Below, one piece after another: positions 1-64,000 of a DNA stretch of 64,000 nucleotides. The stretch's first letter is position 1. The number at the start of each line of letters is the position of its first letter. This stretch comes from Flavisphingopyxis soli (GTDB lineage Bacteria > Pseudomonadota > Alphaproteobacteria > Sphingomonadales > Sphingomonadaceae). The stretch lies in contig NZ_VOPY01000003.1 of assembly GCF_007995095.1 (NCBI RefSeq), forward strand, positions 124,001-188,000, in the 5' to 3' direction. The position numbers and the translations under genes were made by a program. Under the pieces are notes generated by a model that made no database searches, was not told the origin of the DNA, and worked only from the letters and a program-made list of their open reading frames with translations.

Positions 1-378
1 ATCACGCACAACGAAGCGCTCGCGCTGATCGACGGGATCATCCATCCGGTGATCGAATCGGACAGCGAAAGCGCGCCGCCGGTCGATGCCGTAGCGGGCC
101 AGGCCTGGCTGGTAGGTCCCGGAGCGAGCGGCGAATGGGCGGGGCAGGACGGCCGGATCGCGCTGATGACGGGTGGCGGCTGGCGCTTTGTCACGCCGGT
201 CGAAGGCATGCAGGCATGGCTGTCGGGCGCGCGGGCAGTCTTCAGCGCGAGCACATGGAGCGCGCCACCGGTCTATGCCGCTCCCGACGGCGGCGCAGTC
301 GTCGACGCCGAAGCGCGAAATGCGCTCTCGACGCTGGCATCCGCGCTCGCTATGGCCGGGCTGATTATCGCGAACTAA
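1..378 (+). CDS. DUF2793 domain-containing protein, 5' truncated by window edge
   Basis: The frame is open from base 1, so the true start lies upstream; the visible 125 residues end at a TAA. The pattern NEALALIDG, then QAWLVG..ASGEWAGQDG.IA....GGWRF..P..GMQAW is that of DUF2793, a family frequent in sphingomonads and often next to phage-tail or gene-transfer-agent-like genes. In those proteins the domain sits near the N-terminus of a tail-associated polypeptide, so a gene-transfer-agent or prophage tail cluster may lie to the left. That context is inference because nothing upstream is visible. The final hydrophobic stretch (LASALAMAGLIIAN) looks like a short C-terminal helix. Confidence 0.75.
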   Translation: MTHNEALALIDGIIHPVIESDSESAPPVDAVAGQAWLVGPGASGEWAGQDGRIALMTGGGWRFVTPVEGMQAWLSGARAVFSASTWSAPPVYAAPDGGAVVDAEARNALSTLASALAMAGLIIAN

Positions 379-511
379 AACTCTGTTCTCTTTCACCGGG
401 AAAGAGTGCGGCTTTTGTGCAACAATAGTAAAATTGCTGGGTTGCATGGAAACTTTCATGGGTTTAGGTTGTTCAGCGAGAGTTCCAGTCTCTTTTGAAA
501 GGGGAAATAAT

Positions 512-1624
512 ATGAAGAAGCTTGCCATCGCTGTGGCACTCGCTTCCACCGCCATGGCGTCCCCCGCCTTGGCGACGGACGGCGCGTGGTACGTAGGTCT
601 TGAGGGCGGTCCTATGATCGTCGAAGACATCAGTCTCGATATTTCGGGCACCAAGGACGCTGCATCGGTCAACCATGACTATGGTTATGACTTCGGTGGC
701 GTGATCGGTTACGATTTCGGTGCATTCCGTCTCGAAGCCGAAGGTTCGTATCGTCGTGCCGACGTTGAATCGATTGCTGCTACAGCTCCCGGGATTCCCT
801 CGGGAACGACCGGCACGCCTGTTGTCGGCACCTATCCGATCAACGGCAGCTCACAGGCCCTGGCCTTCATGGTCAATGGTTTGCTCGACTTCGGTGATGA
901 CGATGGTCTTCAGGGCTTTGTCGGCGGTGGTGCCGGCGTTTCGCGCGTCAAGCTCGACTATGTTTTTGCTAACAACTTCCTGAATGACAGCGATACCGGC
1001 TTTGCATGGCAGGCACTCGCCGGCGTTCGTACGCCGCTGACCGATAACATCGACATCGGCCTGAAATACCGTTTCTTCAACGCTTCGGGCGTCGACCTCG
1101 TCGACTCGCTCGGTCGCGATGTTCACACGCGTTTCCGGTCGCACTCGATTCTCGGCAGCCTGACCTACAACTTCGGTCGTCCGGTTCCGCCGCCGCCGCC
1201 AGTCGTTGCACCGCCGCCGGTCGTTGCACCGCCGCCGCCGCCGGTCGTCGCACCGCCGCCGCCGCCGGTCTGCACGCCTGGACCGTACATCGTGTTCTTC
1301 GACTGGGATAAGTCGGACATCACGCCTGACGCCGCGTCGACGCTCGACAACGCAGTCTCGGCTTACAACAGCGGTTGTTCGGGTACGCAGGTCATGCTCG
1401 CAGGTCACACCGATACGTCGGGTACTGCGCAGTACAACGTCGGCCTGTCGCAGCGTCGCAACGACTCGGTTCGTTCGTACCTGACGTCGCGTGGCATCAA
1501 CGACGGCATGATTTCGTCGGAAGCCTTCGGCGAGACGCAGCTGCGCGTTCAGACGCTCGACGGCGTTCGCAACGACCAGAACCGTCGCGTGGAAATCACC
1601 TACGGTCCCGGTTCGGGCATGTAA
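512..1624 (+). CDS. OmpA-family outer-membrane porin
   Basis: Outer-membrane protein of about 370 residues. The start at 512 is chosen because an AAAGGGGAA ribosome site lies a few bases upstream and because it opens a clean signal peptide (MKKLAIAVALASTAMASPALA); an upstream in-frame ATG at 434 would only add an unlikely leader. Residues of about 22-205 form an eight-stranded barrel-like region rich in alternating aromatic residues (GAWYVGLEGG, IGYDFG). A linker of repeated VAPPPPP units follows, then an OmpA C-terminal peptidoglycan-binding domain (FFDWDKSDITPDA, GHTDTSG, LSQRRNDSV, RRVEI). A strong intrinsic terminator follows directly, as expected for an abundant monocistronic porin. Confidence 0.93.
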   Translation: MKKLAIAVALASTAMASPALATDGAWYVGLEGGPMIVEDISLDISGTKDAASVNHDYGYDFGGVIGYDFGAFRLEAEGSYRRADVESIAATAPGIPSGTTGTPVVGTYPINGSSQALAFMVNGLLDFGDDDGLQGFVGGGAGVSRVKLDYVFANNFLNDSDTGFAWQALAGVRTPLTDNIDIGLKYRFFNASGVDLVDSLGRDVHTRFRSHSILGSLTYNFGRPVPPPPPVVAPPPVVAPPPPPVVAPPPPPVCTPGPYIVFFDWDKSDITPDAASTLDNAVSAYNSGCSGTQVMLAGHTDTSGTAQYNVGLSQRRNDSVRSYLTSRGINDGMISSEAFGETQLRVQTLDGVRNDQNRRVEITYGPGSGM

Positions 1625-1662
1625 TCATCACACGTATCGCTTCGGCGATACCGATGAACGAG

Positions 1663-1690
1663 AGGGCGGCCTTCGCGGGCCGCCCTTTTT
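1663..1690 (+). terminator. Intrinsic terminator of the OmpA-like gene
   Basis: A GC-rich stem (GGGCGGCC paired with GGGCCGCCC around a TTCGC loop) runs directly into TTTTT, 40 bases after the porin stop codon. Confidence 0.9.
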
Positions 1691-1777
1691 GTTTGTCCGC
1701 AGCGCAGGACGTGCATCCCTCGGCCTCGCCAGAGCGCGTTGACCGTTCTTCAACTTATCTGCGTCAATAACAGCGCG

Positions 1778-2275
1778 ATGGGGACCAAGGCTCAGCACAA
1801 TCATCCGGCCAATGCCGACGAAGCGGGCGCATTGCTCAACCTCGCGCAGGGGTTTCGCGCCGCTGCGGCGCGCACGCGCCCGGGTCGCGGTAGCACGCTC
1901 GTCCGCGCGCCGTTTGAGCTGCTCTGTCTTCACAGCGTCGACCTCGCGCTGAGCGCGGCGTTACACGCGAGCGATTTCGATGCGCCGACGGTGCGCGCGA
2001 TGGGCAACGACGTGTCGCGCCGTGCGCGCGCGCTCCAGATCCACCGGATCGGCTGGGGACGCCATACACTGGCGACGATCGAAGCGCTGACCCGCAACCG
2101 CCAGAGACAGGGCGGGACGCTGGCCGCGGCAGGCGAAGAGCAGGTCGCGTTGGCACGGATTGAGGCGATGGTCGACGATGCCATCGAGAAGTGCGCCAGG
2201 TTTGTCGAAAGCTGCAAGCTGGCCCAAGCAACGAATGGCCCGGCAGTGCAGAGCAGGTTCGCGCGGCGCGCCTGA
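1778..2275 (+). CDS. Hypothetical HEPN-like helical protein
   Basis: An open frame of about 165 codons; the ATG at 1778 is taken as start, but an in-frame ATG at 1739 exists and no strong ribosome site marks either. The protein is predicted all-helical and cytoplasmic. The stretch FELLCLHSVDLALSAALHASDFD followed by a spaced RRARALQ resembles the HEPN fold, in which a helix with a conserved Leu/Ala-Leu-Lys-like surface precedes a His/Arg helix, but the RNase-type Rx4-6H motif is not clear. A shorter antisense frame overlaps it; the plus strand is preferred for composition and for the terminator that precedes it. Function unknown. Confidence 0.5.
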   Translation: MGTKAQHNHPANADEAGALLNLAQGFRAAAARTRPGRGSTLVRAPFELLCLHSVDLALSAALHASDFDAPTVRAMGNDVSRRARALQIHRIGWGRHTLATIEALTRNRQRQGGTLAAAGEEQVALARIEAMVDDAIEKCARFVESCKLAQATNGPAVQSRFARRA

Positions 2276-2311
2276 GCGTCGCTGAACTTCGCCCGGGTAA
2301 AGTCCGGGTGG

Positions 2312-3052
2312 CTAGCCGCCGGGTGGCGAGCCGTTCGACCCGATAACGAGGCTGGCGAGGATCGCGTCGAGGTCGGCGCTCACGGCGGCCTGTGCCGGCA
2401 GGCCGTGTGCCGGCTCCTTTGCCTTGACCGCATAGCCGATCCGGTCGACCGCATAGCATGTATTGCCGACGAGCGTTCGCAGCGCGAGAACGTCGGCCTG
2501 CTGGCTCATCCCCACATCCGACTGGCGCCATGCCGCCCAGCTGCGTCCGCCGATCGTGCGGTCGGGCAGGCGGCTGCCGAAATCGGTCGACAGGCCCGCG
2601 GTAGCGCAGTCGGTGCGCGCCGCGACAGCGTCGCTGGCGCCGATCCGCAGCATCTCGATCACCTCACCCGGACCCTCGCTCGGGCGCGCGGTGCGGGTGA
2701 AGCTGACGATCCCCTTTCCACTGACATTTTCGGTGCCGGTGAAGCGCACGCGCCAGCCGCCCGTCATCATCGCATGGCCCGCGAAATCGGTTCCTGGCGT
2801 CCAGTCGGCGGGATAATCGAGGCGGACGCTTCCCTTGGGGCCGGTGAAATGCCTCGTGCCCGCCGTCGGCGCTGGCGCGGCTTCGGGAGCGGGGGGTGTG
2901 GCAAGCACCGGCGTCGGCGCCGGCGCGTCGCGCGTTGCATCGGACTGATTGGCCGGCGGTCCCGACGTCGGTCCGCAGGCGGTGAGCAGCAGCGCCGACC
3001 CGGCGATCAGTGGGCGAGATAAAGTGCGCGCAATTTCGCGTGGGCGGGACAT
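2312..3052 (-). CDS. Hypothetical periplasmic lipoprotein
   Basis: A 246-residue protein whose N-terminus has a basic segment, a hydrophobic core and the lipobox LLTAC, predicting lipidation at Cys26. A Pro/Ala-rich spacer (about residues 28-65) leads to a globular domain starting GPKGSVRLDYPADW, a pattern seen in proteins with a PsbP/DUF1795-like fold that open with a phrase of the type 'F.YP..W'. No catalytic motif is visible. It is transcribed towards the preceding convergent gene and lies 23 bases downstream of the ABC exporter gene, so the two may share a transcript. Confidence 0.75.
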   Translation of the reverse strand: MSRPREIARTLSRPLIAGSALLLTACGPTSGPPANQSDATRDAPAPTPVLATPPAPEAAPAPTAGTRHFTGPKGSVRLDYPADWTPGTDFAGHAMMTGGWRVRFTGTENVSGKGIVSFTRTARPSEGPGEVIEMLRIGASDAVAARTDCATAGLSTDFGSRLPDRTIGGRSWAAWRQSDVGMSQQADVLALRTLVGNTCYAVDRIGYAVKAKEPAHGLPAQAAVSADLDAILASLVIGSNGSPPGG

Positions 3053-3075
3053 GATCGGGCCTTTCCCCGGGCGGG

Positions 3076-4875
3076 TCAGCTTTCGAACTGGAGCCTGGCG
3101 AGACGCGCGTAAAGGCCGTTCTTGGCGATCAGCGTGTCATGGTCGCCCTGTTCGACGATGCGTCCGGCGTCCATCACGACGATGCGATCGGCGGCGCGGA
3201 CGGTGGCGAGACGGTGCGCGATGACGATCGTCGTGCGGCCTTCCATGAGGTGGTCGAGTGCGTCCTGCACCTTGGCTTCGGATTCGGCGTCGAGCGCGCT
3301 GGTCGCTTCGTCGAGCAGCAGCAGCGGTGCCTTGCGCAGCAATGCGCGGGCGATCGCGAGCCGCTGGCGCTGGCCACCCGACAGGCGTGCGCCGCCTTCC
3401 CCCATGAACGTATCGAGCCCCTGCGGCAGCGCGCGCAGGAACCCCTCGGCATTGGCCGCGCGCGCGGCCTCCCACAGATCGTCGTCGGTTGCCGCCCAGT
3501 TGCCGTAGCGCAGATTGTCGCGCGCGCTGGCGGCAAAGATCACGGTTTCCTGCGGCACCATCGCGATGCGGCCGCGAATGTCGGCGGGGTCGGCGGCGGT
3601 CAGCGGCACGCCGTCGAGGCGCAGCTCGCCCGCCTGCGGGTCGTAGAAGCGCTGGATCAGCTGGAACAATGTCGTCTTGCCCGCGCCCGACGGGCCGACC
3701 ACGGCGAGCCGTTCATTGGGGCGGACGTCGAGGCTGAAATCGTCGAGCGCGGCGACTTCTGGACGGGTCGGATAGCGGAAGGTGACGGCGTCGAACGACA
3801 GCTGGCCCTGCGCCGGTTCGGGCAGCGGCGTCGGGTGGGTTGGCGGCGCGATCGCGGGTTGTTCGGAGAGCAGGTCGCCGAGCCGCCCGGCTGCGCCCGA
3901 GCCGCGCAGCAGGTCGCCATAGACTTCGGTCAGCGCGCCGAACGCGCCCGCGACGATGATCCCGGTGAAGAGGAAGGCGAGGATCGTCCCGCCGCTGATA
4001 TGCCCGGCGCGGACCTCGGTCGCGCCGTACCACATCAACGAGGTGATCGCGCCGAAGATCAGGCCGATGACGATCGCGGTCATCAGCGCGCGGATCAGGA
4101 TGCGGCGCTTGGCGGTGGTGAAGGTCGCCTCGACCGCGCCGGCGAAGCGCGTCGCCTCGCGCTCTTCCTGGCCGAATGCCTGGACGATCTTCATTGCGCC
4201 GAGCACCTCGGAGGCCATCGAGCCGACATCGGCGACGCGATCCTGGCTGTCGCGCGAGATCGTCCGCACCTTGCGCCCGAGAAACACGATCGGGACGATC
4301 ACCAAGGGAATGCCGAGCAGCATCATGCCGGTCAGCTTTGGCGCGAGCGTGAAAAGATAGGCGACGCCGCCGATGCCCATGACGATGTTGCGCAGGGCGA
4401 CCGACAGCGTCGTGCCGACGACCTGTTCGATGATCGTCGTGTCCGAGGTCATCCGCGAGGAGATTTCCGACGGGCGGTTCTCCTCGAAGAAGGCGGGGGC
4501 GAGGCGCAGCAGGTTGCGCTGCACCGCCTCGCGAATGTCGGCGACGACGCGTTCGCCGATCCAGCTGACGAAATAGAAGCGGATCGCGGTGGCGAGCGCG
4601 AGGACGCCGACGATCATGAACAGGTAATGGAAATAGGGTGCGATATCGCTGCTGCCGCCTTCGAATCCGTCATCGACGATGCGCTTGAGGCCCGCGGGGA
4701 TGGCGAGCGTCGCGCCCGCGGCGGTGGCGAGGGCGAACATCGCGATCGCGATCCTGCCCGGATAGCCGCGCGCAAAGTCCCACACCATGCGCAGATTGCC
4801 GATCGGGCGCGGCGCGTCATCCTCTCGCGTGGCTGTGGGGGAAAGCGGTGCGGAGGGAGGGGGTGCGTCGGCCAT
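3076..4875 (-). CDS. ABC exporter, fused membrane and ATPase domains (MsbA-like)
   Basis: Half-transporter of about 600 residues; the start at 4875 (MADAPPPS) is preferred to the in-frame ATG at 4899, which would add only a short basic leader. Residues of about 35-330 hold the six-helix exporter domain, including the DTTIIEQVVGTTLS coupling segment typical of MsbA-type proteins. The ATPase domain carries Walker A (GPSGAGKTTL), the signature LSGGQRQR, Walker B (LLLLDEATSALD) and the switch His in IAHRL. A homodimer in the inner membrane exporting a lipid or hydrophobic compound is the family expectation; the substrate cannot be told from sequence. It is divergent from phaZ. Confidence 0.93.
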   Translation of the reverse strand: MADAPPPSAPLSPTATREDDAPRPIGNLRMVWDFARGYPGRIAIAMFALATAAGATLAIPAGLKRIVDDGFEGGSSDIAPYFHYLFMIVGVLALATAIRFYFVSWIGERVVADIREAVQRNLLRLAPAFFEENRPSEISSRMTSDTTIIEQVVGTTLSVALRNIVMGIGGVAYLFTLAPKLTGMMLLGIPLVIVPIVFLGRKVRTISRDSQDRVADVGSMASEVLGAMKIVQAFGQEEREATRFAGAVEATFTTAKRRILIRALMTAIVIGLIFGAITSLMWYGATEVRAGHISGGTILAFLFTGIIVAGAFGALTEVYGDLLRGSGAAGRLGDLLSEQPAIAPPTHPTPLPEPAQGQLSFDAVTFRYPTRPEVAALDDFSLDVRPNERLAVVGPSGAGKTTLFQLIQRFYDPQAGELRLDGVPLTAADPADIRGRIAMVPQETVIFAASARDNLRYGNWAATDDDLWEAARAANAEGFLRALPQGLDTFMGEGGARLSGGQRQRLAIARALLRKAPLLLLDEATSALDAESEAKVQDALDHLMEGRTTIVIAHRLATVRAADRIVVMDAGRIVEQGDHDTLIAKNGLYARLARLQFES

Positions 4876-4911
4876 GCAGCCCCGTAGCAGGCGCGGCAAT
4901 GCGCCTCAATA

Positions 4912-4940
4912 TGCAACCTTTGCGTGCATAGTGCATTGCA
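4912..4940. promoter_or_regulatory. TGCA-rich segment between the ABC exporter and phaZ
   Basis: Four TGCA tetramers (4912, 4925, 4932, 4937) occur within 29 bases in the divergent intergenic space, forming overlapping inverted repeats just upstream of the phaZ ribosome site (AGGAGG, 4948-4953). Regulators of PHA metabolism of the PhaR type bind TGC/GCA-rich palindromes, so an operator is possible. This is a guess from position and composition. Confidence 0.3.
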
Positions 4941-4961
4941 ACATGACAGGAGGACCGTAGA

Positions 4962-6293
4962 GTGGACTGGATCAGATCGGCACCATATTTTCCGGTGCAA
5001 GAGTACATGCCGTTTGGGGGGCCATCACCAATGTTATACAGCGCCTATGAAGTGCAGCGATCGCTGCTGGCGGGCGCGAGCGCGTTTGCCGATATTGGCG
5101 CGCAGTTTCTTGCCAATCCCGCCAACCCGTTCGGCTATATCGGCGGCGGTCCGGTGCTGTCGGCTGCGCTCGAGGTGTTCGCACATGCGTCGGCCCCGCG
5201 CGGCAAGCCCGAATTCGGCATCGACAGCGTCGAAGTCGACGGCAAGCCGGTCGCGGTCGAAGAAGCGATCGAGGCGCGCCATGCGTTCGGCCAGCTCAAG
5301 CATTTCACCAAGCAAGGCGTCGCCGACCAGGGGCCCAAGCTGCTGATCGTCGCGCCGATGTCGGGCCATTTCGCGACCTTGCTGCGCGGCACGGTCGAGC
5401 GGATGATCCCCGGCCACGACGTCTATGTCACCGACTGGCGCGATGCCAAGAACGTGCCGCTCTCCGAGGGCAAGTTCGACCTCGACGACTATGTCGATTA
5501 CGTCATGGGCTGGCTCGAGCATATCGGCCAAGCTGGTTCGAAGGGGGCTGGCGGCAAGGACAGCAACCCGCGCGCGCATATGCTCGCGGTGTGCCAGCCG
5601 TCGGTGCCGTGCTTTGCCGCGACCGCGTGCATGGGGCGCGACAAGAACCCGCATCGCCCGCTGACGCTGACGATGATGGGTGGCCCGATCGACACGCGCA
5701 AAGCACCGACGTCGGTCAACACCGTCGCGACCGAGCGGCCGCACAGCTGGTTCGAACAGAATGTCATCGCAACCGTCCCGTTCCAGTATGCCGGCTCGGG
5801 CCGCCAGGTTTATCCCGGCTTCCTCCAGCTTGCCGGTTTCATGACGATGAACCTCGGCAGCCATCTCACCAGCCATTGGGAGATGTTCAAGCATCTCGTC
5901 GAAGGCGACGACGACAGCGCCGACAAGACCAAGGATTTCTACGAGGAATATCGTTCGGTTGCCGACATGTCGGCCGAATTCTACCTCCAGACGATCGAGG
6001 TCGTGTTCCAGACGCACGCGCTGCCCAAGGGCGAGTACGTCCACAACGGCCATGTCGTCGATGCGAGCGACATCACCGATACCGCGCTGCTGGCGATCGA
6101 GGGCGAGCACGACGATATTTCGGGCATCGGCCAGACCAGGGCGGCGCTGACGATCGCCGACGGGCTGAAGGCCGACCAGAAGAAATACCTGCTCGCCAAG
6201 GATGTCGGCCATTACGGCATCTTCAACGGGTCGAAATGGCGGACCAAGATCGCGCCGGTTGTCGAGGACTGGATCGCGGCACACGAAGGGTAA
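4962..6293 (+). CDS. phaZ: Intracellular polyhydroxyalkanoate depolymerase
   Basis: A 443-residue alpha/beta hydrolase of the cytosolic PHB depolymerase family, which attacks native PHA granules. The GTG at 4962 is supported by a strong AGGAGG eight bases upstream. The nucleophile region is a lipase-box variant with cysteine, VCQPSVP, as in Ralstonia PhaZ1; the acid and base appear in GEHDDISG and VGHYGIFNG. The N-terminus begins with the helical SAYEVQRSLLAGA segment usual for this family. No signal peptide is present. It indicates that the organism stores and reuses PHA; no synthase gene is in view. Confidence 0.93.
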   Translation: MDWIRSAPYFPVQEYMPFGGPSPMLYSAYEVQRSLLAGASAFADIGAQFLANPANPFGYIGGGPVLSAALEVFAHASAPRGKPEFGIDSVEVDGKPVAVEEAIEARHAFGQLKHFTKQGVADQGPKLLIVAPMSGHFATLLRGTVERMIPGHDVYVTDWRDAKNVPLSEGKFDLDDYVDYVMGWLEHIGQAGSKGAGGKDSNPRAHMLAVCQPSVPCFAATACMGRDKNPHRPLTLTMMGGPIDTRKAPTSVNTVATERPHSWFEQNVIATVPFQYAGSGRQVYPGFLQLAGFMTMNLGSHLTSHWEMFKHLVEGDDDSADKTKDFYEEYRSVADMSAEFYLQTIEVVFQTHALPKGEYVHNGHVVDASDITDTALLAIEGEHDDISGIGQTRAALTIADGLKADQKKYLLAKDVGHYGIFNGSKWRTKIAPVVEDWIAAHEG

Positions 6294-6379
6294 ACGCGCT
6301 TCGCCAGACAGGGTGTGGCGCGCGGAGAAATCCCGCCTTAAGGTGAGGGCTCCACGCTCTTTCCGAAAGGCCCCGCCCA

Positions 6380-8224
6380 ATGACCGCACCGATCGACCGC
6401 CGCAAGTTTCTCGCCACGACCGCGCTCGGCGCAGGGGTGGCCTTGCTGCCGGGGTGCGCGCGGACGGTTGGCGCGGTCGGGGCCGGTGCGGCGGGCCCGA
6501 TTACCTACACCAATCCCTCGCCGCTCGATCCGCTCGCCGAAGCGATCATGCGGCAATATCCCGAGCAGGCGACGGGGCTGGGGATCGACAATGGTGCGCG
6601 CGCCGCGCTCAAGCATCGCCTCACCGACCTGACGCCAAGCGGCGTTGCGGCGCAGGTTGCCGGGGCCAAGGCGCGGCTCGCGGCGACGCAGGCGATGATG
6701 CCGTCGCTGGCGGGGCAGGATGCGCTCGACGCCGAGGTTGTGATCGCGGCGCACGAGCTGGCGCTCGACGGCTGGAAATTCCCCTATGGCGACGTCGCCT
6801 TCGGCAGCTATCGCAACTCGCCCTATGTCGTCGCGCAGAATGTCGGCCAGTTCCTCGACGTGCCGAGCTTCCTCGACAGTTCGCACACAATCGAGACGAG
6901 CGACGATGCCGAGGCCTATCTCGACCGGATGCGCGCCTATGCCCGCAATCTCGACGGCGAGACCGAGCGGCTGCGCCATGACCGCGGGCTGGGCGTGGTG
7001 GCGCCCGATTTCCTGCTCAAGAAGACGGTCAACCAACTGACGATCGCGCAGAAGGGGGCCCCCGAAAGCTGGAGCATCGTTTCCTCGCTCGCGGATCGCG
7101 CCAAGGAACTGGGCGGCGATTACCAGGCGCGCGCAGCGAAGATCGCGCGCGACGCGATCGCCCCGGCACTGGCGCGCCAGCTCGCCGAGATCGAGCAGCA
7201 TGTGCCGCTGGCCAACAGCAATGCCGGCGTGTGGGACCTGCCGCAGGGCGATGCCTATTATGCCTGGGCGCTGCGCGCGGGGACGACGACGACGCTGACC
7301 CCCGACGAAGTGCACCAGATGGGCCTCGACCAGCTCGCCGAGCTGCAGGGGCGGATGGACACGATCCTGAAGGGCGAGGGGTACAGCAAGGGCAGCGTCG
7401 GCGCGCGGATGGCGGCGCTCGGCAAGGACCCCAAATACCTGTTCCCCAACAATGACGAGGGTCGCAAGCAGATCATCGACTTTTTGAGCGAGCGGATCGC
7501 CGACATTCGCGGGCGGATGCCGCAGGCGTTCCATACGCTGGTGCCGGGCAATGCCGAGGTGAAGCGGATGGCACCCGAGGTCGAACCCGGCGCGCCGGGG
7601 GCCTATGGCGGTTCCGGATCGATCGACGGCAAGGTGCCGGGGCGATTGTGGATCAACCTGCGCACGACCGAGATCTGGCCGCGCTACGCATTGCCCGATC
7701 TTGCCTATCACGAGACGATCCCGGGCCATGTCTGGCAGGGCGAATATACCCACAAGCTGCCGCTGGTGCGCAGCCTGCTCGCGTTCAATGCCTACTCGGA
7801 AGGCTGGGCATTGTATGGCGAGCAGCTCGCCGACGAGCTGGGCGTGTACGACGCCAACCCGGTCGAGCGGCTGGGCTACCTGCAGAGCCTGGCGTTTCGC
7901 GCGTGCCGGCTGGTCGTCGATACCGGCATTCATTCCAAGCGCTGGACGCGCGACCACGCGATCGACTGGTTCGCGACCAACAACGGATCGACGGTCGAGG
8001 AAGTGTCGGGCGAGGTCGACCGCTATTGCAGCTGGCCAGGCCAGGCGTGCGGCTACAAGGTCGGCCACACGACGATCAACACGCTGCGCCAGAAGGCCAA
8101 GGCCGAACTGGGCGCGAAGTTCGATTTCCGCGGGTTCAACGATTCCGTCGTGCTTGGCGGCGCGGTGCCGATGACGGTGCTCGGCGGGGTGATCGACCGG
8201 TTTGTCGCGAGACGCCGGGGATAG
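6380..8224 (+). CDS. DUF885 family metallopeptidase-like protein, exported
   Basis: A 614-residue DUF885 protein. The N-terminus has an RRKFLATTALGAGVALLPGC sequence, which combines a twin-arginine-like motif with a lipobox-like Cys, so it is probably exported and possibly lipidated. The hallmark motif YHETIPGHVWQGEY supplies the HE..GH zinc-binding helix, with a downstream AYSEGWALYGEQ glutamate segment as in related M32/M3-like gluzincins. Family members are often annotated as uncharacterised proteins or carboxypeptidase-like enzymes; the substrate is unknown. A gene remnant follows closely. Confidence 0.9.
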   Translation: MTAPIDRRKFLATTALGAGVALLPGCARTVGAVGAGAAGPITYTNPSPLDPLAEAIMRQYPEQATGLGIDNGARAALKHRLTDLTPSGVAAQVAGAKARLAATQAMMPSLAGQDALDAEVVIAAHELALDGWKFPYGDVAFGSYRNSPYVVAQNVGQFLDVPSFLDSSHTIETSDDAEAYLDRMRAYARNLDGETERLRHDRGLGVVAPDFLLKKTVNQLTIAQKGAPESWSIVSSLADRAKELGGDYQARAAKIARDAIAPALARQLAEIEQHVPLANSNAGVWDLPQGDAYYAWALRAGTTTTLTPDEVHQMGLDQLAELQGRMDTILKGEGYSKGSVGARMAALGKDPKYLFPNNDEGRKQIIDFLSERIADIRGRMPQAFHTLVPGNAEVKRMAPEVEPGAPGAYGGSGSIDGKVPGRLWINLRTTEIWPRYALPDLAYHETIPGHVWQGEYTHKLPLVRSLLAFNAYSEGWALYGEQLADELGVYDANPVERLGYLQSLAFRACRLVVDTGIHSKRWTRDHAIDWFATNNGSTVEEVSGEVDRYCSWPGQACGYKVGHTTINTLRQKAKAELGAKFDFRGFNDSVVLGGAVPMTVLGGVIDRFVARRRG

Positions 8225-8274
8225 CGCGGTGCGCCGCATCTGGACCATCATCGGGTTGCCGATGTCGCGGCGAC

Positions 8275-8361
8275 CACTCTGCCACCGGGATGCTGGAATT
8301 CGCGCTGCGCGATCCCGACGGCTATCATGTCATGGTCAGCGCGATCGAACCCGCGCGCTGA
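8275..8361 (+). pseudogene. Remnant of a VOC (glyoxalase/bleomycin-resistance) gene, 3' end only
   Basis: The last codons of this frame read HSATGMLEFALRDPDGYHV and end MVSAIEPAR before a TGA. The G-M-x-EF-x-x-RDPDGY pattern is the conserved final strand and metal-ligand Glu of VOC-superfamily proteins. No start codon or upstream VOC sequence is present in frame; the DUF885 stop lies only 50 bases before it. It is read as the leftover end of a deleted gene. Confidence 0.6.
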
Positions 8362-8525
8362 GCCCGAAGGGGCGCGCTGCGCGGAACGCGAGCGGCGTCT
8401 GGCGGCCATGACGTTCGAGCGCGCGCCATCGGCGGTCTTTTCACGCAATGAAATTTGTCATTGACCTTCGGGCGCGACCGATTCACATTGTATCCCAAGT
8501 TCAACAAGCGAAAGGAGGTGGTCCG

Positions 8526-8594
8526 ATGTCTCATTGTCAAATGCCGCAGGTCGGTATGGGTTTGAGCATGGCCTCCAGGGGGGCGCTCGCCTGA
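8526..8594 (+). CDS. Possible 22-residue small protein
   Basis: ATG at 8526 is preceded by AAAGGAGGTGG, the best ribosome site in the window, with eight bases of spacing. The frame encodes MSHCQMPQVGMGLSMASRG and ends ALA before TGA. There is no recognisable domain. The CCTCC inside codons 16-17 is complementary to its own ribosome site, so translation could be self-limited. It may instead be only the exposed part of an RNA regulator. Confidence 0.4.
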   Translation: MSHCQMPQVGMGLSMASRGALA

Positions 8595-8621
8595 GATACC
8601 GTTAGCTCCGGCTGACAATGG

Positions 8622-8654
8622 AAAGGCCGCGATCCCGGGAGGGACGCGGCCTTT
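8622..8654 (+). terminator. Intrinsic terminator-like hairpin
   Basis: AAAGGCCGCG pairs perfectly with CGCGGCCTTT around a 13-base loop. The trailing A/T composition on both sides would let it work for the small transcript on the plus strand and for the DUF2189 gene on the minus strand. Confidence 0.65.
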
Positions 8655-8666
8655 CGATTATCCGGG
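8622..8666. repeat. Direct repeat copy 1 flanking the DUF2189 gene
   Basis: The segment AAAGGCCGCGATCC to CGGCCTTTCGATTATCCGGG recurs at 9502-9547 with only a few changes in the loop. The two copies lie on either side of the DUF2189 gene in the same orientation. Confidence 0.8.
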
Positions 8667-8676
8667 CAATGCCGCC

Positions 8677-9417
8677 CTAGTGAACCGAACGGCGGTAGAG
8701 GTGCCAGGTCGCGTGGCCGAGTACCGGCAGCACGACGAGCAGGCCCAGGAAGAGCGGGACGATCGCGGCGAACAGCGAAACGGCGACGATGATCGCCCAG
8801 GCGAGCAGGACGAAACGGTTCGATCGGATCGTCGCCAGGCTGGCGATGATCGCGGTGATGAAATCGACCTCGCGATCGACCAGCATCGGCAGGCTGATGA
8901 CCGTGATCGAAAAGAGCGCCAGCGCCATCAGTGCCCCGGCGGCACCGCCGACGACGAGCATCGCGATCCCCGTGGCGGTGCCGAACAGCGCAAGCGACTG
9001 CGATCCGACACCCGATTGCGCCATGAAGATCGCGAAAATGCCGTGCGCGATGCCGATCCAGAAAGCGAAGGCGACGAACACGATGACGCCCATGGTCAAT
9101 ATCTGCCCGTCGTCATGCCCGCGCAATGCGCCGAGGACCGGTCCCCATTTCATCGGCAGGCCTGCCTCGCGGCGGCGGCTGACTTCGTACAGGCCGACGG
9201 CGGCAAAGGGGGCGAGGAGCGGGAAGCCCGCAGCGGCCGGGACCAGCCAAGCGGCCTCGGCGCGGACGAACAGCGCGTAATACAGCAATAATCCCGCAGC
9301 GATGTAGATCGCGGCGAAGAACAGCCCGAAGGCAGGACAGGCCCGGAAATCGGCCCATCCGGCGGCGATCGCTGCGCGCAGATCGCCGATCGTAAGATCG
9401 TTTGTGACCGTGGTCAT
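8677..9417 (-). CDS. DUF2189 family integral membrane protein
   Basis: A polytopic inner-membrane protein of 247 residues in the DUF2189 family, which is common in alphaproteobacteria and has no assigned function. Two adjacent ATGs (9420 and 9417) follow a GGAGGG site; 9417 gives the better spacing. The soluble N-terminus has TIGDLRAAIAAGWADFRACP, typical of the family, followed by about six hydrophobic helices and the central LFSITVISLPMLVDREVDF segment, the most conserved part of DUF2189. The gene is bracketed by a duplicated hairpin. Confidence 0.88.
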   Translation of the reverse strand: MTTVTNDLTIGDLRAAIAAGWADFRACPAFGLFFAAIYIAAGLLLYYALFVRAEAAWLVPAAAGFPLLAPFAAVGLYEVSRRREAGLPMKWGPVLGALRGHDDGQILTMGVIVFVAFAFWIGIAHGIFAIFMAQSGVGSQSLALFGTATGIAMLVVGGAAGALMALALFSITVISLPMLVDREVDFITAIIASLATIRSNRFVLLAWAIIVAVSLFAAIVPLFLGLLVVLPVLGHATWHLYRRSVH

Positions 9418-9501
9418 CATGCCCTCCCTGTCGCACTCACGGCAAACTGTGCAACAGCAGCGCCGCGCCAGCAAGTTCGTAGGATTGCGAGCGTGCAGCG
9501 A

Positions 9502-9547
9502 AAAGGCCGCGATCCGAGGGAGCGGCGCGGCCTTTCGATTATCCGGG
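9502..9547. repeat. Direct repeat copy 2 flanking the DUF2189 gene
   Basis: Near-identical to 8622-8666, including the AAAGGCCGCG/CGCGGCCTTT stem and the trailing CGATTATCCGGG. It lies upstream of the DUF2189 start, so it cannot be the terminator of that gene; it may have moved together with it. Confidence 0.8.
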
Positions 9548-9615
9548 GGTGTGAGGTTGCGTGGCGATCAGCCCCTCTCCGCTCGCCTAAGGCAGCAAGC
9601 TGCCAAGTCTCGCTA

Positions 9616-9638
9616 CCTCTCCCCAAAAAGGGGAGAGG
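9616..9638. terminator. Perfect hairpin downstream of the flavin-binding stress protein gene
   Basis: CCTCTCCCC and GGGGAGAGG form a nine-pair stem around AAAAA, 11 bases past the stop codon of the minus-strand gene. There is no U-tract. The sequence type (CTCTCCCC..GGGGAGAG) is a common dispersed intergenic repeat in GC-rich genomes, so a role in termination is only probable. Confidence 0.55.
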
Positions 9639-9648
9639 GTGATGGAAG

Positions 9649-10158
9649 TTACAGCGCTACGTCGGCGACCTTGTCCTTGTAGTCCTGCTTGGGGTCGATG
9701 CCGATCAGCATCTTGATGCCGGCGATCGTCGAGCTGGCGTCGACCCAGATTTCGGCGTGGGTCGTGTCGAAGCGCAGCAGGCGCAGGTTGGGATCGTCTT
9801 TCCCGTCTTCGTACCAGGCGGCGACGAAGCGGTTCCACAGGCGGTCGACCTTGCTGCGATCGGTATCGATCGAGAGCGTCCCGTCGATCGTCGCGAAGAT
9901 GTCGTGGCCCTTGCTGGCGAAGGTCGAGATTGCCCGGTGGCTATCAGCGCCCGAGCCATTACCAAGCTTTTCGACGATGCCGTTGTCGACCGAGGTGAAG
10001 ATGTAGAGCGGGCCGTTTTCCTCGCCATGGACCTCTTCGTCGAGCTGCGCGGTCATCGGGCGGGTGTGGCCATGTTCGTCGGCGAGGCCGAGCATGATCG
10101 TGCGGTCGTCCCTGAGCGCTTTCCAGAATTTCGCCTTGATTTCGGTGTCGTCGGTCAT
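9649..10158 (-). CDS. Pyridoxamine 5'-phosphate oxidase-fold general stress protein
   Basis: A 169-residue split-barrel flavin-binding protein of the general stress protein 26 type. The opening IKAKFWKALRDDRTIMLGL, the central GPLYIFTSVDNGIVEKL and the later IDTDRSKVDRLWN....WYEDGKDDPNL are the recognisable blocks of this family, which binds FMN or a related cofactor and is usually induced by stress. An AGGAG-type ribosome site precedes the ATG. It is cytoplasmic, with no signal sequence. It is followed by a hairpin and preceded by an independent gene, so it is probably monocistronic. Confidence 0.88.
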   Translation of the reverse strand: MTDDTEIKAKFWKALRDDRTIMLGLADEHGHTRPMTAQLDEEVHGEENGPLYIFTSVDNGIVEKLGNGSGADSHRAISTFASKGHDIFATIDGTLSIDTDRSKVDRLWNRFVAAWYEDGKDDPNLRLLRFDTTHAEIWVDASSTIAGIKMLIGIDPKQDYKDKVADVAL

Positions 10159-10218
10159 CGGGGTTCTCCTTTTGGGGTTTGCCTGACCAACCCCCCGATC
10201 CCCCGCGTGGTTCCGCGC

Positions 10219-10668
10219 TCAGTCGTAGCGCGCGTACATCCACCAGCCGAATGCGGCGAGCACGGTCAGCCAGACGGCGATGACGATGACGATGCCGCCG
10301 CGCGAGACGGGGTGCTGCGATGCGGCCTCGGCGGCGGCGCGGTGCTCGGCCCATAACGCGTCGGGAATCAGCTTCGCCATGATCCACAGGCCTACGGGCA
10401 CCAGGATCGCGTCGTCGAGCAGGCCGATGACCGGGATGAAGTCGGGGATCAGGTCGATCGGCGAGAGCGCATAGGCGCCGATAATCAGCCCGACGATGCG
10501 CGCCGACCACGGGCAGCGCGGATCGCGCGCGGCGAGCCAGACGGCGTGGCCGTTGACGCGCAGCTGGTGCGCCAGGCTGGGTTTGCGGTTGGGCCTGGAG
10601 CTGGGGGCTGGGCGGGGGGCGATCGGCTTAAAGTCCCGTGGCCTGGCGGAAGAGGTAGGTGTCGACAT
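10219..10668 (-). CDS. DUF1232 (YkvA) membrane protein
   Basis: The YkvA/DUF1232 signature is clear in GAYALSPIDLIPDFIPVIGLLDDA, and a C-terminal transmembrane helix (IVIVIAVWLTVLAAFGWWMY) follows. The start is uncertain: the only in-frame ATG that keeps the domain intact is at 10668, inside the end of the upstream SnoaL-like gene, giving a 41-base overlap and a basic Pro-rich leader. The function of DUF1232 proteins is unknown. The overlap suggests coexpression with the preceding gene. Confidence 0.75.
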   Translation of the reverse strand: MSTPTSSARPRDFKPIAPRPAPSSRPNRKPSLAHQLRVNGHAVWLAARDPRCPWSARIVGLIIGAYALSPIDLIPDFIPVIGLLDDAILVPVGLWIMAKLIPDALWAEHRAAAEAASQHPVSRGGIVIVIAVWLTVLAAFGWWMYARYD

Positions 10669-11017
10669 ACTGGACGAACCGTTCCAGCCTGCCTTCGATA
10701 ACGGTCCAGATGTGCGCGAAGGGCACGTCGACCTCTCCCTTGGCCCCCTTGCCGCGATAGTTGCCGAAGGCGGCGACGCGCGTCTTGCCCAACAGGGCGA
10801 TGTCGTCGGGGACGGCGGTGAAGCGTTCGACGTCGTTGGCGATCGGGCCGAAGACGTGCGCGGCGATCTCGGCAAAGCCGGTGTAGCGCCCGCCATAGGG
10901 CATGCCCTCGGCCTCGTGCCAGTCGGTCTCACCCAGCAGATCCCCCACTGCCGCCATGTCGCCGGTGGCGAACGCATCGTACAGCCTGCGGACAGTCTCT
11001 ATGCGATCATCGGTCAT
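10628..11017 (-). CDS. SnoaL/NTF2-like ketosteroid-isomerase-fold protein
   Basis: A 129-residue cone-fold protein beginning MTDDRIETVRRLYDAFATGD, the usual first helix of SnoaL-like proteins, followed by the W.E..GMPYGG.Y.G...I pattern and a terminal IWTVIEGRLERFVQYVDT strand pair. Such proteins bind or isomerise small hydrophobic compounds; the activity of this member is unknown. It lies 30 bases downstream of the thiolase gene on the same strand and may belong to the same acyl-CoA metabolism transcript. Confidence 0.82.
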   Translation of the reverse strand: MTDDRIETVRRLYDAFATGDMAAVGDLLGETDWHEAEGMPYGGRYTGFAEIAAHVFGPIANDVERFTAVPDDIALLGKTRVAAFGNYRGKGAKGEVDVPFAHIWTVIEGRLERFVQYVDTYLFRQATGL

Positions 11018-11047
11018 TGGGGGATCCTTCCCACTGGGGTTAAGCCA

Positions 11048-12226
11048 TCAGAGAACTTCGAACAGGCCTGCCGCGCCCTGGCCGCCGCCGATGCACATCG
11101 TGACGACGACGTACTTCGCGCCGCGGCGCTTGCCTTCGATCAGCGCGTGGCCGGTGCAGCGTGCGCCGGTCATGCCGAACGGATGGCCGATCGAGATCGA
11201 GCCGCCGTTGACGTTGAGCAGATCGTTGGGAATGCCGAGCCTGTCGCGGCAATAGAGAACCTGGACCGCGAACGCCTCGTTCAGTTCCCACAGGCCGATA
11301 TCGTCCATCTTGAGGTTGAAGCGTTCGAGCAGCTTGGGGATGGCGAAGACCGGACCGATGCCCATTTCGTCGGGTTCGGTGCCCGCGACGGCCATGCCGA
11401 CATAGCGGCCGAGCGGGGTGAGGCCCGCCTTTTCGGCCGATTTCGCTTCCATCACGACGACTGCCGAGGCGCCGTCGGCAAGCTGGCTGGCGTTGCCCGC
11501 GGTGATGCAGTTGCCCGGCCCGAGGACCGGCGGCAGTCCGGCCAGGCCTTCGAGCGTGGTGCCCGGGCGGTTGCATTCGTCGCTGTCGATCGTGACCTCT
11601 TTCTGGGAGATCTCGCCGGTCGCCTTGTCCTGGACATTCATCATGACGGTGGCGGGGACGATCTCGTCGTCGAACTTGCCCGCTGCCTGCGCGGCGGCGG
11701 TGCGCTGCTGCGACTGGAGCGAATATTCGTCCTGTGCTTCGCGGCTGATGTCATAGCGCTTGGCGACGACTTCGGCGGTCTGGATCATCGGCATGTAGGT
11801 CGCATTGTGCATCGCGATGAGTTCGCGGTCGAACTCGATCCACAGCTTTTCGCCGCGGACCATCGACACCTGCTCGAGCCCGCCGGCGACGATCGTGTCC
11901 ATCCGGTCGACGATGATCTGTTTCGCCGCGGTCGCGATCGTCATGAGGCCGCTCGAGCACTGGCGGTCGATCGACATGCCCGGCACGGTGACGGGCAGGC
12001 CGGCGCGCAGGCCGACGAGGCGCGCGATGTTGGGCGCCTGCGTGCCCTGTTGCAGCGCGGCGCCCATGATGCAGTCATCGATGCTGGCAGGATCGATCCC
12101 GGCGCGTTCGACCGCAGCCTTGACCGCGAAGCTGCCCATCGTCGGGGCCATGGTGGCGTTGAACGATCCGCGTCCGGCCTTGGCGAGGCCGGTGCGGGCG
12201 GTGGATACGATGACGGCGTTGCGCAT
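11048..12226 (-). CDS. Acetyl-CoA C-acyltransferase (thiolase)
   Basis: A 392-residue thiolase catalysing the cleavage or condensation of 3-oxoacyl-CoA with CoA. The acylated cysteine is in DRQCSSG, the histidine in [10 protein letters not shown] and the second cysteine in [13 protein letters not shown] at the C-terminus; the order and length fit the degradative FadA/trifunctional-type subgroup. The start [14 protein letters not shown] is the standard family opening. A MaoC hydratase gene lies just upstream on the same strand, separated by 42 bases, which supports a role in fatty-acid or related side-chain beta-oxidation. Confidence 0.93.
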
Positions 12227-12268
12227 GGGGTAATTCCTTTGTGAGTCTCTGATGGTTTTAAAGCTGTC

Positions 12269-12727
12269 TTACACGAAAAACTGGCCGATCCAGTCGGCGA
12301 TCAGCGCGGGCTTGTCCTCGCCCTCGATCTCGACCGTGCATTCGAGGCATTGCTGCCACTGGCCGGGGCGCTTTTCAACGAGGTCGCGGAGGAGGAAATG
12401 GCCGCGCACGCGCTTGCCAGAGCGGATGGGCGCGAGGAAGCGGACTTTGTCGAAGCCGTAATTGACCCCCATCTTGACCCCCGCGATCTCTGGCCGGTCG
12501 GACGCGGCGACCATGTGCGAGAGCAGCGAGAGGGTGAGGAAGCCGTGCGCGATGGTGCCGCCGAACGGCGTCTGCGCGGCGGCGACGGGATCGATATGGA
12601 TGAACTGCGGATCGCGGGTCACGTCGGCAAAGGCGTCGATCATCGGCTGGTCGATCAGCACCCAGTCCGACGTGCCGAGATGCTCGCCGATCTTCGCCTT
12701 GAGGTCTTCGGGGGTGATTTGCGTCAT
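12269..12727 (-). CDS. MaoC-family (R)-specific enoyl-CoA hydratase-like protein
   Basis: A 152-residue single hot-dog-domain protein. The hydratase-2 motif is seen in FADVTRDPQFIHIDP followed by TPFGGTIAHGFLTLSL, which holds the catalytic Asp/His pair, and the NYGFDKVRFLAPIRSG strand is typical. Such enzymes hydrate trans-2-enoyl-CoA, in beta-oxidation or in feeding (R)-3-hydroxyacyl-CoA to PHA synthesis. The adjacent thiolase gene and the presence of phaZ in the window agree with either role. Confidence 0.9.
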   Translation of the reverse strand: MTQITPEDLKAKIGEHLGTSDWVLIDQPMIDAFADVTRDPQFIHIDPVAAAQTPFGGTIAHGFLTLSLLSHMVAASDRPEIAGVKMGVNYGFDKVRFLAPIRSGKRVRGHFLLRDLVEKRPGQWQQCLECTVEIEGEDKPALIADWIGQFFV

Positions 12728-12830
12728 CGCGGATCCTTCGGTTGGCCCCCGATCTGCGGCGATCGGCCGCGCTTTGCAAGGGCGAGCTTGGCGCGGTGCG
12801 GTTGCCGTAGGGGCAAGTTCGCGGCGCCGA

Positions 12831-13985
12831 TCAGTCCTTCGCGTTCACTACCGGCATGACGTGCGGATAGGGCATGATCATCGTGCCGTCAGGGGCCGAG
12901 GTGAAGGTGGTCTGCGTCGGATAGGCGAATTCGAGACCCGCTTCGTTGAACGCTTCGACGATGGCGAGGCCGATCGCGTGACGGCCGGCGAAGACGACTT
13001 CGAAATCGGTGCTCATGATGTCGAAATCGAGTTCGAAATTGAGCGAGCTGTCGCCGAAGCCGACAAAACCGGCGCGGACGAAGCTGGCGTGGTGCCGCTC
13101 GACGATGTCCTTGAGCATGTCGGGAATGCGCCGCGCCTCGGCGGGCTTGGTCTGGTAGATGACGCCGATGCCGAAGCGCGTCCGGCGGCGGTTGAGGCGC
13201 GTGAAATTGTCGATCCGCTGGTCGAGCATCTTGGCATTGGCGAGGATCACCTCTTCGCCCGTCGTCGCACGCAGCCGCGTCGATTTGAGGCCGATCGTTT
13301 CGACCGTGGCGACGATGCCGTCGACCTGGATCACGTCGCCGCGGCGGAACGGCTTGTCGAAGATCACCGCCAATGCGGCGAACAGGTCGGAAAAGATGCC
13401 CTGCGCGGCAAGGCCGATGGCGATGCCGCCGATGCCGAGGCCGGCGACGAGGCCGGTGACGTCGATGCCAAGATTGTCGAGGACGACGATGAAGGCGATC
13501 GCGAAGACGACGACGCTGACGATCAGGCGGATCAGCGTCAGCGCGTTTTCGAGCGTGTCGTGCTCGCCCGCGCCGGCGCGGCGCTGGATGAAGCCGAGGA
13601 TCGCCTCGCGCGCCCAGATCGCGACCTGCATGACCGCGGCAATCGTGAACAGCACCGCGATCGTGCGTTCGACCGCGGTGGGCGCCTGGGCGTAGCTCGA
13701 GACGAGCCGGATCGCGGAGATCAGGATGACGAGCTCGCTGGTCTTGCCGAGGACGCGCCAGACGATCGTGCTGAAGCGATAGCGATCGGGCGATTTGCGC
13801 GCGCGCGCGGTGGCGAAGCGCTTGATCGCGTGGAGCGCGAAATAGATCGCGGTGCCCACGGCGAAGGCGATGAGGATTTCGGTCGTATGCGCGCTTATCC
13901 AGGCGATCGCGCCGTCCCAGGTGCGCGTGAGCGCGGCGGCGAACGACTGTGACGTGATGGCGTCGGCGGTGGTGCCGGTGGTCAA
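12831..13985 (-). CDS. MscS-family mechanosensitive channel
   Basis: A 384-residue inner-membrane protein with an N-terminal helix at about residues 35-50, three to four further helices, and the pore-lining glycine/alanine helix LVAGLGIGGIAIGLAAQGIFSDLFA. The conserved beta-domain start KPFRRGDVIQVDGIVATVETIGLKSTRL follows. The C-terminal alpha/beta domain is complete. It would act as a pressure-relief channel during hypo-osmotic shock. There is no close operon partner, being 103 bases past the MaoC gene on the same strand. Confidence 0.92.
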   Translation of the reverse strand: MTTGTTADAITSQSFAAALTRTWDGAIAWISAHTTEILIAFAVGTAIYFALHAIKRFATARARKSPDRYRFSTIVWRVLGKTSELVILISAIRLVSSYAQAPTAVERTIAVLFTIAAVMQVAIWAREAILGFIQRRAGAGEHDTLENALTLIRLIVSVVVFAIAFIVVLDNLGIDVTGLVAGLGIGGIAIGLAAQGIFSDLFAALAVIFDKPFRRGDVIQVDGIVATVETIGLKSTRLRATTGEEVILANAKMLDQRIDNFTRLNRRRTRFGIGVIYQTKPAEARRIPDMLKDIVERHHASFVRAGFVGFGDSSLNFELDFDIMSTDFEVVFAGRHAIGLAIVEAFNEAGLEFAYPTQTTFTSAPDGTMIMPYPHVMPVVNAKD

Positions 13986-14006
13986 ATGGGCCCCCTAGGG
14001 TCTGGA

Positions 14007-15017
14007 TCAGGCGGCGGCGAGCAGCTCCTCGGCGCACGGTGCGCTCTCGAGATACTCGATCAGGCCGCGTTCGTAGCGGTTGAGGTAGCGCGTCGCGCGC
14101 GGCAGGCGCAACCCCTGTCGGAATTCGGCCTGCTCGGCCTTGCACACCTGCAGCATCGCGGGATGGATGTACGACTTGCGCGCGATCGCCGGAGTGTTGC
14201 CGAGCGAGCCCGAGACGTGATCGAGCAGCTCCTTCATCGCGACCTCGCCCTTGCCATCGACAAGCCGTTGGAACGCGGCGAGGCTCGCCGACCAGGTGCG
14301 GAAGTTCTTGGCGGTGAAATCGTCGCCCATCGCTTCGTGGATGTAATCGTTGACGTCGGTCGAGGTGACGGGGTGCGGCTCGCCGTCGCCATCGACATAC
14401 TGGAACAGCTTCTGGCCGGGCAGGTCCTGCATCCGCGTGACGATCGTCGCGAGGCTGCGGTCGGTGATCGCGACTTCGCGCAGCTGACCCGACTTGGCGC
14501 GGAACTTGAGCTTGATCGTCGTGCCGGTGAGGCGGGCATGGCGGCGGCGCAGTGTGGTGGCGCCGAAGCTCTTGTTGCGCACGGCATAGCTTTCGTTGCC
14601 GACGCGCAGCGCCGACAGGTCGAGCAGGCGGACGACCGCGGCGACGGCGCGTTCGCGGCTCAGGCTGCGCGCGCGCAGATCCTTTTCGAGGCGTTGGCGC
14701 AGCAGCGGCAGCGCGCGGCCGAACGCAGCGCAGGCCTCGTACTTCTCGGCCTCGCGCGCGGCGCGGAAATCGGGATGGTAGCGATACTGCTTGCGGCCCT
14801 TGTCGTCATAGCCGGTGGCGAGGATGTGGCCGTTGGGCGCGGGGCAGAACCAGGCGTCGACATAGGCAGGCGGCAGCGCGATGGCGTTGAGCCGGTCGAT
14901 CTCCTCGCGGTCGTCGATGTGCTTTCCCTTGGCATCGTAATAGGCCCAGCCGGTCCCGGCACGCTTGCGCGTGATGCCGGGCAGGTCGTCGTCGATGTAG
15001 ATGAGCTTGTCGGCCAT
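14007..15017 (-). CDS. DNA topoisomerase IB
   Basis: A 336-residue eukaryote-like type IB topoisomerase, which relaxes supercoils through a 3'-phosphotyrosine intermediate. The ATG at 15017 (MADKLIYIDDDLPGI) is chosen; the frame stays open further upstream but overlaps the promoter region of the divergent gene. The N-terminal domain has GWAYYDAKGKHI and PPAYVDAWFCP; the catalytic part contains LSALRVGNESYA, FRAKSG and the nucleophile tyrosine in ARKSYIHPAML. Bacterial members of this length are known in many alphaproteobacteria and lack the linker of the eukaryotic enzyme. Confidence 0.92.
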   Translation of the reverse strand: MADKLIYIDDDLPGITRKRAGTGWAYYDAKGKHIDDREEIDRLNAIALPPAYVDAWFCPAPNGHILATGYDDKGRKQYRYHPDFRAAREAEKYEACAAFGRALPLLRQRLEKDLRARSLSRERAVAAVVRLLDLSALRVGNESYAVRNKSFGATTLRRRHARLTGTTIKLKFRAKSGQLREVAITDRSLATIVTRMQDLPGQKLFQYVDGDGEPHPVTSTDVNDYIHEAMGDDFTAKNFRTWSASLAAFQRLVDGKGEVAMKELLDHVSGSLGNTPAIARKSYIHPAMLQVCKAEQAEFRQGLRLPRATRYLNRYERGLIEYLESAPCAEELLAAA

Positions 15018-15173
15018 CGGTTTGCTTTCGCACGCGTAATCGGTGCGATTCCAAACCTTCGCAGCGGCCATTCGTTCCCGCGGTTGGGGGCACGGGACGA
15101 TTAAATAATGCGCAACAAAATCCGCTGCCGATGGTTTTCCTCCTATCCCCCGACACCATGACAGGAGCCGACC

Positions 15174-15725
15174 ATGGCCGACCTTAGCGGCAAGAAAATC
15201 CTTTTCATCGCGACCGACGGGTTCGAATATTCCGAACTGACCGAACCGCGCGACTATCTGACCGGCGAGGGCGCCGAGGTGACTCTGGCATCGCCCAAGA
15301 GCGACCCGATACAGGGCGAAAGCGGAGGCGAGAAACAGGGCAAGGTGACCCCCGATATCACGATCGACGAGGTCGATTGCGACGATTACGACGCGCTGGT
15401 GATCCCGGGCGGCGTGACCAATCCCGATGCGCTGAGGATGAACGCGCGCGCGGTTGAAATCGTCGCCGAATTCGCCGCGGCCGAAAAGCCGATCGCGGCG
15501 ATCTGCCACGGGCCGTGGTTGCTGGTCGAGGCCGACGTGATCGACGGCGTCCAGGCGACCAGCTGGCCCTCGCTGCGCACCGATCTTGAGAATGCGGGCG
15601 CCGACGTGGTCGACCGCGAAGTGGTCGTCGATGGCAATTTCATCACCAGCCGCAAGCCCGACGATATCCCCGCATTCAGCCGCGCGATTTCGGACGCGCT
15701 GATCGAGGCGGATGTCGATGCGTAG
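15174..15725 (+). CDS. DJ-1/PfpI-family glutamine-amidotransferase-like protein
   Basis: A 183-residue flavodoxin-fold protein with the nucleophile elbow AAICHGPWLLVE and the acid-site region of PfpI proteases and YhbO-like proteins. The ATG at 15174 follows AGGAG. Family members are variously described as stress-response proteases, glyoxalases or protein and nucleotide deglycases, so the reaction is left open. It is cytoplasmic and probably monocistronic, divergent from topoisomerase IB. Confidence 0.88.
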   Translation: MADLSGKKILFIATDGFEYSELTEPRDYLTGEGAEVTLASPKSDPIQGESGGEKQGKVTPDITIDEVDCDDYDALVIPGGVTNPDALRMNARAVEIVAEFAAAEKPIAAICHGPWLLVEADVIDGVQATSWPSLRTDLENAGADVVDREVVVDGNFITSRKPDDIPAFSRAISDALIEADVDA

Positions 15726-15819
15726 GGAGTGATCGACGCGGTGGGGAGCTGCGCCAAGCTCTTTGTTAAAGCTCAGCCTTAATGACCGCCACTGTCCTTA
15801 GTCGGGTGGGAAGCGGACA

Positions 15820-16266
15820 TCAGTCATCACGTAGCCACTTTGACACATCAGGCTTCATCCAGCCTAAATCTTCGCGCAGACCAAAAGCTTCGCATTGCTG
15901 CTTGAGCGTTTTCGTCGCGAAGTCGTATGCCATGGCATAGCCACGGTCGAAGTCCGTATCACCTGTTAGTTCGTCAAGGTGCTCCTTCATTTCTAATACG
16001 GTATCGCGCAGCATCAGGGCATGAGGTGAAGGTTCCGTAACTCGCAGCGAACTTGCAGCGTAGCGAAGGATATAGGGCTTCTCTCGCGGCGTGCGGACAG
16101 GCGCCTCGGCACCAAAAAAAGCGACGTAGCAGTCATAGGCGTCAATTTCGTCGTCACCCCAGCAGTGAACTACCACACCGTGTTCGAATTCACCGTCCGT
16201 TGGACTTTTTAGGCTCACTTTTGTGCCGGGAGCCAAGTAACGGTCGAGCGTATGTTCGTCTGACAT
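15820..16266 (-). CDS. Orphan hypothetical protein of lower GC content
   Basis: A 148-residue acidic cytoplasmic protein (MSDEHTLDRYLAPGTKVSL) with no domain I recognise. The first half has a beta-rich look (GVVVHCWGDDEIDAYDCYVAFFG) as in small SH3/Tudor-like barrels; the second half is helical. Codon use is visibly less GC-biased than in the surrounding genes, as in the neighbouring antiporter gene, suggesting that both belong to an acquired islet. The ATG lacks a strong ribosome site. Confidence 0.65.
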   Translation of the reverse strand: MSDEHTLDRYLAPGTKVSLKSPTDGEFEHGVVVHCWGDDEIDAYDCYVAFFGAEAPVRTPREKPYILRYAASSLRVTEPSPHALMLRDTVLEMKEHLDELTGDTDFDRGYAMAYDFATKTLKQQCEAFGLREDLGWMKPDVSKWLRDD

Positions 16267-16320
16267 TTCCGCATTTTATACGACAGCGCCAATCTCCGCA
16301 ATTGGGCCGTTTGCCGTCGC

Positions 16321-16499
16321 TCAATCCAAATCTATGCCGATGCGACCGGCTCCGCCGCTGCCGCCGCCTTCGTCTTGCTCATCAGCGGGCGCCATTCGGC
16401 CTCTTTTTCGCGACGCCTGATGTAGGTGGCGAGGCCGATCTGGAGCGCGAGCATCATGTCGATGAAGCTCTGGAAAGCGACGCCGACGAACAGCGAGCC
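16321..16499. repeat. Direct repeat copy A (end of the O-glycosylation ligase gene)
   Basis: About 180 bases matching 18425-18603 in the same orientation. The 115 bases nearest the antiporter gene differ at only about six positions; the part nearest the stop codon is more divergent. The copies bound the antiporter gene. Confidence 0.9.
16332..16499 (-). pseudogene. Displaced 3' fragment of an exosortase-associated O-glycosylation ligase gene
   Basis: Read on the minus strand, the fragment encodes 55 residues, starting GSLFVGVAFQSFIDMMLALQ, continuing through YIRRREKEAEWRPLM and ending in EPVASA and a TAG. These are homologous, residue by residue, to the last 55 residues of the intact gene at 18436-19812. 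Homology stops abruptly at 16500. No start codon belongs to it, so it is a gene end left behind by insertion or recombination. Confidence 0.88.
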
Positions 16500-16551
16500 A
16501 GTAAGAGGCAGATGTCAGGTTTTGACAAACCTTGGCCTGATGGTTGCTGGT

Positions 16552-18288
16552 CTAGACCGCCCGCTCACGGTCCATGGTTCCCATTTGCCATACGCGCTGG
16601 GCATCAACCAATGTGCGGGCGACATCTTCTGGAAATCCGATTCCTGTGAGCAATTGCTCGCAAAGCTCAAGGCTGGCTTCCATGGTTTCGGGGACGGCGC
16701 TTCTAGCGCCGGAGCCACGCAACACCACAGCATGGTCGACATCGCGGGCACGCGCGATGATCGGGACGTGCGGCCATGTTTGGTGGATCGCCTTTATGAC
16801 ATGTTCTGCCGTTTCGGGCGCATCCATTGTGGTGGCAAAGGCCGCGGCATTTTCGATCCCCAAATGTCGCAGGACATCAGGCTGGCTGGCATCGCCAAAA
16901 TATATCGGCCTTCCGTGCGCGCGCTGTTCAGCAACAAGCTCGGGATCGTTATCGACCGCAATGAACGGTATTCGCTGTTCCTCCAGCACATGTGCCAACA
17001 CTTTTCCAACTCTGCCGAATCCGCCAATGATGACTGTCTGGCTTCCATCTGATGTCGCCACCAAATCGGGCGCCTCTGCGCTGGCTTCGCGAAGACCCGC
17101 AGCCAGTTTGCGCCCCACAGCCGCAAGCGCGGGGGTCAGGAACATGGTGACAATGACGACCATCAACATGAACTGGGCGACATCAGGATCAAGCAGGGCG
17201 AATGACAGCGCAGCTGCGATCACGACAAAGGCAAATTCCCCGCCCTGGCTCATCATTATCGATGTTTCCGCCGCCACTGCGGTGGGCAAGCGAAACGCCT
17301 TGGCGAGAGCAAATGTTATCACGGTTTTCAGCGCCAGAAGCCCAATGACAGATGTCACCACCCATAGAATATCGTGCCACACCGCAGCCATATCCAGGCT
17401 CATGCCAACCGATATGAAAAACAGGCCGAGCAGCAGCCCCTTGAAGGGCTCTATATCGGTCGCGATCTGGTGGCGATATTCGGTTCCAGCAAATAGCAGA
17501 CCAGCCAAGAACGCCCCAAGTGCCATCGAAAGCCCAGCTTGAGCTGTGAGCGCGGCAGTCGCCAGCACAAGCAGCAGCACGGCTGCCATGAATGCCTCTC
17601 GGCTGCCCGTGCTGCTGACAAATTTCAGCCAAGGCCGGACAATCACGCGGCCAGCCAGAAAGATTGCCGTGATGACCAGTGCGGCCTCCCCGATTGCCCA
17701 CGCAGCCGCTCCGGCAAGCGACCCTTCGACATTGGGTCCAACAAATCCGACAAAAAACAGGATTGGGACTACCGCCAGATCCTGAAGCAGCAATATTCCA
17801 AACGCGCTTCGCCCGGGGGGCGTGTTAAGCCGCCGGTTTTCGGTGAGTAGCTGCATGACGAGGGCGGTGGAGGAAAGCGCCAGACAAAGCCCATAGATTG
17901 CTGATGCGACGAGCGAATTGCCAAACAGGTAAGCGATGACGCCGATTGTCAACGCGGTTACGACAACTTGCGCTACCCCTAAACCGAATACCAGCCGCCG
18001 CATCGCCCAGAGCTGCGCTGTCGATAGCTCCAGCCCGATCGTGAAGAGGAGAAATATGACCCCCAATTCGGCGAACCGTCTGACTCCGTCGAGATCATCG
18101 AAAACTGCATATTCGAGAACCGGCGCGGCGCCGACCAGCTGCCCGGCACCATGCGGGCCAATCAGCAAGCCTACGAACAAGAAGCCGAGAACCGGGCTTA
18201 TCCCGAGCTTGCGCACCAGAGGGATTATCAATCCGGCCGCAACCAGAAAGACCATCGCTTCCCTCAGATACGGAATTTCAGGATGCAT
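16552..18288 (-). CDS. Monovalent cation:proton antiporter, KefB-like (CPA2) with TrkA-N domain
   Basis: A 578-residue protein. Residues 1-390 hold the CPA2 antiporter domain (about 12-13 helices) with FLLFTIGLELS, LALSSTALVMQLL, FGILLLQDLAVVPIL and SQGGEFAFV segments as in KefB/KefC and RosB-like proteins. Residues of about 415-535 form a Rossmann RCK domain (IIGGFGRVGKVLAHVLEE). It should exchange K+ or Na+ for protons at the inner membrane, gated by a nucleotide. Its GC content and codon use are lower than those of its neighbours. It stands alone between the two copies of a direct repeat. Confidence 0.92.
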   Translation of the reverse strand: MHPEIPYLREAMVFLVAAGLIIPLVRKLGISPVLGFLFVGLLIGPHGAGQLVGAAPVLEYAVFDDLDGVRRFAELGVIFLLFTIGLELSTAQLWAMRRLVFGLGVAQVVVTALTIGVIAYLFGNSLVASAIYGLCLALSSTALVMQLLTENRRLNTPPGRSAFGILLLQDLAVVPILFFVGFVGPNVEGSLAGAAAWAIGEAALVITAIFLAGRVIVRPWLKFVSSTGSREAFMAAVLLLVLATAALTAQAGLSMALGAFLAGLLFAGTEYRHQIATDIEPFKGLLLGLFFISVGMSLDMAAVWHDILWVVTSVIGLLALKTVITFALAKAFRLPTAVAAETSIMMSQGGEFAFVVIAAALSFALLDPDVAQFMLMVVIVTMFLTPALAAVGRKLAAGLREASAEAPDLVATSDGSQTVIIGGFGRVGKVLAHVLEEQRIPFIAVDNDPELVAEQRAHGRPIYFGDASQPDVLRHLGIENAAAFATTMDAPETAEHVIKAIHQTWPHVPIIARARDVDHAVVLRGSGARSAVPETMEASLELCEQLLTGIGFPEDVARTLVDAQRVWQMGTMDRERAV

Positions 18289-18424
18289 GGTCGGATCTCT
18301 TTATGTCAGGATAAGGAGAATTGGGTCGCGCCGATATCCGCTCACTCTTGTCTGACTGAACGGTCGGTTTCGGGATGCTAGCTGGTTGCCTGGAAGGGCG
18401 CAAATTGGGTCGTTAGGGGGGCGG

Positions 18425-18603
18425 TCAATCCCAGATTAGACCGATGCGACCGGCTCGGTTGGCTTGGGCACCTTCGCCTTGCCCATCAACGGTCGCCATT
18501 CCGCCTCTTTTTCGCGACGCCTGATGTAGGTGGCGAGACCGATCTGGAGCGCGAGCATCATGTAGATGAAGCTCTGGAAGGCGATGCCGACGAACAGCGA
18601 ACC
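18425..18603. repeat. Direct repeat copy B (inside the intact O-glycosylation ligase gene)
   Basis: The counterpart of 16321-16499; it consists of the last 168 bases of the intact ligase gene plus about ten bases after its stop codon. Confidence 0.9.
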
Positions 18604-19812
18604 GACCATGTAGACGATCTGCGCATTTTCGAGCGCGGTGGCGAGCGGGGCGACCCAGAGCTTGTCGGGGTCGGTCGTCTTGCGATAACGCGCGCGCAGC
18701 CGCTCCATCTGCCAGATGCCGGTGAGGTGGAGGAGCAGCCACAGCGCAAGGCCGGGATAGCCCTGTTCGCCGAGCATTTCGAAATAGCTCGAATGATAGG
18801 CGCGCGCCTGATCGACGACGCGGTCGCTTTCGACCGTTGTCTGGCTGCCGACGCTGGTCGTCGCCTCGGTCTCATAGCTGATCCGGTTGCCGCGATAGGC
18901 GTCGAAACCACCGCCGAAGGGATGATCCTTGGCGTAGTTCCAGGTCCACTGCCACACCGCGATGCGCGTCGAGGCCGAGCGGTCGGCCTCGTAATTCTGG
19001 ATCGTCCCCATCCGCTGCGTATAGCTCGCCGGCAGGAACGGTACCGCGACCAGCACGAGCAGCGCGGCGCCGCCGAGATAGAGCAGGCGATAGCGCACGG
19101 TGCGCAGCATCAAGATGCCGAGCACCGCGGCGCAGACGAGGCCGGTGCGCGCCTGCGTCCCGATCGGCAGCAACAGGCAGGCGAAGACGAGCCCGGCGGC
19201 GAACACAGTGACGTATTTCGACTTGGGAAAGACCGTGCCGAAACGCGCGAGCCAGACGATCAGCGGGATCACCGCGATGCCGACGGTCGACATGATGCTG
19301 CCTTCGTAGAGGCCGTAATTCTCGTTGAGCAGCAGCTGCAGCGAGCCATAGCCGCCGCCCGAGACGAGCGTCTTGATACCGCCCGAAATCGCGATCGAGG
19401 CGACCGACAGGACCATGACCAGCGCGAGCGATTCGATGCGCAGCCGCGTGCGTAGTGTCAGCGGCAGGAAGATCGCCCACAGCAGCGCCTTCCACACCCA
19501 GTCCCATTTGACGAGCGCCTCGGCGGGGAAATCGGCCTGTAGCGTGGTCAGGCCGCAATAGACCAGCAGCAGGACGAGCAGGATCTGGCGTCCCGATATG
19601 CGCACGTCGCGCTTGGCATCGGCGATCAGCCAGCCGAGCAGCGCGAAGACGAAGCAGACGAGCGAGACGGGAATCGCGTTGACGAGATAATAGCTCAGTT
19701 TCTGCGGCGCGACGATGTCGACGTAGCAATAGGCGAGCACGAGCAGGAACGGGCGCTTGAGCCCGAGGCCGAGGAAGCCGGCGAGGAACAGGACGAAGAA
19801 GATGTCACGCAT
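18436..19812 (-). CDS. Exosortase-A-system-associated putative O-glycosylation ligase
   Basis: A 458-residue polytopic membrane protein of the Wzy/WaaL ligase-like class. The opening MRDIFFVLFLAGFLGLGLKR, the motif VDIVAPQKLSYYL and the large loop with HPFGGGFDAYRGN...AYHSSYFEMLGEQG.PGL are those of the TIGR03097 family that accompanies exosortase A loci. It would transfer polysaccharide or glycan to a target at the periplasmic face. The start overlaps the upstream 58-codon gene by eight bases, so the two are translated together. Its 3' end is duplicated at 16332-16499. Confidence 0.9.
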   Translation of the reverse strand: MRDIFFVLFLAGFLGLGLKRPFLLVLAYCYVDIVAPQKLSYYLVNAIPVSLVCFVFALLGWLIADAKRDVRISGRQILLVLLLVYCGLTTLQADFPAEALVKWDWVWKALLWAIFLPLTLRTRLRIESLALVMVLSVASIAISGGIKTLVSGGGYGSLQLLLNENYGLYEGSIMSTVGIAVIPLIVWLARFGTVFPKSKYVTVFAAGLVFACLLLPIGTQARTGLVCAAVLGILMLRTVRYRLLYLGGAALLVLVAVPFLPASYTQRMGTIQNYEADRSASTRIAVWQWTWNYAKDHPFGGGFDAYRGNRISYETEATTSVGSQTTVESDRVVDQARAYHSSYFEMLGEQGYPGLALWLLLHLTGIWQMERLRARYRKTTDPDKLWVAPLATALENAQIVYMVGSLFVGIAFQSFIYMMLALQIGLATYIRRREKEAEWRPLMGKAKVPKPTEPVASV

Positions 19813-19981
19813 CGCGCGCGCCCCATGGCTTGGGCTTGGGCTTGGACGGTGCGGGGGCGGTCACCTCGGGCGCGTCGGCCCATCGGCCGCTTTCCTGGTC
19901 GAGGTCGGGCCGGCCGAGCAATCGCCACAGCGCAAAAGCGAGCAGGCCGTGCGACAGCAGGATGGAGAAATTGTCGACCAT
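19805..19981 (-). CDS. Small 58-residue membrane-anchored protein of the exosortase locus
   Basis: An ATG at 19981 opens a 58-codon frame beginning MVDNFSILLSHGLLAFALWR and ending PKPKPWGARDA. Its TGA overlaps the start of the O-glycosylation ligase by eight bases, so translational coupling is likely. Residues 5-22 form one hydrophobic helix, followed by an acidic and then Pro/Lys-rich cytosolic tail. Codon use is GC3-rich like the ligase. I do not recognise a named family; its position in the exosortase-associated unit suggests a partner of the ligase. Confidence 0.72.
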   Translation of the reverse strand: MVDNFSILLSHGLLAFALWRLLGRPDLDQESGRWADAPEVTAPAPSKPKPKPWGARDA

Positions 19982-20044
19982 GTCGCCGCCATAATGGCAT
20001 TCGGTTGACGCGCCGTTAAGCGAATTGCGCTAGGGCCTGCGCCA

Positions 20045-21244
20045 ATGACGCGCGTTCTCCATATCCTCGACCACAGCCTGCCCGCGCATTCGGGCTATAC
20101 CTTTCGCACGCGCGCGATCCTGAAGGCGCAGCAGGCGCGCGGCTGGGACGTCGCCGGGGTTACCGGCGTGCGCCATCCGCTGCCGGGTCCGCCATACGAA
20201 CGGATCGACGGGATCGATTTCTATCGCACGCCTGCCATTCCAAAGCTGCCGAGCCCGATCCGCGAATGGCGCGAAATCGGTGCGCTCGCCGCGCGGATCG
20301 ACGAACTGTGCGCGATCGAGCGGCCCGATATCCTCCACGCGCATTCGCCGGTGCTCGATGCGCTGGCGGCGGCGCGCGTCGCCAAAAAACGCGGCCTGCC
20401 GCTGGTCTATGAGATTCGCGCCTTCTGGGAGGATGCCGCGGTCGGCAACGGTACGGGGCGCGAGGGCAGCATCAAATACCGCCTGATCCGCGGGCTCGAA
20501 CGCCGCGCGGTCGATACCGCCGACGCGGTCGTCGTGATCTGTAACGGGCTGCGCGACGATCTGATCGCGCGCGGGGTCGCGGCGGACAAGATCACGGTAT
20601 CGCCCAACGGCGTCGACCTGGCGCTGTTCGGGGCGCCGCCGCAGCCCGACGCGACGCTGCGCAGCGCGCTCGGCCTCGACGATGCCGAGGTGATCGGATT
20701 TATCGGGAGCTTCTACGATTACGAAGGAATCGACGACCTGATCGCGGCGATGCCCGCGCTCGTCGCGGCGCGGCCCAAGGCGAAACTGCTGCTTGTCGGT
20801 GGCGGGCCGTGCGAGGCGGCGCTGAGGGCACAGGCTGCATCGCCGGTGCGCGACCATATCGTCTTTGCCGGCCGCGTGCCGCACGACGACGTCGAACGCT
20901 ATTATGCGCTGATCGACGTCCTCGCCTATCCGCGCAAAAAGATGCGGCTGACCGAGCTGGTAACGCCGCTGAAACCATTGGAGGCGATGGCGCAGCGGCG
21001 GATCGTCGCGGCATCGGACATCGGCGGTCATCGCGAACTGATCAAGGACGGGGTGACGGGAACGCTGTTCAAACCTTCGAATCCCGCCGATATTGCCGCC
21101 ACCTTGGCCGACCTGCTGGCGCGCCGCGGCGACTGGGAGGCGATGCGCGCGGCGGGGCGCGCGTTCGTCGAGCGCGAGCGCGACTGGTCGGCGAACGTGT
21201 TGCGTTACGAACCTGTTTACCAAAAGTTGATAGACGGCAGATGA
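20045..21244 (+). CDS. Exosortase-A-system-associated glycosyltransferase (GT4 family)
   Basis: A 399-residue GT-B glycosyltransferase. The opening RVLHILDHSLPAHSGYTFRT and the block PDILHAHSPVLDALAA...LVYEIRAFWEDAAV are diagnostic of the exosortase-A-associated glycosyltransferase family TIGR04063. The nucleotide-sugar site is in KITVSPNGVD, GFIGSFYDYEGIDDL and the C-terminal LVTPLKPLEAMA segment with the catalytic glutamate. It acts in the cytoplasm on a lipid-linked glycan or exopolysaccharide precursor. It is divergent from the ligase unit; the 63 bases between them carry a TTGACG at 20005. Confidence 0.92.
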   Translation: MTRVLHILDHSLPAHSGYTFRTRAILKAQQARGWDVAGVTGVRHPLPGPPYERIDGIDFYRTPAIPKLPSPIREWREIGALAARIDELCAIERPDILHAHSPVLDALAAARVAKKRGLPLVYEIRAFWEDAAVGNGTGREGSIKYRLIRGLERRAVDTADAVVVICNGLRDDLIARGVAADKITVSPNGVDLALFGAPPQPDATLRSALGLDDAEVIGFIGSFYDYEGIDDLIAAMPALVAARPKAKLLLVGGGPCEAALRAQAASPVRDHIVFAGRVPHDDVERYYALIDVLAYPRKKMRLTELVTPLKPLEAMAQRRIVAASDIGGHRELIKDGVTGTLFKPSNPADIAATLADLLARRGDWEAMRAAGRAFVERERDWSANVLRYEPVYQKLIDGR

Positions 21245-21304
21245 TAATAGGGGCGAAAGCCGTGCGGATACGATGCCGAATTTGCGCATGACGGGAAGAC
21301 TGTG

Positions 21305-22372
21305 ATGGACGACGAACAGGTCTGGCTCGAAGAGGCCGAATATCAGGATGCGCCCGTGCACCGCCTGCGCAAGGCGCCGATTGCTGCGGCTGTCGCGGCG
21401 GCGGCGACGATTGCGCTGGTGATGGCGATGCCGCGCAGCTGGGTCGAGCGCGCGGTCTTCGAACTCTATGTCGACACGGTGATACCCGCCGCAAAGCTGC
21501 CAATCGGCGACATGGGCCACGCGGTCGTCGCGCTCGTTGCGGCGGCGCTTGTCGCGATCGTCGCCTTTGCCATCGCGCGGCTGGTCGATTTCGGCCGGTT
21601 GCTGAGCCGGCGCAAACGCACCCCCGAACTGGGCCATGACGGCGAGGTCGCCGAACCGCGCCTGCGCCGCGCCGACAGCCATCCCGACGCGCCGCCGCGC
21701 GCGCCGTTCCGGTTCGACGCCGACTATGACGAGGATAACCGCGATCACGAGGATTACGGCGCCGAAAGCAGCTACGATCCTGCCGCAATGACTGACGATG
21801 ATGCCGACGACTGGGCCGATGACAGGGCCGACCACGACGCCGACGACGAGATGTTCGACCTCGGCGGGTTCGAGGCGGGCGATGAGGGTGATGAGGATGC
21901 GGGCGAGCGGGGCGTGTTCGATGTCGCCGCGATCGATCCGCTCGACGCGCGCCCGAAATTTGCCGCCGCAGTGGAGGAAGACGACACGCCGCCGCTGGTC
22001 GCACCCGACGAAGAGATTGACCCGCTGGTCGATGTTCGCGCGAAATTCGCCGACATGTTCGAGCCCGGTGATCGCGACGACGACACGCGTGACGGTTCGC
22101 GGCGCGACCTGTCACGGCTGAGCACCAGCGAGCTGATCGACGAGCTCGAGCGGCGGATGGCGGCGCGGCAGGGTGTCGCTACGCCAGCCCAGCGCCCGCC
22201 CGCCGAAATGGACGCTGCGCCGATCGAAGCTCAGGCCGAAGCTCAGGCCGAAGCTCCGATCGAAGCTCCGGTCGAACAGGCGATAAACGGCACTGACGGC
22301 GACGACATGGACGCCGCGTTGCAGGCGGCGCTCGGCACGCTCGCGCGGATGCAGCAGCGCTCGGCGGGCTGA
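21305..22372 (+). CDS. Hypothetical acidic bitopic membrane protein with EAQA/EAPI repeats
   Basis: A protein of about 355 residues, starting at the ATG at 21305 (a GTG at 21302 is possible). Two hydrophobic helices, near residues 25-45 and 77-98, flank a short periplasmic loop; the remaining roughly 250 residues are strongly acidic and disordered, with phrases such as DDDADDWADDRADHD. A short tandem repeat (EAQAEAQAEAPIEAPVE) occurs near residues 300-317. Two similar phrases, DPLDARPKFA and DPLVDVRAKFADMF, may be docking motifs. It follows the glycosyltransferase by 60 bases on the same strand and may be cotranscribed. No known family recognised. Confidence 0.75.
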   Translation: MDDEQVWLEEAEYQDAPVHRLRKAPIAAAVAAAATIALVMAMPRSWVERAVFELYVDTVIPAAKLPIGDMGHAVVALVAAALVAIVAFAIARLVDFGRLLSRRKRTPELGHDGEVAEPRLRRADSHPDAPPRAPFRFDADYDEDNRDHEDYGAESSYDPAAMTDDDADDWADDRADHDADDEMFDLGGFEAGDEGDEDAGERGVFDVAAIDPLDARPKFAAAVEEDDTPPLVAPDEEIDPLVDVRAKFADMFEPGDRDDDTRDGSRRDLSRLSTSELIDELERRMAARQGVATPAQRPPAEMDAAPIEAQAEAQAEAPIEAPVEQAINGTDGDDMDAALQAALGTLARMQQRSAG

Positions 22373-22395
22373 CCGGCCTCAACGACGGGCGGCGC

Positions 22396-22725
22396 TCAGG
22401 CGTCGTCGATTACCAGCAATTCAACGCGCAGCCGGCACCAGCCGGCGGCATCCTGATGCCGGTCGCTGAGCGCGGCATCGGCAACGAAGGCGTGGCGCAG
22501 GGCAAAGTCGATCTCGGCGATGCCGCGCGCCAGGCGATCGGCGCCGCGACGGTCGGCATCGGGCGCGCCGGCGAAGACGAGATGGTGGCGCGCGCCGGTG
22601 AAGGTCGCGCTCGCCCAGCCTTCACGGCGCATCGCCAGACACTGCCAGCCCGCCCCGAGCCGCGCCGCGATCTGCGTCGCCAGCCGGACATCGTGGCGCG
22701 CCGAACGGAAGCCAATTGGGCGCAT
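22396..22725 (-). CDS. Hypothetical protein, second gene of the unit divergent from the S24 repressor
   Basis: A 109-residue cytoplasmic protein; the ATG at 22725 (MRPIGFRSARHDVRLATQIA) is chosen over in-frame upstream starts because it lies five bases beyond the stop of the upstream gene. The sequence FTGARHHLVFAGAPDADRRGADRLARGIAEIDFAL suggests an alpha/beta fold but gives no recognisable motif. Its tight spacing with the preceding gene and the divergent repressor suggest shared control. Confidence 0.6.
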   Translation of the reverse strand: MRPIGFRSARHDVRLATQIAARLGAGWQCLAMRREGWASATFTGARHHLVFAGAPDADRRGADRLARGIAEIDFALRHAFVADAALSDRHQDAAGWCRLRVELLVIDDA

Positions 22726-22730
22726 GACGG

Positions 22731-22958
22731 TCACAGGTGGCGCCGTCCGCGCGGCGGCGCAGTGTAGGTGGCCCCGCTGGCGTGCCATTTGTTCATGAAA
22801 TGTTCTGCCCTGTTCCGGACCCGAGCGCCGGGTTCGCGACCGAGGCGGAGGTCGAAGACGAAGCGCGGATCGTGCAGCGCACGGCGCCCGAACACGGTCG
22901 GCGGCATCCCCGTATCGCGCAGGAACTGTTCTATTCTACGGGTGATCGGCATGTCCAT
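22731..22958 (-). CDS. Small putative DNA-binding protein divergent from the S24 repressor
   Basis: A 75-residue basic protein; the ATG at 22958 is preceded by GGAGG at good spacing, while an in-frame ATG at 23000 would overlap the operator region less plausibly. The opening MDMPITRRIEQFLRDTGMPP and the phrase TVFGRRALHDPRFVFDLRLGRE resemble a short helix-turn-helix region like those of XRE-type regulators ('G.....FG..A..DP..V..L..GR'). The DNA-binding role is inferred. It forms a unit with the next gene. Confidence 0.68.
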   Translation of the reverse strand: MDMPITRRIEQFLRDTGMPPTVFGRRALHDPRFVFDLRLGREPGARVRNRAEHFMNKWHASGATYTAPPRGRRHL

Positions 22959-23012
22959 CGCGGCCTCCGGTGCGTCGTTCGATTCGGTTCGAGCTGCCAC
23001 GATGCTAAGTGA

Positions 23013-23048
23013 TTTCCTACTTGTCTAGGAAAAATCCTATAGTATAGT
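23013..23048 (+). promoter_or_regulatory. Promoter with an overlapping palindromic operator for the S24 repressor
   Basis: TTGTCT (23021-23026), a 16-base spacer and TATAGT (23043-23048) form a sigma70-like promoter. The -10 element ends six bases before the ATG, so the transcript should begin at or next to the start codon. Inverted half-sites overlap the promoter: TTTCCTA (23013-23019) with TAGGAAA (23026-23032), and TAGGA with TCCTA (23026-23039). An autoregulatory operator is the natural reading. Confidence 0.6.
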
Positions 23049-23054
23049 CGAAAG

Positions 23055-23720
23055 ATGGATTTCGACCGCCTTTCCCCCGACGATCCGCGTGTCGTGCTCG
23101 ACCGGCTGGCGCGACAGCGCGGCGACGATTACGCCGCGCTGTCGCGGCTGCTCCGGCGCAATCCGGCCTATGTCCAGCAGTTCATCAAGCGCGGCAGCCC
23201 GCGCCGCCTCGACGAGCGCGACCGCGCAACGCTGGCGCGCTATTTCGGGGTCGACGAGGCGTTGCTCGGCGGTGGCGAGGGTCCCGCCAGCGGACGCGGG
23301 AGCGCGTTTTTCGGCGTGCCACGGCTCGCCGTCGGGGCGTCGGCGGGGGCGGGCGCGCTTTCCGGCGAGGAGATCCGCGTCGGCGCGATCGGATTCGATC
23401 CCGGCTGGCTACGGCGCGAAGGCCTGATCCCCGAGCGGCTCTCGGTCGTCCGCGTCGAGGGCGATTCGATGATGCCGACGCTGGCCGACGGCGACGAGAT
23501 CATGGTCGATACCGGCGATAGGGCCGAGCGGTTGCGCGACGGCATCTACGTCATCCGCATCGACGACGCGATCAAGGTCAAGCGGCTGAGCCGCGCGCCG
23601 GGGCGCGGGCGCGTGTCGGTGGTCAGCGACAACCCCGCCTATCCGCGTTTCGACGATGTGGCGCTGAGCGATGTCGGGATTGTCGGGCGCGTCGTCTGGA
23701 CGGGGCGGCGGTTGGCCTAG
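23055..23720 (+). CDS. S24-family (LexA/CI-like) transcriptional repressor
   Basis: A 221-residue protein. The N-terminal part (ALSRLLRRNPAYVQQFIKRG) is a helix-turn-helix; the C-terminal half is an S24 autoprotease/dimerisation domain with the nucleophile in VEGDSMMPTLADGDEIMV and the lysine in AIKVKRL. The usual Ala-Gly cleavage site is replaced by a GVPRLAVGASAGAGAL linker that includes AGAG, so self-cleavage is possible but uncertain. It lies divergent from two small genes with a palindromic operator in the shared promoter. Its stop codon overlaps that of the convergent DMT gene (CTAG). Confidence 0.88.
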   Translation: MDFDRLSPDDPRVVLDRLARQRGDDYAALSRLLRRNPAYVQQFIKRGSPRRLDERDRATLARYFGVDEALLGGGEGPASGRGSAFFGVPRLAVGASAGAGALSGEEIRVGAIGFDPGWLRREGLIPERLSVVRVEGDSMMPTLADGDEIMVDTGDRAERLRDGIYVIRIDDAIKVKRLSRAPGRGRVSVVSDNPAYPRFDDVALSDVGIVGRVVWTGRRLA

Positions 23721-24658
23721 GCGTCGTGCGCGGCCTCGGCCTGCGGCGGGATCATGTCGGGGGCAACCGGCGCGGCATCGGGCCGCTCGCTATGTGCGCG
23801 CGCGGCGATCCAGCAGCCCGCGAGGATCAGAGTGGCGCCAGCGAGCGTGAACGGCGAGACACGCTCACCGAACACCAGCCAGCCGAACAGCGTTGCCCAG
23901 GCGAAGCCGCTATATTCGCTCGCGCTGAGATAGCCCGCACCCGCGCGGGCATAGGCCCAGGCGAGCAAGAGCATGCCGCTCATCGAGAGCAAGGCGGCGA
24001 TGGCAAGCGCGCCCCAATGGCCTTGCGGCAGTGGCGGCAGGCCGATCAGCGGGGTCAGCAGCCAGAACGCGGCACCGGTCACGGCGAACTGGAAGAAGGC
24101 GATTTCGAGCGGTTTGGCGGCGAGCGCCTGCTGCCGCATCAGGACGATATTATAGGCGTAGAAAAACGCCGAGCCGATGATCGCGATCGATCCCTTGAGC
24201 GCATCAACGCCGAGATCGGCCTTGGCCTGACCGGTAAAGATCACCGCGACGCCAGCCGATGCAAGCAGCGACCCCGCCAGCGTGCGCGGACCCATGGTTT
24301 CGCCCAGCAGCACTGCGGCGAGCCATTGCGCGATCAGCGGCGCGATGAAGCTCAACGCGATTGCCTGCGCCATCGGCACGCGCGCCAGGCCCCAGAAGAA
24401 CAGCACGCTCATCGGCACGACGAGCACGCCGCGAATGATGTGAAAGCGCAGCGCGCGGCGTGTCGGCCAGCGCGCGCGCAGCAGCAGATATATCGGTGCG
24501 ATCACGGCGATCGCCAGAACGCTGCGCCACAACATCGTCGGCCATGTTCCGAGCGCGATAACCAGCCCCTTCATCGCGGCGTCCATCGCCGACAGGCTGC
24601 CGATCGCAACAACCGCGACGGCAAAGGCGATCAGGGGTTTCGATGCGGTGCTGCTCAC
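23717..24658 (-). CDS. DMT-superfamily (EamA) exporter
   Basis: A 313-residue inner-membrane protein with ten predicted helices in two repeated EamA units. The first unit has the SAMDAAMKGLVIALGTWPTMLWRS opening of the family and the second has ALSMSGMLLLAWAYARAGAGYLSASEYSGF with the usual WATLFGWLVFGE phrase. These proteins export metabolites or amino acids; the substrate is unknown. The C-terminus is a short cytosolic Pro/Ala tail. Its end overlaps the end of the convergent S24 gene by four bases. Confidence 0.9.
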   Translation of the reverse strand: MSSTASKPLIAFAVAVVAIGSLSAMDAAMKGLVIALGTWPTMLWRSVLAIAVIAPIYLLLRARWPTRRALRFHIIRGVLVVPMSVLFFWGLARVPMAQAIALSFIAPLIAQWLAAVLLGETMGPRTLAGSLLASAGVAVIFTGQAKADLGVDALKGSIAIIGSAFFYAYNIVLMRQQALAAKPLEIAFFQFAVTGAAFWLLTPLIGLPPLPQGHWGALAIAALLSMSGMLLLAWAYARAGAGYLSASEYSGFAWATLFGWLVFGERVSPFTLAGATLILAGCWIAARAHSERPDAAPVAPDMIPPQAEAAHDA

Positions 24659-24804
24659 GCGCCAAGCCTATAGTGCGCCGCGCGCCGGTCGTCACGCAGG
24701 TCCGGCAGCCACTGGCAAGTTCCGTATGGGCGCAACCATCCGACCGTTGGCAAGCTTGGCATCGGTGTCAGGGCTCTCGACGAAACGACCGCGTGTTCGC
24801 CCGA

Positions 24805-25335
24805 TCAGGCGCCGAAGCTGTCGAAATAGGCGAAGATGGCGTCTTCGTCGCGGCTCGCGGCGTTGCGCCAGCTCGACGCGTCCTTCTTGCTGTTGAGCCG
24901 CGTGCCGTCGGGGGCGGCGACGAACACGGTCGGCGTGCCCTTGAGGGTCTTGAGGCCGAAACGCCGCGCGATCGCGGCATTGTGGAGGTCGCCGGTGGCG
25001 GGATGGCCGGCATCGACGAAAACGACCTCGTATCGGGAATCGAGCATCTCGGCGAAGCGCGGGGTGGCGAACCAGCCGGCGAGCGCGCGGCTGTCGTGGC
25101 ACCAGTTGGCGCCCATCACGACGACGACGCGCTTGTCGGCGAGTGCGGCGCGCGTCATCGCGGCGGCGACAGCTTCGCTTGCGTCGGCGGTCTCGTCATA
25201 GGGCCGCGCCTCGGGCGCTGCGACCGCCGCGACCGGCGCGTCTGCGGCAACAGGCGCTACCGCGGGCAGGCCATATTCCTCGAGCCCGCCGGCGGTGAGC
25301 AGCGCGACAACAGCGATGAAGGGGATCGGGGTCAT
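24805..25335 (-). CDS. Exported thioredoxin-like protein with a CxxS active site
   Basis: A 176-residue protein with an N-terminal hydrophobic signal segment (FIAVVALLTAG) and a thioredoxin fold. The active-site motif is GANWCHDSRALAG, in which the second cysteine of CxxC is Ser, so only a single redox-active thiol remains. The cis-Pro segment is LKGTPTVFV. Monothiol members act as reductases of mixed disulfides or as chaperones. It lies 39 bases downstream of ispG on the same strand, and may be cotranscribed. It is periplasmic by prediction. Confidence 0.85.
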   Translation of the reverse strand: MTPIPFIAVVALLTAGGLEEYGLPAVAPVAADAPVAAVAAPEARPYDETADASEAVAAAMTRAALADKRVVVVMGANWCHDSRALAGWFATPRFAEMLDSRYEVVFVDAGHPATGDLHNAAIARRFGLKTLKGTPTVFVAAPDGTRLNSKKDASSWRNAASRDEDAIFAYFDSFGA

Positions 25336-25374
25336 TGCGCGGCTTTCATGGCTGCCATCGAAAGGGTCGGAGGC

Positions 25375-26511
25375 TCACGCCGCGGCGTGGGCGCGCGTGT
25401 CGGCGCTGGTGCTCGTGCCCGCTTCGATCTCGGCCGCCTTGGCCTCGACGAGGCGGACGATGTGATCGACCATGTCGCTGTCGGCAACGTGGTGGTCGGT
25501 GACGCCCGAGAGATAGACCATGTGCTTGCCCGCGCCGCCGCCGGTGATGCCGATATCGGTCTCGCGCGCCTCGCCGGGGCCGTTGACGACGCAGCCGAGG
25601 ACCGAGAGCGAGAGCGGCGTCGAAATGTGCGCGAGGCGTTCCTCGAGCTTCTGCACGGTGCGGATGACGTCGAAGCCCTGGCGCGCGCAGCTGGGGCAGC
25701 TGACGACGCGGACGCCGCGGGTGCGAACGCCCATCGATTTCAGGATCTCGTAGCCGACGCGGACCTCTTCCTCGGGTTCGGCCGAGAGGCTGACGCGGAT
25801 CGTGTCGCCGATCCCCGCCCAGATCAGCGAGCCGATGCCGATCGAGGATTTGACCGTGCCGCCGATCAGCCCGCCCGCCTCGGTAATGCCAAGATGCAGC
25901 GGGCAGTCGACCGCCGATGCGAGCTGGTGATAGGCGGCGACCGCGAGGAACAGGTCGCTGGCTTTGACCGCGACCTTGTATTCGCGAAAGTCGTGGTCTT
26001 CCAAAAGTCGGATATGGTCGAGCGCGCTTTCGACCAGCGCCTCGGGGCAGGGCTCGCCGTATTTTTCGAGCAGGTCGCGCTCGAGGCTGCCGGCGTTGAC
26101 GCCGATACGGATCGCGCAGCCGTTCGCCTTGGCCGCGTTGACGACCTCGCGGACGCGTTCGTCGCTGCCGATATTGCCCGGATTGATGCGCAGGCACGCG
26201 GCGCCGGCATCGGCGGCCTCGAGCGCGCGCTTGTAATGGAAATGGATGTCGGCGACGATCGGCACGCGCGCGGCGCGGACGATCTGTTTGAGCGCGGCCG
26301 TGCTGTCCTGGTCGGGGCACGATACGCGGATGATGTCGGCGCCCGCCTCTTCGCAGCGGCGGATCTGTTCGATCGTCGCCTTGGCGTCGCTGGTCGGGGT
26401 GTTAGTCATCGTCTGGACGCTGATCGGCGCATCGCCGCCGACGGGAACGTTGCCGACCATGATCTGGCGCGAGACGCGCCGTTCGATATCGCGCCAGGGG
26501 CGGATGGACAT
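25375..26511 (-). CDS. ispG: 4-hydroxy-3-methylbut-2-enyl-diphosphate synthase (flavodoxin)
   Basis: A 378-residue iron-sulfur enzyme of the non-mevalonate isoprenoid pathway converting MEcPP to HMBPP. The TIM-barrel part begins [18 protein letters not shown]; the C-terminal cluster domain has [11 protein letters not shown] and [10 protein letters not shown] with the cluster cysteines. The length fits the bacterial short form. It supplies IPP/DMAPP, and hence carotenoids and quinones in a sphingomonad. A thioredoxin-like gene follows. Confidence 0.96.
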
Positions 26512-26614
26512 AGATAATCGCCTTGTTTGCGGCCGTTCTAAGCGGTCCGCATGACAGAGGCATGAATATAGGGGTGTTAGGGGGCGGCTGGCAACGTGCC
26601 AGCGCCGAAATGCG

Positions 26615-26962
26615 TCAGGCGATCCGGCGAGCGATCACCGCGATGCTGTCGGCAAGTTCGTCGACCAGCGCATTGCCTGCGGCGCGGACCATCGCGGGCG
26701 GCGCGTCGGCGCGGCACAGCTTGGACACCATTTCAAGCCCCGCCTGGGTAATCGAGACGAGATCGCGGATGCGTTCGGCAACCGCCTCATCCTGTTCGCG
26801 CCCGGTTTCGACAACGCGCATCGCGAGCGCTTCGAGCCCGGTATCGTCGGTCGAGCGGCCGGCGAATTTGGCGGCAAGTTCGACCGGGCCGGCAAGGCCG
26901 AGCAACAGGTCGAACGCGGCTGGCGCGCTCGTTTCGCTCGAAATGTGGGCGGCATGGCTCAT
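26615..26962 (-). CDS. Hypothetical helical protein
   Basis: A 115-residue acidic, helix-rich cytoplasmic protein ([20 protein letters not shown]) with no recognised domain. Heptad-like patterns in the second half ([16 protein letters not shown]) suggest a coiled coil. A TTAACCAT element lies 22-29 bases upstream of its ATG on its own strand, which is the CtrA half-site sequence; control by CtrA is a guess. Located between ispG and a porin gene. Confidence 0.65.
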
Positions 26963-26983
26963 GACGATCGTGTGTAGCCCATG

Positions 26984-27001
26984 ATGGTTAACGGGCCGTT
27001 A
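26984..27001 (-). promoter_or_regulatory. CtrA-like half-site and palindrome upstream of the helical protein gene
   Basis: TTAACCAT on the minus strand (26984-26991) equals the alphaproteobacterial CtrA half-site; it overlaps the perfect palindrome TAACGGGCCGTTA (26989-27001). The full TTAA-N7-TTAA spacing is not present, so this is weak evidence. Confidence 0.35.
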
Positions 27002-27063
27002 CCCAAGGCGGGCGTGCAACGGGTCGGCGTATCGGTGCTTGCCAAGCGCGCGAACCGGCAGCA

Positions 27064-27843
27064 ATGAGCGCGATTATGACCAGAATGATCCAGGCGGCGA
27101 TGCTGATCGCCACGCTCACCGTCGCTTCACCCGCTTTTGCGCAGGACGAAGGCCCCACCTACGGGCCGGGCAACGGTGTCACACTTTCGGCCAGTGCGAC
27201 CGCCGCGAGCGACTATCGCTATCGCGGCCTGTCGCGGTCTGAAGGCGACCCGGTGATCCAGGGACAGGCCTATGTCGAGCTACCGGGCGGCCTGTACGGC
27301 GGGGTGTTCGGATCGACGCTCGGTGGCAGCGACCAGGGCGCGGGCGATATCGAGATCGACCTGATCGCGGGCTATAACGGCGCCATCGCGTCGGGCGTGA
27401 ACATCGATGTCGGGGCGACGTATTTTACCTTCAACGGCAATGGCGCGCCGCACAGCATCGACGGGCTCGGCGATCTCGGCTCCTATGTCGAACCCTATGC
27501 GGCGCTGTCGTACACGCTCGGCCCCGTCCAGGCGAAGGTCGGCGCGGCCTATGCGCCCAAGCAGGACAGCATCGGCGGCGACAACCTCTATCTCTATGGC
27601 CAGGCGAGCGCCGGCGTGCCGATGACGCCGCTGACGATCAACGCCAAGTTCGGCCGCAGCGAGGGATCGCTGGCCCCCGGCGCGGGCAGCTACACCGACT
27701 GGTCGGTCGGCGCCGATTATGTCCTCGGCCCGCTGACGCTCGGCGCGAAATATGTCGACACCAGCCTCGCCCAGACGGGGGTCAAGGCGGTCGACCGGCT
27801 CTATGACCCCAGCGTCGTGGTGTCGGCGACGATCGGATTCTAA
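27064..27843 (+). CDS. TorF-family putative porin
   Basis: A 259-residue outer-membrane protein. A signal peptide is visible in IQAAMLIATLTVASPAFAQ, and the mature part begins NGVTLSASATAASDYRYRGLS, the standard first strand of the TorF/gcw_chp family, in which S.YR.RG.S recurs. The remainder alternates amphipathic strands and ends with a terminal Phe (SATIGF), typical for Bam recognition. The first ATG (27064) is taken, although 27076 and 27085 are alternatives. The pore substrate is not known. Confidence 0.88.
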   Translation: MSAIMTRMIQAAMLIATLTVASPAFAQDEGPTYGPGNGVTLSASATAASDYRYRGLSRSEGDPVIQGQAYVELPGGLYGGVFGSTLGGSDQGAGDIEIDLIAGYNGAIASGVNIDVGATYFTFNGNGAPHSIDGLGDLGSYVEPYAALSYTLGPVQAKVGAAYAPKQDSIGGDNLYLYGQASAGVPMTPLTINAKFGRSEGSLAPGAGSYTDWSVGADYVLGPLTLGAKYVDTSLAQTGVKAVDRLYDPSVVVSATIGF

Positions 27844-27897
27844 CCGACAATTCGATGGGTTGCGGGAACTTGGCCCGCCGTCGTGCATTGAACCGGC

Positions 27898-28422
27898 ATG
27901 ACCAAGTCACACGCCCTTCATGCCCTTGCCGCCGTCGCGCTCGTCGCGACTGCGGTCCAGCCCGCCATTGCCGAAGCGCGCGCCAGCGTCGCGCTCGACA
28001 CTGTCATCGCGTTCGACAACCCGTCGGACCCGTGGCTGTCGGAAGCCAGCGACCGCATCTTCAGCTCGGTCTGGACCAAGGCATCGACGCAGCTCGCCGT
28101 CCCCGGCATCGGCCTGACCAAGGTTTCGACCACCGCCGCGGGTAACGGCTGGGTCGCCAACGACGTCCCGATCAGCGGCGACTGGCATGGCCTTCGCATG
28201 ACGGGGTTCAGCCTCAACGGCATGCCGCAGAGCGGCGTGGGATCCTATGTCCTGCACTTTGCCGATGCACCGGGCCAGGTCGTCGGCACGCTCGATGCGA
28301 TGGGTTTCCCGGTGACGGGCGTCGGCAAGGACACGCGCACCGGTGACGCGGATTGCGGTACCAAGCTGCGCGTCGATGGCGAGGGACTGGGTTCGAGCTT
28401 CACGATCAGCTTCGCCTGCTGA
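27898..28422 (+). CDS. Hypothetical secreted protein
   Basis: A 174-residue protein with a Sec signal peptide (HALAAVALVATAVQPAIAEA) and a beta-rich mature region of unknown fold. Cysteines occur at the GDADCGTKL segment and at the very C-terminus (SISFAC type), which may form a disulfide. It follows the porin by 55 bases on the same strand and could share its transcript. No family recognised. Confidence 0.72.
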   Translation: MTKSHALHALAAVALVATAVQPAIAEARASVALDTVIAFDNPSDPWLSEASDRIFSSVWTKASTQLAVPGIGLTKVSTTAAGNGWVANDVPISGDWHGLRMTGFSLNGMPQSGVGSYVLHFADAPGQVVGTLDAMGFPVTGVGKDTRTGDADCGTKLRVDGEGLGSSFTISFAC

Positions 28423-28429
28423 TCGCCGC

Positions 28430-28882
28430 CTAAGCCAATTCGACAGATTTGAGAACGCGCGGCCCGGGTCCCAGCTCGGCCGCGGTGTCTTGCGGATTGT
28501 ACAGCGCGCACTTGTCGAGGCTGAGACAGCCGCACCCGATACAGCCATTCAGATTATTACGCAGCCGCTGCAGCGACGCGATCCGCCGATCGACTTCGGC
28601 GAGGAACCTGGTGCTGCTGCGCTGCCAGTCGGCCAGGCTCGGTGCGCGGTCCTTGGGCAGCGCCGCTAGTTCTTCGGCGATTTCGCGCACGGTAAAACCA
28701 AGCTGCTGCGCGATCAGCACGAATGACAGGCGGCGAAGATCGGCGCGCAGGAAGCGGCGCTGATTGCCCGCATTCCGGATCGGGTGAACGAGGCCCTTTT
28801 CCTCGTAGAACCGGATGGCCGACACCGACAGGCCGGTCCGCGCCGCAAGTTGCCCGATCGTCAGTACGTCGCTTGCTCTCAT
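28430..28882 (-). CDS. soxR: Redox-sensitive transcriptional activator SoxR
   Basis: A 150-residue MerR-family activator. The N-terminal HTH (LTIGQLAARTGLSVSAIRFYEEKGLV) binds DNA, the long central helix dimerises, and the C-terminal CIGCGCLSLDKC holds the [2Fe-2S] cluster sensing superoxide or redox-cycling compounds. The length and motif match SoxR. Facing it is a sox-box promoter for a small gene and a VOC gene, which is the alphaproteobacterial arrangement where SoxR controls its own local targets rather than soxS. Confidence 0.95.
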   Translation of the reverse strand: MRASDVLTIGQLAARTGLSVSAIRFYEEKGLVHPIRNAGNQRRFLRADLRRLSFVLIAQQLGFTVREIAEELAALPKDRAPSLADWQRSSTRFLAEVDRRIASLQRLRNNLNGCIGCGCLSLDKCALYNPQDTAAELGPGPRVLKSVELA

Positions 28883-28906
28883 CGAATTTTCCCGTCACGC
28901 AATAGC

Positions 28907-28937
28907 TTGACCTCAACTTAGCTTGAGGTTGTATCAG
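28907..28937 (+). promoter_or_regulatory. SoxR-dependent promoter with sox box
   Basis: CCTCAA, six bases and TTGAGG (28911-28928) form the canonical 18-bp sox box. It sits between a TTGACC -35 (28907-28912) and a TATCAG -10 (28932-28937) with a 19-base spacer, the lengthened spacing that MerR-family activators correct. It reads towards the 48-codon gene at 28985. Confidence 0.88.
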
Positions 28938-28984
28938 ATTGTCCGACCGTCGCAAGTGACGACGCGATCCAACGGAAGGACACG

Positions 28985-29131
28985 ATGATGACCAAGCCAC
29001 CGACCAGAATTTCGAACGACTCCGACGCCGAGCTGCCACGACCGCGAAAGGACGCGAGCGATGACGCACGCCAGCGCTCGATCATCGGCTTTGGCGAAGC
29101 GCTCGCCACCATGCTCAGTTTCAAATCGTAA
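28985..29131 (+). CDS. 48-residue small protein under SoxR control
   Basis: Two adjacent ATGs (28985, 28988) follow GGAAGGA; the frame ends with TAA at 29131. The protein begins MMTKPPTRISNDSDAELPRP and ends GEALATMLSFKS: a polar, disordered first half and a short amphipathic helix at the end. It is the first gene after a consensus SoxR promoter and lies 14 bases before the VOC gene, so it should be induced with it. I know of no family for it. Confidence 0.72.
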   Translation: MMTKPPTRISNDSDAELPRPRKDASDDARQRSIIGFGEALATMLSFKS

Positions 29132-29145
29132 CGGGAGGCGAAGTC

Positions 29146-29517
29146 ATGCGTATCGAACACGTCAACATCAGCGTCTCCGATCCCGCCGCCTCGGCGCGCA
29201 GCCTGAGCGAAATCTTCGGCTGGCAGGTGCGCTGGCAGGGGCCGGCAATGGCGGGCGGCCATACCGTCCATGTCGGCAGCAAGAGCGATTATATCGCGCT
29301 CTACACCGGGCCCGACGGCCAACATAATGGCGTGCGCTATCCCAAGGGCGAGCCGCTCCAGCATATCGGCATCGAGGTCGACGATCTCGACGCCGTCGAA
29401 GCCAAGGTGATCGCCGCGGGGTTCGTGCCCGTCAACCATGGCGATTACGACCCGGGCCGGCGGTTCTATTTCATCGACGCCGACGGGATCGAATTCGAGG
29501 TGGTCAGCTATGCGTAG
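29146..29517 (+). CDS. VOC-family (glyoxalase-fold) protein in the SoxR-controlled unit
   Basis: A 123-residue single-domain VOC protein starting MRIEHVNISVSDPAASARSL. The metal-ligand positions of the fold are recognisable (His in EHVNISV, the second His in LQHIGIEVDD and Glu in GIEFEVV). It ends after FYFIDADGIEFEVVSYA. Such proteins detoxify electrophiles or bind antibiotics. With a SoxR promoter upstream, a role against redox-cycling compounds or their products is the favoured inference. A hairpin follows at 29588. Confidence 0.9.
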   Translation: MRIEHVNISVSDPAASARSLSEIFGWQVRWQGPAMAGGHTVHVGSKSDYIALYTGPDGQHNGVRYPKGEPLQHIGIEVDDLDAVEAKVIAAGFVPVNHGDYDPGRRFYFIDADGIEFEVVSYA

Positions 29518-29587
29518 CGGACCAGGCCGCCAAGCCTCATTCCGATCAGGCGATGAAATGCGGCGGTCGGGGCAATGCAACATTTTA

Positions 29588-29621
29588 CCGGCGATTTGTC
29601 CCGTCGCGGGATGATCGCCGG
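29588..29621. terminator. Strong hairpin after the VOC gene
   Basis: CCGGCGAT pairs with ATCGCCGG, and inside it TCCCG pairs with CGGGA around TCG. It lies 70 bases downstream of the VOC stop without a U-tract. It could be a terminator or a stabilising 3' structure. Confidence 0.5.
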
Positions 29622-29708
29622 GAGGGTGCGGCGTTAAGCATCTTGTTGCGCGACAGCTCTGCAGGAACGCAGTAAATTATGCGCTCATAGTGGGAAGGGC
29701 ATTACGCG

Positions 29709-30422
29709 ATGTTGTACGGGACGAAAGCTTTGTGGGCCGAATTCTGGACCGTCGTCGGCGAGATATGGGCGTCGCCCGCGTGGCGCCGCGCGGCGATGTT
29801 CCTGTTCCCCTATGCCGGCCTCCTGACCGGTCTGTGCGTCGCGGCGCATTATGGCGAGCTGACCAACGCGCCGCTGCCACGCCAGTTCTTTTTCGCAACC
29901 GACGGCGGTTTTGGCGAATGGCTCGAATATTCGATGACGACCGCGGTCGCGGTGCTGCTGTTCGTGATGTGGCGGCGCGATCGGGTGGGCGTCTACCTCG
30001 CCAATGCGGCGCTGTTCGTCTATCTGACGCTCGACAACAGCCTCCAGATCCATGAGCAATTCGGCTATGCCGTAGGCAATGCCTTTGCCGACTGGTCATT
30101 GCCGGTGAGGCCCAACGATATCGGCGAGGCGGCGCTGTTCGCCGGCGTCGGCTTCGTCTGGCTCGTCACACTGGGATTGAGCCTGCGCAAGGCGCAGCTG
30201 CGACCCGCGATCTATTCGCTGATCCTCGCCGCGGGCGTCCTGTCCACCGCGTTCTTCGGCGTGATTGTCGACCTGATGGTGGTGTGGGGCTATCACACGC
30301 CGGCACTACGCGAGATCGAGACCTTCATCGAGGACGGCGGCGAATTCGCGATGCTGTGCCTGACCTTCCTGCTGGCCGTGTCGATCTATGACATCGAGCG
30401 GCGGCGTCGCGCTCAGCCGTAA
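29709..30422 (+). CDS. Hypothetical polytopic membrane protein
   Basis: A 237-residue inner-membrane protein with about six hydrophobic helices. The loop YLTLDNSLQIHEQFGY and the last loop, carrying GYHTPALREIETFIEDGGEF, are rich in acidic residues and His near membrane boundaries. I do not recognise its family. The start at 29709 has a GGGA element upstream at fair spacing. The last ten bases overlap the convergent TauE/SafE gene. Confidence 0.72.
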   Translation: MLYGTKALWAEFWTVVGEIWASPAWRRAAMFLFPYAGLLTGLCVAAHYGELTNAPLPRQFFFATDGGFGEWLEYSMTTAVAVLLFVMWRRDRVGVYLANAALFVYLTLDNSLQIHEQFGYAVGNAFADWSLPVRPNDIGEAALFAGVGFVWLVTLGLSLRKAQLRPAIYSLILAAGVLSTAFFGVIVDLMVVWGYHTPALREIETFIEDGGEFAMLCLTFLLAVSIYDIERRRRAQP

Positions 30423-31171
30423 GCGCGGAGGAAAAAGACGATTGTGGTCGCCGCGGTGACGGCGAGCGTCCAGATCCGTACGCCGAGTGGCGGGAGCCGC
30501 TTGCCGATCCGCACGCCGACCCAGCCGCCGGCGACCGCGCCTGCGAGCATCGGCAGGCACGCGGCCCATGAGATGAGGCCCGTTGCGACGAAGACGAAGG
30601 CCGCCGCGCTGTTGGCGATCGCGAGCATCAGCGTGCGCGGCGCGAACAGCCTGCGCGGCGTAACATTGGCGAGCAGGCCGTAAAGCGCGGTCATCATCAG
30701 CCCGACACCACCGCCGAAATAGCCGCCATAGATGCCGAGCAGGCCCTGGGTGACGAACAGCGTGCGGCGTCCGATCGTGACGCGGCTGTGGAGATGGTCG
30801 CTCGCGCTGCGGCCGAACGCCATGACGACCAGCGCGAACAGCAGCAGCCACGGAATGATGCGGTCGAACGCGGCGCTCGGCGTCAGGACGAGCAATGTGC
30901 TGCCGATCAGCGCCGCAGCGAAGGTGATCGCGCCGAGCCAGCGGATATCGATGCCGCCGACCGGGCCGAGTTCATCGCGAAATCCGTAGGCGCTTGTCGC
31001 CGCGCCGGGGAGCAGCGCGAAATTGCTCGTCGCATTGGCGACATTGGCGGGTAGGCCGATCGCGATCAGCGCGGGGAGCGTGGCAAAGGTCCCGCCGCCC
31101 GCAAGCGCATTCATCGCGCCGCCGATCAGGCCTGCACCTGCCGCCAGCGCGAGCGTCGCGATATCAACCAA
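30413..31171 (-). CDS. TauE/SafE-family sulfite exporter-like membrane protein
   Basis: A 252-residue inner-membrane protein of the TSUP (TauE/SafE) family. The opening [29 protein letters not shown] and the second repeat [21 protein letters not shown] are the conserved repeats of the family. Members export sulfite, sulfoacetate or related organosulfur anions, but this member has no context to choose. Its ATG overlaps the stop region of rlmN by eight bases, so it is translationally coupled to it. Confidence 0.92.
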
Positions 31172-32459
31172 GCGTTGTGGCTTCCTCTGCCTCGGCCCGA
31201 TCTCTCTCCGCGCGGGTCAGTTTGACCGCGGCGGTCTTGAGCTGGCCGCAGGCGGCGTCGATGTCGCGGCCGCGCGGCGTGCGGATCGGGGCCGAGATGC
31301 CGGCGTCGAAGACGATCTTGCTGAACGCGCGAATGCGGGCCGGCGACGAGCATTCGTACGGCGCGCCGGGCCACGGGTTGAACGGGATCAGGTTGACCTT
31401 GGCGGGCAGGCGATAGTGGTTGATCAGCCGAACAAGCTCGTGCGCGTCGGCGTCGCTGTCGTTCTTGTCCCTGAGCATGACATATTCGAAGGTGATCCGC
31501 CGGGCGTTGTTGGCGCGCGGATAGTCTGCGCACGCCTGCAACAACTCCTCGATGCCGTATTTGCGGTTGATCGGGACGATCTCGTCGCGGACCTCCTTGG
31601 TCACCGCGTGGAGCGATACTGCGAGGTTGACGCCGATCTCCTCGGCGCAGCGCGCCATCATCGGGACGACGCCGCTGGTCGAGAGCGTGATGCGGCGCTT
31701 TGACAGCGCGAGCCCGTCGCCGTGCATGACGATCCTGAGCGCGTCGCGGACATTGTCGAAATTGTAGAGCGGTTCGCCCATGCCCATCATGACGATGTTG
31801 GTCAGCATGCGCGCGCCGGTGCCGTATTCGGAATTATACTCGGCGACCGGCTGATCGTCCTCGTCGTCGTCATCGGGGGCGAGATCGTCTTCGGGATCGC
31901 TGCCGAGGCCGGCCATGTTGCCCTTGGGCCATTCGCCGAGCGCGTCGCGCGCGAGCATCACCTGGCCGACGATTTCGCCCGGGGTCAGGTTGCGGACGAG
32001 GCGCATCGTGCCGGTGTGGCAGAAGGTGCAGTTGAGCGTGCAGCCGACCTGGCTCGACACGCACAGCGTGCCGCGGCTTTCGTCGGGGATGAAGACCATC
32101 TCGTAATCCTGCGCGTCGGCCGAGCGGAGGAGCCATTTGCGCGTGCCGTCTTCGCTGACCTGCGCCTCGACGACCTCGGGACGGCCGATGACGAAGCGTG
32201 TCGCGAGCCACGGGCGCATCGTCTTGGCCATGTCGGTCATCGCATCGAAATCGGTCAGGCCGCGATGATAGGTCCAGTGGAACAGCTGCTTGGCGCGCAG
32301 CTTCGCCTGTTTGGGCTCAAGCCCGGCTTCGGCGAGCACCGACTGGATCTGTGCGCGCGACAGGCCGAGCAGGTCGATACGACCGTCCTCGCGCGGGGTT
32401 ACGGTGCGCGGAACGGGCACCGGGTCGATATGGCCGGGAATCTGCATGATGGTGCGCAT
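31164..32459 (-). CDS. rlmN: 23S rRNA (adenine-2503-C2)-methyltransferase
   Basis: A radical-SAM enzyme methylating A2503 of 23S rRNA and A37 of some tRNAs. The cluster motif is [13 protein letters not shown], and the SAM and substrate blocks [19 protein letters not shown] and LHAV are present. The start at 32459 is preferred (ATGs at 32447 and further upstream are alternatives). Unusually, an acidic segment of about 30 residues ([17 protein letters not shown]) lies between the cluster domain and [10 protein letters not shown]. It precedes and is coupled to the TauE/SafE gene. Confidence 0.94.
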
Positions 32460-32499
32460 ATAGGCGCGCCCGAGCGATCCGTCACCCCGTGCGTTCGGA

Positions 32500-32994
32500 T
32501 CAGCGTGCGCGGGCGCAACCCAGAGCGGCGGCATCGATCGCGGTGGCGGCGCCCTTGAGCGCATAGCGATCGCTGAAACGGTTGCCGCGCGTGTCGCTGG
32601 TGCGGATCGTCATCGTGCTCGCCGAGCGGATTGCGGCGATGATCGCGGCGTCTGTGCGCGCGTCGCGTGCCCAGGCGTTGCGCCCCTCGCCGACCAGCGC
32701 GAAGCGCGCGGCGCCGATGCCGATGACGATGTCGCGACCGGGCGCGGCGGCGCGGCCGAGCCGGGCGTAGAACTGGCCGCGAATGCGCGAGCCGGGCCAA
32801 TAGCCGATGCTGGCATAAGCTGGCTCGGCCTTGCCGCGCTGGCCGTCGGCACGCGCGATCGCATAGCAGCGCGAAACCTTGGCGGAATCGCGAAACGCGC
32901 CCCAGCCGTCGAAGATGCCGAGCGATTCCGCCGCGGCGACGGGGACGACGACGAGTGACAGGCTGAGGCCAAGGAGGAGGGTACGGATCGGCAC
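32500..32994 (-). CDS. Invasion-associated locus B (IalB)-like secreted protein
   Basis: A 164-residue exported protein; the GTG at 32994 is chosen because it directly opens the signal peptide [22 protein letters not shown], while the upstream ATG at 33141 would add a basic non-signal segment. The mature region shows [19 protein letters not shown] and a C-terminal Cys in AALGCARA, compatible with an IalB-like fold. Family members are periplasmic and of unclear function. It lies 40 bases upstream of rlmN on the same strand. Confidence 0.75.
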
Positions 32995-33194
32995 GATGGC
33001 GCGGTGATTCGCGCAAATGGCGTGCTTTGGCAAGCGGGCGCGCCGCGAAGGGAGTCGCTCGCGCTTGCGGCACCCGAGATTCTCGTTAAGGAAGGAGGGG
33101 AATTTCCGGCGCATTTTCTTGGCGATTCCCGGTCTTCGCAAGAGGACCGGCGCAGCGACCGGCAGTAGGTTCGAAGAGGGAGCGAATGGGGTCT

Positions 33195-34313
33195 ATGAAA
33201 GCGACAATCGAGCGTGCGACACTGCTGAAGAGCCTGGGCCATGTCCAGTCGGTGGTCGAGCGGCGCAATACCATTCCGATCCTGTCGAACGTCCTGATCG
33301 AAGCGCATGCCGACGGGTCGATCAAGCTGATGGCGACCGATCTCGATTTGCAGGTCGTCGAAACGATCGCCGCGCAGGTCGAAACGCCGGGCACGATCAC
33401 GGTGTCGGCGCACCTGTTGTTCGAAATCGCACGCAAGCTGAAGGAAGGCTCGCAGGTCCTGCTGTCGGCCGCCGATAGCAAGATGCTGGTCCAGTCGGGC
33501 CAGTCGCGGTTCAACCTGCCGACGCTGCCGCGCGACGATTTCCCGGTCATTGCCGAGGGCGACCTCGGCACCAATTTCGAACTGCCCGCGCAGACGCTGG
33601 TGCAGATCATCGACCGGACCAAGTTCGCGATCTCGACCGAGGAAACGCGCTATTACCTCAACGGTATCTTCCTCCACGTCGCCGATGACGACAGCGCCGG
33701 TCCGGTGCTCAAGGCAGCGGCAACCGACGGTCACCGGCTGGCGCGCGTCACCGTCCCGCGCCCCGATGGCGCCGAGGGCATGCCCGACGTCATCGTGCCG
33801 CGCAAATGCGTCGCCGAACTCAGGAAGTTGCTCGACGAGAGCGACGGCAATGTCGAGGTGAGCCTGTCGGCATCGAAGATTCGCTTCACGCTGGGCCATG
33901 CGATCCTGACGTCGAAGCTGATCGACGGGACCTTCCCCGATTACAATCGCGTCATCCCGACGGGCAACGACAAGCTGCTCAAGATCGATCCCAAGGCGTT
34001 CATGGAAGGCGTCGATCGCGTCGCCACGATCGCGTCGGAAAAGACCCGCGCGGTCAAGATGGCGGTCGACCATGGCAAGGTGACATTGTCGGTGACCAGC
34101 CCCGAGAACGGCACGGCATCCGAAGAGGTCCCCGGCGAATACACATCGGACAGCATCGAGATCGGTTTCAATGCGCGCTACCTGCTCGATATCCTCGCGC
34201 AGATCGAGGGCGATACGGTCGAGCTGCATCTCGCCGATGCTGCCGCGCCGACGCTGATCCGCGAAGGCGACAAGAACCCGGCGCTGTACGTACTGATGCC
34301 GATGCGGGTGTAA
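33195..34313 (+). CDS. dnaN: DNA polymerase III sliding clamp (beta subunit)
   Basis: A beta clamp of about 372 residues made of three similar domains. The start at 33195 (MKATIERATLLKSLGHVQSV) matches the usual N-terminus; an ATG three codons earlier (33186) is also in frame. Conserved segments VVERRNTIPILSNVLIEA, the domain-two DGHRLARVTVP and the ending DKNPALYVLMPMRV are seen. It tethers polymerase III to DNA. It is not accompanied by dnaA or recF, as is common in alphaproteobacteria. Confidence 0.97.
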   Translation: MKATIERATLLKSLGHVQSVVERRNTIPILSNVLIEAHADGSIKLMATDLDLQVVETIAAQVETPGTITVSAHLLFEIARKLKEGSQVLLSAADSKMLVQSGQSRFNLPTLPRDDFPVIAEGDLGTNFELPAQTLVQIIDRTKFAISTEETRYYLNGIFLHVADDDSAGPVLKAAATDGHRLARVTVPRPDGAEGMPDVIVPRKCVAELRKLLDESDGNVEVSLSASKIRFTLGHAILTSKLIDGTFPDYNRVIPTGNDKLLKIDPKAFMEGVDRVATIASEKTRAVKMAVDHGKVTLSVTSPENGTASEEVPGEYTSDSIEIGFNARYLLDILAQIEGDTVELHLADAAAPTLIREGDKNPALYVLMPMRV

Positions 34314-34317
34314 GGCG

Positions 34318-34686
34318 ATGCCGATGCTGCTGCGAACTGCTTCGATCGCCGCCACAATAGCGGTGGCATTGGGCGTGACGCCTGCCCAGGCCCAGCAATC
34401 GGTGACGCCTGCTGCACGTCAGGCGCTTGAGTGCGCTGCTTATTCGGCGATAAAGTCAGACCAGATGGAAGAAGCCGAAGCGGCGACCGGGCTTCAGTTC
34501 GCGATGACCTATTTCCTGGGGATCGCAATCGGTCGCCAGCCCGAGCTCGATATCGTCGAGACGTTCGATGCCACGCTGATCAACTTCGTCGCCGAACATA
34601 TTGATGAGATCGGTGAGCGCTGCCTGCCGCAGATCGACGAGATGGGCGACAACTTGTCCAAGGTCGGAAACGCGCTCGCTGAATAG
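34318..34686 (+). CDS. Hypothetical small secreted protein
   Basis: A 122-residue protein starting four bases after the dnaN stop. A signal peptide (RTASIAATIAVALGVTPAQAQQ) is followed by an all-helical mature region with two Cys (ALECAAY and GERCLPQ) that could form one disulfide. The acidic helix IVETFDATLINFVAEHIDEI is the longest conserved-looking segment. No family recognised. Its coupling to dnaN is probably positional. Confidence 0.7.
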   Translation: MPMLLRTASIAATIAVALGVTPAQAQQSVTPAARQALECAAYSAIKSDQMEEAEAATGLQFAMTYFLGIAIGRQPELDIVETFDATLINFVAEHIDEIGERCLPQIDEMGDNLSKVGNALAE

Positions 34687-34725
34687 AGGCTTTGCAGCCC
34701 AGCTCCGCGCCGAAACTTGCCGATT

Positions 34726-36111
34726 TTACTTCGCTGCTGCCGCGCTGACGCGCCAGACGATGTTGCTGACGTCGTCGGTGACGAGCAGGCTGCCGTCCTT
34801 GGCGATCTTGACGTCGGTCGGGCGTCCATGGGCTTCGCCACCCTTGTCGCCGAGAAAACCGGTCAGGACGTCGACGGGCTTGGCTTCGGCCGGGCGACCG
34901 TTGGCGCCGAACTTGACGAACACGACCTTGTAGCCCGCCGCGGGTTCGCGGTTCCACGAACCGTGCAGCGCGATGAAGGCGCCGTTGGTCCATCTGTCGC
35001 CGAGCCGTGCGCCCTGCGCGAAGGTCAGGCCGAGCGGCGCGACGTGGCTGCCGAGACCGTAAGCGGGGCGCTTGGTGTACTGGCGCATGTCCGAGGGCGC
35101 TTCGTCGCTGATCCGCTTGTCGAAATAGCCGCCCCAATAATACCAGGGCCAGCCGTAGAAATCGCCCTCGACGACGTCGGTGAGATAGTCGGGGACGAGA
35201 TCGGAGCCAAGCTGATCGCGTTCGTTGACGACGACCCACATATTGTCGGTGCCGGGCAGCCAGGCGATGCCGACGGGGTTGCGCATGCCCGAGGCATAGG
35301 GCCGCCATTTGCCCGTCGCGACGTCGACCTCAAGCACCGCAGCGCGGCAGAAGACCGGCGGGAAGCCCTTTTCCCAGATGCATTTCTCATTCTCGACGCC
35401 GCCTTCGCCATAGTTGCTGTTCGATCCGACGGTGACGTAGAGTTTCGACCCGTCGGAGCTGGCGAGCAGGTTCTTGGTCCAGTGGTAATTGGGCGCCTTG
35501 GCGGGCAGCCCGACGACGCGTCGGCCCTTGGCCGTGACCTTGGTCTCTCCCGCGACATAAGGGAAGGCGAGGATCGCGTCGGTATTGGCGACGTAGAGCG
35601 TGTCGCCGACCAGCGCCATGCCGAACGGCGAGTTGAGCCCGGTGATATAGGGGAGCTTGAGATCGGCGGCGCCGTCGCCATCGACGTCGCGCAGCAGTGT
35701 GATACGGTTGGCGCTGGGCACGCCGGCGCCTGCCTTGGCCATCAGCCGCGACATGATCCAGCCGGTGATGCCCGAGGTGTCACTTGGCGCCTTGTTGGTT
35801 TCGGCAACCAGCACGTCGCCATTGGGCAGGACAAGCATCGAGCGCGGATGGTCGAGGTCGTCGGCAAAGCGCCTTACCGTCAGGCCTGGCGCGGCAACGG
35901 GCTTTTCGCCGTCGGGCCAGCCCGAAATCTTGGCAATGTTGACCGTCGGCACAGTCTCGGGCCGTGGATCGTTGAGCGCGGCCTCGGCGGGTACGCGCCC
36001 GCTCAGTTGATCGGTGGTAAATCGCGCGACATCCGGCCGCGTCAGGTACCAGACGAGCAGGACCAGGCCAAGGACGACCAGGACTAGAATGATGCGCCAG
36101 CGCTTTTTCAT
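34726..36111 (-). CDS. PQQ-dependent sugar (sorbosone-type) dehydrogenase-like protein, membrane-anchored
   Basis: A 461-residue protein of the YliI/sorbosone dehydrogenase class. An N-terminal helix (RIILVLVVLGLVLLVWYL) anchors it facing the periplasm. The six-bladed propeller has VRRFADDLDHPRSMLVLPNGDVLVAETN, HWTKNLLASSDGSKLYVTVGSN, RNPVGIAWLPGTDNMWVVVNERD and LVTDDVSNIVWRVSA blocks, which contain the PQQ and catalytic His positions. A paralogue with the same block order occurs at 41703, making two such enzymes in the window. The substrate is not predicted. Confidence 0.9.
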   Translation of the reverse strand: MKKRWRIILVLVVLGLVLLVWYLTRPDVARFTTDQLSGRVPAEAALNDPRPETVPTVNIAKISGWPDGEKPVAAPGLTVRRFADDLDHPRSMLVLPNGDVLVAETNKAPSDTSGITGWIMSRLMAKAGAGVPSANRITLLRDVDGDGAADLKLPYITGLNSPFGMALVGDTLYVANTDAILAFPYVAGETKVTAKGRRVVGLPAKAPNYHWTKNLLASSDGSKLYVTVGSNSNYGEGGVENEKCIWEKGFPPVFCRAAVLEVDVATGKWRPYASGMRNPVGIAWLPGTDNMWVVVNERDQLGSDLVPDYLTDVVEGDFYGWPWYYWGGYFDKRISDEAPSDMRQYTKRPAYGLGSHVAPLGLTFAQGARLGDRWTNGAFIALHGSWNREPAAGYKVVFVKFGANGRPAEAKPVDVLTGFLGDKGGEAHGRPTDVKIAKDGSLLVTDDVSNIVWRVSAAAAK

Positions 36112-36191
36112 AGGGTCAAAATCCCGTTACTGCATCGTGTCGTCATAGTGTGGCGAGGGCATGCGCGGCTGGCAACCGAAGACTCGCGCGC

Positions 36192-36401
36192 TCAATCGCG
36201 ATCGCGCGACAGCCGATCGACGGCCCAGACGACCAGCGCAGCGATGATACCCGCCGCAAGGCCGGCAAGCAGGCCGATCACCGGCTGGCCTTTTTCGCCG
36301 CCGATCCAGGCACCGACGATGGGAAGCACGGCGATGAAGATGCCGCCTGCCATCGGGCTGGGCGTGGTGCGACGGGGCGGGGGAGGTGGCGATGCGATCA
36401 T
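36192..36401 (-). CDS. Hypothetical small membrane protein
   Basis: A protein of about 69 residues if the ATG at 36401 is used (MIASPPPPPRRTTPSPM); the frame is open up to an ATG at 36515. Two helices, GIFIAVLPIVGAWIGG and GLLAGLAAGIIAALVVWAVDRL, follow a Pro-rich N-terminus. No function is apparent. No strong ribosome site marks either start. Confidence 0.55.
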   Translation of the reverse strand: MIASPPPPPRRTTPSPMAGGIFIAVLPIVGAWIGGEKGQPVIGLLAGLAAGIIAALVVWAVDRLSRDRD

Positions 36402-36562
36402 GAGCACGGTTCTGGCAGGTCGCGGGCGCCGTGGGAAGGGGGGCATTGGCCGGGCGAGATCGATCGGCATTATCCCTAACGCGCCGTTGACCGTGGCCCT
36501 AGACGGCTTGGTCACCGCGCCACGCTATTCGGGTGCCGCTGCCCCTCCTGCAAGGTGAACCG

Positions 36563-36787
36563 ATGAATCCTGAAGGCGTGACCTTTGCCGCGATCCATGA
36601 CCGGCGCGCGTTCGACGACGCGTCAGAGCTGATCGAAACATTCGGCGACCATGCCGCTTACGAGGCCGCGGCGCGTGCCGCGCGCAGCCGCGATCTGGGC
36701 AATCACATCCATTTCTGTCGCTGGCGCGAGGTCGAGCGGGTGATTGCCATGCTGGGCGACACCGACACCGTCGGCCGCATCCACTAA
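36563..36787 (+). CDS. Small conserved-looking hypothetical protein
   Basis: A 74-residue protein starting at ATG 36563 behind AAGGTGA. It begins MNPEGVTFAAIHDRRAFDDA and ends with HFCRWREVERVIAMLGDTD...GRIH. The motif HFCRWREVERVI resembles short proteins common in sphingomonads of unknown role. It is soluble, helix-rich and has a single Cys. Convergent with the MarR gene. Confidence 0.68.
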   Translation: MNPEGVTFAAIHDRRAFDDASELIETFGDHAAYEAAARAARSRDLGNHIHFCRWREVERVIAMLGDTDTVGRIH

Positions 36788-36814
36788 ATCTGGCTTTGGG
36801 GCCTGCTCAGGGGT

Positions 36815-37228
36815 TCAGGCGATGCGGCGTTCGAACGACGATGCCTGCTGCAACGGTCCCGACGCGGGCGACCGATTGGCAAGCGCGCCGGTGCGCGGCG
36901 CGGGATCGGGCTGGCTGCGTTCGATCAGTGCCTGGAAGCGCTCGAGGAACCGCCCACCACGCTCGGTCACCGAGATGAAGATATTGCGCTTGTCGGCTTC
37001 GTCGCGCTGACGGCGCAGGAAGCCCAGTGAGGCGAGCTTGTTGAGCGCGCGGGTCACGACGGGTTTCGACACGGTGAGACGCGAGGCGAGACCGCGCACG
37101 GTATGCGGCCCCTGCGTCTGCCCCACGAGCAGGAGGATGGCCATCTGGCGGTTGGTCAGGTCTGGATCGCCCGAGCGGACATACCCGACCAGCGTACCCA
37201 TCCATTTTTCAAGCCAATCGTGAGCCAC
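36815..37228 (-). CDS. MarR-family transcriptional regulator
   Basis: A 137-residue winged-helix protein. The GTG at 37228 (VAHDWLEKWMGTLVG) has GGGAG seven bases upstream and is preferred to longer in-frame ATGs that would overlap the 22-bp tandem repeat. The core is LTNRQMAILLLVGQTQGPHTVRGLASRLTVSKPVVTRALNKL, followed by the wing GFLRRQRDEADKRNIFISVTERG. Its C-terminus has a Pro/Arg-rich tail. It would act as a homodimeric repressor near its own promoter; the ligand is unknown. Confidence 0.88.
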   Translation of the reverse strand: MAHDWLEKWMGTLVGYVRSGDPDLTNRQMAILLLVGQTQGPHTVRGLASRLTVSKPVVTRALNKLASLGFLRRQRDEADKRNIFISVTERGGRFLERFQALIERSQPDPAPRTGALANRSPASGPLQQASSFERRIA

Positions 37229-37268
37229 AAATGCTCCCTTTCGAAAAAACAGTCGTTCAGCAGACAAT

Positions 37269-37312
37269 GCGCTGGGCAAGTCGCGATAGGGCGCTGGGCA
37301 AGTCGCGATAGG
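37269..37312. repeat. Two perfect tandem 22-bp repeats upstream of the MarR gene
   Basis: The 22-base unit GCGCTGGGCAAGTCGCGATA plus GG occurs twice without a mismatch, head to tail. It lies 41 bases upstream of the MarR start codon, in the right place for paired operators. The spacing is two helical turns. Confidence 0.9.
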
Positions 37313-37393
37313 ATCGCCTGTTCTGGGGGTAACGCGCGACTTGGCTTTGGGTTGCACGGGTCAATCGGCGTTGGGGAGATTTCCGCCTCGGCC

Positions 37394-38794
37394 CTAGTCG
37401 CGCGGATAGCGCGCGTTGAGCATTGCCCATGCCGCACGCAGGCCGAGCGCTGCGCCGCCCTTGGGGCGTCCCGGCTTGGCCACCGGTTGCCAGGCGAAGG
37501 TGTCGAAATGCGCCCAGGCGATGTCTTCGCCGACGAACTTCTTGAGGAACAGCGCGGCGGTTACCGAGCCGGCGAAGCCGCCTTCTGTCGCGTTCGAGAT
37601 GTCGGCGATATCCGACGAGAGCATCTCGGCATAACCGTCCCAAAGCGGCATCCGCCAGCACGGATCGTCGTGATCGGTTCCGCCGGCGAGCAGGTCGTTG
37701 GCGAGCGTATCGTCGTCGCAGAACAGATTGGGCAGGTCGGGCCCGAGCGCGACGCGTGCGGCGCCGGTCAGCGTCGCGAAATCGATCATCAACTCGGGAC
37801 TGTCTTCGCTCGCGCGGGTGAGTGCATCGCCGAGCACGAGCCGCCCCTCGGCGTCGGTATTCCCGATCTCGACGGTCAGCCCCTTGCGGCTCGTCAGAAT
37901 ATCGCCCGGCCGGAAGGCATCTTCGGAGATCGCGTTCTCGACCGCCGCGACAAGCATGTGGAGCCGGACGGGAAGGCGTGCTTCGATAATCATCTCGGCG
38001 AGCGCGAGCGCATGAGCTGCGCCGCCCATGTCCTTTTTCATCAGCCGCATGCCACTCGCGCCCTTGATATCGAGCCCGCCCGAATCGAAGGTCACGCCCT
38101 TGCCGACGATCGCGACGCGCGGATGCTTGGGATTGCCCCATTCGATTTCGATGAGGCGGGGCGCGTGCCTTTTGCCAGCCGCGCGACCGACCGCGTGGAT
38201 CATCGGATAGTGTTTGGCGAGATCGCTGTCGGCGGTGACGGTGAGATCGGCATCGTGCGCCTTGGCGATGCGCCTGGCGACCGCCTCTAGGTCGGCTGGC
38301 CCCATGTCGGCAGCGGGCGTGTTGACAAGATCGCGGACGAGCGCGGTCGCCTTTGCCTCGCGGGCGATGCCGGCGACCTTGCCGGGCTCTGAGGTCAGCA
38401 GGACGCGCGCGCCGAGATCGGCCTTGTCGTCGGGTTTCTTGTAGCGGTCGAAGCGATGTTGCGCGATCATCCAGCCGAACGGTGCCGGTCCGGGCGTGCC
38501 GTTGGCGAGGCGATAGGTGCCAGCGGGCAGCGCGGTCGGCAGCTTGGCCAGGCACCAGCTCGACAGGCTGTCGACATTGGCAACGACGGTGACGACCGCC
38601 CAGTCATCGTGCTTTTCGCCGGGCAGGATCGCGTTGGCATAGCCCTTGGGCTGCAATTGCTGCGCGGCGAGCGCGGCGCGGACGCGCGGCGGCTGATCCT
38701 TGAGCCAGCCGTCATAGGTCTTTTCATCGACGATGTGGATCAGGTGCGCGTCTTCGCCCTTGTCGGGGCGAACGAGTTCGTTGAATTCGGTCAT
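37394..38794 (-). CDS. M17-family leucyl aminopeptidase
   Basis: A 466-residue cytosolic aminopeptidase. The catalytic domain has IVGKGVTFDSGGLDIKGASG and LMKKDMGGAAHALA with the metal-binding Lys/Asp residues, and NTDAEGRLVLGDALT with the signature of the family. The N-terminal macro-like domain is variable. Enzymes of this family release N-terminal residues from short peptides. It stands alone, convergent with neither neighbour. Confidence 0.93.
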   Translation of the reverse strand: MTEFNELVRPDKGEDAHLIHIVDEKTYDGWLKDQPPRVRAALAAQQLQPKGYANAILPGEKHDDWAVVTVVANVDSLSSWCLAKLPTALPAGTYRLANGTPGPAPFGWMIAQHRFDRYKKPDDKADLGARVLLTSEPGKVAGIAREAKATALVRDLVNTPAADMGPADLEAVARRIAKAHDADLTVTADSDLAKHYPMIHAVGRAAGKRHAPRLIEIEWGNPKHPRVAIVGKGVTFDSGGLDIKGASGMRLMKKDMGGAAHALALAEMIIEARLPVRLHMLVAAVENAISEDAFRPGDILTSRKGLTVEIGNTDAEGRLVLGDALTRASEDSPELMIDFATLTGAARVALGPDLPNLFCDDDTLANDLLAGGTDHDDPCWRMPLWDGYAEMLSSDIADISNATEGGFAGSVTAALFLKKFVGEDIAWAHFDTFAWQPVAKPGRPKGGAALGLRAAWAMLNARYPRD

Positions 38795-38862
38795 GTTCGG
38801 AACTGATAGGGATTCTCGCCGATTTGTCTAATGGCGAACCATGGCCTGAAAGGATTTTTGCG

Positions 38863-39678
38863 ATGAGACCGTTCGTAATCACGCTGTCGCTGGCCATTCT
38901 GCTGGCCGGGTGCAATGCCGAGCCGGCGCGGGTTGGGGGCAATGAAGTCGACGCGCAGGCGGGGGCGTCGGCCACGCCAGTCGCGCCCGAGCCGCCTGCT
39001 CCCGCCGCGACTGGCGCCAGCGCGGTCAAGATTGCGAACGACGATTTCGCGTTCGATTACAGCTATCCCGCCGAGGCGGCGGCGATCCCGGCACTTGCGA
39101 AACGCCTCGACGCCGAGCGCGACACCGCGTTGGCCCAGCTCAAGCGCGAAACCGCGAGCGCGCGCAAGGGAGCGCAGACCGGCGATTTTCCCTATCGCGC
39201 CTATGACTATCAGAAGGAATGGCAGCGGGTTGCCGACATCCCCGGTTGGCTGAGCCTGTCGGCGAGCCTCTACACCTTCACCGGCGGCGCGCATGGCATG
39301 ACGGTCTATGACGCGCTGCTGTGGGACAAGTCGGCGGGCGCGGCGATCGATCCGACCGATGCGTTCGAGTCGAAAGCCGCCATCGACGGGGCGATCAAGG
39401 CGCCGTTTTGCAAGGCGCTCAATGCGCAGCGGACCAAGAAGCGTGGCGGTCCGATCGGCGACGAGACCGCGATGTTCAACGAGTGCATCGACCCGTCGCC
39501 CTATCCGATCCTGTTCGGTTCATCGAACAGGCGCAGCTTCGACCGCATCACCGTGATGGTGCCGCCTTATGAAGCGGGGCCCTATGCCGAAGGAACATAC
39601 GAAGTCGATTTGCCCGTGACGGCGGCGCTGATCGCTGCGCTCAAGCCGCGTTTTCGACCGGCGTTTTCGGTGAAGTGA
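38863..39678 (+). CDS. DUF4163/RsiV-type lipoprotein
   Basis: A protein of about 271 residues starting at 38863, where the lipobox LLAGC directly follows a short hydrophobic leader (VITLSLAILLAGC). A Pro/Ala spacer leads to the domain with FDYSYPAEAAAIPALAKRLDA, SASLYTFTGGAHGMTVYDALLWD and the ending PVTAALIAALKPRFR, which fits the DUF4163 plus DUF3298 (RsiV-like) arrangement. It is anchored in the envelope; RsiV relatives bind lysozyme, but this one has no anti-sigma part. Its last 38 bases overlap the convergent monooxygenase gene. Confidence 0.85.
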   Translation: MRPFVITLSLAILLAGCNAEPARVGGNEVDAQAGASATPVAPEPPAPAATGASAVKIANDDFAFDYSYPAEAAAIPALAKRLDAERDTALAQLKRETASARKGAQTGDFPYRAYDYQKEWQRVADIPGWLSLSASLYTFTGGAHGMTVYDALLWDKSAGAAIDPTDAFESKAAIDGAIKAPFCKALNAQRTKKRGGPIGDETAMFNECIDPSPYPILFGSSNRRSFDRITVMVPPYEAGPYAEGTYEVDLPVTAALIAALKPRFRPAFSVK

Positions 39679-41143
39679 AGGCGATGACGCCGTCTTCGAC
39701 CGGGTCCTTGCGCAGGATCTTGCGGTCGAGCGGATAGTTCTGGTTGAGCTTCCACGGCATGCGGTCACCCTGTTTGGGGAGGTAATCGAGCGCGCGGGTG
39801 ACGTAGCCGCTCGAAAAGTCGAGCATCGCTTCGGGCTTGATATCGCTGCTGGCGATCGGCGTCGCGACGCGCGCGCCCTTGGCGTCCATACAGTTGAGCA
39901 GGCGGCCGATATATTCGCTCGTGAGGTCGGCCTTCAGCGTCCAGCTGGCGTTGGTATAGCCGAAGGTGATCGCGAAATTGGGCACGCCTGAAAACATCAC
40001 GCCCTTGTAGTTGAAGGTCTTGGCGAAATCGATCGGCGCGCCGTCGAGCGAAAAGTCTGCGCCGCCGCCGACCTGAAGCCTGAGGCCCGTCGCGGTGACG
40101 ATGATGTCGGCGGGCAGCAGGTCGCCCGACGACAAGCGAATGCCGTCCGCCTCGAAATGTTCGATCGTGTCGGTGACGACGTCGGCCTTGCCCGCCTTGA
40201 TTGCTTCGAACAGGTCGCCGTCGGGGATCAGGCACAATCGCTGGTCCCACGGATTGTAGGTCGGGGTGAAGTGTGCGGCGGCGGTGTCGTGGCCGATTGC
40301 CTCGCCGACCCATTTGACGAGCGTCGCCTTGACCTTGGCAGGCTTGGCGCGCGCGCGGCGGAAGAAGAAGCGGCCGAGCGTGACGTTCTTCCACCGTGTC
40401 AGCGCGTAGGCCGCGCGGGCCGGGAGGATCTTGCGCAAGCCGTTGGCGATCGCGTCGGCGCCGGGGCGGCTGACGACATAGGTCGGCGAGCGTTGCAGCA
40501 TCGTCACCCTGGCGGCGGTCTTGGCCATTTCGGGGACGATCGTGACCGCGGTTGCGCCCGATCCGATGACGACGACGCGCTTGCCGGTATAATTAAGATC
40601 CTCGGGCCAGAATTGCGGGTGGACGACCGGACCGGCGAAATCGGCGCGCCCGGCAAAGCCCGCGTCATACGGATTTTCGTAATCGTAATAGCCCGAGCAC
40701 ATGAAGAGGAAATTGGCGCGGATGCGATGTTCGCCGCCGTCGCCATCGCGCGCGGTGACGGTCCACAGCGCCTCGGCGCTCGACCAGTCGGCGGCGACGA
40801 CCTTGCGATCGAAGGCGATGCGTTGGTCGATGCCATGGTCGCGCGCGGTGGCACGGACATAGTCGCGGATCGACGGGCCGTCGGCGATCGCCTTGTCACC
40901 GACCCACGGGCGAAACGCGTAACCGAGCGTGTGCATGTCGCTGTCCGAGCGGACGCCGGGATAGCGGAACAGGTCCCACGTCCCGCCGATCGCATCGCGC
41001 GCTTCCCAGATCGCGTAGCTTTTTTGCGGGCAATCGCGGCCGAGATGGACCGCCGCGCCGATTCCCGACAGGCCGGCGCCGACGATCAGGACGTCGACAT
41101 AGTCGGTATGGGACGAGGAGCGAGCTTGGGCCGGGGCGTTCAT
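39641..41143 (-). CDS. Flavin-containing (Baeyer-Villiger-type) monooxygenase
   Basis: A 500-residue FAD/NADPH enzyme; the start at 41143 (MNAPAQARSSSH) is chosen over an ATG at 41197. It has the FAD fingerprint GAGLSGIGAAVHL, a second Rossmann motif GSGATAVTIVPEMA, and FAGPVVHPQFWP, which equals the FxGxxxHxxxWP Baeyer-Villiger signature. Such enzymes oxidise ketones to esters or lactones, or attack heteroatoms. Its 3' end overlaps the convergent lipoprotein gene by 38 bases. The substrate is unknown. Confidence 0.92.
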   Translation of the reverse strand: MNAPAQARSSSHTDYVDVLIVGAGLSGIGAAVHLGRDCPQKSYAIWEARDAIGGTWDLFRYPGVRSDSDMHTLGYAFRPWVGDKAIADGPSIRDYVRATARDHGIDQRIAFDRKVVAADWSSAEALWTVTARDGDGGEHRIRANFLFMCSGYYDYENPYDAGFAGRADFAGPVVHPQFWPEDLNYTGKRVVVIGSGATAVTIVPEMAKTAARVTMLQRSPTYVVSRPGADAIANGLRKILPARAAYALTRWKNVTLGRFFFRRARAKPAKVKATLVKWVGEAIGHDTAAAHFTPTYNPWDQRLCLIPDGDLFEAIKAGKADVVTDTIEHFEADGIRLSSGDLLPADIIVTATGLRLQVGGGADFSLDGAPIDFAKTFNYKGVMFSGVPNFAITFGYTNASWTLKADLTSEYIGRLLNCMDAKGARVATPIASSDIKPEAMLDFSSGYVTRALDYLPKQGDRMPWKLNQNYPLDRKILRKDPVEDGVIAFTSPKTPVENAA

Positions 41144-41256
41144 GGCGGCGAGCTTATTGACACTGGTGCAAATTGCAATCGTTTCGCTCGCAACCAAATG
41201 CGCGGTGTTTCGTAGTATTACCGAAACCGAGGTCTGTGACAGAAAAGGTGGAGGCT

Positions 41257-41706
41257 ATGGAACGTGACACGATGCGACCCAGATTGGCGATCGGGGGCGT
41301 GCCGCTGCACGCGATGATCGTGCCCTTTCCGATTGCGTGCTTTGTCGGTGCAATGATTACCGACATCATCTATGCGCAGACTGCCGAGATCCAGTGGGCG
41401 AATTTTTCGGCGTGGCTGCTCGCCTTTGGCTGTTTCATGGGCGGCATCGCCGCGCTCGGCGGGCTGATCGACTATTTCGGTAATGCCAAGGCGGCGCGCC
41501 CCGCGATCGGCCTGTGGCACGGCATCATCAATATCTTCGTGTTGCTGCTCGGCCTGCTCAACAGCTTCGTTCATGCGCGCGACGGCTGGACGTCGGTCGT
41601 GCCGACGGGGCTGACGCTGTCGGTGATTACCGTGTTGCTGCTGACCGTTTCGGGCTTTCTTGGCCACCGCATGGCCTACACGCATATCGGGAGGACCGTA
41701 CGATGA
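41257..41706 (+). CDS. DUF2231 membrane protein coupled to the sugar dehydrogenase
   Basis: A 149-residue inner-membrane protein with four helices; the start at 41257 follows GGAGG. The conserved G.PLHAMIVPFPIACF segment is the DUF2231 signature with its HP-like motif in the first helix, and a second His occurs in GLWHGIINIFV. DUF2231 proteins may bind haem and often accompany periplasmic dehydrogenases of this kind. The ATGA overlap with the next gene shows translational coupling, making an electron-transfer partnership plausible. Confidence 0.85.
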   Translation: MERDTMRPRLAIGGVPLHAMIVPFPIACFVGAMITDIIYAQTAEIQWANFSAWLLAFGCFMGGIAALGGLIDYFGNAKAARPAIGLWHGIINIFVLLLGLLNSFVHARDGWTSVVPTGLTLSVITVLLLTVSGFLGHRMAYTHIGRTVR

Positions 41707-43022
41707 CCCGCACCCGTTTTGCCGCCGCATTGACCGCGACACTGCTCGCCGCCGCCTGCAGTTCATCGCCGCCACCGCCCGACGGGCAGGTCGGCACGAA
41801 CCCCAATCTGCCGTCGGCAACGCAATACCTGCTGCCGCCGATGAAAATCACGACGCCGGTCGGGTTCAAGGCGAACGAGACGCCGACCGTCCCCGCCGGT
41901 TTCCGCATCGTCGCGGTCGCGCGCGACCTCAGGGGGCCGCGCAATGTCCTGCCGCTGCCCAATGGCGACATCCTGGCGGTCGAGGCGGGCGGACCCGGCG
42001 GCGAGCCGGTGACGCGGCCCAAGGACCTGATCTACGGCATCGTCAAGGGCAAGGCGCACAGCCCGGTCAAGCCGGGCAACCGTGTCGTCCTGTTGCGTGA
42101 CACGACCGGCGACGGGGTTGCCGACCAGCGCGCGGTGTTGATCGACAAGCTCAATTCGCCGTTCGGCATCGCGCAGGTCGGCGGCAATCTCTACGTCGCC
42201 GAGACCGACAAGATCGTCCGCTATGCCTTCACGCCGGGGCAGGCGAAAATCACCGGGCCGGGAACGATCCTGACCGAATTGCCCGCCGGGCCGATCGACC
42301 ATCACTGGACCAAGAGCCTGACCGCGAGCCCCGACGGGACCAAGCTGTATGTCGGCATCGGATCGAACAGCAACATCGTCGAACGCGGCATCGGCGCCGA
42401 GTATGAGCGTGCGCGAATCTGGGAAGTCGATATCGCGACGGGCGCGCACCGGCCCTATGCTACCGGCCTGCGCAACCCCAACGGGCTGACCTTCCAGCCG
42501 GGGACCAATACGCTGTGGACGGTGGTCAACGAGCGTGACGAGATCGGCAACAACCTCGTCCCCGACTACATGACCTCGGTGAAGCCCGGTGCCTTCTACG
42601 GCTGGCCGTGGAGCTGGTATGGCCAGCATGTCGATATCCGCGTGATGCCGCGCAATCCGGCGATGGTGGCGAAAGCGATTGCACCCGATTACGCGCTCGG
42701 CCCGCATGTCGCGGCGCTGGGCCTCGCGTTCAACGTCGGCGGCGCGTTCGGAGCGCGGTTCGCGGGCGGCGCGTTCGTCGGTGAGCATGGCAGCTGGGAC
42801 CGCGATGTGCCCAATGGTTACGAGGTCGCCTTCGTGCCCTTCGCGAACGGCAAGCCCGCAGGCAAGGCCGAGACTTTCGTCGGCGGCTTCCTCGACAAGG
42901 ACAACCACACGCGCGGGCGGCCGGTCGGCGTGGCGTTCGATGCCAAGGGCGACCTGCTGATTGCCGATGATGTTGGGAACGCAGTGTGGCGGGTGAGTGC
43001 GGTGAAGAGGACGGCGGAGTAG
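41703..43022 (+). CDS. PQQ-dependent sugar (sorbosone-type) dehydrogenase-like lipoprotein
   Basis: A 439-residue exported protein with a signal and lipobox (AATLLAAAC-type, Cys in LLAAACSSSPPPPDG). The propeller blocks DLRGPRNVLPLPNGDILAVEAGG, HWTKSLTASPDGTKLYVGIGSN, RNPNGLTFQPGTNTLWTVVNERD and LIADDVGNAVWRVSA match the paralogue at 34726 almost block by block. It is translated from an ATGA junction with the DUF2231 gene and ends with a tag before low-complexity DNA. Sugar or alcohol oxidation in the periplasm is likely; the substrate is open. Confidence 0.9.
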   Translation: MTRTRFAAALTATLLAAACSSSPPPPDGQVGTNPNLPSATQYLLPPMKITTPVGFKANETPTVPAGFRIVAVARDLRGPRNVLPLPNGDILAVEAGGPGGEPVTRPKDLIYGIVKGKAHSPVKPGNRVVLLRDTTGDGVADQRAVLIDKLNSPFGIAQVGGNLYVAETDKIVRYAFTPGQAKITGPGTILTELPAGPIDHHWTKSLTASPDGTKLYVGIGSNSNIVERGIGAEYERARIWEVDIATGAHRPYATGLRNPNGLTFQPGTNTLWTVVNERDEIGNNLVPDYMTSVKPGAFYGWPWSWYGQHVDIRVMPRNPAMVAKAIAPDYALGPHVAALGLAFNVGGAFGARFAGGAFVGEHGSWDRDVPNGYEVAFVPFANGKPAGKAETFVGGFLDKDNHTRGRPVGVAFDAKGDLLIADDVGNAVWRVSAVKRTAE

Positions 43023-43103
43023 GAAGCTTTAATAGGGACAAGGTTTCGCTCGACTACTCTTGATCCAATTGCGGACGTTTTGGTTTGTTGCCATAACGCG
43101 TCC

Positions 43104-43733
43104 ATGACTTCTCCAGCTATTGGGCCGATGAGTGACGCTCTAGAGGCAGTTTATCGCGAATTCGCTTTGCCGAGGCCGCCGGTAATCGCAGGTTGCCCAT
43201 GCTGCATTTCGACGCGGGGCTGCGATGTTTTACTGAGCACTTCATTACGCCAAATTAGTGGCCAGCAACTCTGGCGATATGTGTCGGGTGCATTCCTTAC
43301 GGTCGGCGACGAAGCTGACTTCCGCTATCTGCTTCCGCGAATCCTAGATATATCGGTGAATGACCCAGCGAACGCGAATGATCCGCAAATTGTCATCGGA
43401 AAGCTCGGATTAGCCAATTTGCGGAATTGGACCACAGCGGAGCAGCAGGTAATCGAGGAGTTCTTGGACGCTTGGTTCGACCGGGCATTGGCTCGCGATC
43501 TTGCCGAAGCCGATCAGGACTGGATTGGCACGGAGGCTGAAAGCGTGCTTTGCGGAGTAGCAATTGCAGGGCTACCGCTGCATCGCTTGCTGGGTCGCTT
43601 GCAAGATCCGCACGCGGCACCCGTTCTCGCCGACCTGAAGAAGCGATTTCCAAGGCAATTGTCGGAGTTCTGGAAGGACGCCCCGAATGGTTTCACCGAG
43701 CTGTCTGCCATCTTGGCTCAAGATCAGCTGTAG
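43104..43733 (+). CDS. Orphan hypothetical cytosolic protein
   Basis: A protein of about 209 residues starting at an ATG near 43104 (43128 also possible). It is less GC-rich than its neighbours, like the islet at 16 kb. A cysteine cluster, CPCCISTRGCD, lies near its N-terminus and may bind metal. The rest is helical with DLAEADQDWIGTEAESVLCG and FPRQLSEFWKDAPNGFTEL. No family recognised. It is flanked by the unrelated dehydrogenase and rimO. Confidence 0.65.
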   Translation: MTSPAIGPMSDALEAVYREFALPRPPVIAGCPCCISTRGCDVLLSTSLRQISGQQLWRYVSGAFLTVGDEADFRYLLPRILDISVNDPANANDPQIVIGKLGLANLRNWTTAEQQVIEEFLDAWFDRALARDLAEADQDWIGTEAESVLCGVAIAGLPLHRLLGRLQDPHAAPVLADLKKRFPRQLSEFWKDAPNGFTELSAILAQDQL

Positions 43734-43784
43734 GGCCGCTTACGAACCAATCGCGGACAATTAAATTCCAACGAGACGTAGTTC

Positions 43785-45161
<1,377 letters not shown>

Positions 45162-45240
45162 GTGAGGCGAGCGCCTCTAGACCAACGGAGCCGCGTTGTC
45201 CATCGGCGCTACGTGGCGGCGCAGCAGCGGCCCGACGGCG

Positions 45241-46095
45241 TCAGGCGCTACGATCGATCGGGGCGGTGACGCGGCTGTGCCATGGCGGGAAGCGGATGAC
45301 ATTGGCGCTATCGCCAACCGGTCCGGTGCCGGGCGCGTGCGAGCGGCGGTCGAGCGGCAATGGACGTCCGAGCAGATAGCCCTGGCCCAGTTCGACACCG
45401 AGATCGCCGAGCACGGCGAGTTCCTCGTGCGTTTCGATGCCTTCGGCGACGAGCTGGCTGTCTTCGTCGCGCGCAAATGCGACCATCGCCGAAACGAGAT
45501 GACGGTGGATGCTGCCCGAGACGATCCCGCCGATCATCGAGCGATCGAGCTTGAGGATGTCGGGTTTGAGCTCGGCAATATGGCGCAGGCCGGCAAACCC
45601 CGCGCCGATATCGTCGGCGGCGATGCGCACGCCGCGGCTGCGCAATATGCTGAGTCGTTCGCGCAGCCGCCCATAATCGGCAACGGCGTCGTGCTCGGTC
45701 AGCTCGATCACCAGCCGCTCGGGCGGCGCACGCTCGAGCAACGACAGCGCGTTATCGTCGAGCAAGGTCGCGGGCGACAGGTTGACGGCGAGATAGCCGG
45801 GAATGTCGGGCAGGTCGCAGAGCGCTTCGGCCGCCGCCGCGAGTTCGAGCTCGAGGCCCAGGCCAAGACTGCGCGCGCAGACGAAGATCTCTTCGACGGG
45901 TCCGTGATCGGCACCGCCGAAGCGCGACAGCGCCTCGTAGCCGACGACGCGGCCCGTCGCCAATGCGCGGATCGGCTGATAGACGATGGCGACCGCCTGT
46001 GCGTCGATGAGCCAGCGGATATGCTGGTACATGTCGCTCGCGGTCCAGGGCGCGTGCTTGGCTCGTGACGTCTGTAATGCGGCATCGGTGGGCAT
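45241..46095 (-). CDS. EAL-domain cyclic-di-GMP phosphodiesterase
   Basis: A 284-residue stand-alone EAL protein; the ATG at 46095 follows AAGGAA, and a short N-terminal helix precedes the domain. Catalytic features are visible: YEALSRFGG, LAVNLSPATLL, LVIELTEHD, ADDIGAGFAGL, LKLDRSMIGG and LVAEGIETHEEL, so hydrolysis of c-di-GMP is likely. No sensor or membrane segment is present. Two TTAACC elements lie 70-110 bases upstream of its start. The nearby PilZ protein at 52 kb could be its effector in general terms. Confidence 0.9.
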   Translation of the reverse strand: MPTDAALQTSRAKHAPWTASDMYQHIRWLIDAQAVAIVYQPIRALATGRVVGYEALSRFGGADHGPVEEIFVCARSLGLGLELELAAAAEALCDLPDIPGYLAVNLSPATLLDDNALSLLERAPPERLVIELTEHDAVADYGRLRERLSILRSRGVRIAADDIGAGFAGLRHIAELKPDILKLDRSMIGGIVSGSIHRHLVSAMVAFARDEDSQLVAEGIETHEELAVLGDLGVELGQGYLLGRPLPLDRRSHAPGTGPVGDSANVIRFPPWHSRVTAPIDRSA

Positions 46096-46165
46096 CGGGT
46101 GATTCCTTTCGATTGCCAAACAAACGGCCAGACGTTCGAAAATATCCACCAAGGCTTGCGAAGAA

Positions 46166-46202
46166 TTAACCTGTTGGCGAGTGAAAATCGCCCGTTAACC
46201 GT
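46166..46202 (-). promoter_or_regulatory. Two CtrA-like half-sites upstream of the EAL gene
   Basis: TTAACCTG (46166-46173) and TTAACCGT (46195-46202) lie in a short A/T-rich stretch upstream of the EAL gene. They are separated by 21 bases, not the seven needed for a full TTAA-N7-TTAA CtrA site. The evidence is therefore limited to half-sites. Confidence 0.3.
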
Positions 46203-46326
46203 CTTCCAATCGGCGTAACGGGCTGTTCGCGTTCGACTTACCTTGAAGAACCGCCGCACTTCTTCGTCGATTCCACATGCGCTCTAGTGCGATCAACCAA
46301 ACTATATTTGCGACAGGCCGATATCC

Positions 46327-47367
46327 CTATTCGAAATCCTCGCCCGGGACGATTTCGACGAGCAGGTCGCCGGGGTGCAGCGCGTGGCATTCCTGCTCCC
46401 AGAAACCGTACGGCACGCCGTTGCGATAGACGCGCGCGACGAGCTTGCGCCTGAGGTCGCTGACCGACTTCCCGACCTCTTCGTCGGTGACGACGCGTTC
46501 GATCAGCTTGACCCGGCCGGTGACGCTGGCAAGGTCGGCCATGTATTCGGCGATATGTTCGCCATGCGCCGATCCGGCGAGCAGCAGCCCGGCGAAATTG
46601 ACCGGGTTGATGACGTTGGTCGCGCCGGCCTGGCGCGCGAGCAGTTCGTTGTCGCTCGAACGCACGACGACGCTGATCGGCAGTTTCTCGGCGAGGTGGC
46701 GGATCGTCAGCACGATCAGGATCGAGGTATCGTCGCGCCCCGCCGAGACGATCGCCGCGCGCGCCGTCTGGATGCGCACGTTGTTGAGCGTTTCGTCGCG
46801 TGTCGCGTCGGCGGCGATGACGTTGCAACCCATCGCCTCGGCGACGGCAAGGCCATCCTCGTTGCTGTCGATGACGACGATATCGGTCGCAGGCGTGCCG
46901 CGCGCGATGAGTTCCTTGACCGCTTCGGAGCCCGAGGTGCCGAAGCCGGCGACGACGACATGGCCGTCGAGACGTTTCTGAATATTGCGCATGCGCCAGT
47001 TATCCCATGTGCGTTTGAAAACGAAATTGTACGCGCTGCCGATGAAGATCAGCACGACGAAGATGCGGATCGGCGTTACCACCAGCGCATCGAACATCCG
47101 CGCCTGTTCGGTAACCGGGGCAATGTCGCCATAGCCCGTCGTGGTGATCGAAATCATCGTGAAATAGACAACGTCGAGGAAGCTGACGTGCCCGTCATAG
47201 TTGTCGCGCAGCCCTTCCTTGTCGAACCAGTGGACCGCGATCGCGATGCCGATCAGTGCAAGGACCGACAGGACGCGCCAGGCAATCGCGATCCAGGCCG
47301 GAGTGTTCGACGAGCGCGACAGCGTGTCATATTGTCCCTGGACGGGCCGTTTGCGCGGGGCCGGCAT
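46327..47367 (-). CDS. Potassium channel with TrkA-N (RCK) domains
   Basis: A 346-residue inner-membrane protein. Two helices surround the pore loop with the selectivity filter TTTGYGDIAP. The cytosolic part has a Rossmann RCK domain (HVVVAGFGTSGSEAVKELIA...VIDSNEDGLAVAEA) and a C-terminal TrkA-C-like region. It should form a tetrameric potassium channel gated by nucleotide or ion binding. Its ATG shares a base with the surE stop codon, forming a TGATG junction, so it is translated in one operon with serS and surE. Confidence 0.93.
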   Translation of the reverse strand: MPAPRKRPVQGQYDTLSRSSNTPAWIAIAWRVLSVLALIGIAIAVHWFDKEGLRDNYDGHVSFLDVVYFTMISITTTGYGDIAPVTEQARMFDALVVTPIRIFVVLIFIGSAYNFVFKRTWDNWRMRNIQKRLDGHVVVAGFGTSGSEAVKELIARGTPATDIVVIDSNEDGLAVAEAMGCNVIAADATRDETLNNVRIQTARAAIVSAGRDDTSILIVLTIRHLAEKLPISVVVRSSDNELLARQAGATNVINPVNFAGLLLAGSAHGEHIAEYMADLASVTGRVKLIERVVTDEEVGKSVSDLRRKLVARVYRNGVPYGFWEQECHALHPGDLLVEIVPGEDFE

Positions 47368-48130
47368 CAGTCGGCAAACCTCTCGGCGAGCGCGTCCATC
47401 GAGGGGTAATGGGTCAGTTCGAGGTGGAGCGGGGTGACCGCGATATAGCCGTCGGCGATCGCTTCGAGATCGCTTTCACGGCCCGGCGTATGTTCGACCG
47501 CCTGCAGCCCGAACCAGTAATAGCGAAAGCCGCGCGGGTCGCGGCCCTTGACGATGCTGCCGCGGCTGTAGTCGTGAAAGCCCTGGCGCGCGACGCGGAT
47601 CCCCTTGACGTCGGCGGCGGCGAGGGCGGGAAAGTTGACGTTGATCAGCGTGCGCTTGGCAAACGGCATGTCGACGAGCTTGCGGATGACATCGGCGCCC
47701 CAGTGTTCGGCGGCGGCGAAGGGGACGGCGTTGCCCATATTCTCGCGCGCGGTGACCTGGCTCAGCGCGATCGATCTGATGCCGGCGAGGCTACCTTCGA
47801 CCGCGGCCGAGACGGTGCCCGAATAGGTCACGTCGTCGCCAAGATTGGCGCCGCGATTGACGCCCGAAAGGATCAGGTCGGGCTTTTCGTCCATGATCTC
47901 GCCAAGCGCGAGCATCACCGCGTCGGTCGGCGTGCCGGTCACCGAGAAATGCCTCTCGCCGTGCTTGCGCACGCGCAAGGGATGAGAAAGCGTGAGCGAA
48001 TGGCCCGCGCCCGACTGTTCCTCGGCCGGCGCGACGATCCAGATGTCGTCGCTCAGCTGGCGCGCAATGCTTTCGAGGACCTTCAGGCCGGGAGCGTGGA
48101 CGCCGTCGTCGTTGGTCAGGAGGATCCGCA

Positions 48131-48131
<1 letters not shown>
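47367..48131 (-). CDS. surE: 5'/3'-nucleotidase SurE
   Basis: A 254-residue nucleotide phosphatase of the SurE family. The metal-binding opening is MRILLTNDDGVHAPGL, and the second part has SGVNRGANLGDDVTYSGTV and the C-terminal STDWQA-like surface. It dephosphorylates nucleoside monophosphates in stationary phase. It is translated from TGATG overlaps with serS before and the channel gene after. In many alphaproteobacteria pcm follows surE; here a channel gene does instead. Confidence 0.95.
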
Positions 48132-49483
<1,352 letters not shown>

Positions 49484-49499
49484 TCAGAAGGAGACCAGA

Positions 49500-49940
49500 A
49501 TGCAAATACCCCATGACGGATTCGTTGTCGTAGCCGACGGCGCCAAGATGCTGTTCCTGCGCAACGAAGGCGATTCGGAACATCCCAACCTTCAGGTCGA
49601 GCGCAAGCGCAGCCAGGACAATCCCGCCAACAGCGAGCTCAAGGCCAATCGCAGCGGCCATGTCGGCAGTTCGGGCGCGCCCGGCGGGAGCAGCTACGAG
49701 GACACCGATTTCCACCAGCTGGCCGAGGACCGCTTTGCCAGCGAGACCGCCGACCTGCTCAAGACGCGCGCGCTCAACAATGATTTCGACAAGCTGATCA
49801 TCGTCGCGCCGCCGAAGACGCTCGGCGAATTGCGCAAACATTATCACGGCGAGGTCGAAAAGCGCCTCGTCGGCGAGATCGACAAGGATCTCACCGGCCA
49901 CCCGCTCGGCGAGATCGAAAAGATCATCGCCGCCAGCTGA
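49500..49940 (+). CDS. Host attachment (baeRF-type) family protein
   Basis: A 146-residue cytosolic protein starting at ATG 49500 behind AGAAGGAG. The pattern DGFVVVADGAKMLFLRNEGD, QLAEDRFASETADLLKTRAL and FDKLIIVAPPKTLGELRKHY is that of the host-attachment/AtsE-type proteins, related to bacterial archaeo-eukaryotic release factor domains (baeRF). Their role is unknown; some may act on stalled ribosomes. It is divergent from serS by 79 bases. Confidence 0.85.
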   Translation: MQIPHDGFVVVADGAKMLFLRNEGDSEHPNLQVERKRSQDNPANSELKANRSGHVGSSGAPGGSSYEDTDFHQLAEDRFASETADLLKTRALNNDFDKLIIVAPPKTLGELRKHYHGEVEKRLVGEIDKDLTGHPLGEIEKIIAAS

Positions 49941-49962
49941 TCGAATAGACTTTCGACAAAAA

Positions 49963-49992
49963 AAGGGGAGCGGCCTGTCGGTCGCTCCCCTT
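49963..49992 (-). terminator. Intrinsic terminator of the Ser-rich protein gene
   Basis: AAGGGGAGCG pairs with CGCTCCCCTT around a 10-base loop. Seven A residues precede it on the plus strand, which become a U-tract for the minus-strand gene at 50042. It may also end the plus-strand gene at 49940, 22 bases away. Confidence 0.85.
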
Positions 49993-50041
49993 CCGATTCG
50001 CGGCTGCCAGTGAAAGAGCCGTGAAAGCGATATGATAGGGC

Positions 50042-51031
50042 CTAGACGACGGCGCCCTCGGCGCCCTTGCGTGCCTTGAGCCGCTGACGCCCGACCAGCG
50101 CCGCTGCGGCCGCGCCGAACAGCAGGACCATTGGCGGAGCGGGTACGTCGGTCGGCGGTCCGCCGGTCGATGTGCTGCCGCCCGACGATGAAGCTGAGGA
50201 TGATGCCGAAGAGCTGGCCGACGACGAAGCCGACGAAGAGGCGCTGCTGCTCGCCGACGAGCCCGACGAACCGCCGAAGCTCGACGAGCCACCCGAGGCA
50301 GACGAACTTGCCGAAGAGGCCGAGCTCGATGACGCCGACGAGGTCGAAGCGTTGTTGCCCGAAGACGTGCTGACATTGCCCGACGAGGTGCTGACCCCCG
50401 AGGAGGTGCTCACGCCGCTCGATGTGCTGACGTTACCCGACGAGGTCGAAACGCCGCCGGTCGAGGTGCTGACACCGCCGGTCGACGTCGAAACGCCGCC
50501 CGTCGATGTGCTGACGCCGCTCGAAGTCGAGGTGCTGCCGCCCGATGTCGACGTGCTGCCGCCCGAGGTCGAGGTGCTGACGCCGCCGGTCGACGAGGAC
50601 GAGATGACAACGCTGTTGCCGCCACCCGACGATCCGCCGAAGAAGCCGCCAAAGAAGCCGCCGCCGAAGAAACCGCCACTGCTACCGCCGACCACGATCG
50701 GTGTGCCGCCGCCGCTATAGTCGAAATTGCCTGGCGGGGGGAGCGGGACATAGGGAATGGGGGCAGGCATTGGCTGCGCTGTCGTGACCACGGTCACCTT
50801 GGGAGCGGGGCAGGCCGTTACCGGCTGGCGCGCGATCACCCGGCGAATCCGCTTCGCCTGACGTGGCGCGGTACCCTTGCGAATGACGCGAACCTTCTTG
50901 ACCGAGCCCTTCGTATTATAGGGGCGTTCCTGCGCCGACGGCGTGTCAGCAACATGCACCGCGCCGCCACCGATCAGCGCCCCGCCGCATGTGCAGGCGC
51001 ATAATTTCGCCAAGGCCATCCGTACTGACAT
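50042..51031 (-). CDS. Ser/Gly/Thr-rich exported protein with PEP-CTERM-like tail
   Basis: A 329-residue low-complexity protein. The N-terminus has a signal-like hydrophobic segment (LAKLCACTCGGALIGGGAVHV); residues of about 150-290 are Ser/Thr/Gly repeats such as STSTGGVSTSSGNVSTSSG. The C-terminus, TDVPAPPMVLLFGAAAAALVGRQRLKARKG, is a variant of the PEP-CTERM sorting signal (VPxP, hydrophobic helix, basic end), so it is a probable exosortase substrate and would be glycosylated by enzymes such as those at 18-21 kb. A long frame on the opposite strand is a shadow of the repeat. Confidence 0.75.
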   Translation of the reverse strand: MSVRMALAKLCACTCGGALIGGGAVHVADTPSAQERPYNTKGSVKKVRVIRKGTAPRQAKRIRRVIARQPVTACPAPKVTVVTTAQPMPAPIPYVPLPPPGNFDYSGGGTPIVVGGSSGGFFGGGFFGGFFGGSSGGGNSVVISSSSTGGVSTSTSGGSTSTSGGSTSTSSGVSTSTGGVSTSTGGVSTSTGGVSTSSGNVSTSSGVSTSSGVSTSSGNVSTSSGNNASTSSASSSSASSASSSASGGSSSFGGSSGSSASSSASSSASSSASSSASSSASSSGGSTSTGGPPTDVPAPPMVLLFGAAAAALVGRQRLKARKGAEGAVV

Positions 51032-51394
51032 GGTTCACCACTCGCTTTGGCGGATCGGGTAATCGCAAAGACGCCAAGAGAGCGTCCGATCACCGTCGCC
51101 GCGGTTGATTGGGACTAAACGATGCCCCCCCCGGATCATGACTGCAACGTCATTAACCGTCTTGTTGCTCGAAAACCCTAACAATTGCACCCGCTAAGTG
51201 CATCGGCGGCAATCGCTGTGCCAAAACCGGACGTCACGATGCACAGTTATTGTCCCCCGACGCCTGTTTGAACATCGCCGCATGCCGCACACGATAGTCC
51301 GAATTTTGCAGATCAAAGGCGAGTCGCGCGATTGCGTGGCCTGTTCATCGCGGCGTCAATTTCATTCGACTATGGAGGCGAACGCGCTCGCCGG
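51032..51394. other. Intergenic region with no gene seen
   Basis: This divergent space holds no convincing frame on either strand. It contains a TTAACCGT element (51153-51160) upstream of the Ser-rich gene on its side, and a promoter for dksA begins at 51395. The short in-frame stretch near 51198-51398 has unlike codon use and no ribosome site, and is not called. Confidence 0.6.
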
Positions 51395-51423
51395 TTGAAC
51401 TGTTGGAATCACAAGGCTATAGG
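51395..51423 (+). promoter_or_regulatory. Sigma70-like promoter of dksA
   Basis: TTGAAC (51395-51400), a 17-base spacer and TATAGG (51418-51423) give a good housekeeping promoter. It predicts a 5' leader of about 55 bases ahead of the dksA ATG. Confidence 0.68.
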
Positions 51424-51485
51424 CGCGCTGCAGAGGGACTACACGACCGGAAAACCGGCGTATCCAGGCGATCGGGGAGAGCGAA

Positions 51486-51950
51486 ATGGGAGCGGAATTT
51501 GCGGTGAGTAAGGACGGCGCGACATTACCTGAAGTGCCGACCGATATCGGCGGCGACTATGTTCCGTCGGCCGACGAAGAGTTCATGGCTCCGCGCCAGC
51601 TCGAATATTTCCGCAAGCTCCTGACCGAGTGGAAGAAGTCGATTTTCGTCGAGGCCGAATCGACGCTTGCCGAGCTCCAGAACGGACCGCTCCGCGAGCC
51701 CGATCTTGCCGATCGCGCGTCGAGCGAGACCGACTGGTCGATCGAATTGCGAACCCGCGATCGCCAGCGCAAACTGATCGCCAAGATCGATTCCGCCCTG
51801 CGCCGCATCGATCAGGGCGAGTTCGGCTATTGCGAGGTGACCGGCGAGCCGATCTCGCTTGCACGCCTGACTGCGCGTCCGATCGCGACGATGACGGTCG
51901 AGGCGCAGGAGCGCCACGAGCGCAACGAGCGCGTTTCGCGCGACATCTGA
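51486..51950 (+). CDS. dksA: RNA polymerase-binding transcription factor DksA
   Basis: A 154-residue DksA. The coiled-coil domain includes RQLEYFRKLLTEWKKSIFVEAES; the C-terminal finger is GYCEVTGEPISLARLTARPIATMTVEAQERHE. The finger keeps only one of the four classical Cys, with Thr/Ala replacements, as in alphaproteobacterial DksA proteins that need no zinc. It binds the secondary channel of RNA polymerase to support the stringent response. A PilZ gene follows. Confidence 0.92.
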   Translation: MGAEFAVSKDGATLPEVPTDIGGDYVPSADEEFMAPRQLEYFRKLLTEWKKSIFVEAESTLAELQNGPLREPDLADRASSETDWSIELRTRDRQRKLIAKIDSALRRIDQGEFGYCEVTGEPISLARLTARPIATMTVEAQERHERNERVSRDI

Positions 51951-52048
51951 CGAGCGCAAAACCCGAGCTTATTCGCCGCGAGTTTACCATTTATAAAATG
52001 ACCCGGCCTAGACCCGTATTGCACGAGTATGAGGGCACCGAACACACC

Positions 52049-52450
52049 ATGAGCTTTCACGACAAAATCGAGACCGAACCGGCGCCTGTCCAAGAGGGCG
52101 AAGGTGCGCGGAAGGTCGATCGTGACAGCCTGTTCATGGCCGGGCAGCTCTACCTCGAAGATTCGACCAAGCCGATCGACGTGCGGATCCGCAATCTTTC
52201 GGCGGGCGGGCTGATGGCTGAACCCAATGCCTCGGTCGTCAACGGCCAGAACGTTCGGATCGAACTGCGCACCCTCGGGCTGGTGTCAGGCCGCGTTGCT
52301 TGGGCCAACGACCGGCAGTTCGGCATCGCCTTCGATACGCCGATCGACCCCAAGATCGTCCGCCGGCCGATCGGCGCGGCCGAGGTCGAAAAACCCTATA
52401 CGCTGCGCAAGGTCGAGCATTATGCGCGGCCCGGTGTGAACACGCGCTAA
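52049..52450 (+). CDS. PilZ-domain protein
   Basis: A protein of about 133 residues; the start at 52049 (MSFHDKIETE) is preferred to an ATG at 51998. The PilZ core is seen in KVDRDSLFMAGQLYL...VRIRNLSAGGLMAE, with the D/NxSxxG part intact (NLSAGG), while the usual N-terminal RxxxR is only partly present (GARKVDRD). It may bind c-di-GMP, weakly. It ends with a basic tail. It lies about 100 bases after dksA. Confidence 0.8.
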   Translation: MSFHDKIETEPAPVQEGEGARKVDRDSLFMAGQLYLEDSTKPIDVRIRNLSAGGLMAEPNASVVNGQNVRIELRTLGLVSGRVAWANDRQFGIAFDTPIDPKIVRRPIGAAEVEKPYTLRKVEHYARPGVNTR

Positions 52451-52495
52451 GCCTGCGCCCAAGCGCCGGGCGGCAACCCGCTTGTCGCGCGCCGC

Positions 52496-52651
52496 CTATC
52501 GCAGGGCGATTTCCTCTTTGACCTTAAGCTTACGTTTCTTGAGCTCGGCTATCCGCGCAGTGTCTGGCGCGGGACGGCGTTCCTCGGTCGCGATCAGATC
52601 GTCGATTTCATGATGCCTGGCCTGGAGTGCTGCGACATGAGGGTGCGTCAT
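52496..52651 (-). CDS. YdcH-family (DUF465) protein
   Basis: A 51-residue protein from the ATG at 52651, behind GAGGTT. It begins MTHPHVAALQARHHEIDDLI and ends ELKKRKLKVKEEIALR, the standard two-helix pattern with the KK.KL.LK/RDEI end of DUF465. The role of the family is unknown. A second YdcH protein is divergent from it at 52813. Confidence 0.85.
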   Translation of the reverse strand: MTHPHVAALQARHHEIDDLIATEERRPAPDTARIAELKKRKLKVKEEIALR

Positions 52652-52812
52652 TCTAACCTCGCTTTGGTTGGTGGACAGTCAAATTAAAACACAGGACGGC
52701 GCATTTGTCTCCCTCGAGTTTTCGGCGATGCGCCGGTCGCCGCCGACGGTGCGACGAACCGTTGGCGCGTGAGCGTCTTGCGCACGGCCCAAGGGCATGG
52801 GATATCAACGCG

Positions 52813-53010
52813 ATGATCGTCAGCGACATTGCCCAACGGCTCGAGCACGCGCGGACCGAGCATCGCGATCTCGATGCGGCGATCGACGCGCTGAGCGCGC
52901 GGCCGGTTACCGACCAGCTGCAAATGGCGCGGCTGAAAAAGCGCAAGCTGTTCCTGCGCGACCATATCTGCTGGCTCGAAGACCACCTCCACCCCGACAT
53001 CATCGCCTGA
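52813..53010 (+). CDS. YdcH-family (DUF465) protein
   Basis: A 65-residue protein starting at ATG 52813 (MIVSDIAQRLEHARTEHRD). The last part, QMARLKKRKLFLRDHICWLEDHL, is the DUF465 signature. It is divergent from the other YdcH gene across about 160 bases of shared regulatory DNA, in which the frames upstream of 52813 have no better start. Function unknown. Confidence 0.85.
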   Translation: MIVSDIAQRLEHARTEHRDLDAAIDALSARPVTDQLQMARLKKRKLFLRDHICWLEDHLHPDIIA

Positions 53011-53113
53011 CGGCAATCGCGGGGCGCGACTCGCCGGGGGCGCGTGCCCCAATCCAGATTTGGCACAGATTTTAGGGCGATCGGCGATTGGCGTTTCGCG
53101 GCGCGCGTGCAAC

Positions 53114-53605
53114 ATGGTCGCAATGGACGAAAACGACCCCCTTGGCCGCGGCAATACCGCGCTGATCCGCGGCAAGCTGGTCGAAAGCCTGTACGCGGAA
53201 TCGATGCTGCTCGCCGACGAGGCGCGCGACTATTTCGAAACGCACCCCGAGCGCGCACCGGGAGAGATCGACGCGATCACGCGGATCGGCATGTCGTGCG
53301 AATGGCTCAAGACGACGACGCGGCTGATGCACGTCATCGCCTGGCTGCTGACCCAGCGCGCGGTCAATGTCGGCGAACTGACCGAGGCGCAGGCGAAGCT
53401 CCATGACCGCATGCTGGGCGAGGCGATTCCATCCGATCCTGCCGTTTGCCGCAGCCTGCCCGACGAAGCACGGTTGCTGATCGCGGCGAGCGAGCAGCTT
53501 TTTGCCCGCGCCCTGCGCCTGCAGGATGCGTTGGCGTCGCCTCGACCCGTCGGCCAGGGTCCGGCCCGCGCGCTGATCGAACGTGTCCAGGCGATGGTGG
53601 GATAG
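53114..53605 (+). CDS. DUF1465 family protein
   Basis: A protein of about 163 residues of a family found in alphaproteobacteria. The start is uncertain between the ATGs at 53114 and 53123. The first helix has LVESLYAESMLLADEARDYF, the family signature, and ITRIGMSCEWLKTTTRLMHVIAWLLTQRA follows. It is cytosolic and helical; its role is unknown. It lies between the YdcH gene and tamA on the same strand. Confidence 0.85.
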   Translation: MVAMDENDPLGRGNTALIRGKLVESLYAESMLLADEARDYFETHPERAPGEIDAITRIGMSCEWLKTTTRLMHVIAWLLTQRAVNVGELTEAQAKLHDRMLGEAIPSDPAVCRSLPDEARLLIAASEQLFARALRLQDALASPRPVGQGPARALIERVQAMVG

Positions 53606-53675
53606 CTCTCGCGATCCCCGCCGTCCCTGCGAAAGCGGTGGCAATGCGCAGGCAACTTGCTACTGAATATGTGCG

Positions 53676-55832
53676 ATGCGAGCAGTTTCAAACAGTTGTC
53701 GGGCCCGATTGTTACCCGCTGCGCTGGTCGCCCTGGCGCTGGGCCATGGCGTGGCCGCGCACGGCCAGGAGATTGCGCCGCCGCAACCCGACGCGAACGA
53801 CGATCTCGCGCCGATCGACCCCGACCAGGACCTGGCACCGCTCCCCGACCTTGAGATCGACTGGCCCGAGCTCGACCAGGATCCGCCGCCGCTGGCGACG
53901 CTGAGCGACGAGGCGATGGCCAGCGATGCAGCGGCGCGACAGGCCGAAGCCGACGCCGCACGCGCTGCCAATCCGGGCGCGGTTGCCGACCTTGGCGATA
54001 GCAGCGACGAGACGATCGACGAGGTCGACCTGACGCTCGACACCCGCCAGCAGGAGGATGACGCCTTTCTTGGCGAAGCGGGGATCGAGCGCCCCTATTC
54101 GGTGCGTGTGGTCGGCATCGACGATTCGGAGAGCGAGGGGATCGCGGTTAACCGGCGCTTTGGCGAACTGTCGCAACTCGACGCGCGCGATGGCGACCCG
54201 GCGCTGGTCGCGCAAATCAACCGCCGTTCGGAAGCCGATGCCGAACTGCTCTATCGCCTGCTCAAGATCGACGGTTTCTACGATGCGCTGGTCGCATATG
54301 ATTTCGTCCCCGACATCACCGCCCAGCGGGTCGAAGTCGTCTTCACCGTCACACCGGGCGAGCGCTATCCCCTGTCCGACGTGAACCTTGCCGGGCTCGA
54401 CGCGGCGGCCGACGGCGACAGCGCGAAGTTCCGTGCCGATTTCCCCCTCGCGGTCGGCGACCCGGCCGACCAGGACGATGTCGTTGCCGGGCGCGAGGAG
54501 CTGTCGACCGCGCTGCAGGAAAATGGCTATCCCTTTGCGAGCGTCGACGATCCGGCGCTGACGATCGACCACGAGGCCATCAGCGGCGTTCTTGCCATGC
54601 CCGTCACGCCGGGCGGCAAGCGCAATTTCGGCCAGATCGTCGTGGAAGGAGGCAAGCCTTTCGACGCACGCCATACGCAGCTGATCGCGCGCTTTGAGCC
54701 CGGCGACCTCTACAAGGCGTCCGACATCGAAGACCTGCGCCGCGCGATCATTGCGACCAGCCTGGTGTCGCAGGTGACGATCGATCCGGTCGACAGCGGC
54801 GACGGCAAGAGCGTCGATGTCGCGGTCAAGATGATCCCGGCGCCGCCGCGCACAATCGCTGGCGAGATCGGCTATGGTACCGGCGAGGGGTTCCGTGCCG
54901 AGGTCAGCTGGGAGCACCGCAACTTCTTCCCGCCCGAGGGCCTGGTCCGGGCGCGGGCTGTGGCGGGCACGCGCGAACAGCTTGGTCACATCGTCTATCG
55001 CCGCAACAATTTCCTCCGCCGCGACCAGGTGCTGACCGCGCAGGCGCTCGCCAGCAACCAGCAGTTCGATGCCTATGACGCACGCACCGCTTTGATTTCA
55101 GGCGTGCTCGAACGCAAGACGACGCTGATATTCCAGAAGAAATGGTCGTGGAGCCTGGGCGGCGAGGTCGTCTATACTGCCGAGCGACCGTCGCCCAATG
55201 CGGTCAATCCGCCGCCGCGCACGACCTATTACATCGCCGCCTTGCCCGGCAGCCTCTATTACGACGGCAGCGACGACCTGCTTGATCCCAAGACCGGTTT
55301 TCGTCTCGGCGGACGGCTGTCGCCCGAATTCTCGCTCGCCAGCAACAATGTCGGCTATGCACGGGTCCAGCTCGACGGCAGCTATTACCGTCCGGTCAAC
55401 GACAAGGTCGTGCTCGCCGCACGCGTCCGTCTGGGGACGATTGCCGGTGCGGCGACCGCCGACATCGCCCCGTCGCGGCGCAATTACGCGGGCGGTGGCG
55501 GATCGGTGCGCGGCTATGGCTATCAGGCGATCGGTCCGCGCGATGCCTTCAACGATCCGATCGGCGGACGCGGCCTCATCGAACTGAGCGGCGAGGCGCG
55601 CATCAGGCTCGACATGTTCGGTGGCAATTTCGGCGTCGTGCCGTTCGTCGACGCGGGCAACGTCTATGACAGCCAGTTTCCCGATTTCTCCGGACTGCGC
55701 TTGGGTGCCGGTGTTGGTATCCGCTATTACACCAATTTCGGCCCGATCCGGGTCGATGTCGGCACGCCGCTCAATCCGCGCCAGGGCGACCCGCGCGTCG
55801 CAGTCTATGTTTCGCTGGGCCAGGCATTCTGA
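53676..55832 (+). CDS. tamA: Outer-membrane translocation and assembly module TamA
   Basis: A 718-residue BamA/Omp85-superfamily protein with a signal peptide (LLPAALVALALGHGVAAHG). An acidic Pro/Asp-rich linker (about residues 30-110) precedes POTRA domains, including ERPYSVRVVGID and GGKRNFGQIVVEGGKPFDA. The 16-strand barrel has the RGYGYQAIGP (RGY) motif and ends GLRLGAGVGIRYYTNFGPIRVDVGTPLN...GQAF. It pairs with TamB at 55832. The TGATG junction to tamB means coupled translation. Confidence 0.93.
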   Translation: MRAVSNSCRARLLPAALVALALGHGVAAHGQEIAPPQPDANDDLAPIDPDQDLAPLPDLEIDWPELDQDPPPLATLSDEAMASDAAARQAEADAARAANPGAVADLGDSSDETIDEVDLTLDTRQQEDDAFLGEAGIERPYSVRVVGIDDSESEGIAVNRRFGELSQLDARDGDPALVAQINRRSEADAELLYRLLKIDGFYDALVAYDFVPDITAQRVEVVFTVTPGERYPLSDVNLAGLDAAADGDSAKFRADFPLAVGDPADQDDVVAGREELSTALQENGYPFASVDDPALTIDHEAISGVLAMPVTPGGKRNFGQIVVEGGKPFDARHTQLIARFEPGDLYKASDIEDLRRAIIATSLVSQVTIDPVDSGDGKSVDVAVKMIPAPPRTIAGEIGYGTGEGFRAEVSWEHRNFFPPEGLVRARAVAGTREQLGHIVYRRNNFLRRDQVLTAQALASNQQFDAYDARTALISGVLERKTTLIFQKKWSWSLGGEVVYTAERPSPNAVNPPPRTTYYIAALPGSLYYDGSDDLLDPKTGFRLGGRLSPEFSLASNNVGYARVQLDGSYYRPVNDKVVLAARVRLGTIAGAATADIAPSRRNYAGGGGSVRGYGYQAIGPRDAFNDPIGGRGLIELSGEARIRLDMFGGNFGVVPFVDAGNVYDSQFPDFSGLRLGAGVGIRYYTNFGPIRVDVGTPLNPRQGDPRVAVYVSLGQAF

Positions 55833-58800
55833 TGGCAGCAGGCGCCGACACCGGCGAGGACCCGCCCGCCGCGCGCCGTCGCTGGCGGTTCCGCAAGGCG
55901 CTCGCCTGGTTGGTCGGCATTGCCACCGCGATCGTCGCATTGGTCACGATCGCGCTCGTCGCGATCGACACCGATGCCGGCCATCGCGCGCTGATCGACC
56001 GGATCGAAGCGATGGCTCCGGCGTCGGGCCTCAAGATCAAGATCGGGCGGATCGACGGCTCGCTCTATGGCGAGGCGGTGCTGCACGATGTGCGGTTATA
56101 CGACACCAAGGGTCTGTTTTTCCGCGCATCGACCGCCGAACTCGACTGGTCGCCGCTGCTCTATCTTACCGCCAACCGGCTCGATATCGACCGGCTCAAA
56201 ATTCCGCGCGCGATGCTGTGGCGGCTGCCGGCGCTCGTCCCGTCGAAGGAAGAAAAGCCGATCCTGCCCGGGTTCGATATCCGCATCGGCGCGCTCGATG
56301 TCGAGCAGCTGGTCCTTGGCGAGGCGATTTCGGGCAAACGCCACGTCGCGTCGCTCAAGGGCAATGTCGATATCCGCTCGGGCCGGGCCGAGGTCGACCT
56401 GGCCGCCGCGCTGCGCGACGGTGACGACAAGGCACGGCTCAAGCTCGTCAGCATCCCGGCCAACCGGCGGTTCGACATCGACCTTGCGGTGACGGCGTCG
56501 GCGGGCGGCGTTCTGGCCGCGATGACCGGCTATAAGAACGGCTTTACCGCGACGCTCGATGGCGACGGCGATTACGACAAATGGGACGGCCGGCTCGTTG
56601 CCGACAGCGCGGGCAGCAAGCTTGCGCGCGTGTCGCTCGGCGTACGGCGCGGACTGTACAGCTTTGACGGAACGCTCAACGCGCAGCGCCTGCTGAGCGG
56701 GCTCCCCGCGCGTCTGGGCGGTCCCGCGCTGCGTGTCACGGGCAAGACGACCTTCGCCGACCGCCGCCTCGACGGCACGATATCGCTGCGCTCGGCCGCA
56801 ATGACGCTCGACGGCAAGGGGCGGATCGATCTTGGCCGCAACAGCTTTTCCAACCTCAGGCTCGATGCGCGGCTGTTGCAACCGAGCGCGCTGGTCAAGT
56901 CGATGCGCGGCCGCGATATTCGCGGATCGCTCCTGCTCGATGGTCCAATGTCCGCGCCGCGATTCGAATATCGCCTGACCTCGCCCGCCATCGCTTTCGG
57001 CCAGTCGGGTTTCGAGCAGGTCGAAGCGCGCGGACGCGGCCGGATCGGCAAGAGCGTGGCGCAGATCCCGGTCCTGCTGACCGCCGCGCGCGCGACCGGC
57101 ATGGGCAAATTGGGCGCCGACATCCTCTACGGGCTGCGTGCCGAGGGCGTGTTGCAGCTCAAGGACTCGATCCTGACGAGCGATCTCATCCGCGTCACCA
57201 CGCGCCGCGTCCAGGGCAAGATCGTCCTGCTCGCCAACCTCAAGACCGGCGATTTCACCATCGGCTTCGACGGCGCGCTGCCGGGCTATGAAATCCCGGG
57301 GCTCGGTCGCGTCGATCTGATCAGCAACCTGAAGGTGCAGCCGCGCAGCGACGGCAGCACCGGTGTCGGGGGAACCGCGACGGCGACGCTTCGGCGGCTC
57401 GACAACGGCTTCCTGCGCGGCCTTGCCGGCGGCTTGCCGAAGATCACGACCAACCTGTCGCTCGATCCCGGCGGGCGGATCAGCTTCACCAACCTGCGCC
57501 TGTCGGCGCCCGATCTCAATCTCACCGCGAGCGGTTATCGCCGTCGCGACGGCAGCTTCCATTTCGAGGGCGGTGGCCGCCATGCGCGCTATGGCCCGCT
57601 CACACTGACACTCGACGGGGCGATCGACCGACCCAAGGTCCGGCTCGTCTTCGCAAGTCCGCTCGACGCCGCGGGTCTCGCCGACGTCGGCGTTTCGCTC
57701 GACCCGACTGATTCGGGCTATGTCTTCGTCGCGGGGGGGCAATCGCTGCTCGGTCCGTTTACCGCCGAGGGCGCGGTGCTGCTGCCGAAGGGCGCCGATG
57801 CGATCATCCAGGTTACACGGCTGACCGTCGCCAACACCGTTGCGCGCGGCCGGCTGCGCCCAGTGACCGGCGGGCTGGTGGGGGCGCTGGCGGTATCTGG
57901 AGGCGGCCTGACCGGCGAGGTCGATCTCGACATGGTCGGCGGCGTCCAGCGGATCGCGGCGGCGCTGGTGGCGCGCGATGCCAGCTTCCCGGGGCCGCCG
58001 GCGATCACCATCCGTCGCGGCAAGCTCGACATCGTCGCGCTGCTCGATCCCGCCGGCACGAGCATCGACGCCAAGCTCGACGGGCAGGGGATCCGGCGCG
58101 GGTCGCTTTCGATCGCCAATGTCTCGGCATCGGCCAAGCTCGTCGACGGATCGGGCACCGTCCGGACCAAGATATCGGGCGCACGCGGACGCGAGTTCGT
58201 GTTCGAAGCGGTTGCCGCGATCGCGCCCGGGCGCGTCCGCATCTCGGGCGGCGGTTCGGTCGATGGCCGCGCGCTGCGCCTGACGCGGCCAGCCTTGCTC
58301 ATAAAGGGCGAGGACGGCTGGCGCCTGCGCGCGGCCGAGCTGGCGCATAACGGCGGCACGCTTCGTCTTGCCGGCCAGTTCGGGCGCGACATCGAGTTCG
58401 ACGCGGGGCTCAACAACCTGCCGCTCGCGCTGCTCGATATCGGCTATCCCGAACTCGGCCTGGGCGGGCGCGCAACGGGCACGATCCAGTACCGCTCGCA
58501 TGCCGGTGAACTGCCGACAGGCAAGGCCGATCTGCGCGTTCGGCGCCTCAGTCGTTCGGGCGTCGCGCTGAGTTCGGAGCCGATCGACCTGGCCTTCACC
58601 GCCGCGTTGAGCGCGCGCAGCGCGGCGATGCGCGGCATCATCGGCGACGGCAGCGGCAAGACGGTCGGGCGGATCCAGGGGCGCGTCAGCCCGCTCGCCA
58701 GCGGCGGCGACATCATCCAGCGGATCGCCAGCGCGCCGCTGTTCGCGCAGCTGCGCTATGCCGGTCCGTCGGATACGCTGTGGCGCCTGACCGGAGTCGA

Positions 58801-60022
58801 TGCGCTTGATGTGTCAGGGCCGATCCAGCTTGCCGCCGACGTTCGCGGCAAATTGTCGGATCCGCTGATCCGCGGGACGATGCGGACCGAAAACGCGCGG
58901 ATCGAAAGCGTCCTTGCCGGCATCGTGTTGACCGATACCAAGGCGGTCGGCCGCTTCGACGGTTCGCGGCTCGAATTGCGCGGCATATCGGGCAGGACGC
59001 GTGGCGGCGGCACGGTGACCGGCAGCGGTACGCTCGATCTCGCCTCGGCGCGCGGCTTCGGCATGGACATGAAGCTCGACGCGCGCGACGCCGAGGTGCT
59101 CAATCGCGACGATATCGGCGCGACCGTGTCGGGCCCGCTCAGGATCACCTATGACAACAAAGCCGGCGGGCTGATCTCGGGCGAGGTGACGCTCGACAAG
59201 GCGCGCTTCAGGCTCGGCCAGGCGGCGGCTGCCGAAGCATTGCCGGTGGTCAAGGTGACCGAGATCAACGGGCGCGCCGACATGCCCGATTTCGGCAACC
59301 CGGCGGCGCCGTGGCGGCTCGACCTCAAGGCCAAAGCGCGCAACCAGCTCGCCGTTACGGGTCTTGGCATCGACAGTGAATGGGGCGCCGACCTCGCGAT
59401 TTCGGGGACCGTGACCAATCCGCGGATCGTCGGCACCGCGACGCTGGTGCGCGGCGTCTACAGCTTTGCGGGGCGCAATTTCCGCCTCGACACCGGCGAT
59501 ATCCGGTTCGTCGGACGCAGCCCGGTCGATCCGGTGCTCGACATTGTCGCGGTCAGCGAAGTCAGCGGGATCAACGCGACGATCAACGTCCGCGGCACCG
59601 GCCAGCGGCCCGAGATCAGCTTTGCCAGCGTGCCGGCATTGCCCGAGGACGAATTGCTCAGCCGGATCCTGTTCGGCAGTTCGATCACCGACATTTCGGT
59701 CGCCGAAGCGGCGCAGCTTGGTGCGGCGCTGGCCAGCCTGCGCGGCGGTAGCGGCGGGCTCGACCCGATCAACTCGCTGCGCAAGGCGGTCGGGCTCGAC
59801 CGGCTGCGCATCCTTCCCGCCGACGCGACGATCGGACAGGGAACCGCGGTTGCGGCTGGCAAATACATCACCCGGCGGCTCTATGTCGAAGTCATCACCG
59901 ACGGGCAGGGCTATTCAGCGACGCGCGCCGAGTTCCAGATCTTCCGCTGGCTGTCGATCCTCTCGACGATTTCGACGATCGGGCGGCAAAGCGCCAACGT
60001 GCGCGTTTCGAAGGATTATTGA
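55832..60022 (+). CDS. tamB: Translocation and assembly module inner-membrane protein TamB
   Basis: A 1,396-residue AsmA-like/TamB protein spanning the periplasm. An N-terminal helix (LAWLVGIATAIVALVTIALVAIDT) anchors it; a long beta-helical groove follows. The C-terminal DUF490 domain has LVRGVYSFAGRNFRLDTGDIRF, ISFASVPALPEDELLSRILFGSS and the last SKDY segment. Such proteins carry phospholipids or assist insertion of outer-membrane proteins together with TamA. It is coupled to tamA upstream and to the hydrolase gene downstream. Confidence 0.94.
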   Translation: MAAGADTGEDPPAARRRWRFRKALAWLVGIATAIVALVTIALVAIDTDAGHRALIDRIEAMAPASGLKIKIGRIDGSLYGEAVLHDVRLYDTKGLFFRASTAELDWSPLLYLTANRLDIDRLKIPRAMLWRLPALVPSKEEKPILPGFDIRIGALDVEQLVLGEAISGKRHVASLKGNVDIRSGRAEVDLAAALRDGDDKARLKLVSIPANRRFDIDLAVTASAGGVLAAMTGYKNGFTATLDGDGDYDKWDGRLVADSAGSKLARVSLGVRRGLYSFDGTLNAQRLLSGLPARLGGPALRVTGKTTFADRRLDGTISLRSAAMTLDGKGRIDLGRNSFSNLRLDARLLQPSALVKSMRGRDIRGSLLLDGPMSAPRFEYRLTSPAIAFGQSGFEQVEARGRGRIGKSVAQIPVLLTAARATGMGKLGADILYGLRAEGVLQLKDSILTSDLIRVTTRRVQGKIVLLANLKTGDFTIGFDGALPGYEIPGLGRVDLISNLKVQPRSDGSTGVGGTATATLRRLDNGFLRGLAGGLPKITTNLSLDPGGRISFTNLRLSAPDLNLTASGYRRRDGSFHFEGGGRHARYGPLTLTLDGAIDRPKVRLVFASPLDAAGLADVGVSLDPTDSGYVFVAGGQSLLGPFTAEGAVLLPKGADAIIQVTRLTVANTVARGRLRPVTGGLVGALAVSGGGLTGEVDLDMVGGVQRIAAALVARDASFPGPPAITIRRGKLDIVALLDPAGTSIDAKLDGQGIRRGSLSIANVSASAKLVDGSGTVRTKISGARGREFVFEAVAAIAPGRVRISGGGSVDGRALRLTRPALLIKGEDGWRLRAAELAHNGGTLRLAGQFGRDIEFDAGLNNLPLALLDIGYPELGLGGRATGTIQYRSHAGELPTGKADLRVRRLSRSGVALSSEPIDLAFTAALSARSAAMRGIIGDGSGKTVGRIQGRVSPLASGGDIIQRIASAPLFAQLRYAGPSDTLWRLTGVDALDVSGPIQLAADVRGKLSDPLIRGTMRTENARIESVLAGIVLTDTKAVGRFDGSRLELRGISGRTRGGGTVTGSGTLDLASARGFGMDMKLDARDAEVLNRDDIGATVSGPLRITYDNKAGGLISGEVTLDKARFRLGQAAAAEALPVVKVTEINGRADMPDFGNPAAPWRLDLKAKARNQLAVTGLGIDSEWGADLAISGTVTNPRIVGTATLVRGVYSFAGRNFRLDTGDIRFVGRSPVDPVLDIVAVSEVSGINATINVRGTGQRPEISFASVPALPEDELLSRILFGSSITDISVAEAAQLGAALASLRGGSGGLDPINSLRKAVGLDRLRILPADATIGQGTAVAAGKYITRRLYVEVITDGQGYSATRAEFQIFRWLSILSTISTIGRQSANVRVSKDY

Positions 60023-60951
60023 TGCGCACGGTTATATTGGCCACACATCTGGCCTTGGCAGGCTCGCTCGCGGCATGCCAGACCGCGCCGATGACCGACA
60101 CCACGCCCACCGACCAGATCGCCGAACCCGCGCCTGCTGTCCCGATGCAGTGGGGTGACCTGCTTGAGCGCGCAAAGCCCGCGCCCGACGCGACGATCAG
60201 CTATGGCACCGATCCGCTCAACGTTGTCGACATCTGGCAACCGGCGGGCAAAGGGCCGCATCCGGCGGTGATCATGATCCACGGCGGTTGCTGGAAAACC
60301 GACATCGCGCAGCGCGACATCATGAACTACATCGCCGCCGACCTGCGCAGCGACGGCATCGGCGTGTGGAACATCGAATATCGCGGCGTCGATCGCGCCG
60401 GCGGCGGCTATCCCGGCAGCTACCAGGATGTTGGCGAGGCCGCCGACCTGTTCGCCGCGCGCGGCGCCGGGTTCGGGTTCGATACGACCAAACGCGTTGC
60501 GATCGGCCATTCGGCGGGCGGGCATCTCGCGCTGTGGCTCGCGCAGCGGCCCGCGCTGCCGACCGCTTCGCCGATCCGCGGCGCCCGTCCGATCGCGCTC
60601 GACGCGGCGATCAGCCAGGCGGGCATCCCCGACCTGCGCCAGGGCGAAACCTTGCCCGACCACCCGTGCGGCGATGCAGGCGCGCGGGCAATGGCGGCGG
60701 GCCATTATGCCGAGACGGCCCCGCAGGAAATGCCGCTGACCGACACGCCGCAATATCTGTTCAACACCAGCGCCGACTGGGTCGCGCCCTATGCCTATGG
60801 CGAGGCGTATCGCGATGCGATGGCAAAGCGCGGCAAGTCGGTCGTCCTCGCGCAGACCGCGGGTGAAGGCCATGTCGAACACATTGCGCCCGAGGGGAAG
60901 ACCTGGGCGCTGCAAAAGGCGCTGATCAAGCAGCTGCTGGGGATGAAATGA
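60022..60951 (+). CDS. Alpha/beta hydrolase lipoprotein, possible kynurenine formamidase
   Basis: A 309-residue hydrolase; the ATG at 60022 overlaps the tamB TGA as TGATG. An N-terminal lipobox (LAGSLAAC) suggests an envelope lipoprotein. The oxyanion HGG motif (MIHGGCW) and nucleophile GHSAGGHLA, with the acidic and His residues in SADWVAPYAYG and GEGHVEHIA, match the arylformamidase-type subgroup. It is joined by an ATGA overlap to kynureninase, the next step of that pathway, so it may convert N-formylkynurenine to kynurenine. A periplasmic location would be odd for that role. Confidence 0.85.
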   Translation: MRTVILATHLALAGSLAACQTAPMTDTTPTDQIAEPAPAVPMQWGDLLERAKPAPDATISYGTDPLNVVDIWQPAGKGPHPAVIMIHGGCWKTDIAQRDIMNYIAADLRSDGIGVWNIEYRGVDRAGGGYPGSYQDVGEAADLFAARGAGFGFDTTKRVAIGHSAGGHLALWLAQRPALPTASPIRGARPIALDAAISQAGIPDLRQGETLPDHPCGDAGARAMAAGHYAETAPQEMPLTDTPQYLFNTSADWVAPYAYGEAYRDAMAKRGKSVVLAQTAGEGHVEHIAPEGKTWALQKALIKQLLGMK

Positions 60952-62171
60952 TCACACTCGACGAAGCCCGCGCGCGCGATGCGGCCGATCCGCTGCGCCA
61001 CCATCGCGACGGTTTCGCGCTGCCTGCCGGGACAATCTATCTCGACGGCAATTCGCTCGGAGCGCTGCCCAGGGCGGCGGTCGCGGTCATGCACGATGCG
61101 GTGACGCGGCAATGGGGCGAACGGCTGATCCGCAGCTGGAACGAGGCCGACTGGATCGGCGCGCCGCAGCGGATCGGCGACAAGATCGCACGAGTGGTTG
61201 GAGCCAAGGACGGCGAGGTCATCGTCGCCGATTCGACCTCGATCAACATCTTCAAGCTGCTCACCGCGCTGACTGCGCAGCGCCCCGAGGCGACGCATAT
61301 CCTCTCGGAAAGCGGCAATTTCCCGACCGATGTCCATATCGCCGCCGGTGCTGCGCGCGCGGCGGGGATCGATCTGCGCCTCGTGACCCGCGCGGACATC
61401 GCCGGGGCGATCGCCGACGACACCGCCGCGCTGCTGCTCACCCATGTCCATTACAAGAGCGGCGCGCGCTACGACATGGCGGCGCTGACTACAGCCGCGC
61501 GCGCGACGAGCGTGCCCGTGATCTGGGACCTGTCGCACAGCGCCGGCGCGGTGCCGCTCGACCTCGCTGCAGCGGGCGCCGAATATGCCGTTGGATGCGG
61601 CTACAAATATCTCAACGGCGGTCCCGGCGCGCCCGCGTTCGTCTATGTCGCGCGCGAGCGGCAGGCGGCGCTGCGGCCCGCGTTGCAAGGCTGGATGGGC
61701 GATGCGCGCCCGTTCGCATTCGAGGACGCGTACGAGCCCGCGCCGGGCATGGGCCGGATGCTGATCGGCACCGCGCCGGTCCTGTCGCTGCTCGCGCTCG
61801 AATGCGGCGTCGATGCAATGCTCGCCGCTGATCGCGACGCGCTGTGGGCCAAGTCGCAGGAACTGTTCGACATGCTGACCGGCCTGATGGCCGAACGCTG
61901 CCCCGACTTCACCCTCGTCACCCCGACCGATGCTGAGCGGCGCGGCAGCCATGCGAGCTTCGCGCACGCCGACGCCTGGCCGATCAACCGCGCGCTGATC
62001 GACGCGCAAGTGATTGGCGATTTTCGTGCGCCCGACGTCCTGCGCCTCGGCCTGACGCCGCTCTATACGAGCTTCGAGGACGTCTGGCGCGCGGTCGATG
62101 TGCTCGCCGATATCATGGCGAACGAGACGTGGCGGAAGCCCGAATATGCCGTGCGATCGGCGGTGACGTGA
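60948..62171 (+). CDS. kynU: Kynureninase
   Basis: A 407-residue PLP enzyme cleaving kynurenine or 3-hydroxykynurenine to anthranilate or 3-hydroxyanthranilate plus alanine. The opening AGTIYLDGNSLGALPRAAVAV and the PLP lysine in VGCGYKYLNGGPGAPAFVYV are diagnostic, with WDLSHSAGAVPLDL holding the cofactor aspartate. No other kynurenine gene (kynA, kynB of classical type) is in view except the linked hydrolase. Its ATG overlaps the hydrolase stop as ATGA. Confidence 0.95.
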   Translation: MITLDEARARDAADPLRHHRDGFALPAGTIYLDGNSLGALPRAAVAVMHDAVTRQWGERLIRSWNEADWIGAPQRIGDKIARVVGAKDGEVIVADSTSINIFKLLTALTAQRPEATHILSESGNFPTDVHIAAGAARAAGIDLRLVTRADIAGAIADDTAALLLTHVHYKSGARYDMAALTTAARATSVPVIWDLSHSAGAVPLDLAAAGAEYAVGCGYKYLNGGPGAPAFVYVARERQAALRPALQGWMGDARPFAFEDAYEPAPGMGRMLIGTAPVLSLLALECGVDAMLAADRDALWAKSQELFDMLTGLMAERCPDFTLVTPTDAERRGSHASFAHADAWPINRALIDAQVIGDFRAPDVLRLGLTPLYTSFEDVWRAVDVLADIMANETWRKPEYAVRSAVT

Positions 62172-62197
62172 GCTGATCGGGTGTCCAGCATACCCCC

Positions 62198-62269
62198 ATC
62201 CCGCTCACCCTGACCCTGTCGAAGGGTCAGCGCGCGCTTGGACTTCGACACGCTCAGCCTGAGCGGGAT
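62198..62269. repeat. Imperfect inverted repeat between convergent genes
   Basis: ATCCCGCTCA (62198-62207) pairs with TGAGCGGGAT (62260-62269), with the nested TTCGACA/TGTCGAA type elements inside. It sits between kynU and the convergent aldehyde dehydrogenase gene. The sequence is of the 'CTTCGACACGCTCAGC..GAGCGGG' sort found as scattered repeats in this group, and may serve as a shared terminator. Confidence 0.7.
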
Positions 62270-62294
62270 TGGGAGGGAATAGCCTCGCTTTTCG

Positions 62295-63716
62295 TTATCC
62301 GAACGTGACGCCCTTCACTTCCATGAACTCGTCGAGACCGATCGATCCCCCGCCTTCGCGGCCGTTGCCGCTGGCCTTGTAGCCGCCGAAGGGCAGGCCG
62401 GCGCCGGGGCCCCAGGTGTTGATCGTGACGTTGCCCGCGCGCAGTCTTTTGGCGATCGGGCGGGCGGCGTCATGGTCACCCGATATCGTCGCCGAAAGGC
62501 CGTAATCGGTGTCGTTGGCGAGGCGCACGCCTTCGTCGACGTCGGCATAGCTGGTCAGCGTTGCGACGGGACCGAAGGTTTCCTCGCGCCAGATGCGCAT
62601 TTCGGGCGTAACGTCGGCGAGGACGGTCGGGCGGATGTAATAGCCGCGGTTGGTGCCCTCGGGCAGGCCGGTGCCGCCGGTGACGACGCGCGCGCCCTCA
62701 TCGATCGCCGACTGGATCAGGCCCTGGACCTTGTCGAACTGCGCCTTGTTGACGAGCGGGCCGATATGGCCGCCCTCGCTGGCGGGGTCGCCGACCTTGA
62801 CGCTTTCAAACACCTGCTTGGTAAACGCTTCGACACGCTCGGCGTCGCTGGCGTGGACGAGCAGGCGGGTGGGAGCAATGCAGCTCTGGCCCGAATTGGC
62901 GATGACGCCCTGCAGCGTTGGCGGCAGGACGGTCTCGATATCGGCGCCCTCGAGGACGAAATTGGGTGCCTTGCCACCGAGCTCCTGATGGACGCGCTTG
63001 ACCGTCGTTGCCGCTGCCTTGGCGACCTCGATGCCGGCGCGCGTAGATCCGGTGAAGCTCACCATGTCGATATCGGGATGCGCCGAGATCGCCGCGCCGA
63101 CCTCGGGTCCACGACCCTGGACGAGGTTGAAGACGCCCGGCGGGACACCCGCGGCGTCCATCACCTCGGCGAGGATGGCGGCGTTGGTCGGGCATTCTTC
63201 CGAGGGTTTCAGAACCATACAGTTGCCCGCCGCGATGCACGGGCCGACCTTGGCGGTGATCTGGTTGAGCGGCCAGTTCCACGGCGTGATCATGCCGACA
63301 ACACCGATCGGTTCGTGACGGATACTGTTGCCGCGCACGTCGGTTTCGAATTCGAAATCGGCAAGCGCTTTCGCCGCGCCGATGAAGTGCGACAGGCCCG
63401 CACCGACCTGTGCGGTCGAGGCGAAGCTGATCGGCGCGCCCATTTCCTCCGACACCGATTTGGCGATGTCGGGCATGCGCTTCTTATACTCTTCGATGAT
63501 CCGGCCGAGCAGTTCGCCGCGTTCTTCGGGCGTCGTCTGCGAGAAAGTCTCGAACGCCTTGCGCGCTGCGGCGACCGCCTTGTCGACATCGGCAGCCGTG
63601 CCCGCGGTGATGACCGCGCAAGCTTCTTCGGTCGCCGGGTTGATCACCTCTATCCGCTCGCCGCCGTCGCTGTCGGTCCACTGGCCATCGATATAGTTCT
63701 GAAGCTGTTCGCGCAT
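62295..63716 (-). CDS. NAD(P)-dependent aldehyde dehydrogenase
   Basis: A 473-residue aldehyde dehydrogenase; the start at 63716 (MREQLQNYIDGQWTDSD) is the family's usual N-terminus and has AAGGA upstream. The catalytic cysteine is in NSGQSCIAPTRLLV, the general-base glutamate in HQELGGKAPNFV, and the cofactor domain has the FTGSTRAGIEVAKAA motif. It oxidises an aldehyde to the acid; the substrate is not predictable. Transcribed towards kynU, with a short gap. Confidence 0.93.
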   Translation of the reverse strand: MREQLQNYIDGQWTDSDGGERIEVINPATEEACAVITAGTAADVDKAVAAARKAFETFSQTTPEERGELLGRIIEEYKKRMPDIAKSVSEEMGAPISFASTAQVGAGLSHFIGAAKALADFEFETDVRGNSIRHEPIGVVGMITPWNWPLNQITAKVGPCIAAGNCMVLKPSEECPTNAAILAEVMDAAGVPPGVFNLVQGRGPEVGAAISAHPDIDMVSFTGSTRAGIEVAKAAATTVKRVHQELGGKAPNFVLEGADIETVLPPTLQGVIANSGQSCIAPTRLLVHASDAERVEAFTKQVFESVKVGDPASEGGHIGPLVNKAQFDKVQGLIQSAIDEGARVVTGGTGLPEGTNRGYYIRPTVLADVTPEMRIWREETFGPVATLTSYADVDEGVRLANDTDYGLSATISGDHDAARPIAKRLRAGNVTINTWGPGAGLPFGGYKASGNGREGGGSIGLDEFMEVKGVTFG

Positions 63717-63762
63717 GATTGGGTCCTTGGTACTGGATGAATGGAAAAGGGTCGGTGCGGCC

Positions 63763-64000
63763 TCAGCGCCGCTCGACCATGAATTCGACGCGGCGTTTAT
63801 CACGGTTGACGCTGGTGCCGATCTCGCCGCCGATGATCATGTTGACCGCGGTGTCCGGAATGCCTGCGGCGCCGAGCGCCTGTTGCACCGCGAGCGCGCG
63901 GTCGGCGGCGAGCTTGCGGTTAGCCTCGACGGTGCCTTCGGGATCGGCGAACGCAGTGACGGTAATTGCTGCGGTGGGGAAGTCCTTGAGCACGCCTGCG
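63763..64000 (-). CDS. OmpA-like C-terminal domain protein, truncated by the window edge
   Basis: The last 79 residues of a minus-strand gene; the start is beyond base 64000. VLKDFPTAAITVTAFADPEGTVEANRKLAADRALAVQQAL and the ending NRDKRRVEFMVERR are the peptidoglycan-binding domain of OmpA/MotB-like proteins. Its Arg residue in the final RRVEF motif is retained. Nothing can be said of the N-terminal part. It may be cotranscribed with the aldehyde dehydrogenase gene. Confidence 0.8.
   Translation of the reverse strand, partial: AGVLKDFPTAAITVTAFADPEGTVEANRKLAADRALAVQQALGAAGIPDTAVNMIIGGEIGTSVNRDKRRVEFMVERR

Follow-up and report, generated by a model that had tools for sequence, protein, structure and literature searches.

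The ligase locus and its repeated gene end

The window, by which we mean the whole 64-kb stretch of DNA that was analysed, contains a putative O-glycosylation ligase of the exosortase A (XrtA)-associated type on the minus strand at 18436..19812 (TIGR03097, 222.4 bits with a cut-off of 188.1; PF04932; PF19358). Repeat search and alignment show that the end of this gene is present twice. The longest direct repeat in the interval 14500-20500 pairs 16318-16499 with 18422-18603 (182 nt, 85% identity, spacing 2104); the runner-up family measured 37 nt at 70%. Copy A (18422..18603, minus strand) is the end of the intact ligase, including its last 168 bases, and copy B (16318..16499, minus strand) is a 5'-truncated ligase end whose junction with the KefB side lies at 16499/16500. 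As the initial annotation had described, the gene end recurs in the same orientation with the ligase frame kept up to a stop codon, TAG in copy B and TAA in the ligase. The similarity between the ligase ends extends beyond the stop to about 16300 (alignment 16300-16499), and a search with the repeat across the whole 2.59-Mb genome returned two matches, which were copies A and B.

Over the 168 coding bases the two copies differ at 23 positions. An earlier count of about six differences in the first 115 positions was too low, since there are eight, and the accompanying remark about a divergent end was right: the tail beside the stop codon is much more divergent. Of the differences in the first 120 nt, 6 are synonymous and 2 nonsynonymous. 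If this stretch mutated at random, about 2 synonymous changes of eight would be expected (P 0.002-0.007, the range reflecting transition bias). Over all 165 coding nt the ratio becomes 11 to 11, because the alanine/proline-rich tail differs strongly. In the 120 nt, copies A and B are 93.3% identical to each other, and they match the ligase of the congener at 80.8% and 79.2%, respectively. The differences in this part are mostly synonymous, so the two ends probably evolved apart as coding genes, each in its own relative, before being brought together. The simplest reading would be that copy B was once part of a working ligase in a relative closer than the congener; either copy may be the native one.

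Between the copies lies a gene for a KefB/KefC-like cation:proton antiporter of the CPA2 family (16552..18288, minus strand; PF00999, PF02254 (TrkA_N), TIGR00932), which is an acquired gene. It exceeds the cut-off of the CPA2 subfamily model TIGR00932 (239.4 bits, cut-off 238.3) and stays below the equivalog cut-offs for KefC (472.4 vs 752) and KefB (430.7 vs 804). Beyond copy B, on the same strand, is a 148-aa ORF (15820..16266) with no Pfam or NCBIfam match, which the initial annotation had overlooked. The two genes have a GC content of 57.9% and 53.0%, respectively, compared with 65.3% for the window and 63.9% for the ligase, and their GC3 is 63% and 54%, compared with 87% for the ligase. 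Thus the lower GC of the antiporter gene, reported in the initial annotation, is borne out. Neither normal base composition nor conserved synteny of the antiporter was found: at E<=1e-150 it occurs in 28 of 397 family genomes, this one included (best other match 82%), and the congener has no KefB ortholog, its best match being a 38% paralog. Plasmids yielded partial matches only, at 66-73%.

The genus is represented by two genomes in the comparison set, and the congener's ligase locus (L070) comes from a metagenome-assembled genome. It has one ligase end and neither the KefB-like gene nor the 148-aa ORF, the kind of single-copy relative that the initial annotation had proposed looking for. Its gene order is glycosyltransferase, ligase (82% protein identity), about 105 bp, PfpI (87%), topoisomerase IB and MscS. 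In the window, the gap between the ligase and the PfpI/DJ-1 gene (15174..15725, plus strand), a native neighbour found in the congener some 105 bp beyond the ligase stop, is 2,710 bp. Because the ligase adjoins PfpI in the congener, we take the acquired stretch to be 15726-18435, with the PfpI gene as its left limit. The islet was initially drawn at 16321-18603, which is too small, as low GC and foreign gene content reach left to about 15750. As read from the sequence, its contents are the KefB-like antiporter, the truncated ligase end and the 148-aa ORF; a ligase tail is thus set between two acquired genes.

The absence of a visible integrase also holds for the enlarged islet. The KefB-like gene is the sole gene between the copies, and inspection of ORFs and profiles revealed no transposase, integrase or other recombinase inside the islet. 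Among 80 ligase loci, with roughly 1 to 10 kb of downstream sequence per locus, none had more than 26 nt of its own ligase end repeated elsewhere, so no antiporter-free relative with both copies was seen. The gene beside the ligase differs among these loci (L070-L149), being topoisomerase IB, MscS, PfpI or another gene. The ligase end is therefore a variable place even without cassettes of the kind described below.

A family of single-gene units bounded by LE and RE sites

Comparison with a genome of a different genus (G335) sets limits to the 148-aa ORF. The ORF and its relative in G335 are 82.8% identical over 506 nt, in an alignment that runs from 16309 to 15804. The homology begins at a motif that we call LE (16291..16311, minus strand; CGRCCCAATTGCGG) and ends at a second motif, RE (15804..15821, minus strand; TGTCCGCTTYCCACCC). 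Each of the two sites departs from its consensus at 2 positions, and in a matrix scan of the window RE ranks first and LE second. The ORF was found in 7 of 397 family genomes including its own, and the congener was not among them. G335 provides the one full-length match (81% identical protein), and the remaining matches cover 63-80 residues at 44-56% identity. A plasmid search gave one match, at 43% over 47% of the length. Homology that starts and stops at LE and RE, in another genus and at another place, indicates that the 148-aa ORF is a separate single-gene mobile cassette between the two sites. The window contains a second cassette-like unit (43059..43761, plus strand), with an LE (5 mismatches), a right site and a 217-aa ORF at 43080-43733. 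It lies between the ends of two convergent genes, at 41514-43022 and 43785-45161 (the latter presumably RimO-like, judged by eye), and so, like the 148-aa ORF, sits at gene ends.

The 22-mer LE was searched for with at most three mismatches allowed, and the reversed motif served as a control. There are 13 LEs in the genome of the window, none for the reversed control and none in the congener. Nine of the 13 are followed 0.2-0.6 kb on by a same-strand RE, which in two cases has four mismatches. Among the remaining four, two are cut off by a contig start, one lies beside the recombinase gene discussed below, and one has no RE. Two contigs begin with the same LE (G000:C2:56-77 and C3:56-77), and the assembly may therefore break at a repeated cassette. 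Across the family, LE was found in 137 of 394 genomes, partly in arrays, and the control had one match among the matches listed. In one array (L255), four RE-to-LE junctions measure exactly 106 bp each with different genes between them; two longer arrays (L257 and L260) have other junction lengths.

Pairing each LE with the next RE gave 56 units that are distinct over a 100-nt stretch, with lengths of 268-1508 bp and a median of 508 bp; they come from motif-selected loci, and their number is not a frequency. The longest ORF runs in the LE-to-RE direction in 31 units and in the opposite direction in 25. An all-against-all comparison revealed three units common to different genera in different surroundings: L175/L235 (69% over 526 nt), L220/L265 (95.8% over 593 nt) and the G000/G335 unit described above. 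On both sides the homology ends close to the sites, within 8 bp of the LE and within 4 bp of the RE end. Conversely, L191 and L235 have one left flank in common and carry different units. These comparisons show that LE and RE are, at the level of sequence, the ends of mobile units with defined boundaries. Eight cargo proteins were searched against Pfam, four of which had matches (DUF4279, glyoxalase, DUF6713, META) and four none; Rfam had no matches in 61 kb of array loci.

Short sites have the form TGTCCGC-TTTCCACCCAATT-GCGGACA and as single-stranded DNA would make a hairpin (folding z of -3.4 and -8.7 for two sites). The right arm is kept in LE and the left arm in RE, and ACCC is common to both. 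Such a pattern would result if a circular unit carrying a single core were inserted into a target at ACCC, which we infer to be the mode of entry.

A weaker site of this kind may lie behind the intact ligase. A site matrix built from 55 units was scanned over the window, and it ranks fifth an LE-like core, TAACGACCCAATT (18394..18415, minus strand), located 20 bp after the ligase stop, with a weak right half and 5 mismatches to LE. Its score of 6.8 is at background level, other places in the window reaching 6.9 and 6.5; as a string, TAACGACCCAATT at 18394..18415 is the sole match in the window at up to 1 mismatch. A search of both strands of the window for the exact 10-mer CGACCCAATT gives two places, each of them located between the ligase and the KefB-like gene; the second (18319..18328, minus strand), 31 bp before KefB, has a poor full-site matrix rank of 260. 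The cassette LE behind copy B and TAACGACCCAATT behind copy A are equally far from the stop. Together these two sites suggest that both ligase alleles once had a cassette site behind the gene, or at least so it seems. The matrix scan of the window found no RE behind KefB and no good core at the junction 16499/16500. We also considered the KefB-like gene as a cassette of this family, a proposal that is unsupported: no acceptable RE is present (best matrix rank 583), the gene is 1.7 kb compared with a median unit of 508 bp, and other KefB loci (L013-L039, L150-L157) have no LE at up to 4 mismatches.

A short tyrosine recombinase beside the sites

In G335, the cassette with the 148-aa ORF adjoins a divergent 302-aa recombinase (L159 418-1326). 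Among profile models this protein comes closest to those for integron integrase and Xer, and it scores below their cut-offs (TIGR02249, 185.5 vs 265). It was our first candidate for the cassette enzyme and was dropped, as no other locus then compared had it. Its only other match, a weak one at 38%, is the gene at L261 for a 210-aa recombinase, which we call rec210. Matches to PF00589 in the genome of the window include a rec210 gene outside the window (G000:C1:676130-676759; L248 8128-8760, minus strand), and this gene is flanked by LE-like sites. A second rec210 match was counted in the same genome.

Pfam finds PF00589 alone in rec210 (78.6 bits). Across alignments of 8 and of 14 sequences, the residues R61, H158, R161, H184 and Y193 never vary, and they are placed like their counterparts in XerD, the closest solved relative (1a0p, E 1e-6); we take them to be the catalytic R, H-x-x-R, H and Y of tyrosine recombinases. 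Two structure predictions, with mean pLDDT of 44.7 and 47.0, were too poor for a fold search.

For the 30 best-scoring rec210 loci, which are not independent of one another, an RE (up to five mismatches) lies 77-82 bp past the stop-side end of the gene, in the same direction, in 13; it is missing from that place in 17, and 9 of the 30 have neither motif. A control with one mononucleotide shuffle per locus gave 7 REs at scattered places and no LE. On the 5' side of the gene, most of the 30 loci have GGGCCG..AGCGGAC, which by eye resembles an inverted site. In 11 pairs of loci the stretch from core to gene is at least 85% alike, and four pairs lose all similarity exactly at CCACCC (L299/L301, L299/L304, L301/L304 and L309/L328), the other seven breaking elsewhere. 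For example, L309 matches L328 perfectly for 85 nt, and beyond that point the two are unrelated; that is, the same platform is joined to a different last cassette. Finally, rec210 was found in 126 of 389 family genomes, the congener not among them, and LE is present in 67 of the 126 genomes with rec210 compared with 69 of the 263 without (P 3e-7, with genomes treated as independent). This association used rec210 at E<=1e-40 and 136 LE-bearing genomes, one having been dropped, with genome labels assumed to match between the two surveys; at that threshold 69 of the 136 have no rec210.

Relatives of rec210 are also found on plasmids (356 records at E<=1e-40, many genera). Among six plasmids examined, one from Sphingopyxis carries an RE at 77 bp beyond the gene and another has a degenerate RE by eye, and none of four rhizobial copies (L329, L330, L332, L333) has an RE at the 77-82 bp place. 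With relatives in many genera and rhizobial copies that are without the RE, the enzyme family is therefore wider than the arrays. We think it most likely, from the position of its gene, that rec210 drives the cassette recombination.

Origin of the repeat and comparison with known systems

The explanation that we consider best, and moderately probable, is an acquired islet that includes a unit of the cassette family, in which two ligase alleles with cassette sites were joined by recombination. The stretch 15726-18435 was acquired behind the ligase, and its left part is a single-gene cassette. Members of this cassette family occur alone or arrayed in Sphingomonadaceae-type genomes and would use a short palindromic core, TGTCCGCTTTCC-ACCC-(N)ATTGCGGACATT, for recombination, most likely via rec210, whose gene lies beside such sites. 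Two relatives with the same ligase and a cassette site about 20 bp behind it would have carried the alleles ligase-site-KefB and ligase-site-148-aa ORF. DNA of one allele would then have entered the other, homologously on one side and by end-joining or a site-specific event at 16499/16500, so that the two cargo genes came to stand side by side, separated by a truncated second ligase end. Neither allele, ligase-KefB or ligase-148-aa ORF, was found by itself in any strain, and the allele-by-allele history should be read as a reconstruction. The initial annotation's broader suggestion, an islet acquired at a gene end and involving DNA of a relative, is supported by the congener without the islet, the low GC and the diverged ends. 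Its more specific proposal of an element that restored the gene end upon insertion survives as far as acquisition goes, and otherwise becomes a rival. In this rival account a single element, circular or integrative, that carried KefB together with a ligase 3' end would have come into the ligase at 16499/18603, either through one crossover or through the action of a recombinase, so that the gene was restored with the element's end (copy A) and the native end (copy B) was pushed away. The anatomy fits exactly: copy B takes over at the point where the KefB-side sequence ends, both copies preserve the frame and a stop, and a site-specific cassette family lies next door. However, the 2.1 kb contain no integrase or second element gene, there is no good core at 16499/16500, and the 7% divergence with an LE core behind both ends implies that the element had picked up its ligase end at this very locus in a relative; most of the favoured account is thereby granted already. 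We regard a single element as rather unlikely. Duplication of the resident ligase end in place, by slippage or an ectopic event, with KefB arriving separately and the short copy decaying, would also give a direct repeat with one truncated copy. Neutral decay is at odds with 6 synonymous and 2 nonsynonymous differences in 120 nt (P 0.002-0.007), and the 80 ligase loci contain no other such duplicate; we consider this history highly improbable and reject plain duplication on the synonymous pattern.

A different objection concerns the sites themselves, which might be the ends of ordinary non-autonomous transposons or dispersed repeats. The inverted GTCCGC/GCGGAC arms do resemble short inverted repeats, and many units are solitary. 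Such elements would not readily account for tandem arrays in which the site spacing is fixed and each unit carries a different gene, for units that all run in one direction from LE to RE, for identical recombinase platforms joined to different units at CCACCC, or for the constant distance at which an RE lies from a tyrosine recombinase, and we judge this reading distinctly improbable.

Integrons are the classic bacterial route for collecting single genes, and their attC sites carry the boxes RYYYAAC and GTTRRRY. The system described here resembles integrons and CALINs (clusters of attC sites lacking integrase) in its single-gene cassettes in tandem arrays, its one palindromic site per junction, the tyrosine recombinase gene beside the array and the lone cassettes far from any recombinase. 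It differs in that rec210, with 210 aa and PF00589 alone, scores 23.6 bits against TIGR02249 (cut-off 265), attC R boxes are present in none of six distinct short sites, and cassette ORFs run in both directions (31 and 25). The RE that would correspond to attI is 77-82 bp past rec210 (13 of 30 loci), on the 3' side of the gene and not the 5'. The host class, Alphaproteobacteria, is another difference; a passage of a 2022 paper (PMC9668308) states that integrons are entirely absent from it. Because rec210 falls short of the IntI model and the short sites lack attC boxes, we do not call the system an integron, although it appears to work like one. A search of the open-licence literature, motif strings included and with subscription papers and preprints outside it, found no description of the LE/RE sites.

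Two other known systems are close. The Xer/dif system shares a short core with inverted arms, and XerD is the closest solved relative of rec210. XerC and XerD have about 300 aa with an N-terminal SAM-like domain, whereas Pfam finds no such domain in rec210. Islands at gene 3' ends likewise show a direct repeat of the gene end, an intact gene kept and the displaced end beyond the cargo; here, in contrast, the islet has no integrase, the repeat is 7-15% diverged and a single cargo gene lies between the copies.

On balance we lean slightly towards the view that Sphingomonadaceae-type Alphaproteobacteria have an integron class of their own, with a 210-aa recombinase consisting of the catalytic domain only, an attachment core next to the recombinase gene, and mobile cassettes of one gene each. 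The cassettes, whose palindromic core measures 29 bp, would occur in arrays or alone at gene ends genome-wide, and the ligase islet would be a place where two cassette alleles of one gene end lie side by side. If this is true, Alphaproteobacteria have a parallel system whose enzyme is smaller and whose site is simpler, which would account for the spread of many small genes of unknown function among environmental sphingomonads, and cassette capture would have evolved more than once from tyrosine recombinases. The ligase repeat is the smaller matter, a probable record of two alleles joined at one hot gene end, and the cassette system offers exact, testable sites.
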